NCBI GenBank assembly: GCA_023823795.1
Contig: CP085710.1
Span: 1,576,001-1,640,000, forward strand
Origin: Bacillus sp. F19
GTDB taxonomy: Bacteria; Bacillota; Bacilli; Bacillales; Bacillaceae
Length of the DNA stretch: 64,000 nt
Reading direction: 5' to 3'
In this document: in pieces, positions 1 to 64,000 of the stretch
How the letters are laid out: each line of letters begins with the position of its first letter
Position numbering within the stretch: position 1 is the first letter of the stretch
Program-made: the position numbers and the translations under genes
Notes under the pieces: generated by a model
What the model was told of the DNA's origin: nothing
The model's input: only the letters and a program-made list of their open reading frames with translations
Databases searched by the model: none

Positions 1-1317
1 CAAACATGGTTAAAGGACTTGGAAGGAAACTATGGCATCCCATACTCTTATACGGACAATCCTTGGGAACTTGTGAAGAAATCTAAAATAAAGGACTATA
101 TTCTATTTAAAAAAGGAGATGATTCGATCAATTCCGCAACAAGTTTAGCTGGGGTGACCGGAGCTATTGCGGTTGAGGAAAGTCTTGTGAGCAAAGCAGA
201 ATTTTATGGTTTAAAAGAAAAAATGGATGTGAGAGGCAAAGATGAAAAATGGGTAAAGGATCATTATTGGCCTCAATTTAAGAAGGATAAAATTGTTGAA
301 CAAAAAGAGGATTTTGCCTTTCAATTAAGAGATTTTGCAGTAAAAGAAAAGTCGATGATTTTTTATGACGGAAACTCGCCTTTCCGTTCTGAGTTAATGG
401 AGGGACTTAAAAAAGATTCAACAGCATTTGGATGGGGAGATGCATCCTCAGGGGAAGATCAATTTATATCTCCATCATCAAAAGCCGGTGTATTTACGAT
501 TCCTTCTGACCATGCTTCTAATCTATCGATATTATCAACTATTAAAACCGGACCTCTTAAGCAGAAAACAGCCGATACAAAGCGGGAGGCAAACAAAAAC
601 ACCCATTATGTTACATTTTTGATGACAGATGGAGATAATGTCCAGTGGCTTCTCGGTGATTTTCAATCAGACAACAGGTGGTATTCGAGCAAAGAAAGAG
701 GCACCTTCAATATGGGCTGGGGAATATCCCCGCTGCTTTCTGAACTCGCTCCTTCCGTTATGAACTGGTATTATGAAAGCGCTTCACAAGGAGAGCACTC
801 TGATCAATTTGTAGTCGGACCATCTGGTACAGGCTATATGTATCCGAGTCAATATCCAGAGAAGGAATTAAATAAGCATGTAAAAAAGCTAAATCAATAT
901 ATGGGTAAAACAGATCTGCACATTGCACAAATTATTGATTTCAACTCACTGGAAAATAAATCTCTTTGGAACAAATATACCTCGCAGAAGAACATAGACG
1001 CCTTGTTTTACCTTGAATATTCAAGGTATGACACCCATAAAGGGAAAATTGTCTGGTCAAACGATAAGCCGATCATATCTGCTAGAGAAATGTTATGGAG
1101 CGGACTTGTTGGTGCAGACGAACAAAGTGTCATAGAAAGCATTAATTCAGCACCGCGAAACCCTGAAAGTGAACAAGGCTACACACTCGTTTTGGTACAT
1201 GCATGGAGCAAGTCGCTTTCCGATGTGAAAACCGTAGTGGAACAGCTCGATTCAGATGTAGAGGTCGTGACACCAGAGGATTTTTCGTCCCTCATTAAAG
1301 AGAATGTAACCCATTAA
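1..1317 (+). CDS. GxGYxYP-family putative glycoside hydrolase, 5'-truncated by window edge
   Basis: The frame is open from the first base with no stop, so the true start lies outside the window; 438 codons are visible. The signature GPSGTGYMYP sits near bases 811-845, which is the G-x-G-Y-x-Y-P motif naming a family of putative carbohydrate-active proteins (GxGYxYP domain). TDGDN followed by Trp-rich residues around 625-660 is also typical of this group. The protein is probably secreted or cell-wall directed in the family, but the signal region is not visible here. Substrate is unknown. It ends in front of a clear terminator, so it closes a transcription unit coming from upstream. Confidence 0.75.
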   Translation, partial: QTWLKDLEGNYGIPYSYTDNPWELVKKSKIKDYILFKKGDDSINSATSLAGVTGAIAVEESLVSKAEFYGLKEKMDVRGKDEKWVKDHYWPQFKKDKIVEQKEDFAFQLRDFAVKEKSMIFYDGNSPFRSELMEGLKKDSTAFGWGDASSGEDQFISPSSKAGVFTIPSDHASNLSILSTIKTGPLKQKTADTKREANKNTHYVTFLMTDGDNVQWLLGDFQSDNRWYSSKERGTFNMGWGISPLLSELAPSVMNWYYESASQGEHSDQFVVGPSGTGYMYPSQYPEKELNKHVKKLNQYMGKTDLHIAQIIDFNSLENKSLWNKYTSQKNIDALFYLEYSRYDTHKGKIVWSNDKPIISAREMLWSGLVGADEQSVIESINSAPRNPESEQGYTLVLVHAWSKSLSDVKTVVEQLDSDVEVVTPEDFSSLIKENVTH

Positions 1318-1324
1318 CATATGG

Positions 1325-1354
1325 AAGGTGCCGATAAACACGGCACCTTTCTTT
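1325..1354 (+). terminator. Rho-independent terminator
   Basis: AAGGTGCCG pairs perfectly with CGGCACCTT across a 7-nt loop and is followed by TTCTTT. It ends the GxGYxYP gene. Confidence 0.8.
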
Positions 1355-1507
1355 AAATTTTTGTTCGTTTCTTTCCCAATCTATTCAGTATGAGTCTTTC
1401 ATAAATCCATCTCTTAATAAAAACTCAAGAAGTATGAGCCTTCTTATGCAGTCCCTTGAATTCGGTACTGAGGAATTGATTTAAATATCGCGGGATTTCC
1501 TTTTACT

Positions 1508-1642
1508 TTAATACTCAATTTCTTCGTAATCTTTAGGCTGAGGGAGCGGCTGCCCGTTTTCGCTGATAGAAATATCATTAATTGTTTGCAGCTCCTCTTG
1601 CCTTGTTGCACGGTCCTTTTCATTTTGCTTTTCTTTTTTCAT
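1508..1642 (-). CDS. Small hydrophilic protein, 44 aa
   Basis: An ATG preceded by GGAAGGGG at good spacing opens a 44-codon frame ending in TAA. The product begins MKKEKQNEKDRATRQEE and ends DYEEIEY. It is highly charged, lacks Cys and membrane segments, and has a Pro-Gln-rich stretch near residues 32-37. It resembles in style the many tiny hydrophilic proteins of Bacillus spores and stress regulons, but I do not recognise a family. It stands alone between a plus-strand terminator and intergenic sequence. Codon use is gene-like (GAA, AAA, CAG), which together with the strong ribosome binding site supports it being real. Confidence 0.55.
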   Translation of the reverse strand: MKKEKQNEKDRATRQEELQTINDISISENGQPLPQPKDYEEIEY

Positions 1643-1695
1643 CGTGATTAACCCCTTCCAATTATTCTAAAAATTAATATGCACAACTAGGGGTT

Positions 1696-1779
1696 TCACC
1701 ATGCATTTAAGAAAAATGCTGCCAAATCTTCAATCGGCTGAATCATTTTTCTATCATAAAATGCCAAGAAAAAAAGCAT
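1696..1779 (-). CDS. Possible 27-aa small peptide
   Basis: ATG at 1779 is preceded by GAAGGAGGAGCCA, an excellent ribosome binding site. The frame gives a 27-residue hydrophobic-aromatic peptide starting MLFFLAFYDRK and ending in TGA. No family is recognised and no terminator follows directly, so this may be a chance pairing of a Shine-Dalgarno sequence with a short frame. The rest of the 410-base gap between 1643 and 2052 shows no other gene. Confidence 0.25.
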   Translation of the reverse strand: MLFFLAFYDRKMIQPIEDLAAFFLNAW

Positions 1780-2052
1780 TGGCTCCTCCTTCGCCAAATA
1801 CCATGACAGCCACTCTTGCTATCCAGCCTATTTATATTTTAACTGCATTTTATTAATAAATCGGACAGTCTTTATTAAGAAAGGTTATTAAAGGCTCTGT
1901 TAAGGAATGTTGAATATTTCAATCCTTGAAAAGGGCAGCTCTTCTTTTTTAATTTAAGAATCTAGACAGACTGGTTGGGAAAAGTGTATAAACAACAATT
2001 TAAAGTTCATTCTATATACATAATAAGAGAACAATAAAAAGGAGATTACATC

Positions 2053-2280
2053 GTGAATCTATATGAAATAAATAACATGATTATTGATGACGGGTTTAAT
2101 GGCGAAGAATCGGTGACAGCTGATTTTACTCACAATAATAAAGAATATAGTGTTACTTTTAAAAAAGCAGACCTTGAAATAATTAATTCCTGGGTTTTCG
2201 AGGATGGCACATCTATTCCAGCAAATTTATCAGACAATATGATTGAATCACTAAGAGAAGATGTTAAAAAGAGGATCTAG
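2053..2280 (+). CDS. Conserved-looking small hypothetical protein, 75 aa
   Basis: A GTG start is set by AAAAGGAGATTACATC immediately upstream. The 75-residue product (MNLYEINNMIIDDGF...) is acidic, without signal peptide or membrane segment. Its alternating polar and hydrophobic pattern (TADFTHNNKEYSVTFKKADLEIINSWVFEDG) suggests a small beta-rich fold ending in a helix. I do not recognise the family. It is monocistronic: the stop codon overlaps the first arm of its own terminator. Confidence 0.6.
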   Translation: MNLYEINNMIIDDGFNGEESVTADFTHNNKEYSVTFKKADLEIINSWVFEDGTSIPANLSDNMIESLREDVKKRI

Positions 2281-2302
2281 TCACATGTACTGGATCTTTT
2301 TT
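2274..2302 (+). terminator. Rho-independent terminator overlapping the stop codon
   Basis: GATCTAG pairs with CTGGATC (one G-U pair) around a 9-nt loop and runs into TTTTTTAT. The 3' arm of the gene, including TAG, forms the left arm. Confidence 0.6.
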
Positions 2303-2630
2303 ATATTGGTCCGGAAAAGAACTATTTTTGATTTTTCTAATACTATGGTGATTAGTACTGATGTCAATTTGGATATGATCAACTGTCATTTTTTGAGAAT
2401 GTTACATGGCGATAGCCAGAATTGATTTTTGCTGTTTAAACATGTTTCTATCCCAAATACAACTATGAGTTCGAGCTGCCATCTGAAGAGCAATGGCTGG
2501 TTCACGAATCATGTTTGAAAAATTGATTCATCTTATTACATTGGGTGAAATGAATCATTTGAACATTGTGAACAGGGATTTTCAAATAGAATCTTGAAGG
2601 TAAGAGTATGAAAATTTATCTTGGTGGGGT
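2303..2630. other. Gene-free interval
   Basis: No supported gene. One frame at about 2455-2510 reads like a protein fragment (YEFELPSEEQWLVHES) but is cut by a stop, and a 28-codon ATG frame follows without a ribosome binding site. It may be a decayed gene; I could not name it. Confidence 0.3.
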
Positions 2631-2638
2631 GACAGCTA

Positions 2639-3559
2639 ATGAAGGCAGATGCCGTATTTGAAGGCGGTGGAGTGAGGGGAATTGCTTTCACGGGGGCTAT
2701 CCAGGCGATGGAGGAAGAACAGGTAGAGTGGGAAAGGCTTGCCGGTACCTCGGCAGGAGCCGTAATCGCATCACTTCTGGCATGCGGCTATAAGAGCTAT
2801 GAAATTCGTGATTTGCTGAAAGAAATGGATGTCTCAAAATTTAGAGGAAAATCATTTCTGAACTATATTCCGATTGTCGGAAGCCTGTTTGAGCTTATGA
2901 TTCATTTAGGATTTTACAAGAATGATTATTTGGAAAAATGGGTGGACTCGCTTCTTGCCGCAAAAGGCATCAGGACATTTGCTGATTTGCCTGAAAATAA
3001 ATTGAAGATTATTGCTTCTGATGTATCAAATGGTGAAATTCTCATATTACCTGACGATTTAACAAAGTACAGCATGATCCGAAGCGACTTGAAAATATCA
3101 ACCGCTGTCATGATGAGTGCATCCCTTCCGTTTTTTTTTCGGCCCGTCATATGGAAATCAAAATCGAGACATAAATCTTATATTTTAGATGGCGGGCTGC
3201 TCAGCAACTTTCCCATTTGGATTTTTGATTCAAAAGATGAACCCCGCTTTCCGACGTTTGGCTTTCGGTTTGTGAAGGATGAGATTAAGATGGGTGCGGT
3301 GATTCCGACACCTGTTCATCTATTTAAAAATATTATTAAAACAATGCTACAGGCCCATGATCTCAGACATTTGACAGAAGAAACTAAGGGAAGGACGATT
3401 CAAATTCCAACAGGAGGCATTGCCGCAACAGATTTTGAGCTGAAAGATGAAGAAATAGATTTTCTTTATGAATCTGGATATTCATCAGCAAAGGCGTTTT
3501 TAGAAGATTGGAATTTTGAGAAATATAAAGAATTACGAAAAAAAAATAAAAAAGATTAG
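2639..3559 (+). CDS. Patatin-like phospholipase family protein
   Basis: The 306-residue protein carries the full patatin signature. An oxyanion loop FEGGGVRG lies at residues 7-14, the nucleophile elbow G-T-S-A-G at 36-40 makes Ser38 the catalytic serine, and D-G-G at 184-186 supplies the catalytic aspartate. The family hydrolyses acyl chains from (phospho)lipids through this Ser-Asp dyad. There is no signal peptide, so it acts in the cytoplasm or at the inner membrane face. GGTGGGG lies ahead of the ATG. The next gene starts 35 bp downstream with its own ribosome binding site and no terminator between, so the two may be co-transcribed. The natural substrate is not deducible. Confidence 0.88.
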   Translation: MKADAVFEGGGVRGIAFTGAIQAMEEEQVEWERLAGTSAGAVIASLLACGYKSYEIRDLLKEMDVSKFRGKSFLNYIPIVGSLFELMIHLGFYKNDYLEKWVDSLLAAKGIRTFADLPENKLKIIASDVSNGEILILPDDLTKYSMIRSDLKISTAVMMSASLPFFFRPVIWKSKSRHKSYILDGGLLSNFPIWIFDSKDEPRFPTFGFRFVKDEIKMGAVIPTPVHLFKNIIKTMLQAHDLRHLTEETKGRTIQIPTGGIAATDFELKDEEIDFLYESGYSSAKAFLEDWNFEKYKELRKKNKKD

Positions 3560-3594
3560 ACCAAAGATTCATAATAGAAAAGAGGAGGCAGTCC

Positions 3595-5223
3595 ATGAAA
3601 AAGGTTCTTAAGAAAAGCTCAATTCCAGTATTACTGACAGCCAGTTTTTTATTAGCCCCTGCAGTCAGTGCCGAAACACCTTACTACGGGAAAGATTACA
3701 GCCAGCCTGAACAGGTGCGGCCTCTGTTTCCTGAGGTAGAGGCAACGGATGGAACACCTGCATTTGTGAAAGATGAAGAAGCATTTACAACTCAGGAGGA
3801 AATGCTTGCTTACATAGAAGAGCTGAAAGGGAAGAGTCCATACGTTTCAGTGAAAAACATCGGCACTTCACAAAATGGCCTTGAAATACCGGCCCTCTAT
3901 TTTACTAAAGATCAAAAAATCAAACCTAGTGATTTATCAGAAAAACCAACTGTGTGGATTCAAAGTCAGATTCACGGCAACGAGCCGGCAAGCGGAGAGT
4001 CGATTTTGGCGATTGCGAGCCGATTGACAGGTGATTTGGGAGACGAGGTATTAGATAAAATTAACGTCATTGTCGTTCCGCGAGTGAATCCGGATGGCTC
4101 GTACAATTTCAAACGTCAGCTGCAAAACGGACTTGATGGAAACCGGGACCATGTAAAGCTTGATTCTCCAGAGGTACAGGCAATTCATCATGAATTTAAC
4201 AAATTTACGCCTGAAGTTGTGATTGATGCGCATGAATACTCCCCGTATACGAGTTCATTTGATCAATTCGGCGAGGATGGGCTGCTAAAGTATCATGATA
4301 TCCTCCTATTATCGGGAAGAAACTTAAACATTCCTGAAAAAATCCGCGCAATGTCCGACAGCCTGTATGTAGATCCGACTTTAAATACTTTAGAAGACAA
4401 GGGCTTTACAGGTGACCGCTATTATACAACTGGGGTAACAAACGGGGAAATCGACATTCTTGAAGGGGGAACTGAACCCCGCATTGGACGGAACTCGTTT
4501 GGCCTGCAGACATCGTTTTCATTTTTAGTTGAGAGCCGCGGAATTGCCATTGGGAGAGAAGATTTTGGCCGCCGTGTTGCCGCTCAAATCGCGACCCACG
4601 AGCATATTTTAAGGCAGACCGCAGAGAATGCGAAAAAGGTAAAAACGACAGTTGCCCTAGAACGGGCAAAGCTTGTTAGAAAAGGGCTGCTTCCTAATGA
4701 TAAAGATCCAATCATCGTAAACAGCGAAGCAGCTGAGCTTGAAAATCAAACACTTGAAATGATTGATATTGCTTCAGGTACTGTAAAAGATATTCCAGTG
4801 AACTATTTCAGCGCAACAGAAGCAGAACCGACGTTAACGAGAGAACGACCGACAGCTTATGTGCTGAAGCCTGAACAGGCAGAAATTGCTGCCAAGCTTC
4901 AGAATCAGGGATTGAAAGGGTTCCAGCTGCCAAAGCAAATGAAGCTTTCAGTTGAAGCCTACGATGTAACAAGCAAAGAAAACACGGAGAAGTATGAGGA
5001 CAAACAGCTTGTAGAAGTACAAATAGAGCTTAAAAAGAAAGAGATCGTGTTCCCGAAAGGCACATATGTATTCTTATCTGCACAGCCTGAAAACAACTTG
5101 CTGTCACTCTCTTTAGAGCCGGAATCGATTGACAGCTATGTCACATTTGGATACATTCCTTCTGAAGTTGGAAAAGAGCTGCCGGTTTACAGGTTTATGT
5201 TTGACGGGAAGAAGCTGAAATAA
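3595..5223 (+). CDS. Secreted M14-family zinc metallocarboxypeptidase
   Basis: A 542-residue exported peptidase. A Lys-rich n-region and hydrophobic core end in AVSA-E, so residues 1-26 form a signal peptide. The M14 zinc ligands are seen as HGNEP (His127, Glu130) and IDAHEY (His213). NPDGSYNFKR and GNRDH contribute the usual substrate-binding Asn and Arg, and Glu313 in FLVESRG is the likely general base. The family removes C-terminal residues from peptides or cleaves gamma-D-glutamyl bonds in wall peptides; which applies here is unknown. About 200 residues follow the catalytic core and probably form a beta accessory domain. AGAGGAGG precedes the ATG. It ends at a bidirectional terminator facing nupC. 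Confidence 0.88.
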   Translation: MKKVLKKSSIPVLLTASFLLAPAVSAETPYYGKDYSQPEQVRPLFPEVEATDGTPAFVKDEEAFTTQEEMLAYIEELKGKSPYVSVKNIGTSQNGLEIPALYFTKDQKIKPSDLSEKPTVWIQSQIHGNEPASGESILAIASRLTGDLGDEVLDKINVIVVPRVNPDGSYNFKRQLQNGLDGNRDHVKLDSPEVQAIHHEFNKFTPEVVIDAHEYSPYTSSFDQFGEDGLLKYHDILLLSGRNLNIPEKIRAMSDSLYVDPTLNTLEDKGFTGDRYYTTGVTNGEIDILEGGTEPRIGRNSFGLQTSFSFLVESRGIAIGREDFGRRVAAQIATHEHILRQTAENAKKVKTTVALERAKLVRKGLLPNDKDPIIVNSEAAELENQTLEMIDIASGTVKDIPVNYFSATEAEPTLTRERPTAYVLKPEQAEIAAKLQNQGLKGFQLPKQMKLSVEAYDVTSKENTEKYEDKQLVEVQIELKKKEIVFPKGTYVFLSAQPENNLLSLSLEPESIDSYVTFGYIPSEVGKELPVYRFMFDGKKLK

Positions 5224-5234
5224 GGGGATAAACA

Positions 5235-5273
5235 AAAAAAGCAGCGGGAGAAACATTCCCGGCTGCTTTTTCT
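5235..5273. terminator. Bidirectional terminator between convergent genes
   Basis: AAAAAAAGCAGC with GGGA pairs with TCCC and GGCTGCTTTTTC. A-run and T-run on both flanks let it serve the M14 gene (+) and nupC (-). Confidence 0.85.
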
Positions 5274-6451
5274 TATAGTACGATACTAACAATGATCGCA
5301 GATAAAATACTTACAAGTGTAGCACCGTATAGCAGTTTCAATCCAAAGCGGGCAACAACGTTCCCTTGTTTTTCATGAAGTCCTTTAACAGCACCTGAAA
5401 TGATTCCGATAGAGGAGAAGTTCGCGAAGGATACTAGGAACACAGAGATAATTCCAAGTGTGCGTTCGCTGAAGTTCTCAGATACTTTTGCCAAATCTAT
5501 CATCGCAACGAATTCGTTTGTCACTAATTTAGTAGCCATAATTCCTCCGGCAGCAACTGCTTCACTCATAGGAACACCCATAATGAACGCAACCGGTGCA
5601 AAAATGTAGCCCAAGATTCCCTGGAATGAAATGCCGAAAATCATATCAAAAATATTGTTTACAGCAGCAATTAAGGCAACGAAACCGATAAGCATTGCAC
5701 CTACGATAATTGCTACTTTAAATCCGTCCATGATATATTCGCCAAGCATTTCGAAGAAGGATTGCTTTTCTTCTTGAATCACCAAGATATCTTCTTCATC
5801 TGTAACTGTATAAGGATTGATAATCGATGCGATAATAAATCCGCCGAACAGGTTGATGACGATTGCCGTTACAACATATCTTGGCTCGATCATAGTCATG
5901 TAAGCACCAACGATAGACATGGATACGGTTGACATAGCGGATGCACAAAGCGTGTAAAGACGCTGTGATGTTAATTGGCCCAGCTGTTTTTTTACGGTGA
6001 TGAATACTTCAGATTGTCCAACAATGGCAGATGCAACAGCGTTATAAGATTCTAATTTGCCCATTCCATTGATCTTGCTTAGAACAAGTCCGATTCCTTT
6101 CATGATAAAAGGAAGAATTTTAAGGTATTGGAAAACACCAATAAGTGCTGAGATAAAGACGACTGGAAGTAAAACATTCAAGAAGAACGGAGCTTGTCCA
6201 TCATTGGCAATTCCGCCGAAAACAAAGGAGATCCCTTCGTTTGCATATCCTAATAATTTTCCGAAACCATTCGCAATAGCTGTGATCATGACAAGGCCAA
6301 ATTTAGTATTCAGCAGCAGGAAAGTTAACAGAATTTGAATCACAATCATAAGAGCTACAGGTTTGAATTTAATTTTTTTGCGGTCGCTGCTTGCAACCCA
6401 TGCTAATCCTAGTACGAGTGCAAGACCGAGTAGGGCTATTAGGTATTTCAT
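5273..6451 (-). CDS. nupC: NupC-type concentrative nucleoside transporter (CNT family)
   Basis: The 392-residue protein is hydrophobic throughout and matches the CNT layout: an N-terminal membrane segment with a basic stretch ([10 protein letters not shown]), a gate domain, a nucleoside-recognition core containing [12 protein letters not shown] near residues 140-150, and a C-terminal part with [11 protein letters not shown]. These H+ or Na+ symporters import pyrimidine and some purine nucleosides. CAGAGGTGAAG sets the ATG. A cre-like site 48 bp upstream suggests CcpA repression, as is known for nupC of B. subtilis. It appears monocistronic. Several CNT paralogues exist in Bacillus, so the exact orthologue (NupC or NupG) is uncertain. 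Confidence 0.88.
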
Positions 6452-6498
6452 TTTTCTTCACCTCTGAGATATATTTAAAAGCATTTTTGAAAAGAATC

Positions 6499-6512
6499 TG
6501 TATACGCTTTCA
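6499..6512 (-). promoter_or_regulatory. Candidate cre (CcpA) site upstream of nupC
   Basis: Read on the minus strand, TGAAAGCGTATACA matches the consensus TGWAANCGNTNWCA at 13 of 14 positions. It lies 48 bp before the nupC start, where CcpA would interfere with initiation or elongation. Confidence 0.55.
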
Positions 6513-6521
6513 TCTAATTCC

Positions 6522-6561
6522 AAAAAAGATAGTCAGCGTCATCTGATGTCTGACCTCTGAC
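6522..6561 (-). terminator. Terminator of the yczE-like gene
   Basis: On the minus strand GTCAG-AG-GTCA pairs with TGAC-G-CTGAC around a short loop and is followed by TATCTTTTTT. Confidence 0.5.
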
Positions 6562-6621
6562 GTATTCAACTATAATAGATTTATAGGAACAAATCAACTC
6601 ATATTTAAAAAGAATTTCGTT

Positions 6622-7239
6622 TTATTTATAAGATAGTTTGCGACTCATTTTAAATAATAAACCTTCAAATTTAGGGTAAAAATACTGAACAACAAACCCT
6701 AATGTAAGCGTGACGATAAATGTCCCGATTCCTATAGCACCTTGAAAAATAAAAGCAAGAAGAAGTGCAAATGCTTCACTGATGATTCTTGAGTTTCTTA
6801 AGTTCAAGCCAAAACGTGTATGAATGGCTACCATCAATGTGTCCATCGGGCTTGCAGGAAATTTAGCCTGCAGATAAATGGCTACTCCGACACCCATTGA
6901 AAGAATGCCGGCGATAAGGGATGAAGCCTGGAAAAACAGAACAGTTGGTGAATAATGCTTAAAAACAACCAATAGCCAGAAATCAATCAGTGCTCCAATT
7001 AAAAGAATACTTGCTGCTGCTAGTAGTTCTGGCTTTTTCTTCAGCAAGAATGCATTTATAAAAATTAAAGCGATTCCATTAATGAAAATACATGTTCCGA
7101 CTGTCAGGCCAAACATGTTTGATTCACCTACAGCCAGTGCATCCCAAGAGGAAGCGCCTAAACCTGATTTAATAATCAATGCTACACCTAATGTTAAAAT
7201 CAATAATCCTGTGATGAAAAATAAAGCTCTTTCTTTCAC
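6622..7239 (-). CDS. YczE/YyaS-like integral membrane protein
   Basis: GTG at 7239 is preferred because GAGAGGGG lies 8 nt upstream; a longer frame reaching 7344 has no ribosome binding site at its first ATG. The 205-residue product has about five membrane segments and the family pattern GLGASSWDAL after TM1 and KFPASPMDTL in the middle, which mark the two internal repeats of the YczE/YitT-like membrane proteins. Transport function is presumed but the substrate is unknown; in B. subtilis yczE affects surfactin and bacillaene production. It is monocistronic with its own terminator. Confidence 0.75.
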   Translation of the reverse strand: MKERALFFITGLLILTLGVALIIKSGLGASSWDALAVGESNMFGLTVGTCIFINGIALIFINAFLLKKKPELLAAASILLIGALIDFWLLVVFKHYSPTVLFFQASSLIAGILSMGVGVAIYLQAKFPASPMDTLMVAIHTRFGLNLRNSRIISEAFALLLAFIFQGAIGIGTFIVTLTLGFVVQYFYPKFEGLLFKMSRKLSYK

Positions 7240-7363
7240 TTGAAAATCCCCTCTCATGCTGGCATCTATTGTAAGTATTTGGATGTTAGTCATCAGACCT
7301 CTTTGAACCGTTTTCATCATACTCAATTTTGCCTGCAAAATCAATATGAAATTTATTGTAAAG

Positions 7364-7402
7364 AGAACAAAAAAAGACGCGAGATCCTAAAATCTCACGT
7401 CA
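7364..7402 (-). terminator. Terminator of the amino-acid ABC operon
   Basis: On the minus strand GACGTGAGAT pairs with ATCTCGCGTC (one mismatch) and is followed by TTTTTTTG. It lies about 145 bp past the ATPase gene, beyond a dispersed repeat. Confidence 0.6.
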
Positions 7403-7465
7403 AGTCTGCCTGTTTAGGTAATTATAAAAGTCAAAAATGTAGTGGGTAAAAAAATAAAATCAACT

Positions 7466-7542
7466 GCGTCAGCTCCAGCGCCGAGATCCTCAGTCAGGTC
7501 GGATTGGCCTGTTGAATCTGACCAAGGCGCCTAAAGCTTTTG
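7466..7542. repeat. Dispersed intergenic repeat, copy 1 (short form)
   Basis: Architecture shared with copies near 26.8, 27.0 and 29.5 kb: an opening CAGCTCCAGCGCC, an internal part with GTCAG and GTTGAATCTGAC, and a closing GGCGCCT ending in CTTTT. AGCGCC and GGCGCCT form terminal inverted arms. Confidence 0.5.
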
Positions 7543-7545
7543 TTA

Positions 7546-8289
7546 TTAATTCAGCTGTGTCGTTTTAAGAAATTCTTTCGTACGTTCTTCTTGAGGATTC
7601 GTAAAAAAGTCATCTGGGTGACCTCTCTCAACAATTCGTCCTTCGTTCATATAAACAATCCAATCGGCCACTTCACGCGCAAATTGCATTTCATGGGTCA
7701 CGACAACCATCGTCATTCCCTCTACAGCAAGCTCCTTCATGGTAGCTAGAACTTCACCCACAAGCTCCGGATCAAGAGCTGACGTTGGTTCATCAAAAAG
7801 CATAATTTCAGGCTTCATCGCAAGGGCGCGGGCAATGGCCACACGCTGCTTCTGACCGCCGGAGAGCTTATTGGGATACACATCGGCTTTGTCAGAAAGA
7901 CCTACTTTTTCAAGCAGGGCGCGAGCTTCAGAGGCTGCCTGCTCTTTCTTCATTTTTTTCACCATTAACGGTGCTTCCATAATATTTTCGATCACCTTTT
8001 TGTGAGGAAATAATTGAAAATGCTGAAACACCATTCCGACTTTTTGACGAACCTCATTGATATCATGTGTCCCTTGAGTGATTTCCTCGCCATTAATGAT
8101 GATTTTTCCATTGTCTTTTTTCTCAAGAAAGTTCAGGCATCTGAGCAGGGTGCTTTTTCCCGATCCGCTTGAGCCGATTAGACAGACAACATCGCTCTCA
8201 TTTACTTTCAAATCAATATCTTTTAATACGTGCAGGTCACCGAATGATTTATTCAGCTTTTCAACCTTAATCATTTCTTTCGTTTCCAA
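7546..8289 (-). CDS. Polar amino-acid ABC transporter, ATP-binding protein (GlnQ/TcyC type)
   Basis: A 247-residue ATPase with Walker [10 protein letters not shown] (near residue 40), [15 protein letters not shown] signature, Walker [15 protein letters not shown] and the H-loop VVTHEM. This is the polar amino-acid uptake class; it energises import through the permease and binding protein encoded upstream. The start is read as TTG 10 nt after AGGAGG; an ATG 15 nt later is the alternative. It is the last gene of a three-gene operon (binding protein, permease, ATPase) with gaps of 14 and 21 bp. The ligand (glutamine, arginine, cystine or other) cannot be told from sequence alone. Confidence 0.9.
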
Positions 8290-8303
8290 AAATCATTACC
8301 TCC

Positions 8304-8981
8304 TTAGCGGTCGCTGATCGACATTTTCTTTTCAAGACCATTAACGATAAGTGTTAAAATGGCCACTAAAATTAAGTAATAAACGGCAACAATTAATAAG
8401 AATGTCATTTCATCAAAGTTATTTGAACCGAGTGTGGTCGCCACATTAAAGAGCTCGTTTATAGAAATAAAGGCTGCAAGTGATGAATCCTTCAGCCCGA
8501 TAATCATCTGGTTTCCAAGCGGTGGAAGAGCGCGCCTGAAAGCCTGGGGCATAATGATCCGTCTCATTGTAAGGCCTCTTGTCATGCCAAGAGAGCGGCC
8601 TGCTTCCATCTGTCCTTTATCAATGGACTGAATGGTTCCGCGAAATATTTCGGCAATATAGGCTCCATTATGAAAAGCAAGTGCAAGTGAGGCAGCCCAG
8701 AAATCAGGAATTAGAAAGAGTCCGCTGAAGCCGAAGTACAAGATGAAAATCTGTACAATCAATGGCGTCCCGCGAACTAAATAAATGTAAGCATCCGAGA
8801 TCATGCCAAGGACTTTTAGTTTCGAAATTTTTAATAGGGCAAAAAAGAGGCCGATAACAATACCGATTAATATTGAAACAACCGTTAACTGCAGGGTAAT
8901 GAGCATCGCATCCAAAAAGACGCCTCTGTTCGCAATTAACGAATCGAAAAAATGTGAAAAACTAGGCAAAATGAACAACAT
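8304..8981 (-). CDS. Polar amino-acid ABC transporter, permease
   Basis: A 225-residue His/Glu/Gln/Arg-type permease with about five membrane segments. The EAA loop contacting the ATPase is seen as EAGRSLGMTRGLTMRRIIMPQA near residues 141-162, and VRGTPLIVQIFILYFG near residue 70 is the usual N-terminal hallmark. It forms a homodimeric pore for the operon's amino acid. The first ATG has AAAGG almost abutting it, so a TTG codon shortly downstream could be the real start; this changes only the first few residues. Confidence 0.88.
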   Translation of the reverse strand: MLFILPSFSHFFDSLIANRGVFLDAMLITLQLTVVSILIGIVIGLFFALLKISKLKVLGMISDAYIYLVRGTPLIVQIFILYFGFSGLFLIPDFWAASLALAFHNGAYIAEIFRGTIQSIDKGQMEAGRSLGMTRGLTMRRIIMPQAFRRALPPLGNQMIIGLKDSSLAAFISINELFNVATTLGSNNFDEMTFLLIVAVYYLILVAILTLIVNGLEKKMSISDR

Positions 8982-9002
8982 CCTTTCTGTGCAATTGGTG
9001 GG

Positions 9003-9782
9003 TTATTCAGGCTTCGTCGTAATGTCTTCTCCGAAGTAGTCAATGCTGATTTTCTCAAGGGTACCATCCTGTCTGAGTTTTTCCAGCGCTTCATTCACTC
9101 TTTTTAAGAGAAGGGGATTATCCTGTGGAATGACAACGGCCTGCTCGCTTCGTTCAATAAGCTGCTGTCCGATTATGTCAAATCCGCCTTTAGCTGCACT
9201 TTTTCCTGTTACAAAATCAGTTATGACCGCGTCATGCCGGCCTGTACTCAGCGCTTTAAGGGCAGTAATATCGCTATCGTACATCTTTATGTTTTTCGTG
9301 TATTTTTCTGCGGTTGCAGCATATGTAGAACCTTTGGCTACGGCAACTTCTTTTCCTTCTAAATCTTCTACTGTTTTAATATCACTGTCAGGGCGTGTGA
9401 AAATCTGTGGACCTGAGTAGTAGTAGGGAGTGGAAAAAGAAACATGCTTTGCACGCTGATCGTTGATGGTATGGCTTGCAACTGCTGCATCTGCACGGCC
9501 GGTTTTCACGCCTTCAACGATGCCTTTAAATTTGATGCGCTTTTGAACAGGCAGAAGGCCAAGCTCCTTTGCGATCGCTTCGCCGACCGCAACATCAAAC
9601 CCGGTCATCGTCATATCATCCTTAACATAGCTGAATGGCTTGAACTCACCTGAAGCCGCGAACACAAATTCATCTTTATCAATCAGTTCTGTGCCATCTG
9701 ATAATTTCTCTTTTTCTGCGCAGGCGCTAAGCATGCAGACAAGAAAAAGGGCAGAGAATAAGAGTAATGCTTTTTTTCTCAT
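9003..9782 (-). CDS. Amino-acid ABC transporter, substrate-binding lipoprotein
   Basis: A 259-residue extracellular solute-binding protein of family 3. The N-terminus has KK, a hydrophobic core and the lipobox L-S-A-C with Cys21, so it is a membrane-anchored lipoprotein. The bilobal fold is recognisable from FKPFSYVKDDMTMTGFDVAVGEAIAKELG (the family-3 signature region), then the DAAVASHTI and VITDFVTGK segments. It captures the amino acid and delivers it to the permease. AAAGGAGCC lies well upstream of the ATG. It is the first gene of the operon; no riboswitch or T-box was recognised in front of it. Confidence 0.88.
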   Translation of the reverse strand: MRKKALLLFSALFLVCMLSACAEKEKLSDGTELIDKDEFVFAASGEFKPFSYVKDDMTMTGFDVAVGEAIAKELGLLPVQKRIKFKGIVEGVKTGRADAAVASHTINDQRAKHVSFSTPYYYSGPQIFTRPDSDIKTVEDLEGKEVAVAKGSTYAATAEKYTKNIKMYDSDITALKALSTGRHDAVITDFVTGKSAAKGGFDIIGQQLIERSEQAVVIPQDNPLLLKRVNEALEKLRQDGTLEKISIDYFGEDITTKPE

Positions 9783-9947
9783 TGAAGGATATGGCTCCTT
9801 TCTTTTTTTAAAATAGTGCGATTATGGTAAACAGGAAAAAATGCCCTAGTTGTATATACCCTAAGTTTCAGGAGACTAATCATATTATTTGAAAAATTTG
9901 AAATTAGGGGTGTGAGGGAGATAGGATAGATTCATGACAAGCAGCAT

Positions 9948-10467
9948 GAAGCACTTATCTGGTGTTGAAGCCCGCATTAAGTGCTGCAAATTCGGTTTTG
10001 AAGCACTTATCTGGTGTTGAAGTCCGCATTAAGTGCTGCAAATTCGGTTATGAAGCACTTATTTCGTGTCGGAGCCCACATTAAGTGCTGCAAATTCGGT
10101 TATGAAGCATTTATCTGGTGTTGAAGTCCGCATTAAGTGCTGCAAATTCGGTTATGAAGCACTTATCTGGTGTTGAAGTCCGCATTAAGTGCTGCAAATT
10201 CGGTTATGAAGCACTTATTTCGTGTCGGAGCCCACATTAAGTGCTGCAAATTCGGTTTTGAAGCACTTATCTGGTGTTGAAGTCCGCATTAAGTGCTGCA
10301 AATTCGGTTATGAAGCACTTATTTCGTGTCGGAGCCCACATTAAGTGCTGCAAATTCGGTTATGAAGCACTTATCTGGTGTTGAAGTCCGCATTAAGTGC
10401 TGCAAATTCGGTTTTGAAGCACTTATCTGGTGTTGAAGTCCACATTAAGTGCTGTAAACTCGCATGA
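9948..10467. repeat. Tandem repeat array A: ten units of exactly 52 bp
   Basis: Units begin GAAGCACTTA at 9948, 10000, 10052, 10104, 10156, 10208, 10260, 10312, 10364 and 10416. Each contains the inverted pair AGCACTTA ... TAAGTGCT and ends in CAAATTCGGTT. Two central variants alternate: TCTGGTGTTGAAG (units 1, 2, 4, 5, 7, 9, 10) and TTTCGTGTCGGAG (units 3, 6, 8). The last unit is decayed at its end (CTGTAAACTCGC). There are no unique spacers, so it is not a CRISPR array. Fifty-two is not a multiple of three and no coding frame is maintained. Confidence 0.95.
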
Positions 10468-10485
10468 AAGGATTCCACTTAGATC

Positions 10486-10662
10486 GCCTAATTTGAACGC
10501 GTTCATTAAGAACGAGATTGTTATCAACGAAGTTCACCTTTGAATCTTTTGATGAAGCGTATTATCGAATAGATGGCAGCTTAGATTATCTCACTCCTGT
10601 TTAATTTCTTGAAAAGTATTCAAATGGAGATAATCCATTAGAAAAGGCGATCAACCTATGAT
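10486..10662 (+). pseudogene. Decayed integrase-core transposase, C-terminal remnant
   Basis: Joined across frames, the region reads FERVH*ERDCYQR and then FESFDEAYYRIDGSLDYLTPV*FLEKY, which is the look of the C-terminal end of a DDE (rve) transposase, where H-G-S-L-x-Y-x-T-P-x-E-F is common. There are in-frame stops (TAA at 10600) and at least one frameshift. No terminal inverted repeats were found. It abuts the 52-bp array, so transposition may have disturbed this spot. Family assignment is from motif memory only. Confidence 0.4.
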
Positions 10663-10667
10663 CGCCT
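10641..10667 (-). terminator. Hairpin with minus-strand T-tract
   Basis: AGGCGATC and GATCGCCT form an 8-bp stem with a 7-nt loop; on the minus strand it is followed by TTTTC. No gene obviously uses it, so it may be a relic or a backup for the GNAT gene upstream. Confidence 0.35.
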
Positions 10668-10804
10668 CAGAAGAAAGAAAAATTAAAAACTGCGAAAAAC
10701 AATGAAAACGGTAGAGCGTGTCCAATAATTAGGGAAGCCAAGGCTTTGGCTGTAAAAAATCAAAATTCGGCTGGCATAGCGTCCTCCGCATTTTCTAGCC
10801 CAAC

Positions 10805-10831
10805 AAAAAAGAAGCAGATCATATCTGCTTC
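10805..10831 (-). terminator. Terminator of the GNAT gene
   Basis: On the minus strand GAAGCAGAT pairs with ATCTGCTTC and is followed by TTTTTTG, directly after the stop codon. Confidence 0.8.
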
Positions 10832-11335
10832 TCAATACATATCATTCCACTCGATTTCGCCTGCTTGCTTATCATAGTCAATGTTTACTTTGAAGTCGTG
10901 TTTTTCATAAAAATGCACAAGACGGTCAACGTGATCCCAGTCTCTTTTGGCAATGTCGCCAGTGATGTAGGGAATGTTTTGATCTTTGGCAAACTCTTTT
11001 AAATAATTCATGCAAATGGATCCGTAGCCTTTATTTGCAGGGCCTTTAATATCTCCGATGTGGATCGCTTTATCGTCATTGTATGTGGCATGAATGGAAA
11101 AATCCCATATGCCCCGATAAGCTGATTCACAATCATTCAGCATCACTTTGCATGAATCACCGTCATTTTGTGCATAAACCACAACCCATTTATCTTCTTT
11201 CGTCTGATCGATTCCGACAACCTGCCATCGCTTGGCAATTTCCTTCAGATTATCCTGCATTCTAAAGAGCTGAAACTGAAGTTCTTCAGCGTCTAAGGAT
11301 GTCTGATCGCTGCGTGTTAGGACAGAATTATACAT
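10832..11335 (-). CDS. GNAT-like acetyltransferase
   Basis: The 167-residue protein has a GNAT-like core: beta strands with IWDFSIHATYND and IGDIKG, then NKGYGSICMNYLKEFAKDQNIPYITGDI, which corresponds to the acetyl-CoA-binding loop and helix (Q/R-x-x-G-x-G/A replaced by N-K-G-Y-G-S) and the following strand. FYEKHDFKV at the end is the usual GNAT tail. The first 55 residues form an extra helical segment. The acceptor is unknown. TGGGAGGAGTCAGGT sets the ATG. Monocistronic. Confidence 0.65.
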   Translation of the reverse strand: MYNSVLTRSDQTSLDAEELQFQLFRMQDNLKEIAKRWQVVGIDQTKEDKWVVVYAQNDGDSCKVMLNDCESAYRGIWDFSIHATYNDDKAIHIGDIKGPANKGYGSICMNYLKEFAKDQNIPYITGDIAKRDWDHVDRLVHFYEKHDFKVNIDYDKQAGEIEWNDMY

Positions 11336-11460
11336 ACCTGACTCCTCCCATTTTTAAGATCCGAACACAAAACACAGTTCTCAATTCTACTAGATTTAAT
11401 TAGAAGAATCAACCGTATTGCCCGAATTGGAAGGAGTTACAGAAATGACTATTTTAATGA

Positions 11461-11494
11461 AAAAGACGGCACCCGCATGAAACAAGGTGCCGTA
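11461..11494 (-). terminator. Terminator of the 77-aa protein gene
   Basis: ACGGCACC and GGTGCCGT form the stem; on the minus strand it runs into CTTTTTC just after the stop codon. Confidence 0.8.
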
Positions 11495-11497
11495 CCT

Positions 11498-11731
11498 TCA
11501 TTCTTCTTCACTGTCATAAATAAGATGGTCAAAGCTGTTATTGTGAATGGCGTTGAGCTCGTCAATCTTATAGATTAAAAATTGATGATCGTCACCGTAT
11601 AGATCAAGTTTATTTATCACTTTATACTGCTCAAGCGCAGTCCGTGCTTTTGTTTCTTCCGTGAAAATCCCGACAACATTCGAAGCTTCTCCGCAGTCAG
11701 AACAGCCAATATCCACTACCACGAAATACAT
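11498..11731 (-). CDS. Small hypothetical protein with CxxC, 77 aa
   Basis: The start is taken at ATG 11731 because AGAAGGTGATCAG lies just upstream; an upstream in-frame ATG would add 24 residues without a ribosome binding site. The product MYFVVVDIGCSDCGEASNVVG carries a C-S-D-C pair near residues 10-13 and a Glu-rich tail (YDSEEE). The strand-helix pattern with FTEETKARTALEQY is reminiscent of small Bacillus proteins that report on or modulate another factor, but I do not recognise a named family. It is monocistronic with its own terminator. Confidence 0.6.
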   Translation of the reverse strand: MYFVVVDIGCSDCGEASNVVGIFTEETKARTALEQYKVINKLDLYGDDHQFLIYKIDELNAIHNNSFDHLIYDSEEE

Positions 11732-11803
11732 CTGATCACCTTCTAGTTTTCGTTCTTGCATCCATTTTCTCATGAGGCTCGTGCGAAAACAAGAAATCGG
11801 CAC

Positions 11804-11832
11804 AAAAAGAACCGGCAGACTGATGCCGGTTC
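11804..11832 (-). terminator. Terminator of the PNPOx-like gene
   Basis: GAACCGGC and GCCGGTTC pair around 7 nt; on the minus strand the tail is TTTTTGTG. Confidence 0.8.
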
Positions 11833-11840
11833 CTGATTCC

Positions 11841-12272
11841 CTATACTTCTAATATCTGCGGTGACTCGTGCTCGCTGTTCATTAATCTGATTTTATGCGG
11901 CTTGATTGCTAGAACAATATAATTTGGATCATTCGGACCTTCAAACCAGTTTTTCATATGATCATTCCAGATCTTTTCCTTTAATTTCTGATCTTCGCTG
12001 ATGCTTGCCTTGCCTTCAAACTCGATATATGAATCCCCATATCCTTCGCCTTCATACCCAATCAGGATATGTACATTTGGATTTTCGTCGATTTCTTCTG
12101 CTTTATGAGTGTTTTTATTTGTAGGTGTATAAAGCATTAATTCATCATTGAAAAACGTCATATAACGGGAGTGAGGCTTGTTATCCACTACAGTAGCAAG
12201 CGTGCCGACCTTATGCTTCTTCAGTATATCTAATACTTCTTTATTTAATTTCTGCTTATCCAAGTAAAACAT
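11841..12272 (-). CDS. Pyridoxamine 5'-phosphate oxidase-like (general stress protein 26-type) protein
   Basis: A 143-residue split-barrel flavin-binding protein. VGTLATVVDNKPHSRYMTFFNDELMLYTPTNKNTHKAEEIDENPNVHILIGY is the classic start of the GSP26/YdaG family (PNPOx-like). These bind FMN or F420-like cofactors; the stress role is not known in detail. ATG at 12272 directly abuts AAAAGGAG, so the TTG at 12263, 9 nt from the Shine-Dalgarno, is the likelier start. A sigma-B-like promoter upstream agrees with the general stress regulon membership known for the B. subtilis relative. Monocistronic. Confidence 0.85.
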   Translation of the reverse strand: MFYLDKQKLNKEVLDILKKHKVGTLATVVDNKPHSRYMTFFNDELMLYTPTNKNTHKAEEIDENPNVHILIGYEGEGYGDSYIEFEGKASISEDQKLKEKIWNDHMKNWFEGPNDPNYIVLAIKPHKIRLMNSEHESPQILEV

Positions 12273-12298
12273 CTCCTTTTAGTAGGTGTTAGTATGTA

Positions 12299-12324
12299 TA
12301 TTCCTTCTTATTAGGAGATTAAAA
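12299..12324 (-). promoter_or_regulatory. Sigma-B-like promoter of the GSP26-type gene
   Basis: On the minus strand TTTTAA, 14 nt, GGAATA compares with the sigma-B pattern GTTTAA-N12-14-GGGWAW (one mismatch in each box). It sits 27 bp before the ATG. Confidence 0.45.
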
Positions 12325-12427
12325 CATTGGAATATGCTCGCAGTTAATAAAAAACAGTATTGTTAAAAATAGCCATTAAGTGTAAAATGTAACTAAATAA
12401 CACATTTTTCTATTTGGTGGTGGATCT

Positions 12428-13879
12428 ATGAAAAAGAGATATTTAATGCTCCTCACTCTCGGATTTCTCATTGTTTTTGCATGTTCACTAAAAGCAGCTT
12501 CAGAAGAAGATAAGATTGATCCGTTAATCATGACCGATGTCAGCGGCTTAATGCCAATAAAAATTGATAAGGTCATAAAAGGAAAAGAGATTGACTCATT
12601 CAAAAAAGCAATCAACGAAGCAATAGAGACGAATAAGAAAATCTCTATTGCGGGAAAGCAGCACAGCCAGGGAGGGCATACCTATTACAAAGATGCAATT
12701 GTGCTCGATATGACTTCCTACAATAAGATTTTGGACTTTGATAAAAAGAATAAGACGATAACTGTCCAAAGCGGGGCGACCTGGGATGATATTCAGCGCT
12801 TTGTCAATCCGCATGGCCTTGCAGTGAAAGTCATGCAATCTCAAAATATATTCACGGTCGGGGGCTCGATGAGCGTGAATGTGCATGGACGGGATATCCG
12901 CCATGGTTCTCTTATTGACAGCATTCAATCCTTTCGATTGCTTACCGCCGATGGTGAAATTGTGCGCGTCAGCCGAACGGAAAATGCCGGGCTTTTCCCG
13001 CTTGTTATAGGCGGATACGGTCTGTTTGGAGTGATTTTAGATGCAGAAATCAGTTTAACGGATGATGAGCTCTATGTAATGAAAACAAAAGCAATCGATT
13101 ACAAAGAATATGCCGATTATTTTAAACAGGAAGTCGGAGGCAATGAAAATGTCCGGATGCATCTTGCCAGATTATCCACTGCACCTGACTCTTTTTTGAG
13201 CGAAATGTATGTAACGAACTATGAACTTGCAGGTGATCAGGGTGCCCGTGCAGAATATGATGAACTAAGCCAAGAAAAGAATGTTGCGTTCATGAAATTC
13301 CTGCTTGGTTTATCAAGAAACTACGATTGGGGAAAAAATGTTTTTTGGAATGCACAAAAGTCATATTTTGTGAAAAAAGAAGATTCCTATATTACGAGAA
13401 ATAATGTGATGCGGTCAGAGTCTGAGTTTCTGGAGTATGAACATGAAACGAATACAGATATTCTTCAGGAATACTTTGTCCCGGTTGATGCATTTCCTGA
13501 CTATGTGGACAGTCTGCGGAAGACATTAACAGAGGAAGAGCTGAATTTATTTAATATTACCATTCGATACGTTGATCACAATGAAGACGCTGTTATGTCC
13601 TACAGCCGAGATGATATGTTTGCCTTCGTATTATTAATCAATCAGGGGTTGTCTGATGATGAAATAAAGAAGACCAGAAACGTGATCCGGAAAATGATTG
13701 ATGTCACTCTTACTTTCAGGGGCACATATTATTTGCCTTATCAGCCTTATCCGACTAAGGAGCAAATGAAGCGTGCATATCCAAGAACAGATGAGTTTTT
13801 CGGGCTGAAGCGAACGTATGACAAAGAGGAAATTTTTATGAACTACTTTTATGAGGAGTATGGCCGCGATGAAAAATGA
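12428..13879 (+). CDS. FAD-binding (VAO/PCMH-type) oxidoreductase, membrane-anchored
   Basis: A 483-residue flavoprotein. The FAD-binding type-4 domain is clear: ISIAGKQHSQGGHTYY and IVLDMTSYNKIL near residues 60-90, then GSMSVNVHGRDIRHGS (around residue 145-160) and IGGYGLFGVIL near 190-200, which contact the FAD pyrophosphate and ring. The C-terminal half is the substrate cap. The N-terminus has KKR, a hydrophobic core and Cys19 in V-F-A-C, so it is probably a lipoprotein facing outside. The electron donor substrate is unknown (sugar-acid or alcohol oxidases share this fold). GGTGGTGG precedes the ATG. It overlaps the half-MFS gene and heads a three-gene operon. Confidence 0.82.
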   Translation: MKKRYLMLLTLGFLIVFACSLKAASEEDKIDPLIMTDVSGLMPIKIDKVIKGKEIDSFKKAINEAIETNKKISIAGKQHSQGGHTYYKDAIVLDMTSYNKILDFDKKNKTITVQSGATWDDIQRFVNPHGLAVKVMQSQNIFTVGGSMSVNVHGRDIRHGSLIDSIQSFRLLTADGEIVRVSRTENAGLFPLVIGGYGLFGVILDAEISLTDDELYVMKTKAIDYKEYADYFKQEVGGNENVRMHLARLSTAPDSFLSEMYVTNYELAGDQGARAEYDELSQEKNVAFMKFLLGLSRNYDWGKNVFWNAQKSYFVKKEDSYITRNNVMRSESEFLEYEHETNTDILQEYFVPVDAFPDYVDSLRKTLTEEELNLFNITIRYVDHNEDAVMSYSRDDMFAFVLLINQGLSDDEIKKTRNVIRKMIDVTLTFRGTYYLPYQPYPTKEQMKRAYPRTDEFFGLKRTYDKEEIFMNYFYEEYGRDEK

Positions 13880-14477
13880 TTCGTTCAGAAGATTTGTTGC
13901 GGCTCAGAGCACGCTGTTTTTTGCGGGTAATTTCATTTTCCCTTTCTATATTTTATTTATAAAAAATGTAGGGTCCTCTTTTTCTCAGTTCGGAATATCG
14001 TATGGATTATTTGGTCTTTCAGCAGCGCTTATTCATCCGCTTTTAGGCCGTATGTCAGGGAAGGTAAGCGACAAAGTGATGTTAGCGGTTTCCTCGTTCG
14101 GCATGTCTTTGATTCTTTTGTATTACCCTCATATAGGAACGATTGAAGAAGTATATGTATGCCAAATGATCATGGGCATCTTTGGCGCGATGCAGAAGCA
14201 TGGGGAAAAGATGCTGTTGACGCAGTGGACGACAGAAGAAAAACGGGGAATACAAGTTGGTAATTATCATTTTTTCACATCGCTTATGTCAGCGGCTGCG
14301 ATCATGGGAGGCGGATTTTTAGCTCAGTACTTTACGGTGATATTCCTATTTTTCATAGCATCAGCGGTCTACTTTATTGGCGGAGTGATCATTTTAAGAA
14401 TAACAGATACATACTTTGATAAGGAACAGAAGGTGGAACAGCATGCTGATTCAGCTCCATCCCATAACGAAGCATAA
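13869..14477 (+). CDS. Half-length MFS transporter-like protein, 202 aa
   Basis: The start is set at ATG 13869, 10 nt after GAGGAG, within the end of the oxidase gene. The product is about half the normal MFS length, with about six membrane segments. The loop-2/3 signature is present as GRMSGKVSDK near residue 55-65. No second half follows; a hydrophilic tail (DKEQKVEQHADSAPSHNEA) ends the protein and carries the ribosome binding site of the next gene. Either it dimerises to form a full transporter or it is a truncated gene that remained translated. Confidence 0.7.
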   Translation: MKNDSFRRFVAAQSTLFFAGNFIFPFYILFIKNVGSSFSQFGISYGLFGLSAALIHPLLGRMSGKVSDKVMLAVSSFGMSLILLYYPHIGTIEEVYVCQMIMGIFGAMQKHGEKMLLTQWTTEEKRGIQVGNYHFFTSLMSAAAIMGGGFLAQYFTVIFLFFIASAVYFIGGVIILRITDTYFDKEQKVEQHADSAPSHNEA

Positions 14478-14886
14478 TTGGGAAACGTGTATATCGCTAA
14501 AGGTTCTAAAAGAGCAAGAGAGGTTTGTTGCGAGTAACTTGTATTCACTGGCAGAGTCCAGATTTGAAACCACTTTTTTGCCGCTGGGCATTTATGCTGA
14601 AAATAAAATGATCGGCTTTGCGATGGTCGGAAAAGATCCTAATGATGGGGTATACTGGCTGGTCCGGTTTATGGTTGATAAAGCCCATCAAGGAAAAGGG
14701 TATGGCTTTGCAGCTTTGCAGATTGTCCTAAGTTTTATGAAATCACGCTATGATGTCAGCCCATTTCTTTTACTTGGAGTCAATCCTGAGAATGTTCAGG
14801 CAATAAGGCTATATCAAAAAGCGGGTTTTATCCATACAGGTAAAGTAGAAAACGGCGAGGCCCTTTACCGGCTGGGTATATATTAA
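14443..14886 (+). CDS. GNAT N-acetyltransferase (spermidine/diamine acetyltransferase-like)
   Basis: ATG 14443 follows AGAAGGTGGAACAGC; an upstream in-frame ATG at 14416 lacks such a site. The 147-residue product shows the full GNAT layout: LPLGIYAENKMIGFAMVG (beta 2-4), VRFMVDKAHQGKGYGFAAL with the acetyl-CoA loop Q-G-K-G-Y-G, then LGVNPENVQAIRLYQKAGF and a C-terminal strand. This arrangement is common to BltD/PaiA-like polyamine acetyltransferases, so an amine acceptor is plausible but unproven. The gene overlaps the end of the MFS gene by 35 bp and closes the operon. Confidence 0.8.
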   Translation: MLIQLHPITKHNWETCISLKVLKEQERFVASNLYSLAESRFETTFLPLGIYAENKMIGFAMVGKDPNDGVYWLVRFMVDKAHQGKGYGFAALQIVLSFMKSRYDVSPFLLLGVNPENVQAIRLYQKAGFIHTGKVENGEALYRLGIY

Positions 14887-14892
14887 AGATAG

Positions 14893-14925
14893 AGTGCCGA
14901 ACGAAATTCGTGCCGGCACTTTTTA
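14893..14925. terminator. Terminator after the GNAT gene
   Basis: AGTGCCG pairs with CGGCACT around 14 nt and is followed by TTTTT. Its tail overlaps the stop region of the converging PH-domain gene. Confidence 0.75.
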
Positions 14926-15348
14926 AGGTGTTGAAAGATGGGGATTTTGCTGCGTCAGCTCTTTGAAAAAGCCATTTTCGTCCTTAGGAAGTGAGACAAG
15001 TGCAAATCTCGTGGATGCATTAGGTCTCGATCCGATGGGGGCTGCAAAAATGATTTCAAGCCTTTTCAGCGTCCAGGCGGGAGCTGAGAGCGGATTGTTT
15101 GAATAGCGGATTTCCTTTATATCCCTGATAGGTATTTCTTTTTTAATTAATCCGAACACGATCATCAATTTTTGGTTTTTAATGACAAAGTAGGATTTTA
15201 TTAATGCGTGGGCTAAAAAAGCAGACAGCAAAAAAGGGATAATCAGGGATGGAAGGGTTTCAGACCGGAACAGCAGAAAAAATGGCAGGATGATCAGAAA
15301 CAGCACAATGGCAACAAGAATCGGGTTTTTCTTTACTTGAAAAATCAT
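14923..15348 (-). CDS. Membrane protein with bacterial PH domain
   Basis: A 141-residue protein: two hydrophobic segments (residues 9-27 and 32-48) form a membrane hairpin, followed by a cytoplasmic PH-like domain with FVIKNQKLMIVFGLIKKEIPIRDIKEIRYSNNPLSAPAWTLKRLEI. The pattern I-x-D-I-K-E-I-R-x-S-x-N-P-L-S-A-P-A is the hallmark of the bPH_4/DUF1200-type domain found widely in Bacillus. Function is unknown; such proteins may bind lipids or partners at the membrane. AAAAGGAGATTTTATAT sets the ATG. Confidence 0.75.
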   Translation of the reverse strand: MIFQVKKNPILVAIVLFLIILPFFLLFRSETLPSLIIPFLLSAFLAHALIKSYFVIKNQKLMIVFGLIKKEIPIRDIKEIRYSNNPLSAPAWTLKRLEIIFAAPIGSRPNASTRFALVSLPKDENGFFKELTQQNPHLSTP

Positions 15349-15555
15349 ATATAAAATCTCCTTTTATGATTCATTTTAGCATATTTTACCTTTTTATGAA
15401 GGTATTGTTATCTAGATTTCATACCATACTATATTCCCTATAGATTGAAATCATGAAAAATAAGGATAGGATGAATGAATTAATATTCAGATAATTCAGA
15501 CGAATTACTTGATTCTCTATTTTCTTTTCCGTATGGTAGAGAGGAGATTCTACAT

Positions 15556-17328
15556 ATGAGGAGGAAGGTTATGAAAAGAAGGGTGAGTATTTTCCTGATT
15601 GCGATCTTGCTTGCTGGAGGATTTCCGGTCAGTACAGAGGCTAAGAAGCCTGAGAAGAAAGAGGAATACAGTCAGGTCGATGTTGGACGGGATGGCATGG
15701 TGACAACGGCCCATCCGCTGGCATCTAAAATTGGAGCTGATGTTCTTAAAAAGGGCGGAAATGCCATTGATGCAGCTGTTGCGATTCAATATGCGCTGAA
15801 TGTAACAGAGCCGATGATGTCCGGAATTGGCGGCGGCGGGTTTATGATGGTGTATGACGGCAAAACAGAAGAAACAACGATTATCAACAGCCGCGAACGG
15901 GCGCCTGCAGGAGCGGCGCCAGATATGTTTCTCGATGAAAACGGAGTTCCAATTCCTTTTTCAGAACGATACAAAGGGGGAAATGCGGTTGGAGTGCCAG
16001 GGACGCTGAAGGGATTGGAAACAGCTCTGGAAATGTGGGGGACTCGATCAATGAAGGAACTGATCAGTCCTTCGATTCAACTCGCTGAAAAAGGTTTTAA
16101 AATTGATTCGGTTTTAGCAGAAGCGATTTCAGACAATGCTGAAACGTTATCCGCTACAGCTGCAAAGGACGTCTTCCTTCCAAAAGGAACACCGTTAAAA
16201 GAAGGGGACAAGCTTGTTCAAAAAGACTTGGCGAAAACGTTTAAACTGATTCGTTCAAAAGGAACCGATGCGTTCTACAAAGGTGAAATCGGGCAAGCCC
16301 TGGCTTTCACCGTACAGGATTTTGGAGGATCCATGACGCCGGATGATTTGAAGCGGTATGATGTCACCATTGATGAACCAATTTGGGGCGAGTATCAGGG
16401 GTATGAAATTGCCAGCATGCCGCCGCCAAGCTCCGGCGGAGTTTTCTTGCTGCAGATGCTGAAGATCCTTGATGATTTCAATTTATCTCAATACGACGTG
16501 CGTTCGGCTGAGAAATATCATTTGCTTGCAGAGGCCATGCATCTTGCCTATGCTGACCGGGCAGTCTATGCTGGCGATCCTGAATTTGTAAATGTACCAG
16601 TAGATGGACTGCTCCATCCGGATTACATTGCTGAAAGACAGCAGCTGATCAGTCTAAATACAGTTAATCCAAATCCTCAAGCGGGAGATCCGTGGAAGTA
16701 CGAAGAAGGTACTGCAGACTATGAACAAACGGTGCAGCCAAATGATAGGCAGTACGGGGAAACGACTCACTTCAGCGTGACAGATAAATGGGGAAATGTC
16801 GTCTCTTATACAACAACCATTGAGCAGGTTTTTGGAAGCGGCATAATGGTTCCAGGATACGGTTTAATGCTGAACAATGAACTCACTGACTTTGACGCTG
16901 TTCCGGGCGGAGCCAATGAAGTTCAGCCGAATAAACGCCCCCTTAGCAGCATGACTCCGACCATTGTGTTTGAAGATGATAAACCTGTTTTAACAGTCGG
17001 ATCTCCTGGAGGACCAACGATTATCACATCCGTGCTTCAAACGATTCTTCACACCATCGAATATGATATGGAACTAAAAGCAGCAGTTGAAGAACCTAGA
17101 ATCTATACGAACAATCTGAATTCGTATCGGTTTGAAAACGGTATTTCTTCAAACCTCATTGCTCGTTTAAATCAAATGGGTCACCGGTTTGGGACAAGCC
17201 CTGTTGTCATTGGCAACGTGCAAAGCATCCTGATTGATAACGAAAAAGGAATATTTAAAGGAGTAGCCGACTCAAGCAGAAATGGCGCTGCCATCGGCGT
17301 TGATCTAAAAAAGAAGAGAGGTGAGTAA
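15556..17328 (+). CDS. ggt: Gamma-glutamyltransferase, secreted
   Basis: The 590-residue precursor has a signal peptide ending near VSTEA (about residue 30). GGT is an N-terminal nucleophile hydrolase that cleaves itself into large and small subunits: the cut falls before the first Thr of T-T-H-F-S-V (Thr403). ESxGIGGGGF-like MSGIGGGGFM, NSRERAPAGA (glutamyl-binding Arg) and RPLSSMTPTIV with SPGGPTIIT (oxyanion residues) are all present. It transfers or hydrolyses gamma-glutamyl groups of glutathione, glutamine or poly-gamma-glutamate outside the cell. Two starts are possible: ATG 15556 after GAGAGGAG, or ATG 15571 after ATGAGGAGG. Monocistronic with its own terminator. Confidence 0.93.
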   Translation: MRRKVMKRRVSIFLIAILLAGGFPVSTEAKKPEKKEEYSQVDVGRDGMVTTAHPLASKIGADVLKKGGNAIDAAVAIQYALNVTEPMMSGIGGGGFMMVYDGKTEETTIINSRERAPAGAAPDMFLDENGVPIPFSERYKGGNAVGVPGTLKGLETALEMWGTRSMKELISPSIQLAEKGFKIDSVLAEAISDNAETLSATAAKDVFLPKGTPLKEGDKLVQKDLAKTFKLIRSKGTDAFYKGEIGQALAFTVQDFGGSMTPDDLKRYDVTIDEPIWGEYQGYEIASMPPPSSGGVFLLQMLKILDDFNLSQYDVRSAEKYHLLAEAMHLAYADRAVYAGDPEFVNVPVDGLLHPDYIAERQQLISLNTVNPNPQAGDPWKYEEGTADYEQTVQPNDRQYGETTHFSVTDKWGNVVSYTTTIEQVFGSGIMVPGYGLMLNNELTDFDAVPGGANEVQPNKRPLSSMTPTIVFEDDKPVLTVGSPGGPTIITSVLQTILHTIEYDMELKAAVEEPRIYTNNLNSYRFENGISSNLIARLNQMGHRFGTSPVVIGNVQSILIDNEKGIFKGVADSSRNGAAIGVDLKKKRGE

Positions 17329-17335
17329 GAGAATG

Positions 17336-17367
17336 CAGCACCCTATTGGAGAGGGTGCTGTTTTTTT
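17336..17367 (+). terminator. Terminator of ggt
   Basis: CAGCACCCT and AGGGTGCTG pair perfectly around 7 nt and are followed by seven T. Confidence 0.88.
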
Positions 17368-17400
17368 GTTTACAGATTTTGCGGGAGTTCACAATTTTAC

Positions 17401-17490
17401 GGAATTATTTCGAAAAGTATGGGAATTAAATTCAAAAGTCTCGGAATTAAATTCAAAAGTCTCGGAATAAAGGTGTAAAGTCTCGGAATT
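17401..17490. repeat. 21-bp-phased intergenic repeat tract
   Basis: Five starts of GGAATT/GGAATA at 17401, 17422, 17443, 17464 and 17485, exactly 21 bp apart. Units 2 and 3 are identical; the others are diverged. No frame or stem-loop explains it. It fills the gap between the ggt terminator and the nagP promoter. Confidence 0.85.
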
Positions 17491-17640
17491 GCTTGGATAG
17501 GTCCTCCCTAGCTCTTTTCATCTGCAATTCCTGATGTGACTTTATCGACGTGTAGTATCATTTCAAGAATTAAGCATATTTTACATATAACATTTGATTG
17601 GTGCTCAAAAATGGTTTGAATTGTAAAAAAAAAACAGATT

Positions 17641-17677
17641 AACTGGTATAGATAACTAGTTGAATCCGTGGTATAGT
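17641..17677 (+). promoter_or_regulatory. nagP promoter with NagR-type operator
   Basis: AACTGGTATAGATAACTAGTT (17641-17661) is an imperfect palindrome nearly identical to a second copy before nagA. The -35 box TAGATA (17649-17654) lies inside it; 17 nt later is TATAGT (17672-17677). Repressor binding would occlude RNA polymerase. Known NagR/YvoA operators have this GGTATAGA-core form. Confidence 0.7.
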
Positions 17678-17682
17678 GAAAT

Positions 17683-17696
17683 TGAAAACGAATACA
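17683..17696 (+). promoter_or_regulatory. Candidate cre (CcpA) site in the nagP leader
   Basis: TGAAAACGAATACA matches TGWAANCGNTNWCA at 13 of 14 positions, just downstream of the -10 box, a roadblock position. Confidence 0.5.
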
Positions 17697-17761
17697 AGGA
17701 GTCGTCTTCATCAAGTTCTAAATCCTTTATTATCCTATACTTTATTTTGGAGGAATGTAAA

Positions 17762-19222
17762 ATGATGAAATATCTACAGAAAATCGGCCGTTCATTGATG
17801 CTGCCTGTAGCAGTATTACCGGCTGCGGCGATTCTGATGGGAATCGGTTATTGGATCGATCCTGCAGGCTGGGGAGCAGGGAATCCGATCGCAGCATTTT
17901 TAATTAAAGCCGGATCTTCTATCATTGACAATATGGCGATTCTTTTTGCAGTTGGAGTAGCACTTGGAATGTCAAAAGAAAAAGATGGTTCTGCCGCTAT
18001 GAGTGGTTTGGTGGCTTACTTGGTTATCACAACGCTGCTTTCAACAAACTCAGTAGCGATGCTTCAAGGGGTTGACCCGGAAAATGTCAACGCGGCTTTT
18101 GCAAAAATCGGAAATCAATTTGTTGGGATTCTTTCAGGGATCGTAGCATCCATTATGTACAATCGTTTTAGTCATGTACAATTGCCGGCTGCATTATCTT
18201 TCTTTAGTGGAAAACGTTTAGTTCCAATCATGACAGCTGTTTCTATGTTGCTGGTTTCAGTAGTATTGTTCTTCGCATGGCCTGTAATCTTTAATGGATT
18301 AGTAGATTTTGGAACATGGATCAGTAAGTTAGGGTTTATTGGGGCAGGATTATATGGTTTCTTCAATAGAATTTTAATTCCTACCGGGTTACATCATGCT
18401 TTAAACTCAGTGTTCTGGTTTGATGTCGCTGGAATTAACGATATTGGTAATTTCTGGGCAGGAACTGGAACAAAGGGAATTACAGGAATGTATCAAGCTG
18501 GATTCTTCCCAATTATGATGTTTGGATTACCAGCCGCAGCATTAGCAATGTATCATACTGCAAAAACGAAAAGAAAAAAACAGGCGGCATCGCTGATGTT
18601 AGCGGCAGGTTTTGCTTCATTCTTTACTGGGGTAACAGAACCGCTTGAATTTTCATTCATGTTTTTAGCTCCGGCACTTTATGTGGTTCATGCAGCCTTA
18701 ACAGGTCTTTCATTAGCTGTTGCAGCATTTTTCCATTGGACAGCAGGATTTGGTTTTAGTGCAGGGTTTGTTGACTTTGTATTAAGTTCAAGATTACCGT
18801 TAGCTAATCAGCCTTATATGTTGCTTCTGCAAGGACTTGTGGTAGCGGTCATTTATTATGTATTATTCAGATTCTTAATTATAAAATTCAATTTGGCAAC
18901 GCCTGGAAGAGAAGAAGATACAGATGAAATGCTTGAAGAAGGTACAGCAAGCAGTGATCAATCTCCCGCAGAAGGCTCTAAATTTGCAGTAATGGCTGCC
19001 AAGATCTATGATGGCCTAGGCGGAGACGCCAATGTAACGTCTGTTGACAACTGCGTGACTCGCTTAAGAATTGAAGTGAAAGATATGGATGCGGTAGATC
19101 AGAAAAAGATTAAAGGTACGGGTGTACCGGGAATTAATATTGTCGGAAAAAACAGCATTCAAGTAATTGTGGGAACACAAGTACAGTTCGTAGCTGATGA
19201 AATAGAAAAAATAAGAAAATGA
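17762..19222 (+). CDS. nagP: N-acetylglucosamine-specific PTS permease, EIICB
   Basis: The start is ATG 17762, 8 nt past GGAGG; the frame extends further upstream but only through the promoter and leader. The 486-residue protein has the glucose/GlcNAc-type EIIC domain (LMLPVAVLPAAAILMGIGYWIDP at the N-terminus, then GLHHALNSVFWFD and FFTGVTEPLEFSFMFLAPALY, containing the conserved TEPLEF) of about ten membrane segments. A linker leads to an EIIB domain from about residue 410, where DNCVTRLRIEV carries the phosphocysteine. There is no EIIA, so it borrows one. It imports and phosphorylates GlcNAc to GlcNAc-6-phosphate. Controlled by the operator and cre site upstream. Confidence 0.92.
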   Translation: MMKYLQKIGRSLMLPVAVLPAAAILMGIGYWIDPAGWGAGNPIAAFLIKAGSSIIDNMAILFAVGVALGMSKEKDGSAAMSGLVAYLVITTLLSTNSVAMLQGVDPENVNAAFAKIGNQFVGILSGIVASIMYNRFSHVQLPAALSFFSGKRLVPIMTAVSMLLVSVVLFFAWPVIFNGLVDFGTWISKLGFIGAGLYGFFNRILIPTGLHHALNSVFWFDVAGINDIGNFWAGTGTKGITGMYQAGFFPIMMFGLPAAALAMYHTAKTKRKKQAASLMLAAGFASFFTGVTEPLEFSFMFLAPALYVVHAALTGLSLAVAAFFHWTAGFGFSAGFVDFVLSSRLPLANQPYMLLLQGLVVAVIYYVLFRFLIIKFNLATPGREEDTDEMLEEGTASSDQSPAEGSKFAVMAAKIYDGLGGDANVTSVDNCVTRLRIEVKDMDAVDQKKIKGTGVPGINIVGKNSIQVIVGTQVQFVADEIEKIRK

Positions 19223-19294
19223 TTGAGAATAGATTATTAAACTACAGTTTATTCAATAAAGTTATTAGTTAATGTGTAATTATTTATAAAGATT

Positions 19295-19345
19295 AACTCC
19301 CTCCAATGACAATTGCTCGCTTACATCATAGGAGGGAGTTTTATC
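19295..19345 (+). terminator. Terminator of nagP
   Basis: AACTCCCTCC pairs with GGAGGGAGTT across a 26-nt loop and is followed by TTATCTT. Confidence 0.6.
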
Positions 19346-19378
19346 TTCCAATTCATTTCTTCAAAGTAATCTCGGGAT

Positions 19379-19414
19379 ACTGGTATAGACAACTAGTTGG
19401 ATGGGTGTTATAGT
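19379..19414 (+). promoter_or_regulatory. nagA promoter with NagR-type operator
   Basis: ACTGGTATAGACAACTAGTT (19379-19398) repeats the nagP operator with one change. The -35 box TAGACA (19386-19391) lies inside it and TATAGT (19409-19414) follows after 17 nt. Confidence 0.7.
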
Positions 19415-19446
19415 AAGTCTGAGAATAGATGCAAGGAGTTGTAACC

Positions 19447-20631
19447 ATGCCGAAAACCTATATAACAAACGCGAAATTATTTACAGGTGAAGTCGTTTAC
19501 CAGAACGGTTTTATCCTCATTGAAAACGATAAAATTACTGAAGCCGGATACTTAGCTGAAATGCCTGAACCTAAAACTGATGATAAGGTGATTAATCTTA
19601 GAGGCAGTGCTTTCATTTTGCCAGGTTTTATTGACATTCATATCCACGGTGCAGATGGTGCAGATGTGATGGATGCGACAAAAGAAGCGATTTTAACGAT
19701 GAGCAGAGCTCTTCCGAAAGAAGGGACAACGAGTTATCTCGCAACAACGATGACTGCAGATCGTGGCCAGATTACGGATGCCCTGAAGAATGCAGCTGAT
19801 TATATAAAACGTGAAAATAATGAAGGAGCAGAAGTGCTTGGTATTCACTTAGAAGGTCCTTTTCTGAATCCAAAACGTGCAGGTGCCCAGGCTCCAGGCA
19901 ATATCATTGAACCATCATGCGAACTTTTTGATAATTGGCTGGAAGAAGCAGAAGATTATATTAAGCTGGTCACACTTGCACCAGAACGCAAGAATGGATA
20001 TGAACTGGCCCGTCATTTAACATCTGCTGGCATAACGGCCTCAATTGGCCATAGTGATGCCGTCTATTCAGAAGTTGAAAAGGCTGTCGAAAGCGGCGTG
20101 AAGCACGCCACACATCTTTTCAATGGTATGAGAGGCATTCACCACAGGGAACCAGGCGTAGCGGGTACTGTGCTTATGATGGATGAAGTAAAAACAGAAA
20201 TGATTGTGGATGGTATTCACATTGCCCCTGAAATGGTGAAATTTGCTTATAAAGTTAAAGGCAGTGAGGGAACTATATTAATTACAGATGCGATGAGAGC
20301 TAAAGGTCTTGGAGCAGGCAAATATGACCTTGGCGGGCAAGAAGTAACGGTTGATGCGGACAGGGCAACGCTTGCTAATGGAACTCTTGCAGGAAGTATT
20401 TTGACGTTTAGAGATGCTGCAGTGAACATGATGAATTATTCAGGCTGTTCACTTGAAGAGATTGTTAAAATGTCATCCGTTAATCCTGCTAAACAAATCG
20501 GTGTTTATGACCGCAAAGGCAGTTTATCAATCGGAAAAGATGCTGACATCGTTATACTCGATGAAAATTATGAAGTGCTGATGACGTTTTGCAGAGGCAA
20601 AATCTCTTTTACAGGAAGTGTTGAACAATGA
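19447..20631 (+). CDS. nagA: N-acetylglucosamine-6-phosphate deacetylase
   Basis: ATG 19447 follows CAAGGAG at normal spacing. The 394-residue amidohydrolase shows the metal ligands HIHG near residue 58-61, EGPF near 131 (LGIHLEGPFLNPKRAGAQ), a His in IGHSD near 198, HLFNGM near 218, and the catalytic Asp in ITDAM near 280. It removes acetate from GlcNAc-6-phosphate to give glucosamine-6-phosphate in the cytoplasm. Its last codons overlap nagB by 4 bp (ATGA), and it leads the nagA-nagB-nagR-murQ-like operon under a NagR-type operator. Confidence 0.95.
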   Translation: MPKTYITNAKLFTGEVVYQNGFILIENDKITEAGYLAEMPEPKTDDKVINLRGSAFILPGFIDIHIHGADGADVMDATKEAILTMSRALPKEGTTSYLATTMTADRGQITDALKNAADYIKRENNEGAEVLGIHLEGPFLNPKRAGAQAPGNIIEPSCELFDNWLEEAEDYIKLVTLAPERKNGYELARHLTSAGITASIGHSDAVYSEVEKAVESGVKHATHLFNGMRGIHHREPGVAGTVLMMDEVKTEMIVDGIHIAPEMVKFAYKVKGSEGTILITDAMRAKGLGAGKYDLGGQEVTVDADRATLANGTLAGSILTFRDAAVNMMNYSGCSLEEIVKMSSVNPAKQIGVYDRKGSLSIGKDADIVILDENYEVLMTFCRGKISFTGSVEQ

Positions 20632-21383
20632 AGCTAATTGAAGCAAAAGATTATCACGAAATGAGTATGCTTGCTGCTGAGGTTATATTGGCTCAAATCA
20701 AGTCAAAACCGGATTCTGTGCTTGGTTTGGCAACTGGCGGGACGGTACTTGGCACCTATAAGCAGCTGATTTTGGATCATCAGCAAAACAAAACAACCTA
20801 TCAGCATATTAAAACGTTCAATCTCGATGAATATGCAGGCTTATCAAAACAAGATGAAAACAGCTATCATGCATATATGAAGAAACACTTTTTTGATGAG
20901 GTCAATATACCTTCTTCTCAAACCTTTCTTCCAAACGGGGAAGCACATGATATGGAAGCGGAATGCAAGAAATATGATCGGGAAATTGAGGAATTAGGCG
21001 GAATTGATCTTCAGCTTCTTGGCATCGGTCAAAATGGGCACATCGGATTTAACGAACCGGGAAGTTCTTTTGAATCGAATACTCATTTAGTTGCGTTGGA
21101 ACAGTCAACCCGTCAGGCAAATGCTCGCTACTTTGATTCAATTGAAGATGTGCCAACTCATGCTGTAACAATGGGGATCGCTTCAATTATGAAAAGCAAA
21201 AAAGTGCTGCTTCTCGCTTCAGGATTGAAAAAATCATCTATTTTATATGATCTGTTTCATTCAGATGTTACAAGCTCCATACCGGCAACAATTTTAAGAA
21301 ATCATCCGGATACAATCATTATTGCCGATCAAGAAGCATTGTCAAAATTGCATCAAGATGAAAGGAAGATGTTTGCCAAATGA
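20628..21383 (+). CDS. nagB: Glucosamine-6-phosphate deaminase
   Basis: The 251-residue protein matches NagB: GLATGGTVLGTYKQL binds phosphate near residues 35-50, FNLDEYAGL with the catalytic Asp near 67, LLGIGQNGHIGFNEPG with the His and Glu of the triad near 130-145, and a C-terminal lid. It converts glucosamine-6-phosphate to fructose-6-phosphate and ammonia. Length equals the short monomeric Bacillus type. It overlaps both neighbours by ATGA, a sign of translational coupling. Confidence 0.95.
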   Translation: MKLIEAKDYHEMSMLAAEVILAQIKSKPDSVLGLATGGTVLGTYKQLILDHQQNKTTYQHIKTFNLDEYAGLSKQDENSYHAYMKKHFFDEVNIPSSQTFLPNGEAHDMEAECKKYDREIEELGGIDLQLLGIGQNGHIGFNEPGSSFESNTHLVALEQSTRQANARYFDSIEDVPTHAVTMGIASIMKSKKVLLLASGLKKSSILYDLFHSDVTSSIPATILRNHPDTIIIADQEALSKLHQDERKMFAK

Positions 21384-22105
21384 TTCAAAAGAATTCTCCG
21401 CTCCCAATTTATTATCAGCTTGAAGAGGGAATAAAAGAAGCCATTCAACAACTAGAATTAATGCCTGGTGAAATGATTCCTTCAGAAAGAGAATATGCTG
21501 AAAAGTATGGAATAAGCAGGATGACGGTGAGACAGGCTCTTTCAAATCTGGTGAATGACGGCTATTTATACCGGCAGCGTGGAAAAGGGACCTTCGTTGC
21601 CCATCAAAAAATAGAGCAGCCTCTTCAGGGCTTAACCAGCTTTTCAGAAGATATGCGTTCAAGAGGACTTGAACCGAGCACACGCGTCATCAGTTTTACT
21701 GAAGTTGAAGCCAGTCATGATCTTGCTGCCAAGCTTGAGGTTGAAGCGGGAGCTCCCCTCTTTGAACTAAAACGTGTAAGGCTTGCTGATCAGCTTCCAA
21801 TGGCGTATGAAATGCTTTATATATCAAAAGAACTTGCCCAAGGTCTAACGAAGGAAATAGCTGTGAACTCCATTTATGATTATGTAGAAAATAAGCTTGG
21901 ATTAAAGATACAGCATGGAAGACAAGTGCTGGAAGCCTCCTTTGCCAGAAAAACGGAGGCTGAGATGCTGGAAGTTGCTGAAGGCGCACCAGTACTGCTG
22001 ATTGAACGCCGAACCACGCTCGATACAAACAAACCGTTTGAGGTCGTCAGGTCCGTCTATCGCGCAGATCGCTATAAATTCACGATTGATATGGAGCGAT
22101 TATAA
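21380..22105 (+). CDS. nagR: GntR/HutC-family regulator of GlcNAc use
   Basis: A 241-residue regulator: an N-terminal winged helix (LPIYYQLEEGIKEAIQ ... MIPSEREYAEKYGISRMTVRQALSNLVNDGYLYRQRGKGTFVA) of the GntR class and a C-terminal UTRA domain that binds ligand (LTSFSEDMRSRGLEPSTRVI ... LIERRTTLDTNKPFEVVRSVYRADRY). The B. subtilis relative NagR (YvoA) binds GlcN-6-P or GlcNAc-6-P and represses nagP and nagAB, and matching operators are seen before both units here. It overlaps nagB (ATGA) and the murQ-like gene (TAATG). Confidence 0.93.
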   Translation: MIQKNSPLPIYYQLEEGIKEAIQQLELMPGEMIPSEREYAEKYGISRMTVRQALSNLVNDGYLYRQRGKGTFVAHQKIEQPLQGLTSFSEDMRSRGLEPSTRVISFTEVEASHDLAAKLEVEAGAPLFELKRVRLADQLPMAYEMLYISKELAQGLTKEIAVNSIYDYVENKLGLKIQHGRQVLEASFARKTEAEMLEVAEGAPVLLIERRTTLDTNKPFEVVRSVYRADRYKFTIDMERL

Positions 22106-23013
22106 TGGTGCGTAAACCAACAGAAGAGAGAAATGAGAGAACTTCACTTATAGATGAAATGGATTCCCTTCAGATTGTGGAAATGATGCACAAAGAAGAT
22201 TCAGCAATTACTGCGGCAGTAAATGAAGCACTGCCGCAAATCGCCAAAGCTGTTGATGCAGTCGTGAAGCGATGGAATGAGGGAGGCAGAGTCTTTGTAA
22301 TAGGAGCGGGAACCAGCGGCAGAGTCGGCATGCTTGATGCTGTAGAGCTTGGTCCAACCTTTTCAGTAAAAACCGGCAGATGGACTGCCATTGTATCAGG
22401 CGGAAATGAAGCGATGTGGAAGCCGCTTGAAGAGACGGAAGATGATGTAAGCGTTATTCGAAATGACCTCCAATCCTATCAGTTAAACGCTTCTGATTGT
22501 GTAATTGGACTTACGGCCAGCGGATCCACACCCTTTGTTAAAAGCGGTCTGTCTTATGCAAAAGAAGTCGGAGGATGTGCAATTTCGATCAGCAACAATA
22601 AACATACGGACGTTTCCAAAATAAGTGATGTGTCAGTTGAACTTTCAACGGGTCCTGAAGTCATTAGAGGTTCCACAAGACTAAAGGCAGGCACAGCCCA
22701 GAAAATAGCGCTTAATATGATATCTACTGCCGTCATGATCCGGCTCGGAAAAGTGTATCAAAATGAAATGGTGGATATGAAACTCATTAATTTGAAGCTG
22801 AAAAAACGGGCTGAAAATATATTAATGGATTTGACGGGAATTGAAGCTGAGGCAGCTGAATCTGCCATGCATCAAACACACTGCAATTTAAAAGAAGCAA
22901 TCTTTATGACTGTCACTCAATCTTCACAAGAACAGGCTGCAGTTTCTATAAAACAGGCTGAAGGGAAATTGAAACAGGCGATACAGAATTTTTTCGATAA
23001 AGATAAAAAGTAG
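22105..23013 (+). CDS. MurQ-like N-acetylmuramic acid 6-phosphate etherase, paralogue in the nag operon
   Basis: A 302-residue SIS-domain protein. GAGTSGRVGMLDAVELGPTF is the MurQ sugar-phosphate site, but the family's E-C-P-P-T is E-L-G-P-T here. A second acidic patch (LEETEDD) replaces the usual VEGAEDD, keeping both Glu residues proposed as catalytic. GSTRLKAGTAQKIALNMISTA is also typical. MurQ splits MurNAc-6-P into GlcNAc-6-P and D-lactate. A second, more canonical murQ stands at 40.8 kb with murR and murP. Expressed with nagABR, this copy would feed NagA directly, or may act on a related lactyl or glucosamine phosphate. Start overlaps the nagR stop. Confidence 0.85.
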   Translation: MVRKPTEERNERTSLIDEMDSLQIVEMMHKEDSAITAAVNEALPQIAKAVDAVVKRWNEGGRVFVIGAGTSGRVGMLDAVELGPTFSVKTGRWTAIVSGGNEAMWKPLEETEDDVSVIRNDLQSYQLNASDCVIGLTASGSTPFVKSGLSYAKEVGGCAISISNNKHTDVSKISDVSVELSTGPEVIRGSTRLKAGTAQKIALNMISTAVMIRLGKVYQNEMVDMKLINLKLKKRAENILMDLTGIEAEAAESAMHQTHCNLKEAIFMTVTQSSQEQAAVSIKQAEGKLKQAIQNFFDKDKK

Positions 23014-23090
23014 AGGAAATCATTCCCCAAAGAGAAGATAATTGTCCCTTCTAAGGAAAGTACAGAGAATCTGCATTTGGATGGATTGCT

Positions 23091-23130
23091 AAAAAAAAAC
23101 GCTCGGACTTATTTAGTCCAAGCTTTTTTT
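23091..23130. terminator. Bidirectional terminator after the nag operon
   Basis: GCTCGGACT pairs with AGTCCAAGC (one mismatch), flanked by nine A and seven T, serving the nag operon and the converging hydrolase. Confidence 0.8.
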
Positions 23131-23943
23131 ATATAACAAGCTTTAATGAATTCTTTTCCTTTATAAACTGAATTGCAACTGCATTAAATTGCTCAGGCTG
23201 GTCGATATTGCAAACGTGGCCTGAATTTTTTATGTAAATGGCTTTGACTTCTTTATGTGAAGCTTCAATTTCCTTAACGGCTGACAAAAATAAGTGATCT
23301 TCATCACCCATCACAAAGAGTGTCGGAATCTCGTGGAAATCCTTCTGAAGTTCCATTAAATAAGGATTCACATATCGTGTCAGTGAGAACCACTGAATGA
23401 ATTCCTTCTGGCACATTTTCTGTGCTTGAGAGATAAACATTGACCGCGCTTCTTTATGATTGGAGTAAGGCATGATGATCCAGGCAAAGAAAGCATACAG
23501 CCACATGTACGGCAATATTCGTTTCCCCAGGTTGCCGAGAATGAGCAAAAAGCGGGTAAAAGCATTCAGCTTAGTGACGGCTCCTCCTAATAGCATAGAA
23601 GAAAGCAGATCAGGCCTAAGCCTCGCAACTGACTGGATAACAATCGTTCCAAGAGAAATACCTGCAAAATGGGAAGAGCTGATTTTGAGGTGATCGTGAA
23701 CATCGATGACTTCCTGAGCAATCTCAGTAAAATCATCCCCTTTTTTCCACAGTCCTTTTTCTGATTTGCCGTGACCCCGCAGATCAATCAGCAGGATATT
23801 AAAATGGTTTTTAAATTCACGTATTTGTTTGTACCATATGGCAGAACTGCCGCCGGCTCCGTGAATAAACGTAACCCATGGCTTCTGCTCATGATTCCTA
23901 AGCGTCCGATAATATAAAATGGTCTACACCTGCAATCTTTCAT
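23129..23943 (-). pseudogene. Alpha/beta hydrolase with frameshifted 5' end
   Basis: One frame is open from 23923 to 23129 and reads as a full alpha/beta hydrolase: FIHGAGGSSAIWY (oxyanion loop), LLIDLRGHGKSEKG, HFAGISLGTIVIQ with nucleophile G-I-S-L-G, then GDEDHLFL (Asp) and NSGHVCNIDQPEQF (His). However, this frame has no ATG, GTG or TTG before the HGAGG loop and starts after a TAG. Restoring one base in the A-run at the likely start (ATGAAAG) and one in the T-run (CATTTTAT) would give MKIAGVDHLYYRTLRN joined to the body. So the gene carries two 1-nt indels in homopolymers: a pseudogene or an assembly error. Confidence 0.75.
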
Positions 23944-24074
23944 TTAATTAGAACTTCCATCTTAATATGTTTAGAGAGTGAATGGACAGCAGATTGCCAA
24001 ATTGTAAGAAAAGCGACACATTTTGAAGTTACCTGAAAAGATTGGACAGCAGTCTAAAAAAATATGAGAAACGG

Positions 24075-24103
24075 TTGCGGCCAGAGGCCCAATTTGCTAT
24101 ACT
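24075..24103 (+). promoter_or_regulatory. Sigma-A promoter of the cold-shock gene
   Basis: TTGCGG, 17 nt, TATACT. Predicted start near 24110 leaves a leader of about 109 nt before the cold-shock ATG, the long 5'UTR expected of csp mRNAs. Confidence 0.65.
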
Positions 24104-24218
24104 AAGAGTAATTATTTTTGTTCGTAATATGATTAAAAAGGCATTCGTCTTGAAGAATATTATCTAGAGCAGGGATAGTAATACAATTGTGCGGATAACG
24201 CACGAGGAGGATACACAC

Positions 24219-24416
24219 ATGTTACAAGGTAAAGTTAAATGGTTTAACGCAGAAAAAGGCTTCGGTTTCATCGAAGCAGAAGGTCAAGAAGACGTATTCG
24301 TACATTTCTCTGCTATTCAAGGCGAAGGCTTCAAAAGCTTAGAAGAAGGCCAAACAGTTACTTTCGAAATCGTTGAAGGCGCTCGTGGACCACAAGCAGC
24401 TAACGTTCAAAAGTAA
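24219..24416 (+). CDS. Cold-shock protein (CspB/CspD family)
   Basis: The 65-residue protein [23 protein letters not shown] is a canonical bacterial cold-shock domain. RNP-1 is KGFGFI (residues 13-18) and RNP-2 is VFVHF (26-30). It binds single-stranded RNA and DNA and acts as an RNA chaperone at low temperature. ATG 24219 follows GAGGAGGATACACAC. A long leader and a strong hairpin terminator flank it, so it is monocistronic. Which of the B. subtilis paralogues (CspB, CspC, CspD) is closest cannot be fixed without alignment. Confidence 0.95.
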
Positions 24417-24426
24417 TTGAACGAAA

Positions 24427-24453
24427 GGACTCCCGTGCCGGGAGTCTTTTTTT
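24427..24453 (+). terminator. Terminator of the cold-shock gene
   Basis: GACTCCCG and CGGGAGTC pair around TGC and are followed by seven T. Confidence 0.9.
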
Positions 24454-24478
24454 ATGGATGAAAATTGGAGGGAAAAAC

Positions 24479-24820
24479 ATGCACGATTTGCCGAATTGCC
24501 CCAAGTGTCAATCAGCTTATACTTATGAAGATGGAAGTCTTTTTGTCTGCCCGGAATGTGCTCATGAGTGGACAGCAGATGCGGAAGCTGAAAGTATTGA
24601 AGATCAAAAGTATGTTAAAGATGCGAACGGAAACATCTTAAATGATGGTGATTCTGTTACCGTCATCAAAGACCTCAAAGTAAAAGGAAGCTCATCGGTT
24701 ATAAAAATAGGAACAAAAGTAAAGAGCATCCGTTTAGTAGATGGAGATCATGATATTGACTGCAAAATCGACGGTTTTGGTGCGATGCAGTTAAAATCTG
24801 AATTTGTTAAAAAAGTTTAA
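24479..24820 (+). CDS. PhnA/YjdM-type zinc-ribbon protein
   Basis: ATG 24479 follows GGAGGG; the frame extends upstream without a better start. The 113-residue product begins with a zinc ribbon, C-P-K-C near residues 7-10 and C-P-E-C near 25-28, followed by the PhnA domain ([42 protein letters not shown]), an SH3-like barrel, and ends [13 protein letters not shown]. Despite the name, the protein is not part of C-P lyase and its role is unknown. It is monocistronic. Confidence 0.88.
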
Positions 24821-24830
24821 GTGCAGCTTA

Positions 24831-24863
24831 AAAAAGGACAAGAAATCGCTCTTGTCCTTTTTC
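24831..24863. terminator. Bidirectional terminator
   Basis: AAAAGGACAAG pairs with CTTGTCCTTTT; A- and T-runs on both sides serve the PhnA-like gene and the converging oxidoreductase. Confidence 0.85.
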
Positions 24864-24866
24864 ATT

Positions 24867-26408
24867 CTATTCTGATTCTGGATCCAGCACTTTGAGCGGC
24901 TTATCGGCAGGACCCTCAATCACTTCTCCGGTGTAAGAAAACCTGGAGCCGTGGCATGGGCAGTCCCATGATCGGTCGCCGCTGTTCCATCCTACTTCGC
25001 AGCCTAAATGAGTGCATGTCGTATCAACGAGATGAAGCACGCCATGCTCATCTTTATAAGCGCCGGCTTTTTTACCCTTGAACATGACGGCGCAGCCTTC
25101 ATTTACTTTAAGATCTTCAGTTTTTTTAGATGGACGCTTGAGCTTGCCTGAGATTAAATGCTTGGCTACGTCCGCATTTTGTTTCAGAAACTCTTTTACA
25201 CTCGGGTCGGATTGGAAGCGGGAAGGTGTAAAGAGATCAAGGTAGCGGGATTCTTTTTTTACGATCAGGTCTTTCAGCATAAGGGCTGCAAAGGTTCCGT
25301 TTGTCATGCCCCATTTATGAAATCCCGTTGCTGTAAAGATGTTTTTGTGACTTGAAGAAAGATTTCCGATGTACGGCACTTTATCAAGAGTGAATAAATC
25401 CTGTGCTGACCATCTATGTGTGATGTTACTTAAGCCGAAAACTTCTTCGCCAAACGTTTCCAGCTTTTCATAAAGCTTATGTGTATCATTCACTTGCCCT
25501 GCTTTGTGACCTTCTCCGCCAATGAGGACGTGTTCCTCTCCGCCGCTTGCAGCCGAACGGAGAGAGCGTTTAGGTTCATCTACGCTTAAATACATTCCTC
25601 CCGGATAGGGCTTCTTCGTTTTCGCGCTAAGTACATAGGAACGATCGGCATACATTCTCGCAAAATAAAATCCATTCCCATCATAAAAAGGGAAATGTGA
25701 AGCAGAAATGACGTACTGACAAGTGATTTCAAAACCTTGGTTTGAAATCAGCTTCGGTTCATCTTCTGTTCCCTTTACATCGATAATCGCTGTGTTTTCA
25801 AAAATTTGAACACCACTCTGTGACATTTCTTCAAGCAGGCTATGTAAGTAGTTCAGCGGATGGAACTGAGCTTGATTTTTTACGATCAGTGCGCCCTGGA
25901 TCTCAATCTCAAGCGGAATGGCATCTGTATATTCATATGGAATACCAAGAGTATCATAAGCTTCTTTTTCTTTAAGCAGTTTTTTTAGTGAGTCATCTGA
26001 AACGGCATAAAGAATCGCGTCTTCATCAGAGAAGCCGCAGTCAATCTTCTTTTCATCAACCATTTTACGAATAAAGTCGAGACCGCTTTTATTTGCTTCG
26101 TAATAATGTTTGGCTCCATCAGCGCCAAAGTGCTGAATAAGTTCATCATAAATAATATCATGCTGTACGGTTATTTTTGCAGTTGTATGGCCGGTTGTCC
26201 CGTTTAACACAACGTCTGAATCGACCAATGCTACCGACAATCCCTCTTTTGAAAGTAAATAGGCAGAAGTAATTCCGGTGATTCCTCCGCCAACAATCGC
26301 CACATCTACATTCAAATTTTTTGAGAGCTTCGCATATGATGGCAGCTTGGCAGAATCTCTCCAGTAAGGATCTGGAAATTTAGGCAGCTTTGAATTCTGA
26401 TTCTTCAA
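24867..26408 (-). CDS. FAD-dependent oxidoreductase fused to a Rieske [2Fe-2S] domain (YhfW-like)
   Basis: A 513-residue fusion. Residues 30-400 form a DAO-type FAD domain: VDVAIVGGGITGITSAYLLSKEGLSVALVD is the Rossmann GxGxxG with acidic end, TTGHTTAKI follows, and TATGFHKWGMTNGT near residue 360-375 is the C-terminal FAD contact. From about 430 a Rieske domain follows with C-T-H-L-G-C and C-P-C-H-G-S, the four cluster ligands. The layout matches B. subtilis YhfW. It probably passes electrons from an amine or similar donor through FAD to the cluster; substrate unknown. The start is TTG 26408, with AAAGGAGGGG at ideal spacing. Cytoplasmic, monocistronic. Confidence 0.88.
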   Translation of the reverse strand: MKNQNSKLPKFPDPYWRDSAKLPSYAKLSKNLNVDVAIVGGGITGITSAYLLSKEGLSVALVDSDVVLNGTTGHTTAKITVQHDIIYDELIQHFGADGAKHYYEANKSGLDFIRKMVDEKKIDCGFSDEDAILYAVSDDSLKKLLKEKEAYDTLGIPYEYTDAIPLEIEIQGALIVKNQAQFHPLNYLHSLLEEMSQSGVQIFENTAIIDVKGTEDEPKLISNQGFEITCQYVISASHFPFYDGNGFYFARMYADRSYVLSAKTKKPYPGGMYLSVDEPKRSLRSAASGGEEHVLIGGEGHKAGQVNDTHKLYEKLETFGEEVFGLSNITHRWSAQDLFTLDKVPYIGNLSSSHKNIFTATGFHKWGMTNGTFAALMLKDLIVKKESRYLDLFTPSRFQSDPSVKEFLKQNADVAKHLISGKLKRPSKKTEDLKVNEGCAVMFKGKKAGAYKDEHGVLHLVDTTCTHLGCEVGWNSGDRSWDCPCHGSRFSYTGEVIEGPADKPLKVLDPESE

Positions 26409-26539
26409 ATGAACCCCTCCTTTATTTAAAATTTATCCTGTATTTATGAAGAGTAAACTTTTTCCTTTAAATATCTGATGATGAAAGTTCCATTTTATGA
26501 TTTCCATAAAATACAAATAAATGTATATGAAATAATTGA

Positions 26540-26569
26540 TTGATAATTTTGACAGTCATCGGTTATACT
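26540..26569 (+). promoter_or_regulatory. Sigma-A promoter of the structured leader
   Basis: TTGATA, 18 nt, TATACT. Predicted initiation near 26576, shortly before the first arm of the structured RNA. Confidence 0.55.
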
Positions 26570-26602
26570 TGAAGTAACTTAAGGAACGGAGGTGGATAAG
26601 AG

Positions 26603-26737
26603 ATGATGAGTTTGAAAGTGTCGCACGGTAAAGAGTTGTCATACCTTTATTTATGTCGTGCAATTTTTCATGCAATTATGATCAACGGGATACGTATGCC
26701 CTTTTTCATTAATTGCATAGACACATTCAAACGTTAA
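26603..26737 (+). CDS. Possible 44-aa leader peptide inside the structured region
   Basis: ATG 26603 (ATGATG) follows GGAGGTGGATAAGAG, a near-perfect ribosome binding site. The frame gives MMSLKVSHGKELSYLYLC and ends IDTFKR before TAA at 26735. Its first and last codons lie in opposite arms of the long-range stem, so the two ends of the peptide are simply reverse complements. No family is recognised. If translated, ribosomes would open the stem, as in translational attenuators of antibiotic-resistance ABC-F genes. It may equally be a chance frame. Confidence 0.35.
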   Translation: MMSLKVSHGKELSYLYLCRAIFHAIMINGIRMPFFINCIDTFKR

Positions 26738-26771
26738 GATGATTCTCTTATCCATTCAATCAAAAGTGATG

Positions 26772-26800
26772 CGGAGAGCTTATTAGCTCTCCGTTTTTTT
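26772..26800 (+). terminator. Terminator ending the structured leader
   Basis: CGGAGAGCT pairs perfectly with AGCTCTCCG around TATT and is followed by seven T. It lies 320 bp before the ABC-F start. Confidence 0.9.
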
Positions 26801-26812
26801 ATGTCATTATTG

Positions 26813-26926
26813 CTAGCTGCACCGCCTGACTGCTCTGTCAGAACAGATTCGCAAAAAAGTCAAAACAGGACTTTTCTGTCGGATCCTAATCTATCATCGG
26901 AGCTTGGCAAGGCGGTTCCGCTTTTC
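26813..26926. repeat. Dispersed intergenic repeat, copy 2
   Basis: Opens TAGCTGCACCGCCT, contains CTCTGTCAGAACAGATTCG and GTCAAAACAGGACTTTTCTG, and closes AAGGCGGTTCCGCTTTTC. ACCGCCT and AGGCGGT are terminal inverted arms. Strongly similar to copy 3 only 75 bp away. Confidence 0.7.
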
Positions 26927-26999
26927 GATTGACCAGGATAAGCAGGAAACTGCTTCTTTCTGGTCTTTTTTAAGTTTTAAGAAAGTATAAGGTTTGCGC

Positions 27000-27109
27000 A
27001 TCGATGGCGAGAGGAATCGCCCAATTCCTCTGTCAGAATGGCTTCGCCAAAAAGGTCAAAATCGGACTTTTCTGCGAGCCTAAAGCTAAACGGGCGATTC
27101 CGCTTTTCT
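27000..27109. repeat. Dispersed intergenic repeat, copy 3
   Basis: GGAATCGCCC and GGGCGATTCC are perfect 10-bp terminal inverted arms; the core CTCTGTCAGAATGGCTTCG and GTCAAAATCGGACTTTTCTG matches copy 2. It ends CCGCTTTTC, so the closed form would resemble a weak terminator just before the ABC-F ribosome binding site. Confidence 0.7.
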
Positions 27110-27129
27110 AATAAAAGGAGATGTCACTC

Positions 27130-28995
27130 ATGACAATATGTTCTGTTCATCAATTAGCAAAATCATATGGAAGCCAGCTTATTTTTGAAAATTTATCCTT
27201 TGAAATAAATGAAAATGAAAAAATCGGATTTGTAGGACGAAACGGGACGGGAAAAACAACATTGTTTAAATGTCTGTCAGGAATCGAGCAGCCTGACGCA
27301 GGAACGATTTCAATCAGAAAAGGGATGAAGGTCGGATATCTCGCCCAAATTCCGATGTTCCCCGCCGGAACAACGGTTGACGAGGTTCTGAGACAAGCTT
27401 TTGCCGAGTTAAATCTTTTATCGAACGAGCTTGCACAGCTTGAAATGGAGATGTCTGGAACAAAGGATCCTGATAAATTGGAAAAAGCCCTTGCACGATA
27501 TGGCATTTGCCAGGAAACATATGAAAATCGGGGCGGATACGAGATGGATGCTAAAATCAGCGCCGTTGCAAACGGGCTGCAGCTGCAGCCTCTTCTGAAC
27601 TCGGATTTTGACACGATCAGCGGCGGAGAGAAAACAAAGGTGTCCCTTGGTCTAATGCTGCTTCAGGCACCCCAGATCCTCTTACTCGATGAGCCGACTA
27701 ATCACCTTGATATTGCTGCTGTAGAGTGGCTTGAAGGCTTTTTAAAAGAATACAAGGGTACGGTTGTTGTCATTTCACATGACCGTGCATTTTTAGATGA
27801 AGCAGCTGCAAAAATCATCGACCTAGAAGATGGAGAGGTCACAGTTTACCATCACAATTATTCTGGCTTCATTTCGGAAAAACAGAAGAGGCTGATGGCT
27901 GAATTTCAGGCTTATCAGGATCAGCAAAAGAAAATGAAGAAAATGAGAGAAGCCATCAAAAGACTGAGAGAATGGGCAAATCAGGCAAATCCTCCAAATG
28001 AGGGACTGCACAAACGTGCACGGAATATGGAGCGTGCACTTGAGCGGATGGAGAAATTAAAAAAGCCCATTTTGAATCACAGGAAAATGGATCTCCATTT
28101 TGAAGGATCTGACCGAAGCGGTAAAAAAGTTCTGACCTTTGAAAACGTAACAAAAACTTTTGGAAGAAGACAGGTGTTTGAAAATGTCAGCATGCAGCTT
28201 TCCTATAAGGACAGGGCGGCAATTGTCGGAGAAAACGGTTCCGGCAAGTCCACGCTGCTGAAACTGGTCATGGAAGAGTATGAGCCTGATGATGCAGGAG
28301 TGCGGATTGGCAGCAGCGTGAAAATAGGGTACCTCTCCCAGCAGTTTTTTCTCACAGATGCAGAAGTTTCGATCATCGATTATTTCAGGGAGGATTTGTC
28401 TGTCTCAGAAGACGATGCCCGCCATATATTAGCAAAATTCTTATTTTACGGGTCTGCTGTCTTTAAAAAAATGAAAAACACAAGCGGGGGAGAAAGAATG
28501 AGAATCCAGCTTGCTAAGCTGATGCAGAAGGATCTTAATTTTCTCATTCTGGATGAACCGACCAATCATTTGGACATTGATTCAAGGGAAGTGCTTGAGG
28601 ATGCAATTGAACATTTTGACGGGACCATCCTCGCTGTTTCCCATGACAGGTACTTTCTGAACAAACTTTTCACAAAAACGTTCTGGCTTTATGAAAAACG
28701 GCTTCATTCATTTGATGGTAATTACTCATGGGCACGGGAAAAGATGAAGGGGCTCCTGTCTGAAAAAGAGGTGTCTTCAAAGGAAGTTACAAAGCTTGTG
28801 GTGAAAAAATCAAACGATATTAAGCAGGGTGCAGGGACGGCAGAAATTGAAATTCAGATTGAACAGCATGAAAACGAATTATTCCGGCTCGAAGAACAGA
28901 TGCTTTCGCTGACAGATCTTGCGAAGCTGATGGAGCTGAACAGACTGAAGGAAGAAAAAGAAAAGCAGATTGAAAGGTTATATGAACAGCTTTAA
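27130..28995 (+). CDS. ABC-F family ATPase (ribosome-protection type)
   Basis: ATG 27130 is 9 nt past AAAAGGAG; ATG 27121 abuts that site. The 621-residue protein has two ABC domains and no membrane segment. Walker A motifs are GRNGTGKTT and GENGSGKST, signatures SGGEKTKVSLG and SGGERMRIQLA, and both have LDEPTNHLD. The linker between them (KKMREAIKRLREWANQANPPNEGLHKRARNMERALERMEKLKKPIL) is a long helical hairpin of the type that reaches the ribosomal P-site tRNA. A C-terminal coiled coil (NELFRLEEQMLSLTDLAKLMELNRLKEEKEKQIERL) follows. Such proteins rescue ribosomes from antibiotics or stalling. The structured leader upstream suggests attenuation control. Close relatives could be Lsa/Vga-like or housekeeping. 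Confidence 0.88.
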   Translation: MTICSVHQLAKSYGSQLIFENLSFEINENEKIGFVGRNGTGKTTLFKCLSGIEQPDAGTISIRKGMKVGYLAQIPMFPAGTTVDEVLRQAFAELNLLSNELAQLEMEMSGTKDPDKLEKALARYGICQETYENRGGYEMDAKISAVANGLQLQPLLNSDFDTISGGEKTKVSLGLMLLQAPQILLLDEPTNHLDIAAVEWLEGFLKEYKGTVVVISHDRAFLDEAAAKIIDLEDGEVTVYHHNYSGFISEKQKRLMAEFQAYQDQQKKMKKMREAIKRLREWANQANPPNEGLHKRARNMERALERMEKLKKPILNHRKMDLHFEGSDRSGKKVLTFENVTKTFGRRQVFENVSMQLSYKDRAAIVGENGSGKSTLLKLVMEEYEPDDAGVRIGSSVKIGYLSQQFFLTDAEVSIIDYFREDLSVSEDDARHILAKFLFYGSAVFKKMKNTSGGERMRIQLAKLMQKDLNFLILDEPTNHLDIDSREVLEDAIEHFDGTILAVSHDRYFLNKLFTKTFWLYEKRLHSFDGNYSWAREKMKGLLSEKEVSSKEVTKLVVKKSNDIKQGAGTAEIEIQIEQHENELFRLEEQMLSLTDLAKLMELNRLKEEKEKQIERLYEQL

Positions 28996-29014
28996 GCGAT
29001 CAGCTGAACAAAGA

Positions 29015-29046
29015 AAAGGTCCATTGCTTCCGAGCAATAGACTTTT
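29015..29046 (+). terminator. Terminator of the ABC-F gene
   Basis: AAAAGGTCCATTGCT pairs with AGCAATAGACTTTT (one bulge) around TCCG, followed by T-run. Confidence 0.7.
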
Positions 29047-29096
29047 TGATTATTTGAAATTTTCCACTTCATCCGGATTGTTGGCATGATTGTCTT

Positions 29097-29405
29097 TTAA
29101 AATGCCGTGCTCTTCAATATGCGTCTTGCTTCCGCGTCTCCTAGCGTGTAGATCATGGCATAAATCTTTCTCATTGAATCATCATAAGCCTTATTTTCGG
29201 CGTCATGATGGTATTCGCGAAACGGAAACTGTGCGCGCTGAAACGTTTGGTAATCCGCAGCACTGCTTTCGCTGTAATATGACTTCAAATCATTCAGTTC
29301 GGATTGATTCGCAAAAATTTTAAAGCTTGGACTGGATTCGACCGGGTTTTCAAGGATTTCTCCGCTTACAATATCGACAAAATAAGTGCGTTTTTCTTGT
29401 TCCAT
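29097..29405 (-). CDS. Conserved Bacillus hypothetical protein, 102 aa
   Basis: The 102-residue soluble protein MEQEKRTYFVDIVSGEIL starts after TAAAGGAGTTGGATTAAG. It has a beta-hairpin-like beginning (YFVDIVSGEILENPVESSPSFKIFANQSELNDL) and a helical C-terminal half (DAENKAYDDSMRKIYAMIYTLGDAEARRIL). Related proteins in Bacillus are often mislabelled hydrolase/acyltransferase; no catalytic motif is visible here. In front of the ribosome binding site CTTTAGT and ACTAAAG could form a small hairpin. Function unknown; monocistronic. Confidence 0.6.
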   Translation of the reverse strand: MEQEKRTYFVDIVSGEILENPVESSPSFKIFANQSELNDLKSYYSESSAADYQTFQRAQFPFREYHHDAENKAYDDSMRKIYAMIYTLGDAEARRILKSTAF

Positions 29406-29512
29406 CTTAATCCAACTCCTTTAGTGTCTTTAGTAAGCATTTACCACTAAAGAGAAAAAGCTAATCCTGAAATGACTAGAATGATGGTAAGTACAAGGTG
29501 TTTTAGCATGAA

Positions 29513-29620
29513 TGTCTAGCTCCTTGGTCAGAACGGATCCGTCAAAAAAGACAATGCAGGACCTTTCTGTCTAATCCTTTTCTGCCATGTCTGCGCTGAC
29601 CGAGACGCCTCCGCTTTTCT
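29513..29620. repeat. Dispersed intergenic repeat, copy 4
   Basis: Opens TCTAGCTCC, contains GGTCAGAACGGATCCGTC and GCAGGACCTTTCTG, and closes GACGCCTCCGCTTTTC, matching the frame of copies 2 and 3. It separates two minus-strand genes. Confidence 0.6.
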
Positions 29621-30425
29621 AACTTAGCATCACTTTATCAGAAAGAGATCCATTTCCTTTTATTTTTCCAAACTCATTTAAGAGAGCTGTTACGGTCAGT
29701 TTTTTCTTCTGCTCGCCTTCTGCTTCAAAGATGATGCGGCCGCTGTCCATCATGATCAGGCGATTGCCGAGATCGACTGCCTGCTGCATATTGTGAGTAA
29801 TCATCAAGGTAGTCAGACTGCCGTTTGTGACAAGTTTTTTAGTGAGCAGCGTAATCAGCTCAGCACGTGCCGGATCAAGAGCAGCTGTATGTTCATCCAA
29901 GAGAAGAATATCAGGATTTGTAAACGTCGCCATCAGCAGGGAGAGGGCCTGCCTTTCTCCGCCAGACAGCAAACCTACTTTTGCGGACAGTCTGTCTTCA
30001 AGCCGCAGGCCAAGTGATGCAAGCTGATCTTTAAAGTATTCTCTTCGTTTGGAGGTAACACCGGGCCTGAGTGACCTTTTTTTCACGCGTGAGTAAGCAA
30101 TGGCCAAGTTTTCTTCAATGGTCAAAGCTGGAGAAGTCCCGGCCATAGGATCCTGAAAAACACGCCCGATATACTTCGCGCGTTTATGCTCGCGGACAAA
30201 GCTGACGGTTTTTCCGTTTATGGCTACATCGCCTTCATCAGGAAAGATTCTCCCGGAAATGACGTTCAAAAGAGTCGATTTTCCAGCACCGTTGCTGCCG
30301 ATGACAGTAACAAAGTCTCCTTTTTGAAGAGAAAGAGAAAGGCCGTTTAAAGCCTTTTTTTCATCTGGTGAACCTTCATTAAACACTTTTTCAATCTGTT
30401 TTAATTCAAGCAATTTTGACACCAC
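29619..30425 (-). CDS. ABC transporter ATP-binding protein of an ABC_sub_bind-type system
   Basis: A 268-residue ATPase: Walker A GSNGAGKST near residue 43, LSGGERQALSLLMA signature, LLLDEHTAALDP (the usual E-P is E-H), and ITHNM. This E-H-T-A-A-L-D-P form is characteristic of the uncharacterised importer class that in streptococci includes TrpXYZ. The gene overlaps the permease by 20 bp and is last in the operon. Its start is GTG near 30425 or an in-frame TTG a few codons on. The downstream end runs directly into a dispersed repeat. Confidence 0.85.
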   Translation of the reverse strand: MVSKLLELKQIEKVFNEGSPDEKKALNGLSLSLQKGDFVTVIGSNGAGKSTLLNVISGRIFPDEGDVAINGKTVSFVREHKRAKYIGRVFQDPMAGTSPALTIEENLAIAYSRVKKRSLRPGVTSKRREYFKDQLASLGLRLEDRLSAKVGLLSGGERQALSLLMATFTNPDILLLDEHTAALDPARAELITLLTKKLVTNGSLTTLMITHNMQQAVDLGNRLIMMDSGRIIFEAEGEQKKKLTVTALLNEFGKIKGNGSLSDKVMLS

Positions 30426-31377
30426 TCTTTCTCAAGCCGCCTTTTTTCCGTTTCTGCTTGGTAAACGCCTGCGGAACGACAAGCGCTGCAATGACGATAC
30501 ATGCGGTGATCATTTTCATGTCTCCCGTTTCAAGGAAATCGGCTCTAAGGGCGAGTGCAATAATCATCCTGTACACAATCGCACCAACTATGACTGCGAG
30601 TGTTGCCCGGATAATGGTTTTCGTTCCAACAAGCGCTTCACCGATAATCACGGATGCAAGACCGATAATGATCATTCCGATTCCCATTCCGACATCGCTG
30701 AATCCGGAATACTGAGCAATAAATGCTCCTGAAAAAGCTACAAGAGCGTTTGACAGGCCAAGACCAATAATCTTCATCATGTCGGTATTAGCTGAAAAGC
30801 TTGCAATCATCTTTTCGTTATCGCCGACTGCACGAATGGCGATGCCGACTTCTGTTTTCAGGAAATAATCCAAGATTAACTTGATAAATGAAATAAGGAT
30901 CAGCATTGAAATAAGAATGGACCATGTTTTTGGAATAAAGTTTTCAAGACCGATAGAAAGAAAGAATGATTGCATAAAAGAATCAATACCAAGCTGGTTC
31001 CAACCATCAAGCAAGGCAGTAAAGACTGTGCTTTCTTGAAGAAGAGGGACGTTTGACTGTCCCATGATCCGCAGATTGATTGAATACAGGGCAATCATCA
31101 TTAAAATACCGGAAAGCAGCGGGTTGATGTTTCCTTTTGTGTGAAGGATACCCGTCAGACAGCCCGCTGCAAACCCTGCAAGCAGGGCCGCGAGCGTAGC
31201 GATAAATGGATTAATACCGTTTACGATCATTGCTGCACATACGGCAGCTCCCGTTACAAAGCTGCCGTCCACAGTTAAATCAGGAAAATCTAAAATTCGA
31301 AATGAAAGATAGACACCGAGCGCCATAATAGCGTAAATCAGTCCGGATTCGACGGACGAGAAAAGAGCAGTAAACAT
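30406..31377 (-). CDS. ABC transporter permease (BPD_transp_2 type)
   Basis: A 323-residue, eight-or-more-segment membrane protein beginning MFTALFSSVESGLIYAIMALGVYLSFRILDFPDLTVDGSFV, which is the hallmark of this permease class, and containing VGIAIRAVGDNEKMIASFSANTDMMKIIGLGLSNALVAFSGAFIAQYSGF (the ATPase-contact loop and next helix). AAGGAGG precedes the ATG. It lies between the ATPase and the binding-protein genes, 12 bp from the latter. A basic tail (KQKRKKGGLRK) closes the protein on the cytoplasmic side. Confidence 0.87.
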   Translation of the reverse strand: MFTALFSSVESGLIYAIMALGVYLSFRILDFPDLTVDGSFVTGAAVCAAMIVNGINPFIATLAALLAGFAAGCLTGILHTKGNINPLLSGILMMIALYSINLRIMGQSNVPLLQESTVFTALLDGWNQLGIDSFMQSFFLSIGLENFIPKTWSILISMLILISFIKLILDYFLKTEVGIAIRAVGDNEKMIASFSANTDMMKIIGLGLSNALVAFSGAFIAQYSGFSDVGMGIGMIIIGLASVIIGEALVGTKTIIRATLAVIVGAIVYRMIIALALRADFLETGDMKMITACIVIAALVVPQAFTKQKRKKGGLRKSGVKIA

Positions 31378-31389
31378 GATGAGACCTCC

Positions 31390-32373
31390 TTAGTCGATAA
31401 TTTCTGCGTCTTCCCATTCTTTTTTGATTTCTACATTCATTGCTTCAGCAGCTTTTTTGCTGATCTGAAGTTTCAGCTTTTGCGGGAATTCCACCGGTAT
31501 TTCGCTTGCTTCCTTTTTGCCGGTTAAAATTTCGGCTGCTTTTAATCCCGCCTCATAGCCAATGTCGTTGTAGTCAAAGCCATAAGCTGCAAATCCTCCG
31601 CGCGCCACTGAATCAAGCTCTCCGACAAATAGAGGGATATCTTCGTCGCCTGCTACAGAGATAACCGATTCCAGGGCAGAAACGACGGTGTTATCCGTTA
31701 TGATATAGAAAGCATCCACTTTTCCGACAAGTGCTTCAGCAGCTTGTTTGACTTCCGCGGAAGTTGAGACAGATGACTCCACGATTTCTAGGTCAGTACC
31801 TTTAATCGCTTTTTCAACAAGATCTATTTGGGCAGCTGAATTTTGTTCTCCTGAATTGTATATCATCCCAATTTTATTGCCTTCGACATTATCATCAATA
31901 AATTTGACCGTGCTTGGAATCGCATCCGGATGAGTATCGGTTGTGCCTGTGATATTTGCTCCAGGCTCTTCAAAGCTTTTAACAAGCCCTGCTCCAATAG
32001 GATCCGTTACGGATGTAAAGACAATCGGTATATCCTTTGTTGCATTCAGAGCACTTAAAGCACTCGGTGTTGAGTTGGCGAAAATAAGGTCAACGTCATC
32101 TCCGACAAAATTGCTTGCGATCGTCTGGCTGTTGTTTTGATCGCCGCCGGCAATTTGAACATCATAATCAACCTTCAGTCCTTTTTCATCAAGCGCTTTT
32201 TTAAATCCATCCAAAGCAGCATCGAGTGATGGGTGCTCTACAATTTGAGTAACCCCGACTTGGTAGGTCTTTTCACTTCCTGCACTTCCCGCCGTATCTT
32301 TACTGCCGCATCCTGCTGCAAGTATCATTCCTGAGATCGCGGCACTCATGCCTAGCTTTGTTTTCCAGTTCAT
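31390..32373 (-). CDS. ABC transporter substrate-binding lipoprotein (ABC_sub_bind family)
   Basis: A 327-residue lipoprotein: signal with ILAAGC lipobox (Cys22) followed by a Gly-Ser linker. The two-lobed Peripla_BP-like fold shows VGVTQIVEHPSLDAALDGFKKAL, AGGDQNNSQTIASNFVGDDVDLIFANSTPSALSALNATKDIPIVFTSVTDPIGAGLV and FVGELDSVARGG, typical of PF04392-type proteins. These bind tryptophan or related aromatic compounds in some Firmicutes, but there is no T-box leader here, so the ligand is open. GGGGGT sets the ATG. First gene of the operon. Confidence 0.87.
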   Translation of the reverse strand: MNWKTKLGMSAAISGMILAAGCGSKDTAGSAGSEKTYQVGVTQIVEHPSLDAALDGFKKALDEKGLKVDYDVQIAGGDQNNSQTIASNFVGDDVDLIFANSTPSALSALNATKDIPIVFTSVTDPIGAGLVKSFEEPGANITGTTDTHPDAIPSTVKFIDDNVEGNKIGMIYNSGEQNSAAQIDLVEKAIKGTDLEIVESSVSTSAEVKQAAEALVGKVDAFYIITDNTVVSALESVISVAGDEDIPLFVGELDSVARGGFAAYGFDYNDIGYEAGLKAAEILTGKKEASEIPVEFPQKLKLQISKKAAEAMNVEIKKEWEDAEIID

Positions 32374-32428
32374 TGTAATACCCCCGATTTTTATTATGCT
32401 TTTACGCTTTTATGCTTTTATTCATTAA

Positions 32429-32456
32429 ATTATAACTCATGTTTGGTTTTCTTCAA
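32429..32456 (-). promoter_or_regulatory. Sigma-A promoter of the ABC_sub_bind operon
   Basis: On the minus strand TTGAAG, 16 nt, TATAAT, with transcription starting about 50 bp before the ATG. The leader shows no T-box or riboswitch features. Confidence 0.5.
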
Positions 32457-32539
32457 TCATTATTTTCAGACTTAACTGAAATTTCTGCTCTTTTTGTTTT
32501 ATGATTAGAATTTCATGGAAATTACAAGTAATTATAATT

Positions 32540-32792
32540 GATTGAGGGGGAGCCGGGGGCTTTGCAGCTTCACTTGCAGGACTCAAAGGCAACAGGATTG
32601 GCAAGTACCGTCATTCCCGGTACTCTCCTTTATTTAAACGGCCAGATCCTGATATATATCGCAGTGAATCTGCTGGCCGTTATGGTCGCATTTGTCCTCA
32701 CCTGGTTGTTCGGTTACTCTGATAAATGCTGGACATTGACAAAAACGGGGTATAACCTCCTAAAAACTCACAAATTTATAACAAAACAATGA
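32540..32792 (+). pseudogene. Remnant of a PTS EIIC domain (C-terminal end)
   Basis: Translation across one extra G near 32590 reads GAGGFAASLAGLK followed by ATGLASTVIPGTLLYLNGQILIYIAVNLLAVMVAFVLTWLFGYSDK. This is the last part of an EIIC domain of the sugar PTS class (two membrane segments ending in the L-F-G-x-x-D-K-type tail). Everything upstream is missing. The trailing KCWTLTKTGYN stretch is junk read-through. There is no promoter or ribosome binding site at a credible position. Confidence 0.6.
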
Positions 32793-32881
32793 AAACTATA
32801 TTACAAAACGATGATATGAAACATTCGTCCTAAGACAATATGTATACTTATTTGTAACAGTTTGGATTAGGTGGACGGTAT

Positions 32882-33262
32882 ATGAACATAAATGACAGAG
32901 CATTAGTAAATCTATCAAGGTTATATTCAAAACTATTAGGCTATTTGCTTGTCAAACGGGATGCGGATGGAAATGTGAACTATCAAATCAGCGAGCTCTC
33001 AGATGAGCTGGGCGTTTCAAAGCGATCTGCCCTTCAGAAGCTCGATCAGCTCGAGCAGTTCGGGGCTATTCAGACGAAGAAGAGCGGGGTGTGCAGAATT
33101 ATCAGCACCCGCATTGAAAAAACGCCGATCTGTCTTTGCTATCAGGCGCTTGCTGCCCTAAAAAAAAGTCCGTCGCTTGCCGACAATCCTGCGAAGCTTG
33201 CGGATGAAATGAATGTAAGAGAAAAAGATGCTGAGATGATTCTGCATCTGTTATCCAAATAG
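32882..33262 (+). CDS. Winged-helix DNA-binding-like protein, 126 aa
   Basis: ATG 32882 follows AGGTGGACGGTAT. The 126-residue protein has a MarR/HTH-type core: YQISELSDELGVSKRSALQKLDQLEQFGAIQTKKSGVCRII is helix-turn-helix plus wing, with S-K-R-S-A as the recognition-helix start. A helical tail (AKLADEMNVREKDAEMILHLL) looks like a second HTH or dimerisation element. There is no ligand domain. The target is unknown; it stands alone between gene remnants and a terminator, so it could be the survivor of a lost locus. Confidence 0.6.
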   Translation: MNINDRALVNLSRLYSKLLGYLLVKRDADGNVNYQISELSDELGVSKRSALQKLDQLEQFGAIQTKKSGVCRIISTRIEKTPICLCYQALAALKKSPSLADNPAKLADEMNVREKDAEMILHLLSK

Positions 33263-33272
33263 ACGGATGAGA

Positions 33273-33297
33273 AACCTCGGGGTGACCGGGGTTTTTT
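33273..33297 (+). terminator. Terminator of the winged-helix gene
   Basis: AACCTCGG pairs with CCGGGGTT (one G-U) around GGTGA and is followed by TTTT. Confidence 0.75.
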
Positions 33298-33341
33298 GCT
33301 GTTTGCAGGAAATTATTATCATTGAATGAATAGGTAATCGT

Positions 33342-33587
33342 TTAAAAAGGAAGCAAATGAGTTGTAAATAAAACACTCATTTGCTTCCTTTTTTTCATTT
33401 TGATTATAGCTAAGAATATGTGAAGATGATTCTTCATCAGGCTCTCGGCTTCCTGCCCGTCTCTTGATTTTATTGCTTCATAAATTTCTTCGTGTTCATC
33501 AATTAAACGAGGGCGGCTGTATAGGACCACTGTCTTGCGGAATAGATAAATAATTGACTGCATTCTGCTGATGGTATCAATCATCAT
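33342..33587 (-). pseudogene. Truncated GntR/FadR-family regulator (FCD domain end)
   Basis: The frame reads SRMQSIIYLFRKTVVLYSRPRLIDEHEEIYEAIKSRDGQEAESLMKNHLHIF, which is the C-terminal helices of the FCD ligand-binding domain (the EHxxIxxAIxxxDxxxAxxxMxxHL pattern). The winged-helix half and most of the FCD domain are absent, and upstream sequence contains only stops. The end of the frame falls inside a long hairpin terminator. It is a relic, not a working regulator. Confidence 0.65.
33343..33392. terminator. Long bidirectional hairpin terminator
   Basis: GGAAGCAAATGAGT and ACTCATTTGCTTCC form a 14-bp perfect stem flanked by A- and T-runs. It is the best preserved part of the lost GntR locus. 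Confidence 0.8.
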
Positions 33588-33797
33588 AGAGCGCTATGGT
33601 TTTACTGCTGGATTTGTTTATTTAATACGATTTATACCCTTTCTATATTTAATTAAAAACCCTTGCTCGATACGCTTAAGGTATTTTTTATTGAGCTGAA
33701 CATTCTGGTGAGTTATTCAATTAACACGAAGGACAGTGGTTGAAGAGAATCGACATCATCATGTAAGAAAATAGGTAAAAAAGTTACGTTCAGTACC
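33588..33797. other. Gene-free interval
   Basis: AT-rich sequence between the FCD remnant and the padR promoter. No frame, hairpin or repeat of note was seen. Confidence 0.4.
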
Positions 33798-33826
33798 TTG
33801 CATTAATCACTACTGTATATTATTAT
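33798..33826 (+). promoter_or_regulatory. Sigma-A promoter of the PadR operon
   Basis: TTGCAT, 17 nt, TATTAT. Downstream, GTGCATGACTACT (33857-33869) and AGTACTAAGCAC (33881-33892) form an imperfect dyad that could be the autoregulatory operator. Confidence 0.45.
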
Positions 33827-33908
33827 AAGTACATGGAAGTAAATGACATAAACAGGGTGCATGACTACTATACTATATTCAGTACTAAGCACAGAAGAGG
33901 TGAAAAGA

Positions 33909-34238
33909 TTGAATGTGCAATTTAAAAAAGGGGTGCTAGAGATTTGTGTGCTGATTCTTATTTCCAAGAAGGATCGGTACGGTTATGAGCTTGCACAAAG
34001 CATATCAAGCAAGATTGAGGTGGCAGAAGGGACGCTTTATCCACTTCTGAGAAGGCTGACGAAGGAAGAATATTTAACAACGTACCTTGCGGAATCAAAA
34101 GAAGGACCGCCCAGGAAGTATTATTCATTGACGGAAAAAGGGAGAAGAAATATGAATATGCTCGTTGAAGAGTGGAGGCAGTTTTCATTTTCGGTTAATC
34201 AATTTATTGAGGAGGGCACTGGGGATGAGGAACAATGA
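33909..34238 (+). CDS. PadR-family transcriptional regulator
   Basis: TTG 33909 is preferred because AGAGGTGAAAAGA lies just upstream; the frame runs back to 33861 without a ribosome binding site. The 109-residue product is a compact PadR winged helix: FKKGVLEICVLILISKKDRYGYELAQSI (helices 1-2), VAEGTLYPLLRRLTKEEYL (recognition helix), and SKEGPPRKYYSLTEKGRRNMNMLVEEW (wing and dimerisation helix). PadR proteins usually repress their own operon and respond to envelope or phenolic stress. It overlaps the next gene by 14 bp. Confidence 0.88.
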   Translation: MNVQFKKGVLEICVLILISKKDRYGYELAQSISSKIEVAEGTLYPLLRRLTKEEYLTTYLAESKEGPPRKYYSLTEKGRRNMNMLVEEWRQFSFSVNQFIEEGTGDEEQ

Positions 34239-34785
34239 ATTTTTATCAACACTGAATTCTCTGCTAAGCAGAGTACCTGAAAAAGAAAGGCATGAAATGC
34301 TTTATGACTACCAGGAGCATTTCGAGATTGGCGCAAACGATGGGAAAAGCGAAAAGGAACTGGCAGGAGAGCTCGGCGATCCGCATGTGATTGCAAGGGA
34401 ACTGCTTGCTGACTATTTCATCAGCAAGGCAGAATCAGATCAAACGGCGACCAACATGTTTCGGGCTATTTTTGCAGCGGTCAGTTTAAGCTTTTTTAAC
34501 ATTATTTTTATTGCAGGCCCTGTTGCAGCGCTTCTTGGAACTTATCTGGCACTATGTGCGGCAGCCATTTTACTTACACTGTCGCCATTTGGCATTATGG
34601 CTTCATCGTTCATGGGATTTAGCATCGAAAACTTTGCATTCAATTTTTTCTTCTCACTGACATTAGTCAGCCTTGGTCTTTTAATGAGCATCGGGATGAT
34701 ATACGTAGGCAAATATTTTTACCATTTAATTCTGAGGTACATTAAATTCAATTTAAGAATAGATAAAGGAGACAGGGCAGTATGA
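34225..34785 (+). CDS. DUF1700 membrane protein
   Basis: ATG 34225 follows GAGGAGGGCACTGGGG. The 186-residue product has a soluble N-terminal helical part (EFLSTLNSLLSRVPEKERHEMLYDYQEHFEIGANDGKSEKELAGELGDPHVIARELLADY), the DUF1700 hallmark, then four membrane segments. Companions of PadR and DUF4097 proteins have this layout in many Firmicutes; the DUF1700 protein is thought to be a membrane partner in stress signalling. It overlaps padR (14 bp) and the DUF4097 gene (ATGA). Confidence 0.85.
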   Translation: MRNNEFLSTLNSLLSRVPEKERHEMLYDYQEHFEIGANDGKSEKELAGELGDPHVIARELLADYFISKAESDQTATNMFRAIFAAVSLSFFNIIFIAGPVAALLGTYLALCAAAILLTLSPFGIMASSFMGFSIENFAFNFFFSLTLVSLGLLMSIGMIYVGKYFYHLILRYIKFNLRIDKGDRAV

Positions 34786-35735
34786 AAAAATTGGTTTACG
34801 GCTTGCTTCTATTACTTGCGGCAGGGATAGCGGGCACAGTGGCAACTGCCGGTGCGGCTGGGGGATTTTCTTTTAACACAAAAGAAGTGTTTGATGAAAA
34901 GATCATTGCAAATAAGGATATCAAAAACATTGAGATTGATTTATCGTCTGCAGATCTTGTTCTTCACCAAACTTCTGATGAGGATATTAAAGTGGAGCTG
35001 AATGGAAAAGCCAATAAAAAATACAGCGACCGGTTTCAATTAGATGTAGATGAAAACGGCGAAACCCTTGATATTAGGCTATCAGGGGAAGACAGAATCG
35101 AATTTAACTTCGGCATCAATATTGTGGATACGAATGTTGATGTTTACTTGCCGGAACGGGTTTTTGACAGGATCTATGCGAAAACGTCCTCTGGAGATAT
35201 AGAAGCTTCTAGTATTGAGGCAATGGATATCGTTCTGAATTCGCAATCCGGGGATGTTGGAATGGACAGTTCAACTGCTGAAGGAAAAACGGTTCTTAAA
35301 ACTTCCAGCGGAGATATACAGTCACTCTCTAATTCCGCAGCTGCTTTTGATATAAAATCCGGCAGCGGTGACTTGATGATCCGTGATCAAAAAGCAAAAG
35401 AGACGATTCTGCATATATCTTCAGGAGAAATAAACATCGCAAATGCAGCGGGTGATGTAAAAGCAGATTCTTCATCAGGTGACATTAACATTGAAAACAA
35501 GAAACTGACAGGAAACATTGATGCCGAGGCTTCGAGTGGAGAAATTACCATTGAATTGGATGAGAATCCAAATTCACTTGCGGTCGATTACAAGGGCGGC
35601 TCTGGCGAAGGCACAATTGATTTGGACGGCTTGAGCTATGAAGAAAAATCGGAAGACGAAATAAAAGGGAAAATCGGTTCAGGAAAATATACGATAAAAG
35701 CACGGACCAGCTCTGGAGATTTTCAGCTGAGGTAA
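34782..35735 (+). CDS. DUF4097 beta-repeat protein (LiaG-like)
   Basis: A 317-residue protein with an N-terminal membrane anchor or signal (LVYGLLLLLAAGIAGTVATAGAAGG). The rest is a right-handed beta solenoid in which [ST]-S-S-G-[DE]-[IF] recurs about every 20 residues (TSSGDIEAS, SQSGDVGM, TSSGDIQSL, GSGDLMI, SSGEINI, SSSGDINI, ASSGEITI and a last SSGDFQL). This is the DUF4097 pattern seen in LiaG and related stress proteins, facing outside the membrane. Start overlaps the DUF1700 stop (ATGA). It closes the PadR operon and may sense or dampen envelope damage. Confidence 0.85.
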   Translation: MKKLVYGLLLLLAAGIAGTVATAGAAGGFSFNTKEVFDEKIIANKDIKNIEIDLSSADLVLHQTSDEDIKVELNGKANKKYSDRFQLDVDENGETLDIRLSGEDRIEFNFGINIVDTNVDVYLPERVFDRIYAKTSSGDIEASSIEAMDIVLNSQSGDVGMDSSTAEGKTVLKTSSGDIQSLSNSAAAFDIKSGSGDLMIRDQKAKETILHISSGEINIANAAGDVKADSSSGDINIENKKLTGNIDAEASSGEITIELDENPNSLAVDYKGGSGEGTIDLDGLSYEEKSEDEIKGKIGSGKYTIKARTSSGDFQLR

Positions 35736-35736
35736 A

Positions 35737-35773
35737 ATAAAAGCCATCACTATTTAGCAGGTGATGGCTTTTG
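35737..35773. terminator. Bidirectional terminator
   Basis: AAAGCCATCAC pairs with GTGATGGCTTT; serves the DUF4097 gene and the converging intracellular protease. Confidence 0.85.
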
Positions 35774-35775
35774 CT

Positions 35776-36723
35776 TTATTCTTCAATTAGCTTGTTCTCG
35801 GCTACACTTTCCCTAAGCAAATCCGGAGCAGTCAAGTAAAGCAGACCATTGCCTTCCTGCGTTTTTGGATTGCCGTGCGGAATTGTCCGCTTGATTAATT
35901 GCGCATATACTTCTGCTTCCGTAAATTTTCGGTCAAATTCCTGCTGTTCAAGCTGTTTGATTAAGGCAATCGCGCCTGCCACGTGAGGTGTTGACATCGA
36001 GGTTCCGCTGAATGCAGCATATTCTCCTCCGGGAATAGTAGAGACGATTCTTTCTCCAGGCGCTACAAGATCAACTTCATTATTAGAGTTTGAGAATGGC
36101 GAGGAAATTTTCCCGAAGCCTACTGACCCTACCGAGATGACCTCATTGTAGGATCCAGGATAAGAAAACTCAGATGTTCTGCTGTCATTATCACCTTCGT
36201 TGCCAGCAGCGCAAACAACTGCGATTTGATTGGCAACCGCCTTTTTGACAGCCTTTCGCATTTCAGAATGATCAGAAGGTCCTCCAAGTGACATGGAAAT
36301 TACATCAACTTTTTGTTCAATCGCATACAAGATGCCGTTTGTAATCCAAGCATATTCTCCGCTTCCGGAGTCTCCAGCTAGCACTTTTACAACAAGAATT
36401 TTCGCCTGAGGTGCAACTCCCACATACCTTGCCGCCGCAATGGTGCCCGATACATGCGTGCCGTGGCCGTGATAGTCAGTAAGGCTGTTAGGATCTCCAT
36501 TATCGTCAGTCGTAAAATTTCGCCCGCCGGCAATATTTGCGCGCAGGTCAGGATGATTCACATCACAGCCTGTATCAAGCACCGCTATTGTAATTCCTTT
36601 CCCTTTTATCCCCTGTTCCCAGAGCTTTGGAGCACGAATCATGTCTACTCCTTCGGAATTTGTTTTTACATTTTTCACGATAGGTCCGTATTTATGGGGC
36701 AGCAGTTTAACTTGTCCTTTCAC
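35776..36723 (-). CDS. Intracellular subtilisin-like serine protease
   Basis: GTG 36723 follows AAAGGAGACGGTAAA, so the 315-residue frame is preferred to a longer one from 36801 without a ribosome binding site. There is no signal peptide, and length matches B. subtilis IspA. The S8 triad is Asp50 in VLDTG, His87 in GHGTH and Ser in GTSMS. CAAGNEGD carries the oxyanion Asn. The N-terminal propeptide-like stretch VKLLPHKYGPI resembles the inhibitory L-I-P-Y end of the IspA pro-region. It degrades cytoplasmic proteins in stationary phase. Monocistronic. Confidence 0.9.
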   Translation of the reverse strand: MKGQVKLLPHKYGPIVKNVKTNSEGVDMIRAPKLWEQGIKGKGITIAVLDTGCDVNHPDLRANIAGGRNFTTDDNGDPNSLTDYHGHGTHVSGTIAAARYVGVAPQAKILVVKVLAGDSGSGEYAWITNGILYAIEQKVDVISMSLGGPSDHSEMRKAVKKAVANQIAVVCAAGNEGDNDSRTSEFSYPGSYNEVISVGSVGFGKISSPFSNSNNEVDLVAPGERIVSTIPGGEYAAFSGTSMSTPHVAGAIALIKQLEQQEFDRKFTEAEVYAQLIKRTIPHGNPKTQEGNGLLYLTAPDLLRESVAENKLIEE

Positions 36724-36865
36724 TTTACCGTCTCCTTTATCTGTAATGATTAAGGTATATGATAAAAAGTGACGATCAATGATAAAGAATGTGGAATTCA
36801 AGAGAACTATTCAATTTCATGCATTTGCCATATAATGTAACTTACGAAGATAAAAGAGGTGGCTT

Positions 36866-38495
36866 ATGAATTTAGAAAGAAAAATAGATGAAATTGAAAC
36901 GAAAATGATGCATTTGCAGCAAGAAGTAAGTGAACTTAGAGCCGAGCTGACTCGGAGTAAAGGAGAAGCCGGAGCAGTGAATACCATATATCACGCTCCG
37001 GAAACGGCTTTGACTGAGCAGAGGCCGTCTGCAGCAAAAGTTGACTGGGAGCGCGTGATTGGACAAGTCTGGCTTCCGAGAGTGTTTATTCTGGTCTTGC
37101 TGCTTGGAGTGTTATGGGCGTTTAAGGCGCATCAGATGAGGGATTTATTACGGATTCAGTTAAATGCATACTCGGTTTTTTGAGCTCTGCAGCTCTGATT
37201 GCAGGCGGTGAATGGCAAATCAGGAAGGGAAGAGCAGCGCTTGGACAAGTTCTGCTTGGAGGAGCCATCGTGATTTTAATCTTAACCACATTTTCGGCAA
37301 ATGTTTTATACGGTTTGATCCATTCAGCGCTTGCCTTTGTTTTGAATATGATCTGGGTAAGTGGAGGCATATTGCTTTCCAAAAGGCATCATTCTCAGCC
37401 GATTGCAGTTTTGGCTGGGATCGCCGGTTTTTTAGTGCCTTTTTTAGTGGAAAGTAATCAAACAATGCTCTTATATTTGTAGCTTACGAGTTTTTGTTTT
37501 ATGCAGGACTGTTAGTGTATGCGATGAAGAAAAAATATATTGTTCTGTACTTTTCTTCCTTTTTCCTGCTGCATGCCGCCCTGTTTGTATTTGCAGCTTT
37601 TGCACAAGGAGGAAACAGTACCATTATCTTATCAGCGATCCTCTTGCAGCATGCTGGTCTAGTATTGGCATTCTTTATCCATTCGCTCTATCAATCACAG
37701 CAGAAATCGCTTGTGCTGATCAGCTTTGTCAGCACCCATTTTTGGTTTCAGGCCCTTGCAGATCAGTCCGTCTATTTAGGATTTTTAGCAGCTTCCTTCG
37801 CCATTTATGCATCTGTTTCCATATGGCTTTTCTTGAAAAAAACAGAGAGAGAGAAGCTGGATATTTTTGCTCCGATCGCTTCATATGCTGCAGGCATTTA
37901 CTTGCTGGAAATGACGGGCGAAGAACAATTAAGCCTGCTATTGCTGCTGCATGGTTTAATAGCGTTATATGCAGGCTTTGCGATCAAAGGGATCATTCAA
38001 AAATATATTGGTTTGATTGTCTATATTATTGGTCTTTTAGCAAGCTGCACTAAGATGATTTATGCTGTATGGTCCTATGAATCACTCGTGTGGATGTGTA
38101 TTGTAGCATCATTGATCATAGTGAAGCTTCTGCTCCGTAAATTCAGTGATGAATTCAAGGAAAGTGATGTCAGGTTTCTGAACCGCGTCCTGTTTGCTGT
38201 TCTTGCGATTACGACGTTTATTTTTGCGACCATGCTCGTTCTTGCAGCCGCTTTAAACATGTCATTTGAAATCAGAATGATGTCTGTTACAGGGATTTGG
38301 GCATTATATGCAGTTGTATGTGTCGTCTTTGGCGTCCTGAAAAATCATCGAAATGTTCGGATCTTAGGGATTGGATTGCTGTTTCTCACATTATCCAAGC
38401 TTGTTCTCTTGGACCTGATATCCCTCTCACTTGTCCTGCGGGCTATCTTGTTTATTGCTTTGGGGACAGTTGGTATTGGGGTTTCAAGATTTTAG
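36866..38495 (+). pseudogene. DUF2339 membrane protein split by two frameshifts
   Basis: Three consecutive frames complete one DUF2339 protein. The first (36866-37183) has a coiled coil, then WLPRVFILVLLLGVLWAFKA; it derails at AAGGCGCATCAG, where one missing G would continue AASDEGFITDSVKCILGFLSSAALIAGG in the second frame (to 37482). There ESNQT derails at ACAATGC, where one missing A would continue NALIFVAYEFLFYAGLLVYAMKKK in the third frame (to 38495). About a dozen membrane segments would result. Sequence on both sides is well preserved, so the lesions are recent or technical. RBS AGAGGTGG precedes the ATG. Function of DUF2339 is unknown. Confidence 0.8.
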
Positions 38496-38578
38496 AGTTT
38501 ATTGTGCAGGGATCCTGGACTCCTGCGTTTTTCTATTGTTTTAGGAGACAGCTGGAAAAAAGATAGTATTCTATTAAA

Positions 38579-38790
38579 ATCGGCAAGTATTTATTTGATT
38601 CCCGCTAGAAAATGTAGCATTTCGGCAAGTAATTGTCCGATTTTAGAAAGTAAAACAGGCTGGACTCTTAGATGCACTCGTATCTGTTGTCGCTATCAAA
38701 ACCGCAGCCAATTCACGGAAATCATGTTTCAATTCTCAAAATTGTCTTTTTAACTCGCAAAAATGGGTTTCAATTAGAAAAATATAGATT
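38579..38790. repeat. 21-bp-phased degenerate intergenic tract
   Basis: TCGGCAAGTA occurs twice, exactly 42 bp apart; cut at 21 bp, successive segments end GATT, CATT, GATT. Further on, CAATTCACGG, CAATTCTC and TAACTCGC begin segments 21 bp apart. Similar phasing is seen at 17.4, 24.0 and 49.6 kb. The tract occupies most of the 568-base gap before terD. Confidence 0.55.
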
Positions 38791-38878
38791 TAAATTTGCA
38801 GGCACCGTGTTCTTTCTGATCAAAACAGGCGGTTCCGCATTTCGTGGTGTCCAGCTCATACAATTTATGCTGCTGCAT
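38774..38878 (-). CDS. Possible small Cys-containing protein, 34 aa
   Basis: ATG 38878 follows AAGGAGGCTCACT, a perfect ribosome binding site at good spacing. The product MQQHKLYELDTTKCGTAC continues to a third Cys and ends KFKSIFF. Three Cys and three His/Asp nearby could bind a metal. The C-terminal codons run into the 21-bp repeat tract, so the gene may be truncated by it. No family recognised. Confidence 0.4.
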   Translation of the reverse strand: MQQHKLYELDTTKCGTACFDQKEHGACKFKSIFF

Positions 38879-38985
38879 AGTGAGCCTCCTTAAGAGATTG
38901 TACTGAACTTTTTCCACTCACTATTAAGACTCAAACATCATTGCCAATTTCAATGTGTTCTAAAAAATCGGACAATCTTTCCTTT

Positions 38986-39011
38986 TGAAACTTTTTTGTA
39001 CAAGTTTCGTA
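38986..39011 (+). promoter_or_regulatory. ECF-type (sigma-W/M/X) promoter of terD
   Basis: TGAAAC, exactly 16 nt, CGTA: a full match to the extracytoplasmic-function sigma pattern, 52 bp before the TerD ATG. The related yceC-I operon of B. subtilis is under ECF and sigma-B control. Confidence 0.7.
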
Positions 39012-39063
39012 GTACAATAGAAGCAGACTTCCTTTTTTGGAAAATATTTAACGAGGTGATATC

Positions 39064-39642
39064 ATGTCAATTTCTTTATCAAAAGGACAGCGTATTGATC
39101 TGACAAAAACAAACCCGGGACTAACGAAAGTAATCATCGGTCTTGGCTGGGATACGAATAAGTATTCAGGCGGGAAGGATTTTGATCTGGATGCTTCTGC
39201 TTTTCTTGCTGATGGAAGCGGCAAGGTTCAGAACGATTTAGAATTTGTTTTTTACAACAACTTAAAAAGTCCCAATGGCGCGGTTGAACATACTGGAGAT
39301 AACCGCACGGGAGAAGGGGACGGCGATGATGAGCAAATGACCATTGACTTCTCACTGCTGCCGGACCATGTAGAAAAAATTGGGATTACTGTAACGATTC
39401 ATGATGCGGATGGCCGCCATCAAAACTTCGGACAAGTTTCCAATGCATTTGTTCGTGTTGTGAATGCCGATAACTCTGAAGAGGTGCTCCGTTATGATTT
39501 GGGGGAAGATTTTTCAGTTGAAACAGCAGTAGTTGTCTGTGAATTATACAAGCATGGTCAAGACTGGAAATTCAACGCAATCGGCAGCGGCTTTTCAGGC
39601 GGACTTGCAGCACTTTGCAAAAATTACGGATTAGACGTTTAA
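39064..39642 (+). CDS. TerD-family calcium-binding stress protein
   Basis: A 192-residue protein with the complete TerD fold: [32 protein letters not shown] and [23 protein letters not shown], whose Asp-rich loops bind Ca2+, then [46 protein letters not shown]. TerD proteins protect against tellurite, phage and envelope stress by an unknown mechanism. An ECF-type promoter lies upstream. The VWA gene follows 23 bp later, so they form an operon. Confidence 0.93.
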
Positions 39643-39665
39643 GATACGAAAAGGGACTGTTAGAA

Positions 39666-40331
39666 GTGAGCTCGATTAACTTAATGAAAAAAACCGCAGG
39701 AATCGTACTTGAAAAAAAGAAGCTGACCGGAGTCGTCGCACGGGTAGGACTAGTACTTGATATCTCAGGATCCATGCGAAACCTCTATAAAAATGGAACC
39801 GTTCAAAAAGTGGTAGAACGCATCCTGGCAGTGGCAAGTCAATTTGATGATGACGGCATGCTGGATGTGTGGGTATACGATAATGAGTTTTCAAGACTGC
39901 CTTCTGTGACAGAAAGAGATTTTGAAAACTACGTCAGCCTGCGGATTTTAAACAGTGACACCATACATAAATTCGGCCGCAACGATGAACCGCCTGTCAT
40001 GTACGACGTCATGAATAAATACTTAAAAGAAGATCCAAGCAAAGATCCAGCTTTTATTGTGTTCATAAACGACGGAGGCTGTAAGCGAACCATCAAAAAG
40101 CCGGTAGTCTCGTCTTCTGACAAACCGATATTCTGGCAATTTGTCGGTGTTGGAAATTCAAACTTCGAAGTGCTGGAAAACCTGGATACGATGGAAGGCA
40201 GATTTATTGATAACGCCAACTTCTTTCATGTTCAGGACATTGATGCGATAACAGATGAGCAGCTGTACGATCGCTTGCTGAACGAATTTCCGGATTGGAT
40301 TAGAGAAGCGAAAGAGAAGAGAGTATTATAG
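39666..40331 (+). CDS. VWA domain protein of the Ter system (TerF-like)
   Basis: GTG 39666 follows AAAGGGA; a longer frame begins inside terD without a site. The 221-residue product SSINLMKKTAGIVLEKKKLTGVVARVGLVLDISGSMRNLYKNGTVQ has a VWA metal site D-I-S-G-S-M near residue 34, with further MIDAS residues in FGRNDEPPVMYD and FINDGGC. It belongs with the TerF-type VWA proteins encoded next to TerD paralogues and may scaffold a membrane-associated stress complex. It ends at a strong terminator. Confidence 0.88.
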   Translation: MSSINLMKKTAGIVLEKKKLTGVVARVGLVLDISGSMRNLYKNGTVQKVVERILAVASQFDDDGMLDVWVYDNEFSRLPSVTERDFENYVSLRILNSDTIHKFGRNDEPPVMYDVMNKYLKEDPSKDPAFIVFINDGGCKRTIKKPVVSSSDKPIFWQFVGVGNSNFEVLENLDTMEGRFIDNANFFHVQDIDAITDEQLYDRLLNEFPDWIREAKEKRVL

Positions 40332-40337
40332 GAAGTA

Positions 40338-40373
40338 AGCAGTCTGGGATGTGAATCCCAGGCTGTTTTTTAT
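40338..40373 (+). terminator. Terminator of the Ter operon
   Basis: AGTCTGGGAT pairs with ATCCCAGGCT around GTGA, followed by GTTTTTT. Confidence 0.85.
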
Positions 40374-40633
40374 TATGTTACCCGAGGGGAAGAGGGCGGA
40401 AAGCAAGATTAGGGTCTCGGAGAGTGAAACCTAAATTTCAGCTAATTTCGATTTGTTTTCCAATAAAAAACAAAAATCATTCTATTTAACTACTATTAAT
40501 TGGGAATGAGTGTCAAAATCCTTATTATTATCCATGATTCCTGTATGTTATTATGTCGTAATACCTAATTTCGACATCTATGAACTCTGTTTTCAGTCAC
40601 TCATTCAAATCATTTCCTCTTGCTGTTTAGTCA

Positions 40634-40647
40634 TAAAAGCGCTATCA
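40634..40647 (+). promoter_or_regulatory. Candidate cre (CcpA) site upstream of murQ
   Basis: TAAAAGCGCTATCA matches TGWAANCGNTNWCA at 13 of 14 positions, 46 bp upstream of the -35 box. Confidence 0.5.
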
Positions 40648-40662
40648 TTAGCGTATAATCTG

Positions 40663-40721
40663 AAACATAATTTCAAAAATGCAAAGATTAAATTGAAATT
40701 ATGTTTAAGATATAATATACT
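40663..40721 (+). promoter_or_regulatory. murQ operon promoter with 14-bp inverted repeat
   Basis: AAACATAATTTCAA (40663-40676) and TTGAAATTATGTTT (40693-40706) are perfect inverted repeats with centres 30 bp apart. The right arm begins with the -35 box TTGAAA; 17 nt later is TATACT (40716-40721). It is the probable MurR operator. The remaining sequence from 40374 shows no gene. Confidence 0.65.
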
Positions 40722-40762
40722 GAAAATTGAGAATTTTAATTATTAGGAGGCATCACCCGTTT

Positions 40763-41671
40763 ATGGAAAAACAACTGCGTTCATTAACGACAGAATTGAG
40801 AAATGAACAAACTATGAATATTGACAGCGCAAATACACTCGAAATTCTTTCAATGATGAACAACGAAGATTTGAAAGTGGCGATCGCTGTGCAGGAGGTT
40901 TTGCCTGAAATTAAGGCAGCCGTTGAATGTGCATATGAATCGTTAAAGAAGGGAGGAAGATTGATTTACATCGGTGCAGGGACGAGCGGAAGACTTGGAG
41001 TCCTTGATGCGGTGGAGTGCCCGCCGACGTTCAGCACTTCACCTGATACAGTTATCGGCTTGATTGCAGGCGGAGAGAAAGCGATCGTCCGTGCTGTCGA
41101 AGGTGCAGAAGATAAAGAAGAATTCGGTGTAGCTGATTTGAAGGCTATTGATCTATCAGCTGATGACACTGTAGTTGGAATTGCTGCAAGCGGCCGGACA
41201 CCTTATGTAATTGGAGCCCTTCGGTATGCTAAAGAGACAGGTGCAAAAGCAATTGCGCTCTCTTGCAATAAGGATGCTAAAATTTCTGAAGCTGCCGATA
41301 TTGGCATCGAGGTTGTCGTAGGCCCTGAAGTGGTCACCGGCTCAACCAGGATGAAAGCGGCAACGGCTCATAAAATGGTGCTTAACATGATTTCAACAGC
41401 AACGATGATCAAGATCGGTAAGGTCTACGAAAATCTAATGGTCGATGTGAATGTCAGCAACCACAAACTGAAGGAGAGAGCGATCAGCATCATCCAAACG
41501 GTGACGGATGCTGGATATGATCTTGCAAAAGAAACGCTTGAAAAAGCAGAGCTTAAAGTCAAACCAGCGATTGTCATGATTAAAGCAAACACCTCATTAG
41601 AGGAAGCAATAAATCTATTAAATCGTGCGGATGGGGATGTACGAAAAGCCATCTCACTCCATACATCATAA
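40763..41671 (+). CDS. murQ: N-acetylmuramic acid 6-phosphate etherase
   Basis: ATG 40763 is 12 nt past AGGAGG, slightly long spacing; no better start exists. The 302-residue SIS protein has [20 protein letters not shown] with [17 protein letters not shown] with the second catalytic Glu, [12 protein letters not shown] and [21 protein letters not shown], all canonical for MurQ. It converts MurNAc-6-P to GlcNAc-6-P and D-lactate. First gene of murQ-murR-murP-mupG-amiE-nagZ-namZ. It differs from the nag-operon paralogue at the E-C-P-P-T motif. Confidence 0.95.
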
Positions 41672-41683
41672 GGAGCGAGAACT

Positions 41684-42541
41684 ATGGCAACAGGCGGATT
41701 ATCCATCATTCAAACCATGCTTAACAAGCTGCCGCAGTCAGAGCAAAAACTTGCAGATTACATTCTGCAGCATCCGCATGAAGTAGTGAACAGCACGGTA
41801 AGTGAATTAAGCACGTCAGCGAAGACAAGCGGGGCAGCAGTTGTCAGGCTCTGCAAATCACTTGGCTTAAAAGGGTTCCAGGATCTGAAAATGAGAATTG
41901 CCGGTGATCTGATGAAATCTGTTGAACAGGGCTACCGTGATATTGAACCTTTCGAATCCCTTTACAGAGTGGTTGAAAAAACAACAAGCAACACAATTCA
42001 GATTATCCGTGATACAGCTGAAATTATTGATCATGAAAATCTGAAAACAGTCATCGGGATGCTGATGAAAGCTAAAAACGTTCATTTTTGCGGGGTAGGT
42101 GCTTCAAATATTGTGGCGCAGGATGCTCAGCAAAAACTGATCCGCATAAATAAAGGAGCAACGGCTTTTACAGACATGCATCTGGTTGCAACCCTGATTG
42201 CCAATGCCGATCCGGATGATGTCCTGTTCGCCATCTCTTTTTCCGGCGAGACACAGGAAATCATTAATGTGCTGAAGCTTGCAAAAGAGCGCGGCGTCAA
42301 AACAATCGGGCTTACTCACTTTGGGCAGACGACCGTATCAGCTCTGTGCGATGTTTCGCTTCACACGTCTTTTTCTAATGAAGCGCCGTTCAGGAGCGCA
42401 GCGACTTCTTCCAGGCTGGCACAGCTTTATATGATCGACATTTTGTTTCTCGCAATGGCTACAGAGCAGTACGATGAGACCGTGCAATATATAGATAATA
42501 CAAGAGCGGCCATCAAATCAATGACAGAAAAATATAAATAG
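41684..42541 (+). CDS. murR: MurR/RpiR-family regulator of MurNAc use
   Basis: A 285-residue regulator with an RpiR-type HTH (LPQSEQKLADYILQHPHEVVNSTVSELSTSAKTSGAAVVRLCKSLGLKGFQDLKMRIAGDL) and a C-terminal SIS domain (VHFCGVGASNIVAQDAQQKLIRINKGATAFTDMHLVATLIANADPDDVLFAISFSGETQEIINVL) for sugar-phosphate sensing. Known MurR proteins respond to MurNAc-6-P and repress the mur operon. The 14-bp inverted repeat over the promoter is its likely site. AAGGAGCGAGAACT precedes the ATG. Confidence 0.93.
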   Translation: MATGGLSIIQTMLNKLPQSEQKLADYILQHPHEVVNSTVSELSTSAKTSGAAVVRLCKSLGLKGFQDLKMRIAGDLMKSVEQGYRDIEPFESLYRVVEKTTSNTIQIIRDTAEIIDHENLKTVIGMLMKAKNVHFCGVGASNIVAQDAQQKLIRINKGATAFTDMHLVATLIANADPDDVLFAISFSGETQEIINVLKLAKERGVKTIGLTHFGQTTVSALCDVSLHTSFSNEAPFRSAATSSRLAQLYMIDILFLAMATEQYDETVQYIDNTRAAIKSMTEKYK

Positions 42542-42564
42542 GCACTTTTAAAGGGGGCTTTAAG

Positions 42565-43935
42565 ATGGCAAAGGGGAATAACAGAAACTTATTGATTGCC
42601 GAACAACTATTGGAGCATCTTGGCGGAGCGGCTAACATTGCGACCTCCACGCATTGCATGACAAGACTTCGCGTCGCGCCGCAGGACCGTTCAAAGGTCA
42701 ACATGGAAGCCATCAAGAAAACAGAAGGGGTTCTGGGTATTGTAGAGGAAGAAACGATCCAAATCATCCTTGGACCCGGTGCTGTAAATAAAGTTTCAGC
42801 AGAGTTTGAAAAACTGCTTGCAGCTGCTGATGATTTTGACCTGAAAGACGCAGCTTCCAAAAACAAATCAGAGATTGATAAAAAGAATGCCAAACCTTTT
42901 AAACTCTTTTTGAGAAGAATCGCAAGCATCTTCATTCCACTGATTCCTGCCCTTGTAGCTTCAGGTTTGATTACCGGGATTACAAAAGCGATTGTTCAGG
43001 CAGGCTGGCTTGCAGCAGATTCACAATTAGCTATTATCCTAACCGTTATCGGATCTGGACTGTTTGCTTACCTTGGTATTTTAGTAGGAACGAACGCAGC
43101 TAAAGAATTCGGCGGTTCCCCAGCGCTTGGAGCACTGGCTGGTATCCTCGTCATCAACCCGGCTGTAGGCGACATTGCTTTATTTGGTGAAAACCTGCTT
43201 CCTGGACGCGGAGGGTTAATAGGGGTTTTATTCGCAGCCATCTTCATCGCGTTTGTTGAAAAACAAGTAAGAAAATTTGTGCCGCAATCTCTTGACATCA
43301 TCATTACACCTACCATTGCGCTATTGATCACTGGTATCGTCACTTACATTATATTCATGCCAGTCGGCGGATTTGTATCAGATGCGATAACGAAAGGCTT
43401 ACTCAGTGTGCTGGATCTTGGCGGAGTTGTTGCCGGCTTTGTTCTTGGCGCAACGTTCCTTCCGTTAGTTGTAACCGGACTTCATCAAGGATTAACACCA
43501 GTTCACCTTGAGCTGATTAACTCTATTGGTGATGATCCATTGCTTCCAATCCTTGCTATGGGCGGAGCGGGTCAAGTCGGCGCAGCATTTGCTATCTACT
43601 TTAAAACGAAAAAGAAAAGCTTAAAGCGTGCAATCGGCGGAGGGCTTCCTTCAGGAATGCTCGGAATCGGCGAACCGTTAATCTTTGGTGTGACGCTTCC
43701 GCTTGGCCGTCCGTTCTTAACAGCATGTTTAGGCGCAGGTGTAGGGGGAGCTTTCCAGGCTCATTTTGATATCGCAACAATCGCAGTTGGCGTATCAGGT
43801 CTTCCGCTCACATTCTTAGTTCACACGAATCAAATTATTCTATACCTTGCTGGATTATTAATCTCATATGCAGCTGGATTTATTTTCACTTACCTATTCG
43901 GATTTAAAGATGAAATGGCAGCTGAATTCAAGTGA
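42565..43935 (+). CDS. murP: MurNAc-specific PTS permease, EIIBC
   Basis: A 456-residue permease. EIIB is N-terminal with HCMTRLRVAP (phosphocysteine near residue 33), then a linker rich in Lys, and an EIIC domain of about ten segments ending TYLFGFKDEMAAEFK. MLGIGEPLIFGVTLPLGRPF carries the conserved G-E-P-L-I-F. EIIA is absent. It imports MurNAc and yields MurNAc-6-P. AAAGGGGGCTTTAAG sets the ATG. Its stop overlaps the next GTG (GTGA). Confidence 0.93.
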   Translation: MAKGNNRNLLIAEQLLEHLGGAANIATSTHCMTRLRVAPQDRSKVNMEAIKKTEGVLGIVEEETIQIILGPGAVNKVSAEFEKLLAAADDFDLKDAASKNKSEIDKKNAKPFKLFLRRIASIFIPLIPALVASGLITGITKAIVQAGWLAADSQLAIILTVIGSGLFAYLGILVGTNAAKEFGGSPALGALAGILVINPAVGDIALFGENLLPGRGGLIGVLFAAIFIAFVEKQVRKFVPQSLDIIITPTIALLITGIVTYIIFMPVGGFVSDAITKGLLSVLDLGGVVAGFVLGATFLPLVVTGLHQGLTPVHLELINSIGDDPLLPILAMGGAGQVGAAFAIYFKTKKKSLKRAIGGGLPSGMLGIGEPLIFGVTLPLGRPFLTACLGAGVGGAFQAHFDIATIAVGVSGLPLTFLVHTNQIILYLAGLLISYAAGFIFTYLFGFKDEMAAEFK

Positions 43936-44942
43936 TCGGCATTTCATTTTATCTACAGGATCCTCATGCAGAAAAACAAATTGTTCATGCAGCACAATCA
44001 GGAGTGAAGCGGGCGTTTACCTCGCTTCACATCCCTGAAGAAAAAGGCAGCCTCATCCAGAGGATGTCTGAGCTTCTAAAGCTTGCACAGTCCCATGATA
44101 TTGAGATTCATGCAGATGTCTCTTTAAAGACACTTGACCACCTTGGAATCAGCAGGTTCGAAGATTTATCATCGTACGGTATTAAAGGAATCCGTCTTGA
44201 TGACGGGTTTGACTATGAAACAATTAAATCTTTATCACACGTTTTCTCTCTTTCACTTAATGCAAGCACGCTTACAGAAAAGGAGTTGCTGACTGTTCTT
44301 GGCAGCGGAATTAAATCAGACAGTCTCATTGCCTGGCACAATTTTTATCCTAGGCGTGAAACGGGACTTGACGAAGCATTTTTTCATCAGCAGAATCAAA
44401 TGTTCAAAAAATACGGCATACCGATTGCTGCATTTATTCCGGGTACGCATGCAAAACGCGGACCGCTTTTTGACGGCCTGCCTACACTAGAAAAGCACAG
44501 GGGCATAAACCCTTATGCTGCCGCCGTAGAATTGCTGCAGCAAGTTGATGAAGTATTCATAGGGGATCCGGGCATAGAAAAGGAGCTGCTCGAAAATCTT
44601 TCTATCTATGAAAATCAGAATATTCTTATAATAAATGTCATCTCCAGTACTTTTAAAAGCGGGACATATCAATTTCGTCCTGACGTTTCAAGAGATGTAT
44701 TCCGCCTTCAAGGTACACGCATAGCTTCAGAGGTAGAGCCAGAGAATACCATCGCGCGTCAAATAGGAATGATTACGATGGACAATGACGGATACGGGCG
44801 CTACAGGGGTGAAATTCAAATTTGCAGACGGGATCTGGAGGCAGACGAACGGGTAAATGTCATCGGACATGTTTTAGCAGAAGATCTGCCGCTGCTTAAT
44901 CTGGCCCTGCCTGGTCAAAAAGTGAAACTGGTAGTTTCATAA
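43932..44942 (+). CDS. mupG: 6-phospho-N-acetylmuramidase (DUF871 family)
   Basis: GTG 43932 overlaps the murP stop. The 336-residue protein is a DUF871 TIM barrel (FYLQDPHAEKQIVHAAQSGVKRAFTSLHIPEEKG, then LRLDDGF-like IRLDDGFDYETI and HNFYPRRETGLDEAFFHQQN) with a small C-terminal cyclophilin-like domain. In S. aureus MupG cleaves MurNAc-6-P-GlcNAc imported by MurP into MurNAc-6-P and GlcNAc. Its place directly after murP supports this. There is no signal peptide, so it is cytoplasmic. Confidence 0.9.
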   Translation: MIGISFYLQDPHAEKQIVHAAQSGVKRAFTSLHIPEEKGSLIQRMSELLKLAQSHDIEIHADVSLKTLDHLGISRFEDLSSYGIKGIRLDDGFDYETIKSLSHVFSLSLNASTLTEKELLTVLGSGIKSDSLIAWHNFYPRRETGLDEAFFHQQNQMFKKYGIPIAAFIPGTHAKRGPLFDGLPTLEKHRGINPYAAAVELLQQVDEVFIGDPGIEKELLENLSIYENQNILIINVISSTFKSGTYQFRPDVSRDVFRLQGTRIASEVEPENTIARQIGMITMDNDGYGRYRGEIQICRRDLEADERVNVIGHVLAEDLPLLNLALPGQKVKLVVS

Positions 44943-44972
44943 GCGATTAAAATACGATTTCAAAGGGGAAAC

Positions 44973-46337
44973 ATGATGAAAAAATGGACAAGCTGTGCAC
45001 TAACTTCTGTTCTTGCCATCTCATTACTTGTACCTTCTGCTTCTTTTGCAGAGCCAAATGAAAAAGCCTCGCACAAAGCACATGTTCAGTATCCTGTATT
45101 AACAAAAGCAAAGAAGCCGGAGGAAGTCGGATTTTCCTCTGAAAAGCTTGAAAAAGTCGATCAGCTGATTGAAAAAGAAGTAGCCGCAGGGTTTCCGGGA
45201 GCTGCGCTGATTGTCATAAAAGACGGGAAAATTGTGAAAAATGAGAGCTATGGCTATAAACAGAAATTTGATGGACATACACCGCTTAAGAAATTTTTGA
45301 AAATGGAAAACGACACCTTGTTTGATCTTGCATCCAATACGAAAATGTATGCAGCGAATTTTGCCCTTCAGAAGCTGGCAAGCGAAGGAAAGATTGATAT
45401 TCATGCAAAAGTTCAGGATTACATTCCTGAATTTAAAGACACAGAAGCAGATGTGATTAAAGGAAAAGATACGATGCGCATTATCGATGTGCTTCATCAC
45501 ACTGCCGGCTTTAAACCAGACCCACAGTACCATAACCCTGCGGTCTCAAAAGAGCTTTATTCCCAGGAACGTGAAAAAACGATTGAAAACATTAATAAAA
45601 CTCCGCTTACATATGAGCCTGGGACACAAAATGTCTACAGTGACGTTGACTATATGCTGCTTGGGACTATTGTGGAAAAAATTACAGGCCAAAAGCTAGA
45701 TGAATATGTAGAAAACGAATTGTACAAGCCGCTTAATTTAAAAGATACGGTGTTTAATCCGCTGCAAAAAGGCTTCAAGCCTAAGGAGATTGCGGCTACT
45801 GAGCTATTAGGCAACACGCGTGACGGAGTGATTCATTTCCCGAACATCCGAACATACACGCTTCAAGGGGAAGTACATGATGAAAAAGCGTTCTATTCAA
45901 TGGAGGGTGTTTCCGGACATGCTGGCTTATTCTCGACAACCAGTGATCTCGCTGTTCTTCTGCAGGTCATGCTGAACGGCGGCGGCTACGGAAATGAAAA
46001 ATTGTTTGATGAAGAAACGATTGAAGAATTCGTTGCACCATCTGAAAAGAATGCGACTTACGGTCTCGGCTGGAGATTAAACGGCAATGACAGCATGGAC
46101 TGGATGTTCAGCAAATATGCAAGCGACAGTGCTTACGGCCATACAGGGTGGACAGGAACGGTGACAATCATTGATCCAGAACAGGATTTGGGAATCGTCC
46201 TGCTCACGAATAAAAAGCATTCGCCGCTCGTGAATCCTGCTGCTAACTCCAATCAATTTTTCGGAGATCTTTTCACAACAGGAAGCTACGGAAGTGTTGT
46301 AACAGCTGTTTACGAAGCTTTAGAATCAAATCAATAA
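44973..46337 (+). CDS. amiE: Secreted serine hydrolase, MurNAc-L-alanine amidase (AmiE/YbbE type)
   Basis: A 454-residue exported protein with signal peptide ending SASFA-E (about residue 26). It is a beta-lactamase-fold enzyme: Ser121-N-T-Lys124 is the S-x-x-K catalytic pair, Y-S-D is the second motif, and GHTGWTG is the third. The B. subtilis homologue AmiE, in the same operon, removes the peptide from muropeptides after NagZ and before uptake. AAAGGGG precedes ATGATG. It also resembles penicillin-binding protein 4*-like esterases, but context favours AmiE. Confidence 0.88.
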   Translation: MMKKWTSCALTSVLAISLLVPSASFAEPNEKASHKAHVQYPVLTKAKKPEEVGFSSEKLEKVDQLIEKEVAAGFPGAALIVIKDGKIVKNESYGYKQKFDGHTPLKKFLKMENDTLFDLASNTKMYAANFALQKLASEGKIDIHAKVQDYIPEFKDTEADVIKGKDTMRIIDVLHHTAGFKPDPQYHNPAVSKELYSQEREKTIENINKTPLTYEPGTQNVYSDVDYMLLGTIVEKITGQKLDEYVENELYKPLNLKDTVFNPLQKGFKPKEIAATELLGNTRDGVIHFPNIRTYTLQGEVHDEKAFYSMEGVSGHAGLFSTTSDLAVLLQVMLNGGGYGNEKLFDEETIEEFVAPSEKNATYGLGWRLNGNDSMDWMFSKYASDSAYGHTGWTGTVTIIDPEQDLGIVLLTNKKHSPLVNPAANSNQFFGDLFTTGSYGSVVTAVYEALESNQ

Positions 46338-46352
46338 AAAGGGGATGGGAAC

Positions 46353-48272
46353 ATGTTTAAAAAGAAATGGGCAGCAGCCGCTTTGGCTGCAGTGCTATCA
46401 GTTTCAGCTTTAGCAGGCATCAAACCTGCTAAAGCGTCAGCTGAAACTGATGTAAAAGCGATTGTTGAAGGCATGACGGTTGATGAAAAAGTGGGCCAGA
46501 TGCTGATGCCGGATTTCCGCAACTGGAAAAAACAAGGGGAAAGCAAAGCTACTGGCTTTACAGTAATGAATGATGAAGTGGGAAGCATCATTCAGAAATA
46601 TCATTTAGGCGGCGTCATTCTATTTGCTGAAAACGTCGTTGGAACGGAGCAAACAGCCCGCTTGACAGATGGCCTGCAAAAAGCGAGCCCAGAACTTCCG
46701 CTTTTTATTACCATTGATCAGGAAGGCGGAATCGTAACACGCCTTCAAACCGGAACGAATCTGCCCGGCAATATGGCTCTCGGTGCAGCAAGAAGTGAAA
46801 AGTACGCCTATCAGACTGGCGAAATCATTGGAAAAGAATTATCGTCACTAGGCGTCAATGTAAACTTCGGTCCATCTGTAGATGTAAACAACAACCCTGG
46901 AAACCCTGTAATCGGAGTACGCTCATACAGCTCAAACCCTGAGCTTGTTTCTAAGCTTGGCATCCAAACAATTAAAGGACTCCAAAGCCAAAACATGGCT
47001 GCGACAACAAAGCATTTCCCGGGACATGGCGATACGGCAACTGACAGTCATTATGGTCTTCCGCTAGTTACACATGACAAGGAGAGATTGCGTTCTGTGG
47101 AGCTTGTGCCTTTCCAGAAAGCGATTGATGAAGGCGTGGATATGGTGATGACAGCCCACGTACAATTCCCTGCATTTGATGATACAACGTATATCAGCAA
47201 AAAAGACGGCCAGGAAATTTTGGTTCCAGCCACTCTTTCCAAAAAAGTCCTGACAGGCTTGCTCCGCGAGGAAATGGGCTTTGAAGGTGTCATCGTCACA
47301 GATGCGCTGAACATGAAAGCAATCGCTGACAACTTTGGCCAGGAAGAAGCCGTCGTTTTAGCTTTAAAATCAGGTGTAGATATTGCGTTAATGCCTGCGC
47401 AGGTCAACTCGCTTGAAATGGAAAAGAATTTAGCCTCTGTATTTAACGCAGTAAAGGAGGCCATTGAAACTGGTGACCTTCCGATTGGGCAGGTAAATGC
47501 TTCAGTTGAGAGAATCCTTGAACTTAAAGTCAAACGCGGTATTTTGACTCCTGATCACACACCGATCGACGAGAAAGTAGAAAATGCACTAAACGTTGTT
47601 GGAAATCAGGATCATTTGAAAAAAGAAAAGAAAATGGCGGAGGATGCTGTTACTCTTTTGAAAAATGAAGACAATACACTTCCTTTCAAACCGAAGAAAA
47701 ATGATAAAGTCCTTGTGCTCGCTCCTTTTGCTGATCAAGTAGAAGCGATGACAAGAAGCATTAAAGAATTAAAGGGCAAGAAGAAAGATGTAGAAGTGAC
47801 TGGCTATGCGTTCTCAAATAAATCATTTAATGATGAAGTAGCTGCGATGATTGATGAAGCGGACTATGTAATTACGGGCTCTTACGTTGTTAAAAATGAT
47901 CCTGCTGTAAATGATGGCGTAATCGATGACAGCGTTCAGGACTCCAGTAAATGGGCAACGGCTTTCCCGAGAGCGGTTATGAAAGATGCTGAAGCCAAGA
48001 AAAAAGAATTTGTGTTAATGAGTTTGCGCAACCCATATGATGCAGCGAATTTTGAAGAAGCTAAAGCTGTGCTTGCGGTTTATGGATTTAAAGGCTTTTC
48101 AAATGGAGCCTACAGACAGCCGAATATCCCGGCGGGCATTAAAACAATCTTTGGCGAATCAAAGCCACAAGGTAAATTGCCTGTAGATATTCCATCCGTT
48201 ACTCAACCAGATGAAATTCTTTATCCGTTTGGCTATGGACTCGATATTCGTTCAGGCAAGCAGCTTAAATAA
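46353..48272 (+). CDS. nagZ: Exo-beta-N-acetylglucosaminidase, GH3
   Basis: A 639-residue secreted enzyme with signal peptide (cut near KASA, residue 31). The GH3 NagZ signature [18 protein letters not shown] provides the His-Asp dyad unique to NagZ-like GH3, and VTDALNM carries the nucleophile Asp. A C-terminal alpha/beta domain follows from about residue 420, as in the two-domain B. subtilis NagZ. It removes terminal GlcNAc from muropeptides outside the cell. 15 bp separate it from amiE; AAAGGGGATGGGAAC sets the ATG. Confidence 0.93.
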
Positions 48273-48297
48273 TCCGATTTGAAGGGGAGAGGTTTCA

Positions 48298-49539
48298 TTG
48301 AAACGAATTCTTGTGCTGATAACGATTCTGATGCTTGCGCTAAGTGCTTTGCCTGCAGCAAAAGATGTTGCTGCCCATAAGGAAAAGAAAAAGAATAAAG
48401 TTACGCCTGGCGTAGAGGTCCTTTTAGATGATCAAAAAGAGCTCTTGAAAGGGAAAAAAGTGGGCTTAATTACGAATCCGACAGGCATTGACTCAAAACT
48501 GAACAGCATTGTGGACTTGCTCCACAATGATCCGGATATTGAACTCACAGCCTTATTCGGTCCGGAGCATGGGGTGCGCGGGGATGCTCAAGCTGGGTCT
48601 TACGTCGAATTCTATATTGATGAAAAAACTGGCTTGCCTGTCTACAGCCTTTATGGACAGACAAAAAAACCAACACCTGAAATGCTTGAAAATGTAGAAG
48701 TACTTCTATTTGATATCCAGGACGTAGGCACCCGGCACTATACGTACATTTACACAATGGCCTATGCGATGGAAGCGGCAAAAGAGAATAACATTCCGAT
48801 CGTCGTACTTGACCGACCGAATCCGCAAGGGGGACTTTCAGTGGACGGACCCGTTCTGGAGCCTGACGTCGCATCTTTTGTCGGACTTTACCCAATTCCT
48901 ACAAAGCATGGAATGACTCTAGGGGAGCTTGCCAATTTCTTTAATGAAGAGTTTGAAATTGGAGCAGACCTGACAGTTGTCAAAATGAAAGGCTGGAAGC
49001 GCTCCATGGATTACGACGATACAGGACTCCCATTTGTCCTGCCGTCGCCTAACATGCCAACTGTTTCAACAACATTTGTTTATCCGGCAACTGGTCTGAT
49101 TGAAGGAACAAACCTGTCGGAAGGACGCGGAACAACCAAGCCGTTTGAACTAATCGGAGCACCATATATCAACAGCACAGACCTTGCAGCAGAACTGAAC
49201 TCCCTCAGTCTTCCAGGCGTGAAATTCAGAGCTGCATCCTTTACACCGACATTCTCAAAACATGCCGGGAAACTTAGTCATGGCGTAGAGATTTATGTAA
49301 CTGACCGCGAAGAATTTGATGCAATTCCAACAGGTCTTCACATCATCAAAACGATTCATGACATGTATCCAAATGACTTCCAATTTCTATCAAACAACTT
49401 CTTCGATAAATTGATCGGAAACGACTGGGTCAGACCAATGATCCTTGAAGGAGCTTCTGTTACAGACATCATGAATCAGTACCAGAAAGAACAGGATGAA
49501 TTTAAGAAGGTTAGGGAAGAGTATTTGATCTATAAGTGA
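48298..49539 (+). CDS. namZ: Exo-beta-N-acetylmuramidase (DUF1343, YbbC type)
   Basis: TTG 48298 follows GGGGAGAGG. The 413-residue secreted protein has a signal peptide (LVLITILMLALSALPAAKDVAA) and a DUF1343 catalytic domain: GKKVGLITNPTGIDS, LTALFGPEHGVRGDAQAG, SLYGQTKKPTPEML, LFDIQDVGTRHYTYIYTM, and VLDRPNPQGG. NamZ of B. subtilis (GH171) releases MurNAc from non-reducing ends, working with NagZ and AmiE. It is the last gene of the mur operon, ending at a strong terminator. Confidence 0.92.
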   Translation: MKRILVLITILMLALSALPAAKDVAAHKEKKKNKVTPGVEVLLDDQKELLKGKKVGLITNPTGIDSKLNSIVDLLHNDPDIELTALFGPEHGVRGDAQAGSYVEFYIDEKTGLPVYSLYGQTKKPTPEMLENVEVLLFDIQDVGTRHYTYIYTMAYAMEAAKENNIPIVVLDRPNPQGGLSVDGPVLEPDVASFVGLYPIPTKHGMTLGELANFFNEEFEIGADLTVVKMKGWKRSMDYDDTGLPFVLPSPNMPTVSTTFVYPATGLIEGTNLSEGRGTTKPFELIGAPYINSTDLAAELNSLSLPGVKFRAASFTPTFSKHAGKLSHGVEIYVTDREEFDAIPTGLHIIKTIHDMYPNDFQFLSNNFFDKLIGNDWVRPMILEGASVTDIMNQYQKEQDEFKKVREEYLIYK

Positions 49540-49547
49540 TTGTTGTA

Positions 49548-49583
49548 AAAGGGTGAAATCATTGTGATTTCACCCTTTTTTTA
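49548..49583 (+). terminator. Terminator of the mur operon
   Basis: AGGGTGAAATCA and TGATTTCACCCT pair around a 2-4 nt loop, followed by T-run. Confidence 0.9.
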
Positions 49584-49600
49584 TTGGAAAGTCCGAAATG

Positions 49601-49683
49601 GAATTTGACCGTATAATCCTGAAAATCGGCCGTAAATAGTCAAAATAGGCAGTTGAAATTGTGAATTTGACCGTATAGGCTGT
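49601..49683. repeat. 20/21-bp-phased degenerate intergenic tract
   Basis: GAATTTGACCGTATA occurs at 49601 and 49663. Between them lie GAAAATCGGCCGTAAATAG and AAAATAGGCAGTTG at 20- and 21-bp steps, giving four similar segments. Same style as tracts at 17.4 and 38.6 kb. Confidence 0.5.
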
Positions 49684-49889
49684 TTCAGCCAATGAACTGA
49701 AAAATTGATTGCAACTTCAGATGCACCTATGTAGAATTAATCTAATAAATCGATTTAGCGGAAGAGATAAAGATTAATTCAAGTACTAATTAAAATTTAT
49801 TGATTTTTCGTAATATTTTGTGAATTTGTATCATTTATCCTCATTTGATCCTCGCCTATACTTAAAAAAAGAAGATAAAAGGAGGAATT

Positions 49890-49940
49890 ATGAAACCGAT
49901 AAATGAAAGCGCAATCACAAATGTGATAAATCAAAATTGA
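49890..49940 (+). CDS. Possible 16-aa leader peptide containing a cre site
   Basis: ATG 49890 follows AAAAGGAGGAATT. The frame MKPINESAITNVINQN ends with TGA 25 bp before the next gene. The cre-like site lies within it. It may be a translated leader or the stub of a deleted gene. ATCACAAATGTGAT next to it is a short dyad. Confidence 0.3.
   Translation: MKPINESAITNVINQN
49904..49917 (+). promoter_or_regulatory. Candidate cre (CcpA) site in the isomerase leader
   Basis: TGAAAGCGCAATCA matches TGWAANCGNTNWCA at 13 of 14 positions, 42 bp downstream of a TATACT -10-like box (49857-49862), a roadblock position. Confidence 0.5.
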
Positions 49941-49964
49941 GATGAAAACCAAGGAGGAAATGGA

Positions 49965-50792
49965 ATGCTGACATTAACAGGCTTTGCTGATGAAATTTCA
50001 CCAGACTTGAATGTTCAGATTGAAGTGCTGGAATCTGAAGATATCCGATTTATAGAACTTAGGGGAGTTTGGGAAAAAAATGTTCTTCAATTATCTGATG
50101 AAGAATTAAGGAGAATAAAAGAAGAATTGTTAAGAAAGGGATTACAATTATCTTCGATTGGTTCTCCAATAGGAAAAATAAGTATTCTGGACGATTTCGA
50201 TGAACATTTGATTCAATTTGAACGGGCTTTGTTTGCAGCTGAATTTTTCAATGCAAAATATATCCGCATTTTCTCTTTTTTTATACCTGATGGACATAAC
50301 CCTGATGCCTATAGAGACGAAGTAATCGGCAGATTGTCCATCCTGGTGAAAAAGGCAGAGCAGGCAGGGATTGTCCTTTTGCATGAGAATGAAAAAGAAA
50401 TATTCGGAGACAATGCCATTCGGTGCTTAGATATTCTGGAAACGATTCATTCACCTTATCTAAGAATGGCCTTTGATCCTGCAAACTTTGTTCAATGCGG
50501 TGTAAAGCCATATTCTGAAGCTTACCCTTTATTAAAATCATATGTAGAATATGTGCACATAAAAGATGCATTGTTTGAAAGCGGAAAGGTTGTTCCTGCA
50601 GGTAAAGGAGATGGTGAAGTAAGAGAACTGCTGCAAACGCTTAAAACAAGCGGGTATGATGGATTTCTTTCTTTGGAACCTCATTTGGCTGCTGCTGAAA
50701 CATTCTCCGGATTTAGTGGACCGGACTTGTTTAAAGTTGCTGCAAAAGCTTTAAAGGATCTACTGCAAGAGATAGAATCAAAGTGGAAATAA
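49965..50792 (+). CDS. Sugar phosphate isomerase/epimerase family protein (TIM barrel)
   Basis: A 275-residue AP-endonuclease-2-type TIM barrel. The metal site residues appear in LLHENEKEIFGD (Glu near 146), MAFDPANFVQCG (Asp), YVHIKDA (His-Asp) and FLSLEPHL (Glu). Such enzymes isomerise or epimerise keto-sugars or inositol derivatives with Mn2+ or Zn2+. Partnered with a Gfo/Idh/MocA dehydrogenase 20 bp downstream, it likely belongs to a catabolic pathway for a sugar or polyol; the substrate is not deducible. CCAAGGAGG precedes the ATG. A cre-like site lies in the leader. Confidence 0.85.
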   Translation: MLTLTGFADEISPDLNVQIEVLESEDIRFIELRGVWEKNVLQLSDEELRRIKEELLRKGLQLSSIGSPIGKISILDDFDEHLIQFERALFAAEFFNAKYIRIFSFFIPDGHNPDAYRDEVIGRLSILVKKAEQAGIVLLHENEKEIFGDNAIRCLDILETIHSPYLRMAFDPANFVQCGVKPYSEAYPLLKSYVEYVHIKDALFESGKVVPAGKGDGEVRELLQTLKTSGYDGFLSLEPHLAAAETFSGFSGPDLFKVAAKALKDLLQEIESKWK

Positions 50793-50812
50793 TCGGGAGA
50801 GGATGAAATCAG

Positions 50813-51907
50813 ATGACAGAAAAAATACGATTCGGAATTATTGGATGCGGTGTAATCAGTGACACACATCAAACACAAATAAGGGATATTGAGGAAGCTG
50901 AACTAGTTGCTGTTGCAGATGAAAATCCGGACAGAGCTAAAGCGCTTTCAGAGCGTGCTGATGCTGACTGGTACGTTGATTATAGGGATTTGCTGAAGCG
51001 AAAAGACATAGATGTTGTTTGCATTTTAACTCCAAGCGGTTCCCATAAAATGATTACCTTGGATGCTGCGAAAGCAGGAAAGCATGTCATCTGTGAAAAA
51101 CCTATAGATACCACTCTTGAAAAAGCTTATGAAATAATAGAGGCTTGTAAAAAGGCAAATGTAAAATTATCCGTCATTTCTCAGCACCGTTTTGATTCCT
51201 CTACTATTGAAGTGAAAAAGGCAATAGAAGAAAACAAGTTTGGTAAGATGATCCTCGGTCAGGCTGCGGTCAATTGGTACAGATCACAAGAATATTATGA
51301 TAGCGGGGATTGGAGAGGCACTTGGAAAATGGATGGCGGAGGCGCATTGATGAATCAGTCCATTCATACGATTGATCTTCTGCAATATTTAATGGGGCCT
51401 GTTGAGAGTGTATTTGCACATGCAGCTACACTTGCACATGAACGTATTGAGGTAGAGGATGTTGCTGTTGCAACGGTTAAGTTTCAAAGCGGTGCATTAG
51501 GTACAATTGTTGGAACAACGAGTGCATTTCCAGGTCTTTCAGCAAGGCTTGAAGTATTCGGGACATCAGGTACAGCTGTCATCGATAATGATAAACTAAC
51601 ACATTTTTACCTAAAAGTAGCGGCTGAAAATTTGACAGACCATTATGGTGTCGAAGTACAAAACCTTGTAAAAAGTTCTGATGAAGAACAAGGAACTGGG
51701 GCGAATGATCCAGGTGCTATTTCTGGAAACTCTCATCGTGAGCAAATTCTTGATATGATTTCTGCCATTAAAGAGGATCGTGAGCCTTTAGTGAATGGGT
51801 TGGAGGGCATTAAACCACTGGAAATCATAGCAGCTATCTATCAATCTGCAAAAACCGGACAGCCTGTCTCCCTTGCATCTATTCGTCAACTTAAGACTGT
51901 TCAGTAA
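50813..51907 (+). CDS. Gfo/Idh/MocA-family oxidoreductase
   Basis: A 364-residue NAD(P)-dependent dehydrogenase. The Rossmann start IRFGIIGCGVISDTH gives GxGxxx, and GKHVICEKPIDTTLEKAYE supplies the family E-K-P with Lys near residue 97. The C-terminal domain has DWRGTWKMDGGGALMNQSIHTIDLLQYLMG with the conserved Asp and His. It oxidises a hydroxyl of a sugar or inositol. GGGAGAGGATG sets the ATG. It follows the isomerase in a two-gene operon and ends at a hairpin terminator. Confidence 0.9.
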   Translation: MTEKIRFGIIGCGVISDTHQTQIRDIEEAELVAVADENPDRAKALSERADADWYVDYRDLLKRKDIDVVCILTPSGSHKMITLDAAKAGKHVICEKPIDTTLEKAYEIIEACKKANVKLSVISQHRFDSSTIEVKKAIEENKFGKMILGQAAVNWYRSQEYYDSGDWRGTWKMDGGGALMNQSIHTIDLLQYLMGPVESVFAHAATLAHERIEVEDVAVATVKFQSGALGTIVGTTSAFPGLSARLEVFGTSGTAVIDNDKLTHFYLKVAAENLTDHYGVEVQNLVKSSDEEQGTGANDPGAISGNSHREQILDMISAIKEDREPLVNGLEGIKPLEIIAAIYQSAKTGQPVSLASIRQLKTVQ

Positions 51908-51922
51908 AAAAAATTCACCACG

Positions 51923-51953
51923 AAAAAACACAAGCCTTGGGCTTGTGTTTTTT
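51923..51953. terminator. Bidirectional terminator
   Basis: AAAAAACACAAGCC pairs with GGCTTGTGTTTTTT around TTG or less; serves the dehydrogenase and the converging YitT gene. Confidence 0.85.
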
Positions 51954-51957
51954 ATGC

Positions 51958-52587
51958 TTAAGCAGTAGCCGAAGCCCGATCCTCTTCAGAATCTGCTGCC
52001 GGACTCTCCCGCTCAAGCGGAGATTTTTTATGATATCTGCCAAGGATAGCAGTCATGACAAAGATTGCAACAGCAGAATAGACAATTTGCATCGGTCCGA
52101 AGACAAGCAGTGCTGAACCGACAATCATTAAGTCAGTAATAAGCATGGTTTTTCCAGGGTTAAATCCGAATTTCTTCTCAAGGAAAATGCAGAGAATGTT
52201 CATGCCGCCTAAGGATGACCCGTTTCTGAACAGGAAGATCAGTCCGATGCCGATGGAGATTCCTCCAAGGATGGCTGCGATGATCGGATGTGGAAAATGG
52301 ACAATGAAAGATTGCTGCAGAAATTCTGAGGTGATGGACAAGATACTGACGCTGATAAACGTCCGAAGGGCAAAGGCGATGCCTAGCTGGGTAACAGCGA
52401 GAGCATAGAATGGCAGATTGATAACAAAAAAAAGGGTTCCAAATGAATAGGATGTCAGATGCTGAGCTACGATGCCAAGACCGGCCGTTCCGCCAATCAC
52501 CAATTCTGAGGATGATAGCAAGTGAACGCCGAGAGACACGGCAAAACAGCCAATTAAGATGCTGACCCAACGAATTACGTTTTGCAT
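51958..52587 (-). CDS. YitT-family membrane protein
   Basis: ATG 52587 is 12 nt past AAGGAG; an upstream in-frame ATG at 52623 has no site. The 209-residue product has five membrane segments with the YitT/DUF161 pattern: GCFAVSLGVHLLSSSELVIGGTAGLGIV, RNGSSLGGMNILCIFLEKKFGFNPGKTMLITDL and a C-terminal segment before an acidic tail (SPAADSEEDRASATA). It lacks the usual C-terminal DUF2179 domain of many YitT proteins. Substrate unknown. Monocistronic. Confidence 0.8.
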   Translation of the reverse strand: MQNVIRWVSILIGCFAVSLGVHLLSSSELVIGGTAGLGIVAQHLTSYSFGTLFFVINLPFYALAVTQLGIAFALRTFISVSILSITSEFLQQSFIVHFPHPIIAAILGGISIGIGLIFLFRNGSSLGGMNILCIFLEKKFGFNPGKTMLITDLMIVGSALLVFGPMQIVYSAVAIFVMTAILGRYHKKSPLERESPAADSEEDRASATA

Positions 52588-52887
52588 GTTTCCGGACGAC
52601 TCCTTCTTAGTTGATATCCTCATTATACATGAAGAATTTAGGTATTCTTTTGTTATTGAAAAATGGAAATGTTATGAAAATTAGTTGGAAACCCCATGGT
52701 GATCTAAAGGCAAATCTATTTGGCTGGAAAAAGTTTACCTCAATATGCCGACATTTACTTTGTAATGGAGTTAATCTTATACAGCTTCCCTAAAAAAACA
52801 CATGAGGTGTTTCAATGGGGAGATATTTCAAATTCCCATTACAAAGGAATGTGAATAACTGAAGGTTTGTCCGATAAACTTGGAAGA

Positions 52888-52914
52888 GATTCTCCTATTG
52901 GGGGAGTCTTTTTT
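52888..52914 (+). terminator. Plus-strand hairpin with T-tract before array B
   Basis: GATTCTCC pairs with GGGGAGTC (two G-U) followed by TTTTTTG. No gene in front of it is convincing; 52588-52887 holds only short frames. Confidence 0.4.
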
Positions 52915-52978
52915 GTTATGTGTATTTTTAGTCAGTAATAAGCATATCAATTTTGACATGGTGCCTAGCTGCATCGCC

Positions 52979-54226
52979 GAGCCCCCCAATTTTCTGTTTT
53001 GGGTACCTGGAATAGCGAATGTGGCAAATCGAGCCCCCCAATTTTCTGATTTGGGTACCTGAAATAGCGAATGTGGCAAATCGAGTATCCCAATTTTCTG
53101 TTTTGGGTACCTGAAATAGCGTATGTGCCAAATCGAGCCCCCCAATTTTCTGTTTTGGGTACCTGGAAAAGCGTATGTGCCAAATCGAGTGCCCCAATTT
53201 TCTGTTTTGGGAACCTGAAATAGCGTATGTGCCAAATCGAGCCCCCCAATTTTCTGTTTTGGGAACCTGAAATAGCGTATGTGCCAAATCGAGTGCCCCA
53301 ATTTTCTGATTTGGGTACCTGGAATAGCGTATGTGCCAAATCGAGCCCCCCAATTTTCTGTTTTGGGTACCTGGAATAGCGTATGTGCCAAATCGAGTGC
53401 CCCAATTTTCTGTTTTGGGAACCTGGAATAGCGGATGTGCCAAATCGAGTGCCCCAATTTGTTGTTTTGGGTACCTGGAATAGCGTATGTGCCAAATCGA
53501 GCACCCCAATTTTCTGTTTTGGGAACCTGGAATAGCGTATGTGCCAAATCGAGTGCCCCAATTTTCTGTTTTGGGAACCTGGAATAGCGTATGTGCCAAA
53601 TAGAGTGCCCCAATTATCTGTTTTGGGTACCTGAAATAGCGTATGTGCCAAATCGAGTACCCCAATTTTCTGTTTTGGGAACCTGGAATAGCGTATGTGC
53701 CAAATCGAGTACCCTAATTTTGAGTTTTGAGTACCTGGAATAGCGTATGTGCCAAATCGAGTACCCCAATTTTCTGTTTTGGGAACCTGGAATAGCGGAT
53801 GTGCCAAATCGAGTACCCTAATTTTGAGTTTTGAGTACCTGGAATAGCGTATGTGCCAAATCGAGTACCTCAATTTTCTGTTTTGGGTACCTGGAATAGC
53901 GTGTTTGCCAAATCGAGCCCCCCAATTTTCTGTTTTGGGTACCTGGAATAGCGTATGTGCCAAATCGAGCCCCCCAATTTTCTGTTTTGGGTACCTGAAA
54001 TAGCGTGTTTGCCAAATCGAGTACCTCAATTTTCTGTTTTGGGTACCTGGAATAGCGTATGTGCCAAATCGAGTACCCCAATTTTCTGTTTTGGGTACCT
54101 GGAATAGCGTGTTTGCCAAATCGAGCCCCCCAATTTTCTGTTTTGGGAACCTGGAATAGCGTATGTGGCAAATCGAGTGCCCCAATTTTCTGTTTTGGGT
54201 ACCTGGAATAGCGGATTTGCCAAATC
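52979..54226. repeat. Tandem repeat array B: twenty-four units of exactly 52 bp
   Basis: Units begin GAG at 52979 and every 52 bp to 54175, with no length change. The consensus runs GAG-NNC-CCCAATTTTCTGTTTTGGG, then TACCTGGAATAGCGTATG, then TGCCAAATC. CCCAA and TTGGG can pair, and GGTACC recurs. Variation is at defined spots (GAGTAC, GAGTGC, GAGCCC; GGGTACC or GGGAACC; GTATGTGCC, GTGTTTGCC, GGATGTGCC). All three minus-strand frames are open for long stretches because the unit has no stop, which creates apparent proteins that are not genes. There are no spacers. Confidence 0.95.
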
Positions 54227-54274
54227 GCCCAACTCCTCTTCGATCATGTCCAAATTTCTATTGTCCTTTAATGG

Positions 54275-54303
54275 AAAAAAACCGTTCATCTTGAACGGTT
54301 TTT
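54275..54303. terminator. Bidirectional terminator next to array B
   Basis: AAAAAACCGTTC pairs with GAACGGTTTTT around ATCTT. It isolates the array from the stress gene downstream. Confidence 0.85.
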
Positions 54304-54304
54304 A

Positions 54305-54330
54305 GTTTATCTTTACGGCAGATTGGGTAT
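54305..54330 (+). promoter_or_regulatory. Sigma-B promoter of the GAF-STAS gene
   Basis: GTTTAT, 14 nt, GGGTAT, compared with the sigma-B pattern GTTTAA-N12-14-GGGTAT. It lies 65 bp before the ATG. Confidence 0.65.
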
Positions 54331-54394
54331 AGAGTAAAGTTTAAATGAACAAGTTAAGACAATCTTATTTCATCAGAAAGGCTGGAAAAGATAG

Positions 54395-55261
54395 ATGACA
54401 GAAATGCTTTTAGGTTTGAGTACTCCGATTAAAAAGTATCGTAATTTTGATGAAGCTTCTGAAAGCATTCTAAAGATGATGAGCCAGTTTATTGAGATTA
54501 ATACATTGTTTATTGCAAAAAATGATAAGCATAAAAATGTGATTGTAAAGGTTTTGAATCAGGAATTGACTCTTTTGGAAGAAGGCTCCGAACTTCCTTT
54601 TAAAGAAACGTTCTGTAAATTGAGTGTTGAGAAGGGAAGAGAGGTACTGGTCATTTCTGATTTAATCGGCAATGATTTGGCAAAAGATCTTGATGTAACA
54701 AAGAAACTTGGCGGGGGCTGCTTCATCGGAATTCCGATTTTCTATGAAAATGGTGAAAACTACGGAACGATTTGCGGTCTTGATACGAAGTCATTTGCAT
54801 TTACAGACAAGCATGTTGAGCTGTTCGAAACGATGGCATCATTGCTGTCGTACGTCCTTGAGCTTGATAATGCCAACAAAGAAATTATTCATCTGTCAGC
54901 CCCAATTGTTCCGATTACGAAGGGTGTGGCAATTCTGCCGATCATTGGCGATATCAGCGAATACCGTGCTGAAAAAATCATTCATACTGCACTTTCCACA
55001 AGCACGGAATTATCTCTGCAATACTTAATTATTGATTTATCAGGTATTCTACAAATGAACGACGACGTTAGTTTCCATTTGTTAAACCTTGTCCAGATGC
55101 TGAAGCTTATAGGTGTAACTCCTGCTCTGACAGGTATACGGCCGGACCTGGCGATGAAAGCTGTGCAGCTTAATTTAAATCTGTCGAATGTGATGATTGG
55201 CGGGAATCTGGAGGAAATCCTGCACCGCATAGGTTTTACACTGAACCGGAATGGATCATGA
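54395..55261 (+). CDS. GAF-STAS domain protein (RsbR-like architecture)
   Basis: A 288-residue cytoplasmic protein. Residues 15-155 form a GAF sensor domain (FDEASESILKMMSQFIEINTLFIAKND ... GGGCFIGIPIFYENGENYGTICGLDTKSF). Residues 165-285 form a STAS domain of the stressosome type (PIVPITKGVAILPIIGDISEYRAEKI ... LQYLIIDLSGIL ... GVTPALTGIRPDLA). In RsbR and RsbS the residue after the conserved Asp is a phosphorylated Thr or Ser; here the stretch is QMNDDVSF, so Asp replaces it. This suggests a constitutive or non-phosphorylatable partner. A sigma-B promoter precedes it, implying feedback on the general stress response. Confidence 0.83.
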   Translation: MTEMLLGLSTPIKKYRNFDEASESILKMMSQFIEINTLFIAKNDKHKNVIVKVLNQELTLLEEGSELPFKETFCKLSVEKGREVLVISDLIGNDLAKDLDVTKKLGGGCFIGIPIFYENGENYGTICGLDTKSFAFTDKHVELFETMASLLSYVLELDNANKEIIHLSAPIVPITKGVAILPIIGDISEYRAEKIIHTALSTSTELSLQYLIIDLSGILQMNDDVSFHLLNLVQMLKLIGVTPALTGIRPDLAMKAVQLNLNLSNVMIGGNLEEILHRIGFTLNRNGS

Positions 55262-55275
55262 ACTTCATAATAAAA

Positions 55276-55308
55276 AGAAAAAGCATGAAGGTTCACTTCA
55301 TGCTTTTT
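55276..55308. terminator. Bidirectional terminator
   Basis: AAAAAGCATGAAG pairs with CTTCATGCTTTTT around GTTCA; between the GAF-STAS gene and converging GDPD gene. Confidence 0.88.
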
Positions 55309-56122
55309 AAGCTTTAATATAATCCGGAAAATCCGTTGTAATCCCGTCTAAATCAAGCTGCAGAAAGGCTTTTGCTGTTTTGCGGTCGCGAATGGTGTAG
55401 GGAATGATTTTCATATCGTGCTCATGAATACGCGCTATTAGTTTTTTTGAGACCAGCCTTTTGTTTGGATTTACATAGTTTGCATAAGTTTTGTATTTAG
55501 AGAGCTGTGCGTTTGATATTCCTTTTGGCGTGAATTTTACGAGAACACCAATCGGAATGGTTGGAGCGATTTCATGAAAATGTTTCATTGAATTGGTATC
55601 AAATGATTGGACAATGATTTTCGTTTGCGGGTTTTCGATAAGTCCTCTGCTAGATAATGCATCGTATACTTTCTTTTCAATCCCGGGATACATTGCCGGA
55701 CTTTTCAGCTCAATTAGCAGCCCGCATTTATCAATATAGCGGTCGAGCACCTCGTCAAAGGCTGGAATTTTTTGTCCCGTAAACGAGTCGTGGAACCAGC
55801 TTCCGGCATCAAGATTCCGGAGCTGATGATACGTAAGATCCCGTACGTTTCCCTTCCCATTTGTCGTTCTTTCAACTGAGTCATCGTGGATGACCATTAA
55901 ACGGCCATCTTTACTCACTTGCAAGTCAATTTCTATAAAATCAGCTTTCATCTCGATCGCTTTATCGAAGGACGCAATCGTATTTTCCGGTGCATACCCT
56001 GATGCCCCTCTATGAGCAACAGTCAGCATAGTCCGTGCTGCTCCTTTTTGAGGGGCTGCTCTTCTAATTATATAAACAGTTATCAATAAACAAAGGACGA
56101 TGACAATGATGATGGTTTCCAT
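55307..56122 (-). CDS. Membrane-anchored glycerophosphodiester phosphodiesterase
   Basis: ATG 56122 follows GGGGGTGTATATCT; a longer frame to 56155 has no site. The 271-residue protein has one N-terminal membrane segment (IIIVIVLCLLITVYII) and then a GDPD TIM barrel: HRGASGYAPENTIASFDKAIEMKADFIEIDLQVSKDGRLMVIHDDSVERTT carries the two catalytic His, the Glu-Asp metal ligands and the Arg. LLIELKS supplies another Glu. It hydrolyses glycerophosphodiesters to glycerol-3-phosphate and alcohols, at the membrane surface. It could also act on teichoic acid fragments. Monocistronic. Confidence 0.9.
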   Translation of the reverse strand: METIIIVIVLCLLITVYIIRRAAPQKGAARTMLTVAHRGASGYAPENTIASFDKAIEMKADFIEIDLQVSKDGRLMVIHDDSVERTTNGKGNVRDLTYHQLRNLDAGSWFHDSFTGQKIPAFDEVLDRYIDKCGLLIELKSPAMYPGIEKKVYDALSSRGLIENPQTKIIVQSFDTNSMKHFHEIAPTIPIGVLVKFTPKGISNAQLSKYKTYANYVNPNKRLVSKKLIARIHEHDMKIIPYTIRDRKTAKAFLQLDLDGITTDFPDYIKA

Positions 56123-56248
56123 AGATATACACCCCCAGTCAGCTTGTCTTTTCATAGTACCCCAGTTTGTGAATCATTGCCAACTGGAAGATAGAATCAT
56201 GCTTATTCTGTGATATACTTCAGTAAAAACGGTGTCAGGGAGGCAGTT

Positions 56249-56947
56249 ATGGAGAAAGAAAAAATCCTGATTGTAGAAGATGAATTGAAAATTGCCAGAG
56301 TACTGAAGCTTGAACTGGAATTTGAAGGGTATTCGGTCCATTGCATCCATGATGGTCTGGGTGCGCTTGAACAAATTCGTTCCTCTTCCTGGAATTTAAT
56401 CCTCCTAGATGTGATGCTCCCTGGTCTGACAGGCATAGAGGTCCTAAGGAGGCTTCGTGCAAATGATAAGGAAACACCTGTCATTCTTTTGACAGCCCGC
56501 GATTCGATTCCTGATAAAGTAAGCGGCCTTGATCAGGGAGCAAATGATTACATAACAAAACCTTTTCAAATAGAAGAACTTCTTGCAAGAATCAGGGTTT
56601 GTCTGCGGACGAGCAAACCAATGCGTTTAGCAGCTGAAGAAGGTATTTTGAAGGCTGCCGATCTTACTGTGAATGAAAAAACAAGAGACGTAAGGCGTGG
56701 AGAAGCAGAAATCGAATTAACGCCGCGGGAATTTGATTTGCTTGTTTATTTACTAAGCCATAAAAATCAGGTACTGAACCGGGAGCAGATCCTAAACGGA
56801 GTGTGGGGATTCGACTACTTTGGCGATACAAATGTCGTTGATGTGTATATCCGTTATTTGCGGAAAAAAATAGACAGCGAATTTGATTTTGCGCTTATCC
56901 ACACTGTCAGAGGTGTTGGATATTCGATTAAGGAGCCTGCTTCATGA
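56249..56947 (+). CDS. OmpR-family response regulator (YkoG-like)
   Basis: ATG 56249 follows AGGGAGGCAGTT. The 232-residue regulator has a receiver domain with the acidic pair in IVEDE (residues 8-12), phospho-acceptor Asp54 in LLDVMLPG, the Thr in LLTARD and the Lys in YITKPF. A winged-helix DNA-binding domain follows (ELTPREFDLLVYLLSHKNQVLNREQILNGVWGFDYFGDTNVVDVYIRYLRKKID). The order regulator, kinase, PepSY protein matches ykoG-ykoH-ykoI of B. subtilis. It overlaps the kinase ATG (ATGA). Direct repeats before the second PepSY gene could be its target. Confidence 0.9.
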   Translation: MEKEKILIVEDELKIARVLKLELEFEGYSVHCIHDGLGALEQIRSSSWNLILLDVMLPGLTGIEVLRRLRANDKETPVILLTARDSIPDKVSGLDQGANDYITKPFQIEELLARIRVCLRTSKPMRLAAEEGILKAADLTVNEKTRDVRRGEAEIELTPREFDLLVYLLSHKNQVLNREQILNGVWGFDYFGDTNVVDVYIRYLRKKIDSEFDFALIHTVRGVGYSIKEPAS

Positions 56948-58327
56948 AAATCAACCATAAAATTCAGCCTGTTTTCAACCGTCTGGATGCTGATCATCGT
57001 TCTTGCAATCAATGCTGCCATCTATTTTCTGTTTTTAACGATTGCCCAAAACAGCGAGCTTGACCGTTTAAAGCTTCAGGCGGAAGCGATCGCAGGAGCC
57101 ATCAGTCAGGATGAAAAGCAGCCGGTGAACTCATCAGACCTCTTAAGAGCTTATTTGCCTGCTGATGGCATGATCCGGATTATTAATGATCAATCAAAAG
57201 AGATTTTAGCTGTTTCAAAAAACGCAGATTATCGAAACATCCTTCCTCCGGAATTTCGTTCATCCGAAAGCAGCGAAGTCGTAAAGGCGGAAGGACTTTC
57301 TTTTGCAAAGGCAGCTGTTCCCGTTATTTGGAGTGATGGAAGAGTAGTTCAGCTTGAAGTAACCGAAAACCTTAAGAATGTGAATGAAAATATGGATGTC
57401 TTGAAAATCGTTCTGGCCATAGCTTCGCTCCTGGTTCTGCTGCCCTCCTTTTTTGCAGGCAGAATGCTGAGCAAAATGATCTTAAAGCCGATCAACTCTT
57501 TGATTGGCACGATGGAGGAAATTGAGAAAAAGGAAACCTTTAAGAAACTTGAGGTTAGCGGAAATTCTAAAGATGAACTGCATCAAATGACAAATACGTT
57601 CAATAAGATGATTGACCTTCTTCAGACAAATTTTGAAAAGCAGCAGCAGTTCATTTCAGATGCTTCGCATGAACTTAAAACCCCATTGACCGTCATTGAA
57701 AGCTATGCAAAATTGCTGAAACGCTGGGGCACAACAAAACCTGAAGTCATGGAAGAATCAATTGAAGCCATTTACTCTGAAGCGGTGAGGATGAAAGAAA
57801 TGACGGCTCAGCTACTTCAGCTTGCAGAAAATGATTCCCGTTTGCAGCTGAACGTGGAAAAAATGGATTTTGTATCTCTTTGTAAGCAGTCAGGACAGAC
57901 CATTGAACAGGTTTACAAACGGCATATTGACTTTCATTTTGATCAAAAAGAGCTGTATATCTTCGCAGACGAGCTTAAAATGAAGCAGCTTCTGTTCATT
58001 TTGTTTGATAATGCGATGAAGTACAGTTCGAAGAGCATCATATGTACGGCTAAAAAAGAGAATGAGAAAGTGCACCTCTCAATTAAAGACCGGGGCATTG
58101 GAATTCCGAAAGAGGATTTAGAGCATGTTTTTGACCGTTTCTTTAGAGTGGATAAAGCACGGAACAGAGAAACAGGAGGGACAGGACTTGGTCTTTCCAT
58201 CGCGAAGAAAATTGTACTGGCTCATGGAGGCGAGATTTCAATTGAAAGCACTGAGGGCGAAGGGACAATTGTTCATCTTTTTTTAATAGCCACTCCTTCT
58301 CATGAAGTTTTAATCTTAAAAGGCTAA
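56944..58327 (+). pseudogene. Sensor histidine kinase (YkoH-like) with a frameshift after codon 7
   Basis: ATG 56944 overlaps the regulator stop and reads MKINHKI, then one extra C near 56965 shifts the frame. Removing it gives SLFSTVWMLIIVLAINAAIYFLF continuing into an intact kinase: a sensor loop, second membrane segment near 57420, HAMP, HisKA box FISDASHELKTPLTVIESYAKLLKRWG, N box FDNAMKYSS, and G boxes GIGIPKEDLEHVFDRFFRVD and GGTGLGLSIAKKI. A downstream ATG at 56987 could restart most of TM1, without a ribosome binding site. Regulator and PepSY genes around it are intact. The lesion is either real or an assembly error. Confidence 0.8.
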
Positions 58328-58360
58328 GATGATTTCATGGATACAAAATAGGAGGAAATC

Positions 58361-59062
58361 ATGAACAGAAAATGGAGCATCATCACCGTGCTTGTGATAA
58401 TAGGTGTTATTGGAATCATCGGAATTGCATCTGTCATAAAGGATAACGTGAAAGTAACGGAGGCAGAGGCCCGGAATCTTGTTGAAGCTCATTATACGGG
58501 AACAATTACCAAAATGGCCTTATTGAGGTCAGATGGCAAAGACATTTATCAAGTGCAATTAGAAGAGAAGACAGGGCTATACACTCTCGAAGTTGATGCA
58601 GAGACAGGGAGTATTCAAAATCTGCAGCAGGTGAAGAAAACAGACTCTGAAAAGGAAGAAAAACCTGCCATTTCGGAAGCAGAAGCGAAAAAGCTTGCAG
58701 AAGAAACTTACCGCGGGAACGTTCAGGCTCTTACATTGCAAAGAAAGATATACAGCATCACAGTGCTGACAAAAACAGAACAAATTAAACTTGAAATGAA
58801 TGCTGACAGCGGTAAAATTACTTCAGAGGACAAAAGCAGCATTGAGAAAAACACACAGCATGTAAAGCTGACAGAAGAGCAGGCGAAAAAAATCGCATTA
58901 GCTGAAGTGAACGGGAAAATAGAAGATATTGACCTTGATGAAGAGGATGACAGTGTTTTCTATGAAGTAGAAATAGAATCAGGACAGCAGGAAGCTACCA
59001 TTCAAATTGACGCGTTTACAGGTAAAGTTCTGTCTGTAGCGATTGAAAATGAAGAAGACTGA
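58361..59062 (+). CDS. PepSY-domain protein (YkoI-like), 233 aa
   Basis: The ATG follows ATAGGAGGAAATC. The 233-residue product has one N-terminal membrane segment (IITVLVIIGVIGIIGIASVI), so the rest faces outside. Three PepSY-like repeats follow: VTEAEARNLVEAHYTGTITKMALLRSDGKDIYQVQLEEKTGLYTLEVDAETG, ISEAEAKKLAEETYRGNVQ and LTEEQAKKIALAEVNGKIEDIDLDEEDDSVFYEVEIESGQQEATIQIDAFTGKVL. PepSY domains inhibit or modulate peptidases or two-component sensors. Its place after the kinase matches ykoI. Confidence 0.85.
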   Translation: MNRKWSIITVLVIIGVIGIIGIASVIKDNVKVTEAEARNLVEAHYTGTITKMALLRSDGKDIYQVQLEEKTGLYTLEVDAETGSIQNLQQVKKTDSEKEEKPAISEAEAKKLAEETYRGNVQALTLQRKIYSITVLTKTEQIKLEMNADSGKITSEDKSSIEKNTQHVKLTEEQAKKIALAEVNGKIEDIDLDEEDDSVFYEVEIESGQQEATIQIDAFTGKVLSVAIENEED

Positions 59063-59066
59063 AGAC

Positions 59067-59100
59067 ACACCTTTTGATTAATTCAGAAGGTGTTTTTTTT
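59067..59100 (+). terminator. Terminator of the first PepSY gene
   Basis: ACACCTT pairs with AAGGTGT (with further TGA/TCA pairing) and is followed by a run of T. Confidence 0.8.
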
Positions 59101-59143
59101 GATCAGACAGGTCCTGAGAGAGGGCTAAATGATAAGTATTTCA

Positions 59144-59176
59144 TGATTTTCTCATCGTTTTCTAATGTTTCTATCT
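59144..59176 (+). promoter_or_regulatory. Direct repeats, possible response-regulator site
   Basis: ATTTTCTCATC, GTTTTCTAATG and GTTTCTATCTC follow one another at 10-11 bp steps, the layout of OmpR-type regulator boxes, about 65 bp before the second PepSY gene. Confidence 0.35.
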
Positions 59177-59237
59177 CTTTTTTATCATTTTAGAAGTCTA
59201 AGATAAGGATGTAAAGAAAAACAAGGAGGAATAAAAC

Positions 59238-59795
59238 ATGAAATTAACAACAGCATTATTAACAGGTGCACTTGTCATTGGAGGAATTGGCGCAGGATCA
59301 CAGTTTATCGGACCGAATGACCGTGCCCAGGCAGAAAAAAAGGCAGAAGGGCAAAATCTGAAAGTCAGCTATGAGCAGGCAAAAGAAATCGTCCTGAAAG
59401 AACAAAAAGGCAGCATTTCAGAAATGGAGCTTGAGCGTGAATCAGGTGTCTGGGTATATGATATCGAAGTGAAGTCGGGCGGAAAAGACTATGATTATCG
59501 CGTAAATGCAGACTCAGGAGAAATCACGAAAAAGAAACAGGACGATGCCCGGCAGGATGACGACATGGATGATTCAAACGTTGATTCAAAACAGGTGAAA
59601 ATCAGTTTGGAAGAAGCGACGAAAATCGCTTCAAATGAGGCAAAAGGAACGGTGGAAAAAGCTGAGCTTGAGGATGAAGACGGAGTGGCTGTTTACAGCT
59701 TTGAAATAAAGGGTGAAAACGGCAAAGAGGCAGAAGTTGAAATTTCAGCAGAAACCGGGAACGTTCTTAAAACAGAATGGGAAGATGAAGATTAA
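59238..59795 (+). CDS. Secreted PepSY-domain protein, 185 aa
   Basis: ATG 59238 follows ACAAGGAGGAATAAAAC. The 185-residue product has a signal-like N-terminus (LTTALLTGALVIGGIGAG) and two PepSY domains: VSYEQAKEIVLKEQKGSISEMELERESGVWVYDIEVKSGGKDYDYRVNADSGEI (residues 35-95) and ISLEEATKIASNEAKGTVEKAELEDEDGVAVYSFEIKGENGKEAEVEISAETGNVL (120-178), separated by an Asp-rich linker (QDDARQDDDMDDSN). It is very acidic and probably extracellular. Its separate promoter region with direct repeats suggests control by the neighbouring response regulator. Confidence 0.85.
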   Translation: MKLTTALLTGALVIGGIGAGSQFIGPNDRAQAEKKAEGQNLKVSYEQAKEIVLKEQKGSISEMELERESGVWVYDIEVKSGGKDYDYRVNADSGEITKKKQDDARQDDDMDDSNVDSKQVKISLEEATKIASNEAKGTVEKAELEDEDGVAVYSFEIKGENGKEAEVEISAETGNVLKTEWEDED

Positions 59796-59801
59796 AAGCA
59801 T

Positions 59802-59839
59802 AAACCCTCAAATGTACTTAGGGCATTTGAGGTTTTTTT
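59802..59839 (+). terminator. Terminator of the second PepSY gene
   Basis: AAACCCTCAAATG pairs with CATTTGAGGTTT (one bulge) and is followed by T-run. Confidence 0.85.
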
Positions 59840-59929
59840 ATGAAACTCCACTATTGACCTGTGTCAATTCCTGGTAATCCACATATTTTGATAAGGAAAG
59901 TGACTAAGAGATGAAAGGGAGGAAGAGCA

Positions 59930-60031
59930 ATGTCTGGTGGACATAACAATAGCTTCGCGCTAGTTGTCGTATTATTTATTCTTTTGATCATCGTAGGAGC
60001 TGCATTCTGCTGTGGTTACGGCGGCTATTAA
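59930..60031 (+). CDS. YjcZ-family small membrane peptide (sporulation-associated), 33 aa
   Basis: The ATG follows GAAAGGGAGGAAGAGCA. The peptide MSGGHNNSFALVVVLFILLI continues IVGAAFCCGYGGY: a Gly/Ser/Asn head, one membrane segment (about residues 9-26) and a Gly-Tyr tail. This is the YjcZ/YmaH-like class of tiny hydrophobic proteins made during sporulation in Bacillus. It is monocistronic and has its own terminator, as such genes normally do. Too short to be found by length-based gene calling. Confidence 0.85.
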   Translation: MSGGHNNSFALVVVLFILLIIVGAAFCCGYGGY

Positions 60032-60040
60032 TAATGGCGG

Positions 60041-60075
60041 GGAGCTGCTGATGATAAATCAGCGGCTCCTTTTTA
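60041..60075 (+). terminator. Terminator of the YjcZ-type gene
   Basis: GGAGCTGCTGAT pairs with ATCAGCGGCTCC (one mismatch) and is followed by TTTTTA. Confidence 0.88.
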
Positions 60076-60109
60076 CATAAAACCTATTAGGGCACTTGTT
60101 GATTTTTGA

Positions 60110-60261
60110 CAAAATGTGCGCGACTTGGACAAAACGCACATGCGAAATAATAGAATGATGAATAGAATGCCTTATGAGAAAGATGCTTTTCTCATAAACC
60201 TCATGTTTGTAAGACACCTCTTCCTGCTTGCGCATGCTGAATCAGCATGCGATCTTTTTTT
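60110..60261 (+). ncRNA. Candidate small RNA with three hairpins and a terminator
   Basis: ATGTGCG (60114-60120) pairs with CGCACAT (60135-60141); TATGAGAAA (60173-60181) pairs with TTTCTCATA (60188-60196); CGCATGCTGA (60231-60240) pairs perfectly with TCAGCATGCG (60242-60251) and runs into ATCTTTTTTT. TTGACA near 60106 could be a -35. A 70-codon frame overlaps the region but has no ribosome binding site. No gene precedes the terminator, so a short non-coding transcript is plausible. Confidence 0.35.
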
Positions 60262-60326
60262 GCCGACAACTATGCAGAAAATATACCGTCATAGTCAAAA
60301 TACAGTTTCATTCAGTCTGAATGAAT

Positions 60327-60354
60327 AAAACGCCTGGGTGACGTCAGGCGTTTT
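60327..60354. terminator. Terminator of the flotillin operon
   Basis: AAAACGCCTG pairs with CAGGCGTTTT around 8 nt; works on the minus strand for floT. Confidence 0.85.
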
Positions 60355-60363
60355 AAGAACTAG

Positions 60364-61896
60364 TCAGAATGTCTGATCTTTTTTATCTATTTCTCTTTGT
60401 TGACTAACGGCAAGCTGATCGATGCTTTGTTTAATATTCCCTTTGCCAGAGTAATTTTCAATCAGCTCTTTCATATCAATGCCAGAGGATGCTTTCAGGC
60501 TTTCCTGAAGTGAGCTCATCAGATTTGTTGCATAACTTGTGACTTTGTTGGCACCGCTGTTTTCACCGCTGCCCCCAGTGTCGACGACTGTGATTTTATC
60601 AATATTGGACAGCGGAGCTGCTACTTGCTTCGCATATTCAGGCAGCATTTTCACAATCATGTCCAAAATCGCAGCCTGACCGTATTGCAGAAAGGCATCT
60701 GCAATTTTTTCTTTGGCGACAGCCTCAGCGATCCCTTTCAGGCGGATCACTTCAGCTTCTGTTTCCCCTTGAGCGCGCTGTGCTTCTGCTTTGGCTAATC
60801 CATCCATGCGGATTCGTTCAGCTTCGGCCCTTGCGAGTGCCTCAATCCGGTACTGATTGGCATCGGCATCTGCAAGCTGTTTTGCTTTTTCAGCAGCAGC
60901 AGCCTGTTCGACGGAATATCGGTCTGCGTCTGCTTTTTTCTTTACTTCTGAATCATACTGAAGCTCGCGGCGCCTAATTTCTCTTTCTTCGAGTTCAATT
61001 TGCTTTTGGCGCTCAATGATTTTAACCTGCATTTCCTGCTCGGTTACTTGCTGCCTTGCTTTTGCAGTTTCAAGGTCATAGGCCTGGTCGGCACTCGCTT
61101 TTGCCGTATCCTGATCTCTGCGGTACTCAGCTATTTTAAGCTGATTAAGCTTCTCCGCTTCAGCAATTTCCGTTGCACGTTCAAGTTCTGATTTTTTCGC
61201 TTCTTTTGCTGCTTCTGCCCGTTTAATGCGGGTTTCTTTTTCTGCCTCAGCTGTAGCAATGTCAGCATCGCGCTTCACTTGTGCAATTCTCGGCTTTCCT
61301 AAAGAATCGAGGTATCCATTTTTATCACGGACATCCTTAATGGTAAATGAAACGATGACTAGACCCATCTTCGCGAGATCCTGAGAGGCAACACGCTGTA
61401 CTTCCTGAGAAAACTTTTCACGGTTTTTGTAGATTTCCTCAACGGTCATTGAGCCGAGAATAGAACGGAGATGGCCTTCTAAAACCTCACGTGCTTCCTG
61501 CTCGCGGTCTGTTTTAGATTTCCCGAGAAATTGTTCGGCAGCTGTTGCAATCTCTCCGATGGAACCGCCGATTTTAATAATCGCCGTGCCATCTGCCATG
61601 ACGGGAACACCCTGCTCGGTGTAGACCTCAGGTGTGGAAACGTCAAGCTTGCTTGAAAGCAGGCTCAAAGGCTCTGCTTGCTGAAAGACAGGCAATACGA
61701 ATGTTCCGCCGCCGCGGACGATTTTGATTTTGTTGCTGTTTTCATCTGTATGAACGTTTTTGCTTCCGAGATAGCTTCCCGTTACAATAAGTGCTTCATC
61801 TGGTCCTGCTGTCCGGTATTTCGTCACAAATACCGCAATTAAAGCAATTAGAATAAAAAAGACAATACCTAAAACAATAATGATTGGCATGGTCAT
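60364..61896 (-). CDS. floT: Flotillin-like protein
   Basis: The 510-residue protein matches B. subtilis FloT (YuaG) closely in length and layout. A membrane hairpin at residues 4-24 is followed by an SPFH/PHB domain (about 50-230, e.g. LDVSTPEVYTEQGVPVMADGTAIIKIGGS and GLVIVSFTIKDVRDKNGYL). Then comes a long coiled coil of Glu-Ala repeats (AEAEKETRIKRAEAAKEAKKSELERATEIAEAEKL on to AEAERIRMDGLAKAEAQRAQGETEAEVIRLKGIAEAVAKEKIADAF), and a C-terminal tail. It scaffolds functional membrane microdomains and modulates membrane fluidity, signalling and sporulation. GGGGGACACACT precedes the ATG, which overlaps the yuaF stop. Confidence 0.95.
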   Translation of the reverse strand: MTMPIIIVLGIVFFILIALIAVFVTKYRTAGPDEALIVTGSYLGSKNVHTDENSNKIKIVRGGGTFVLPVFQQAEPLSLLSSKLDVSTPEVYTEQGVPVMADGTAIIKIGGSIGEIATAAEQFLGKSKTDREQEAREVLEGHLRSILGSMTVEEIYKNREKFSQEVQRVASQDLAKMGLVIVSFTIKDVRDKNGYLDSLGKPRIAQVKRDADIATAEAEKETRIKRAEAAKEAKKSELERATEIAEAEKLNQLKIAEYRRDQDTAKASADQAYDLETAKARQQVTEQEMQVKIIERQKQIELEEREIRRRELQYDSEVKKKADADRYSVEQAAAAEKAKQLADADANQYRIEALARAEAERIRMDGLAKAEAQRAQGETEAEVIRLKGIAEAVAKEKIADAFLQYGQAAILDMIVKMLPEYAKQVAAPLSNIDKITVVDTGGSGENSGANKVTSYATNLMSSLQESLKASSGIDMKELIENYSGKGNIKQSIDQLAVSQQREIDKKDQTF

Positions 61897-62438
61897 AGTG
61901 TGTCCCCCTTAATTGTTTCTTCAAATGGCTGATACGATGTGACAGATACAACGCTGTTTTTGCTTTCAATGACTAAAATCTTTGTTCCGCTTGGTATAGG
62001 GATGTTATCAAAGCTTGCGGCAATTTTAGAAATAGAGCCGACACTGCTTGAGAGCAGCACTTCCCCGAATCCATCCACGGGAATGGACGTAATAACATGG
62101 CCGACACGTCCCTTGAGTTCGGATTCATGATATGAAAGGGACTCTTCCGCTGAGGATAGCGGCACTAGTACAAAGATGTGAAGCAGGGTAACTAAAATTA
62201 CTGAGCTGAAGATGGAAATGAATACGGAAAGAAACGCTGAAAACAGAGCGGTCATTTCAAGAATGTATCCGCATGCAAAAAAGAATGTCATAAATGCGAG
62301 GACAAGCGTCGGACTTAAAAACGGAATACTTCCGGTGATGCCTTCTATTGCATCTCCAAAAAACACTAACAGCAAGGTCAAGCTTCCGGCAATGATTAGT
62401 CCGATTAAATAAATCGTCTCAATCGGATAACCAAACAT
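61893..62438 (-). CDS. yuaF: NfeD-family membrane protein partner of flotillin
   Basis: ATG 62438 follows AGAGGGTGATAGAC; an in-frame GTG 9 bp earlier is an alternative. The 181-residue protein has about four membrane segments (residues 5-100) and a C-terminal OB-fold-like NfeD domain (ELKGRVGHVITSIPVDGFGEVLLSSSVGSISKIAASFDNIPIPSGTKILVIESKNSVVSVTSY). NfeD proteins pair with flotillins; YuaF is needed for proper FloT action. First gene of the operon, overlapping floT by ATGA. A sigma-W promoter lies upstream, as for B. subtilis yuaF. Confidence 0.92.
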   Translation of the reverse strand: MFGYPIETIYLIGLIIAGSLTLLLVFFGDAIEGITGSIPFLSPTLVLAFMTFFFACGYILEMTALFSAFLSVFISIFSSVILVTLLHIFVLVPLSSAEESLSYHESELKGRVGHVITSIPVDGFGEVLLSSSVGSISKIAASFDNIPIPSGTKILVIESKNSVVSVTSYQPFEETIKGDTL

Positions 62439-62498
62439 GTCTATCACCCTCTATCTTTTTATTTTGGAAAATTCTCCTTTATTTGGGTTCCACTTACT

Positions 62499-62526
62499 TA
62501 TACGATCTAATAGGCGGAAAGTTTCA
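62499..62526 (-). promoter_or_regulatory. Sigma-W promoter of yuaF-floT
   Basis: On the minus strand TGAAAC, exactly 16 nt, CGTATA: a perfect match to the sigma-W consensus, 61 bp before the ATG. Confidence 0.85.
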
Positions 62527-62606
62527 TCTTTTTGGAAAAATTGAATAATTGCCATTTCTTTTTTCAATGATAGAATTTATGAAAACGATCAGCAGTTGAA
62601 CCAGGA

Positions 62607-63612
62607 ATGAATGAAAAACCCGCAAAAGAAATTGCAGCAAGAACGATGTCCATTATTCCCTACAAATGTTAATGTAATGGATAAGGATGGAATCTTAATA
62701 GGCTCAGGTGATTAAACAGGCTTGGGGATGAACATCATGGAGCGCTGAAGGTTCTGCAGACAGGTGAAATAGTAGTATTTACTGAGCAGGACAGCAGGAA
62801 TTATCCGAGAACAAAACAGGGAGTCAATTTGCCGATCTTTTTTCATCAGGAATTAATCGGCGTAATCGGCATAACAGGAGATCCTGAAGTTGTGGCTCCG
62901 TTTGGCGAGCCTGTAAAAATGGCGGCTGAGCTTACAATCGAACAAGCCTATTTATAGGATCAGATGCGATGGAGTGAAACATTGAAGCAGCAGACACTGA
63001 TTCAGCTCCTTAAAGGAGAAAAGCAGCAAACAAACGGGTTTACGGAACGGGCAGAACGGTTGAATCTAAACCTCTTTGTTGAACGGCAGGCTGTTCTTTT
63101 TCACCTTCCCGAACAAATCCCTCTAAAGCAAAGACAGCTTTTTATGAGAAAATTGGAGCAAAAATCAGGCACAAATGATTTGGTCGTATCGATTTAGGCT
63201 GCTGAAATTGTATGGTTAAAAGAAAGCAAAACCTTACAACAATCTGTTTTCCCGGAAGAAATGAATGAGATGCTCAAAAGAATGGACCTTGGCATTTACG
63301 GTGCACTCGGTTATCAGTATGACGGATTTTATGGTGCATCCATGTCTTATGAAAGCGCAAAAGAAACCTTGGATGCAGCAAAAAAACAATCTGCCGCGGA
63401 TTTTTTCTATAAATATACGGACTGGGCACTATCCGTTTTGCTCCGGGATAAGAAAGATGAAAAAAAGCATGAGCTGTTTAAACATACTATGGATATTTTT
63501 CAGCAGTCAGACCGAAACGGAGAACTGCTGCATACCTTAAGAGCTTTCATTCAGTTTGACGGGGACATGAATAAAACAGCTGAGAAGCTTTTTATCCACA
63601 GAAAAAGGCTGT
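62607..63612 (+). pseudogene. cdaR: Decayed CdaR-type sugar-diacid regulator
   Basis: The regulator can be read across frames: MNEKPAKEIAARTMSIIPY, a frameshift near 62660 (one extra A), then VMDKDGILIGSGD, further indels near 62710, then EHHGALKVLQTGEIVVFTEQDSRNYPR and LPIFFHQELIGVIGITGDPEVVAPFGEPVKMAAELTIEQAYL, a TAG at 62956, DQMRWSETLKQQTLIQLLKGEK, a TAG near 63197, and finally HTLRAFIQFDGDMNKTAEKLFIHRK. The final DNA-binding HTH stops after IHRK, where the sequence jumps into a permease. Several nonsense and frameshift changes show real decay rather than error. Confidence 0.8.
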
Positions 63613-63616
63613 CCTC

Positions 63617-64000
63617 ATGCTTTCACTTAGACCGGTATTTGACGTTGCCATCGAGCCCATTATTGCTTTGCCCCTTGGCGGTATTATCGGAGCGATTGCG
63701 ACAAAGAACATCTTCCGATTGACAGATTTTGCAGCGTCTGGCCTTTTGAAAATGTCTGATGTTGCAATCATGCTCATCGGAACAGGGACTCTTGCCGGAA
63801 TTATTGCGAATTCAGGTCTGAATGCTTCTGGCTTGCCAGCATATATTCTGGCTCCGGCATCAGGTATTTTAATGTCGATGGCAACTGCCTCGATAACAGC
63901 GGTACAGCGGTAGCTAGCAGTGTCTTTGCACCGGCTATTATGGAAATCGGGATCTCCGGGCTAGCAGGAGCAGCCATGGTCCATGCGGGTGCTACTGTGC
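63617..64000 (+). pseudogene. GntP-family permease fragment, 5'-deleted and frameshifted, continuing past the window
   Basis: The frame PVFDVAIEPIIALPLGGIIGAIATKNIFRLTDFAASGLLKMSDVAIMLIGTGTLAGIIANSGL is from the middle to late part of a GntP (gluconate/glycerate) permease. One missing G near 63900 breaks it before VASSVFAPAIMEIGISGLAGAAMVHAGATV. The first half of the permease and the last part of the CdaR HTH are missing, so a deletion fused the two. Genes for CdaR and GntP often neighbour a glycerate kinase; the rest lies beyond the window. Confidence 0.75.

Follow-up and report, generated by a model that had tools for sequence, protein, structure and literature searches.

A conserved leader-peptide element, predicted to act as a transcription attenuator, upstream of an ABC-F ATPase gene in Bacillus sp. 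F19

A probable attenuator in front of an ABC-F gene

The window, meaning the whole stretch of 64,000 nucleotides analysed from Bacillus sp. F19 (contig CP085710.1), contains at positions 26540 to 26800 an element that we read, with a probability of roughly 80%, as a ribosome-mediated transcription attenuator of the ABC-F gene downstream. It probably induces this gene in response to an antibiotic that stalls ribosomes. Control of the ABC-F gene by an attenuator had been one option of the original prediction, and it is supported by the nearly invariant linkage of the two (55/55 and 64/65 loci in two surveys), by covarying stems and by a consensus scan that shows no plus-strand promoter-like site after the terminator. 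The comparisons below point to a real and conserved leader-peptide attenuator, with a hairpin core, T2, whose sharing with other leaders was unexpected. The original prediction had not recognized that the leader frame belongs to an NCBIfam family, that the element is widespread, or that the T2 core is common to the leaders of other resistance genes.

Organization of the locus

All parts of the locus lie on the plus strand. Where a promoter had been claimed, we found a promoter-like site, TTGATA-18-TATACT (26540-26569), which is named from its consensus match only (10/12). The near-perfect ribosome binding site was also recovered, as the Shine-Dalgarno sequence GGAGGT (26588-26593) of a leader frame, RAxF-45, which occupies 26603-26737 and has 44 codons plus a stop (ATG at 26603, TAA at 26735-26737). 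Both long-range pairings described earlier, of 11 bp and of 12 bp with one mismatch, were confirmed. In the first, P1, the 5' arm (26593-26603) makes 11 pairs with 26744-26754, the 26593/26754 pair being read directly from the sequence; in the second, P2, the 5' arm (26610-26622) makes 12 pairs, with one mismatch, with 26720-26732. The 5' arm of P1 runs from the end of the Shine-Dalgarno sequence as far as the first letter of the ATG, and the 3' arms of P2 and P1 (26720-26754) form a candidate antiterminator strand. The frame does start in the 5' arm, as stated before, but its supposed stop after the 3' arm holds only for P2, since in P1 the 3' arm begins shortly after the stop.

The two internal hairpins of the original prediction are present as T1 and P4. 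T1 (26623-26668), seen in the fold and with weak covariation, has the arms GCACG/CGTGC (26623-26627 with 26657-26661), and then five T. P4 (26670-26718) is formed by ATGCAATTA/TAATTGCAT, with arms at 26670-26678 and 26710-26718, and encloses T2, which consists of the core GGGATACGTATGCCC plus five T (26687-26706; core proper, 26687-26701). Runs of T therefore stand 3' of both T1 and T2, a feature that, like the hairpin T4 below, the original prediction had not mentioned. The intrinsic terminator T3 (26771-26800), identified by a terminator scan and a stem check, is perfect as predicted but has 10 pairs instead of 9 (26771-26780 with 26785-26794, then six T). A second terminator-like hairpin, T4 (approximately 26931-26971), lies in the spacer that separates T3 from the start of the ABC-F gene (27121); the scan found part of it (26940-26955), and the stem was checked. 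In a consensus scan of 26400-27200, no plus-strand promoter-like site was found between T3 and 27121. Two stretches of this spacer, 26837-26890 and 27030-27085, look similar by eye (CAAAAAAGTCAAAACAGGACTTTTCTG / CAAAAAGGTCAAAATCGGACTTTTCTG).

The ABC-F ATPase gene (27121-28995, 624 aa) matches the NF000355 profile for ribosomal protection-like ABC-F proteins with 484.5 bits (cut-off, 380), and its designation as a putative antibiotic-resistance (ARE) type comes only from this family score. Its PADLOC matches were generic ATPase matches and were set aside.

Two layers of conservation in the leader frame

The leader frame scores 57.4 bits against NCBIfam NF041642 (RAxF-45), above the cut-off of 27, and is a member of this family. 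The family name was not found in a literature search from which subscription journals were mostly absent. Translation of the leader is suggested at the level of sequence by coding constraint and by a good Shine-Dalgarno sequence, with at least five of six matches to GGAGGT in 55/55 homologues.

The codon pattern was evaluated in 32 of 33 genera, one being dropped with its core in another frame. The pN/pS ratio stood at 0.82 for the codons of the N-terminus and fell to 0.52 along the LYxCRAI stretch; it was 1.12 ahead of T2 and reached 3.66 within the T2 codons. A leucine two codons ahead of the cysteine region is encoded in five synonymous ways, and the GGG of T2 is GGG in 32/32. By these ratios and this codon usage, FLYxC is kept as a peptide and the T2 hairpin core as RNA; NF041642 is filed as a protein family, and part of its conservation here is that of an RNA hairpin. 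The variant leaders fit such a two-layer conservation. Of these, 8/12 have the strict T2 core in a shifted reading frame (as RDQSALF or RDTYALF), two further ones read LDQSV through T2, and in L216 and L217 the leader frame stops before the core. In the erm(D)-type leaders, the T2 core is wholly outside the leader frame. A search for the leader peptide on plasmids gave no match at E <= 0.01.

Distribution and linkage to the ABC-F gene

Among 151 related genomes, 61 have an RAxF-45 match at E <= 0.001 and 55 have one above the cut-off, compared with 0/14 control genomes. An orthologous ABC-F gene, with 47-100% identity to that of the window, lies just downstream in all 55 above-cut-off loci. 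A scan of named genomes, a set that overlaps the 151 and is thus not fully independent of it, gave 65 RAxF-45 loci, including Metabacillus, Rossellomorea, Neobacillus, Peribacillus, Cytobacillus, Heyndrickxia and others. At 64 of these the ABC-F gene is present, with 53-89% identity; the exception (L194) is a locus of 3.3 kb at the end of a contig. The order of leader frame, P1/P2, P4 with T2, T3 and ABC-F gene is kept across many genera, and T3 was present in 51/55 or 47/55 loci, depending on which of two rules was applied.

We also listed 13 ABC-F orthologues of at least 47% identity that lack an RAxF-45 match, leaving out a partial gene at a contig start (G075). One of the 13 (G036) starts 113 bases from a contig end, too near to be judged. 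Each of the remaining 12 carries a leader frame together with a T2-like core; a covariance model of the leader, described below, matches 11 of these 12 at E <= 0.001, the exception being G125. For more distant ABC-F paralogues, 0/7 leaders matched the model at E <= 1, and three of the seven show no leader-like region by eye, the other four having a different leader of six codons. At L096-L099, ABC-F paralogues (39-44% identity) stand behind what looks by eye like a six-codon leader of MxPTxC type with another terminator. In G114, two frames appear in place of a single ABC-F gene (L065).

An improbable alternative would make RAxF-45 a small protein gene of the usual kind, ended by a terminator of its own, with the ABC-F gene merely adjoining it. 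The good Shine-Dalgarno sequence in every homologue, the existence of a curated protein family and the protein-level constraint on part of the peptide would all agree with such a gene. However, it would leave unexplained the linkage to a single ABC-F clade in both surveys, the high pN/pS of the T2 codons, the eight variant leaders with the strict core in a shifted frame and the two more that read LDQSV, and the placing of T2 beyond the leader stop codon at L216 and L217. The stems, moreover, extend outside the frame, and the consensus scan shows no promoter-like site after T3.

Fold and covariation of the leader RNA

The region 26560-26820 folds at -81 kcal/mol, compared with a shuffle mean of -56.3 (sd 4.3; z -5.7), and 0/200 shuffles were as stable. 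All 55 homologues allow P1/P2 and P4 to be drawn. On the full 54-sequence alignment, RNAalifold returned just 3 pairs, the GG(G)/(C)CC of T2, and in none of them had both sides changed; since the registers slide, the program misses the long stems, and it was replaced by arm-swap tests and by a subset in one register. In the arm-swap test, cognate arms were compared with swapped arms using one sequence per genus (33 genera, 1000 permutations). For P1/P2, the cognate arms paired at -24.3 kcal/mol and the swapped arms at -16.9 (z -12.9, 0/1000 permutations), and for P4 the values were -13.8 and -7.1 kcal/mol (z -13.8, 0/1000). T2 gave z -4.1. The four controls gave z -3.1, -1.0, -0.2 and +1.0; T1 (z -3.3) was no better than the first of these, and P2 alone failed the test (z -1.2), so that the test establishes neither T1 nor P2 by itself. 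Compensatory changes in the stems, which the original prediction named as support for it, are thus indicated for P1/P2 and P4.

The second approach used 24 sequences aligned in one register, with a structure drawn from one member, which favours that structure. Here, 20/38 pairs were changed on both sides, against 16.0 in the shuffled alignments (sd 2.0; 25/500), as were 63 cells (shuffled 30.6, sd 4.5; 0/500; 25-48 in slid versions). Covariation was 0.258 (shuffled 0.171, 0/500; at most 0.139 when slid), and 57 further pair types were counted (shuffled 52.1, 27/500). Two of the five covariation measures, those with 25/500 and 27/500, just mildly exceed the shuffles. In both approaches, covariation is seen for P1, the closing stem, and for P4, the inner one.

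A covariance model built from these 24 sequences, none of them from the genus of the window, finds the window leader with 128.3 bits (E within the window, 5e-22). In the whole genome, where scoring covered 150 of the 2933 first-look candidates, one match was reported (E 4.6e-20).

A stable fold of this kind could also belong to a free-standing small RNA with its 3' end at T3. Such an RNA would likewise have its own promoter-like site and a strong terminator, and the terminated product of an attenuator would look identical to it in RNA-seq. We regard this reading as very improbable in view of the constant position before one gene and the conserved coding layer; given the two conservation layers, the element is most likely a leader-peptide attenuator and not a free small RNA. 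A ligand-binding riboswitch, also named in the original prediction and suggested by the closed multi-helix fold with a terminator, is likewise very improbable, since the Shine-Dalgarno sequence and the start of a conserved frame lie inside a stem and no riboswitch class of Rfam 15 was found. The original prediction had matched the element to no described class, and in the same way no Rfam 15 family reached its gathering score, with a relaxed search giving chance-level matches only, below all gathering scores. Elsewhere in the window, the Rfam cspA thermoregulator matches 24070-24453 (86.8 bits), over a cold-shock protein gene.

Proposed mechanism and known leaders

The mechanism that we propose for the attenuator is inferred from vmlR and bmrCD, including the order of folding, stalling and read-through. 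Without drug, P1/P2 would form once its 3' arm has been made, acting as an anti-antiterminator with a vmlR-like logic, and T3 would stop most transcription. A drug would stall the ribosome at the leader start or in the early codons and mask the 5' arm. The freed 3' arm of P1/P2 could then pair with the 5' side of T3 as an antiterminator, and RNA polymerase would read through T3 into the ABC-F gene. T1 and T2 are probably early terminators or pause sites that couple the polymerase to the leading ribosome, and T4 may be a further terminator or pause site.

The antiterminator is the weakest link of this mechanism. Of eight leader segments, only the 3' arm of P1/P2 fits the 5' arm of T3 better than swapped arms (27 genera), with a z of -2.6 (14/2000) that is marginal after eight tests. 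In the window itself this pairing is weak (-7.6 kcal/mol). With free choice of partner, a wider search gave no consistent one, the value being -14.5, with another partner, against a shuffled mean of -14.3.

As outlined in PMC9226507, vmlR of B. subtilis is controlled by stalling on a uORF, an anti-antiterminator and an antiterminator. The leader described here resembles it in having an ABC-F gene, a uORF inside the first stem and a later terminator, and the freeing of an antiterminator by a stalled ribosome, a feature of vmlR (PMC9226507), is what we propose for RAxF-45. However, the vmlR uORF is given there as the tripeptide MIN in a leader of 219 nt, whereas the RAxF-45 leader has 44 codons with embedded hairpins. 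The ABC-F proteins also differ, the solved VmlR chain scoring 258 bits, below EttA at 287. According to the account in PMC4191407, induction of bmrCD of B. subtilis by lincomycin requires leader translation and a terminator within the leader. Its bmrB frame, described as about 50 codons long and holding a terminator and alternative stems, is like RAxF-45 in its described layout, and controls an ABC transporter instead of an ABC-F gene (PMC4191407). Further leader precedents are indicated in PMC10201436, PMC10219788 and PMC12421871, and the RppA riboregulator of B. thuringiensis may be related. RAxF-45 thereby gains a likely role, as the leader peptide of an ABC-F attenuator, and a widespread leader class is added that is absent from Rfam 15.

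The T2 core in front of other resistance genes

Weak RAxF-45 matches led to erm(D)-type leaders, for which the leader peptide ErmDL (MTHSMRLR...) is reported in PMC8298421. These leaders have the T2 core in common with RAxF-45. They differ from it in their stems and in their 14-codon leader, which ends before T2, and they were found before Erm, Mef-like, Msr and RlmA-like genes.

Searching the pattern GGGRBNVGTMTGYCCHWTTT gave 108 matches in 72/151 genomes, against 3 with the reversed pattern and 0 with the loop GT and TG exchanged. The zero of this scrambled-loop control argues that the loop letters of T2 matter. By our count, 52 of the 108 belong to window-type ABC-F leaders and 6 to erm(D)-type loci (L076, L077, L079 and L080). 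The remaining 50, classed by best tblastn match, comprise 19 ABC-F genes of other kinds, 4 Erm, 3 Cfr, 2 RlmA-like, 6 Mef-like, 5 other MFS, 3 of one unnamed methyltransferase and 8 without a match, two of which have erm(D)-type leaders; the queries came from the same loci, so the unnamed MFS and methyltransferase classes are groupings only. When 20 proteins were scanned with NCBIfam, Cfr, Erm and Msr scored above cut-off and the Mef-like and RlmA-like proteins below. Apparently unrelated to resistance are 6/50 matches, in purE, gcvT and ribD leaders and others, and because of these leaders part of the T2 signal may be a favoured terminator shape.

Across the class Bacilli, the pattern occurs in 119/299 genomes. 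Among 40 of the places listed, hand-picked for diversity, 26 best match the window ABC-F, 3 another ABC-F, 2 RlmA-like, 1 Mef-like, 1 Erm and 1, weakly, an MFS protein; 6 match nothing in the set. By NCBIfam, one of these six is FexA, whose 1043 bits exceed the cut-off of 900, and another is MphL-like, its 563 bits falling below the cut-off of 612. In this sample gcvT was seen again (L243), and L249 has no identified gene. The fexA leader of L218 (340-780), in which the T2 core is present, has matches of at least 95% in 162 plasmid records, a count of leader matches and not of cores; 106 are from Enterococcus, and Staphylococcus is represented too.

From these observations we tentatively propose, at a little short of even odds, that the T2 core (GGGRBNVGUMUGYCC, then U-rich) is a modular attenuation signal throughout the class Bacilli. 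It would be one short element for pausing or termination, specific in its sequence, that by joining various leader peptides has put unrelated ribosome-drug resistance genes (several ABC-F, Erm, Cfr, RlmA-like, Mef-like, Mph-like and FexA) under stalling control, and it would travel on plasmids with fexA. A literature search for the T2 letters, again mostly without subscription journals, found nothing. If T2 is a functional module, one mechanism could underlie inducible resistance to several classes of ribosome-targeting drugs in Bacilli; its conserved loop would then be a precise signal for what the polymerase or its factors recognize, and T2 could serve as a sequence handle for finding further drug-inducible resistance genes.

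Unnamed methyltransferase-like genes of about 250-280 aa lie behind the T2 core in L117, L126, L133, L237 and L238, and an NCBIfam scan of the proteins of L117 and L238 gave no match. In L104, L105 and L211, Cfr-family genes stand behind a leader frame with the T2 core, the frame beginning MITVFRILYG... in L104 and MLTVFRILFG... in L105.
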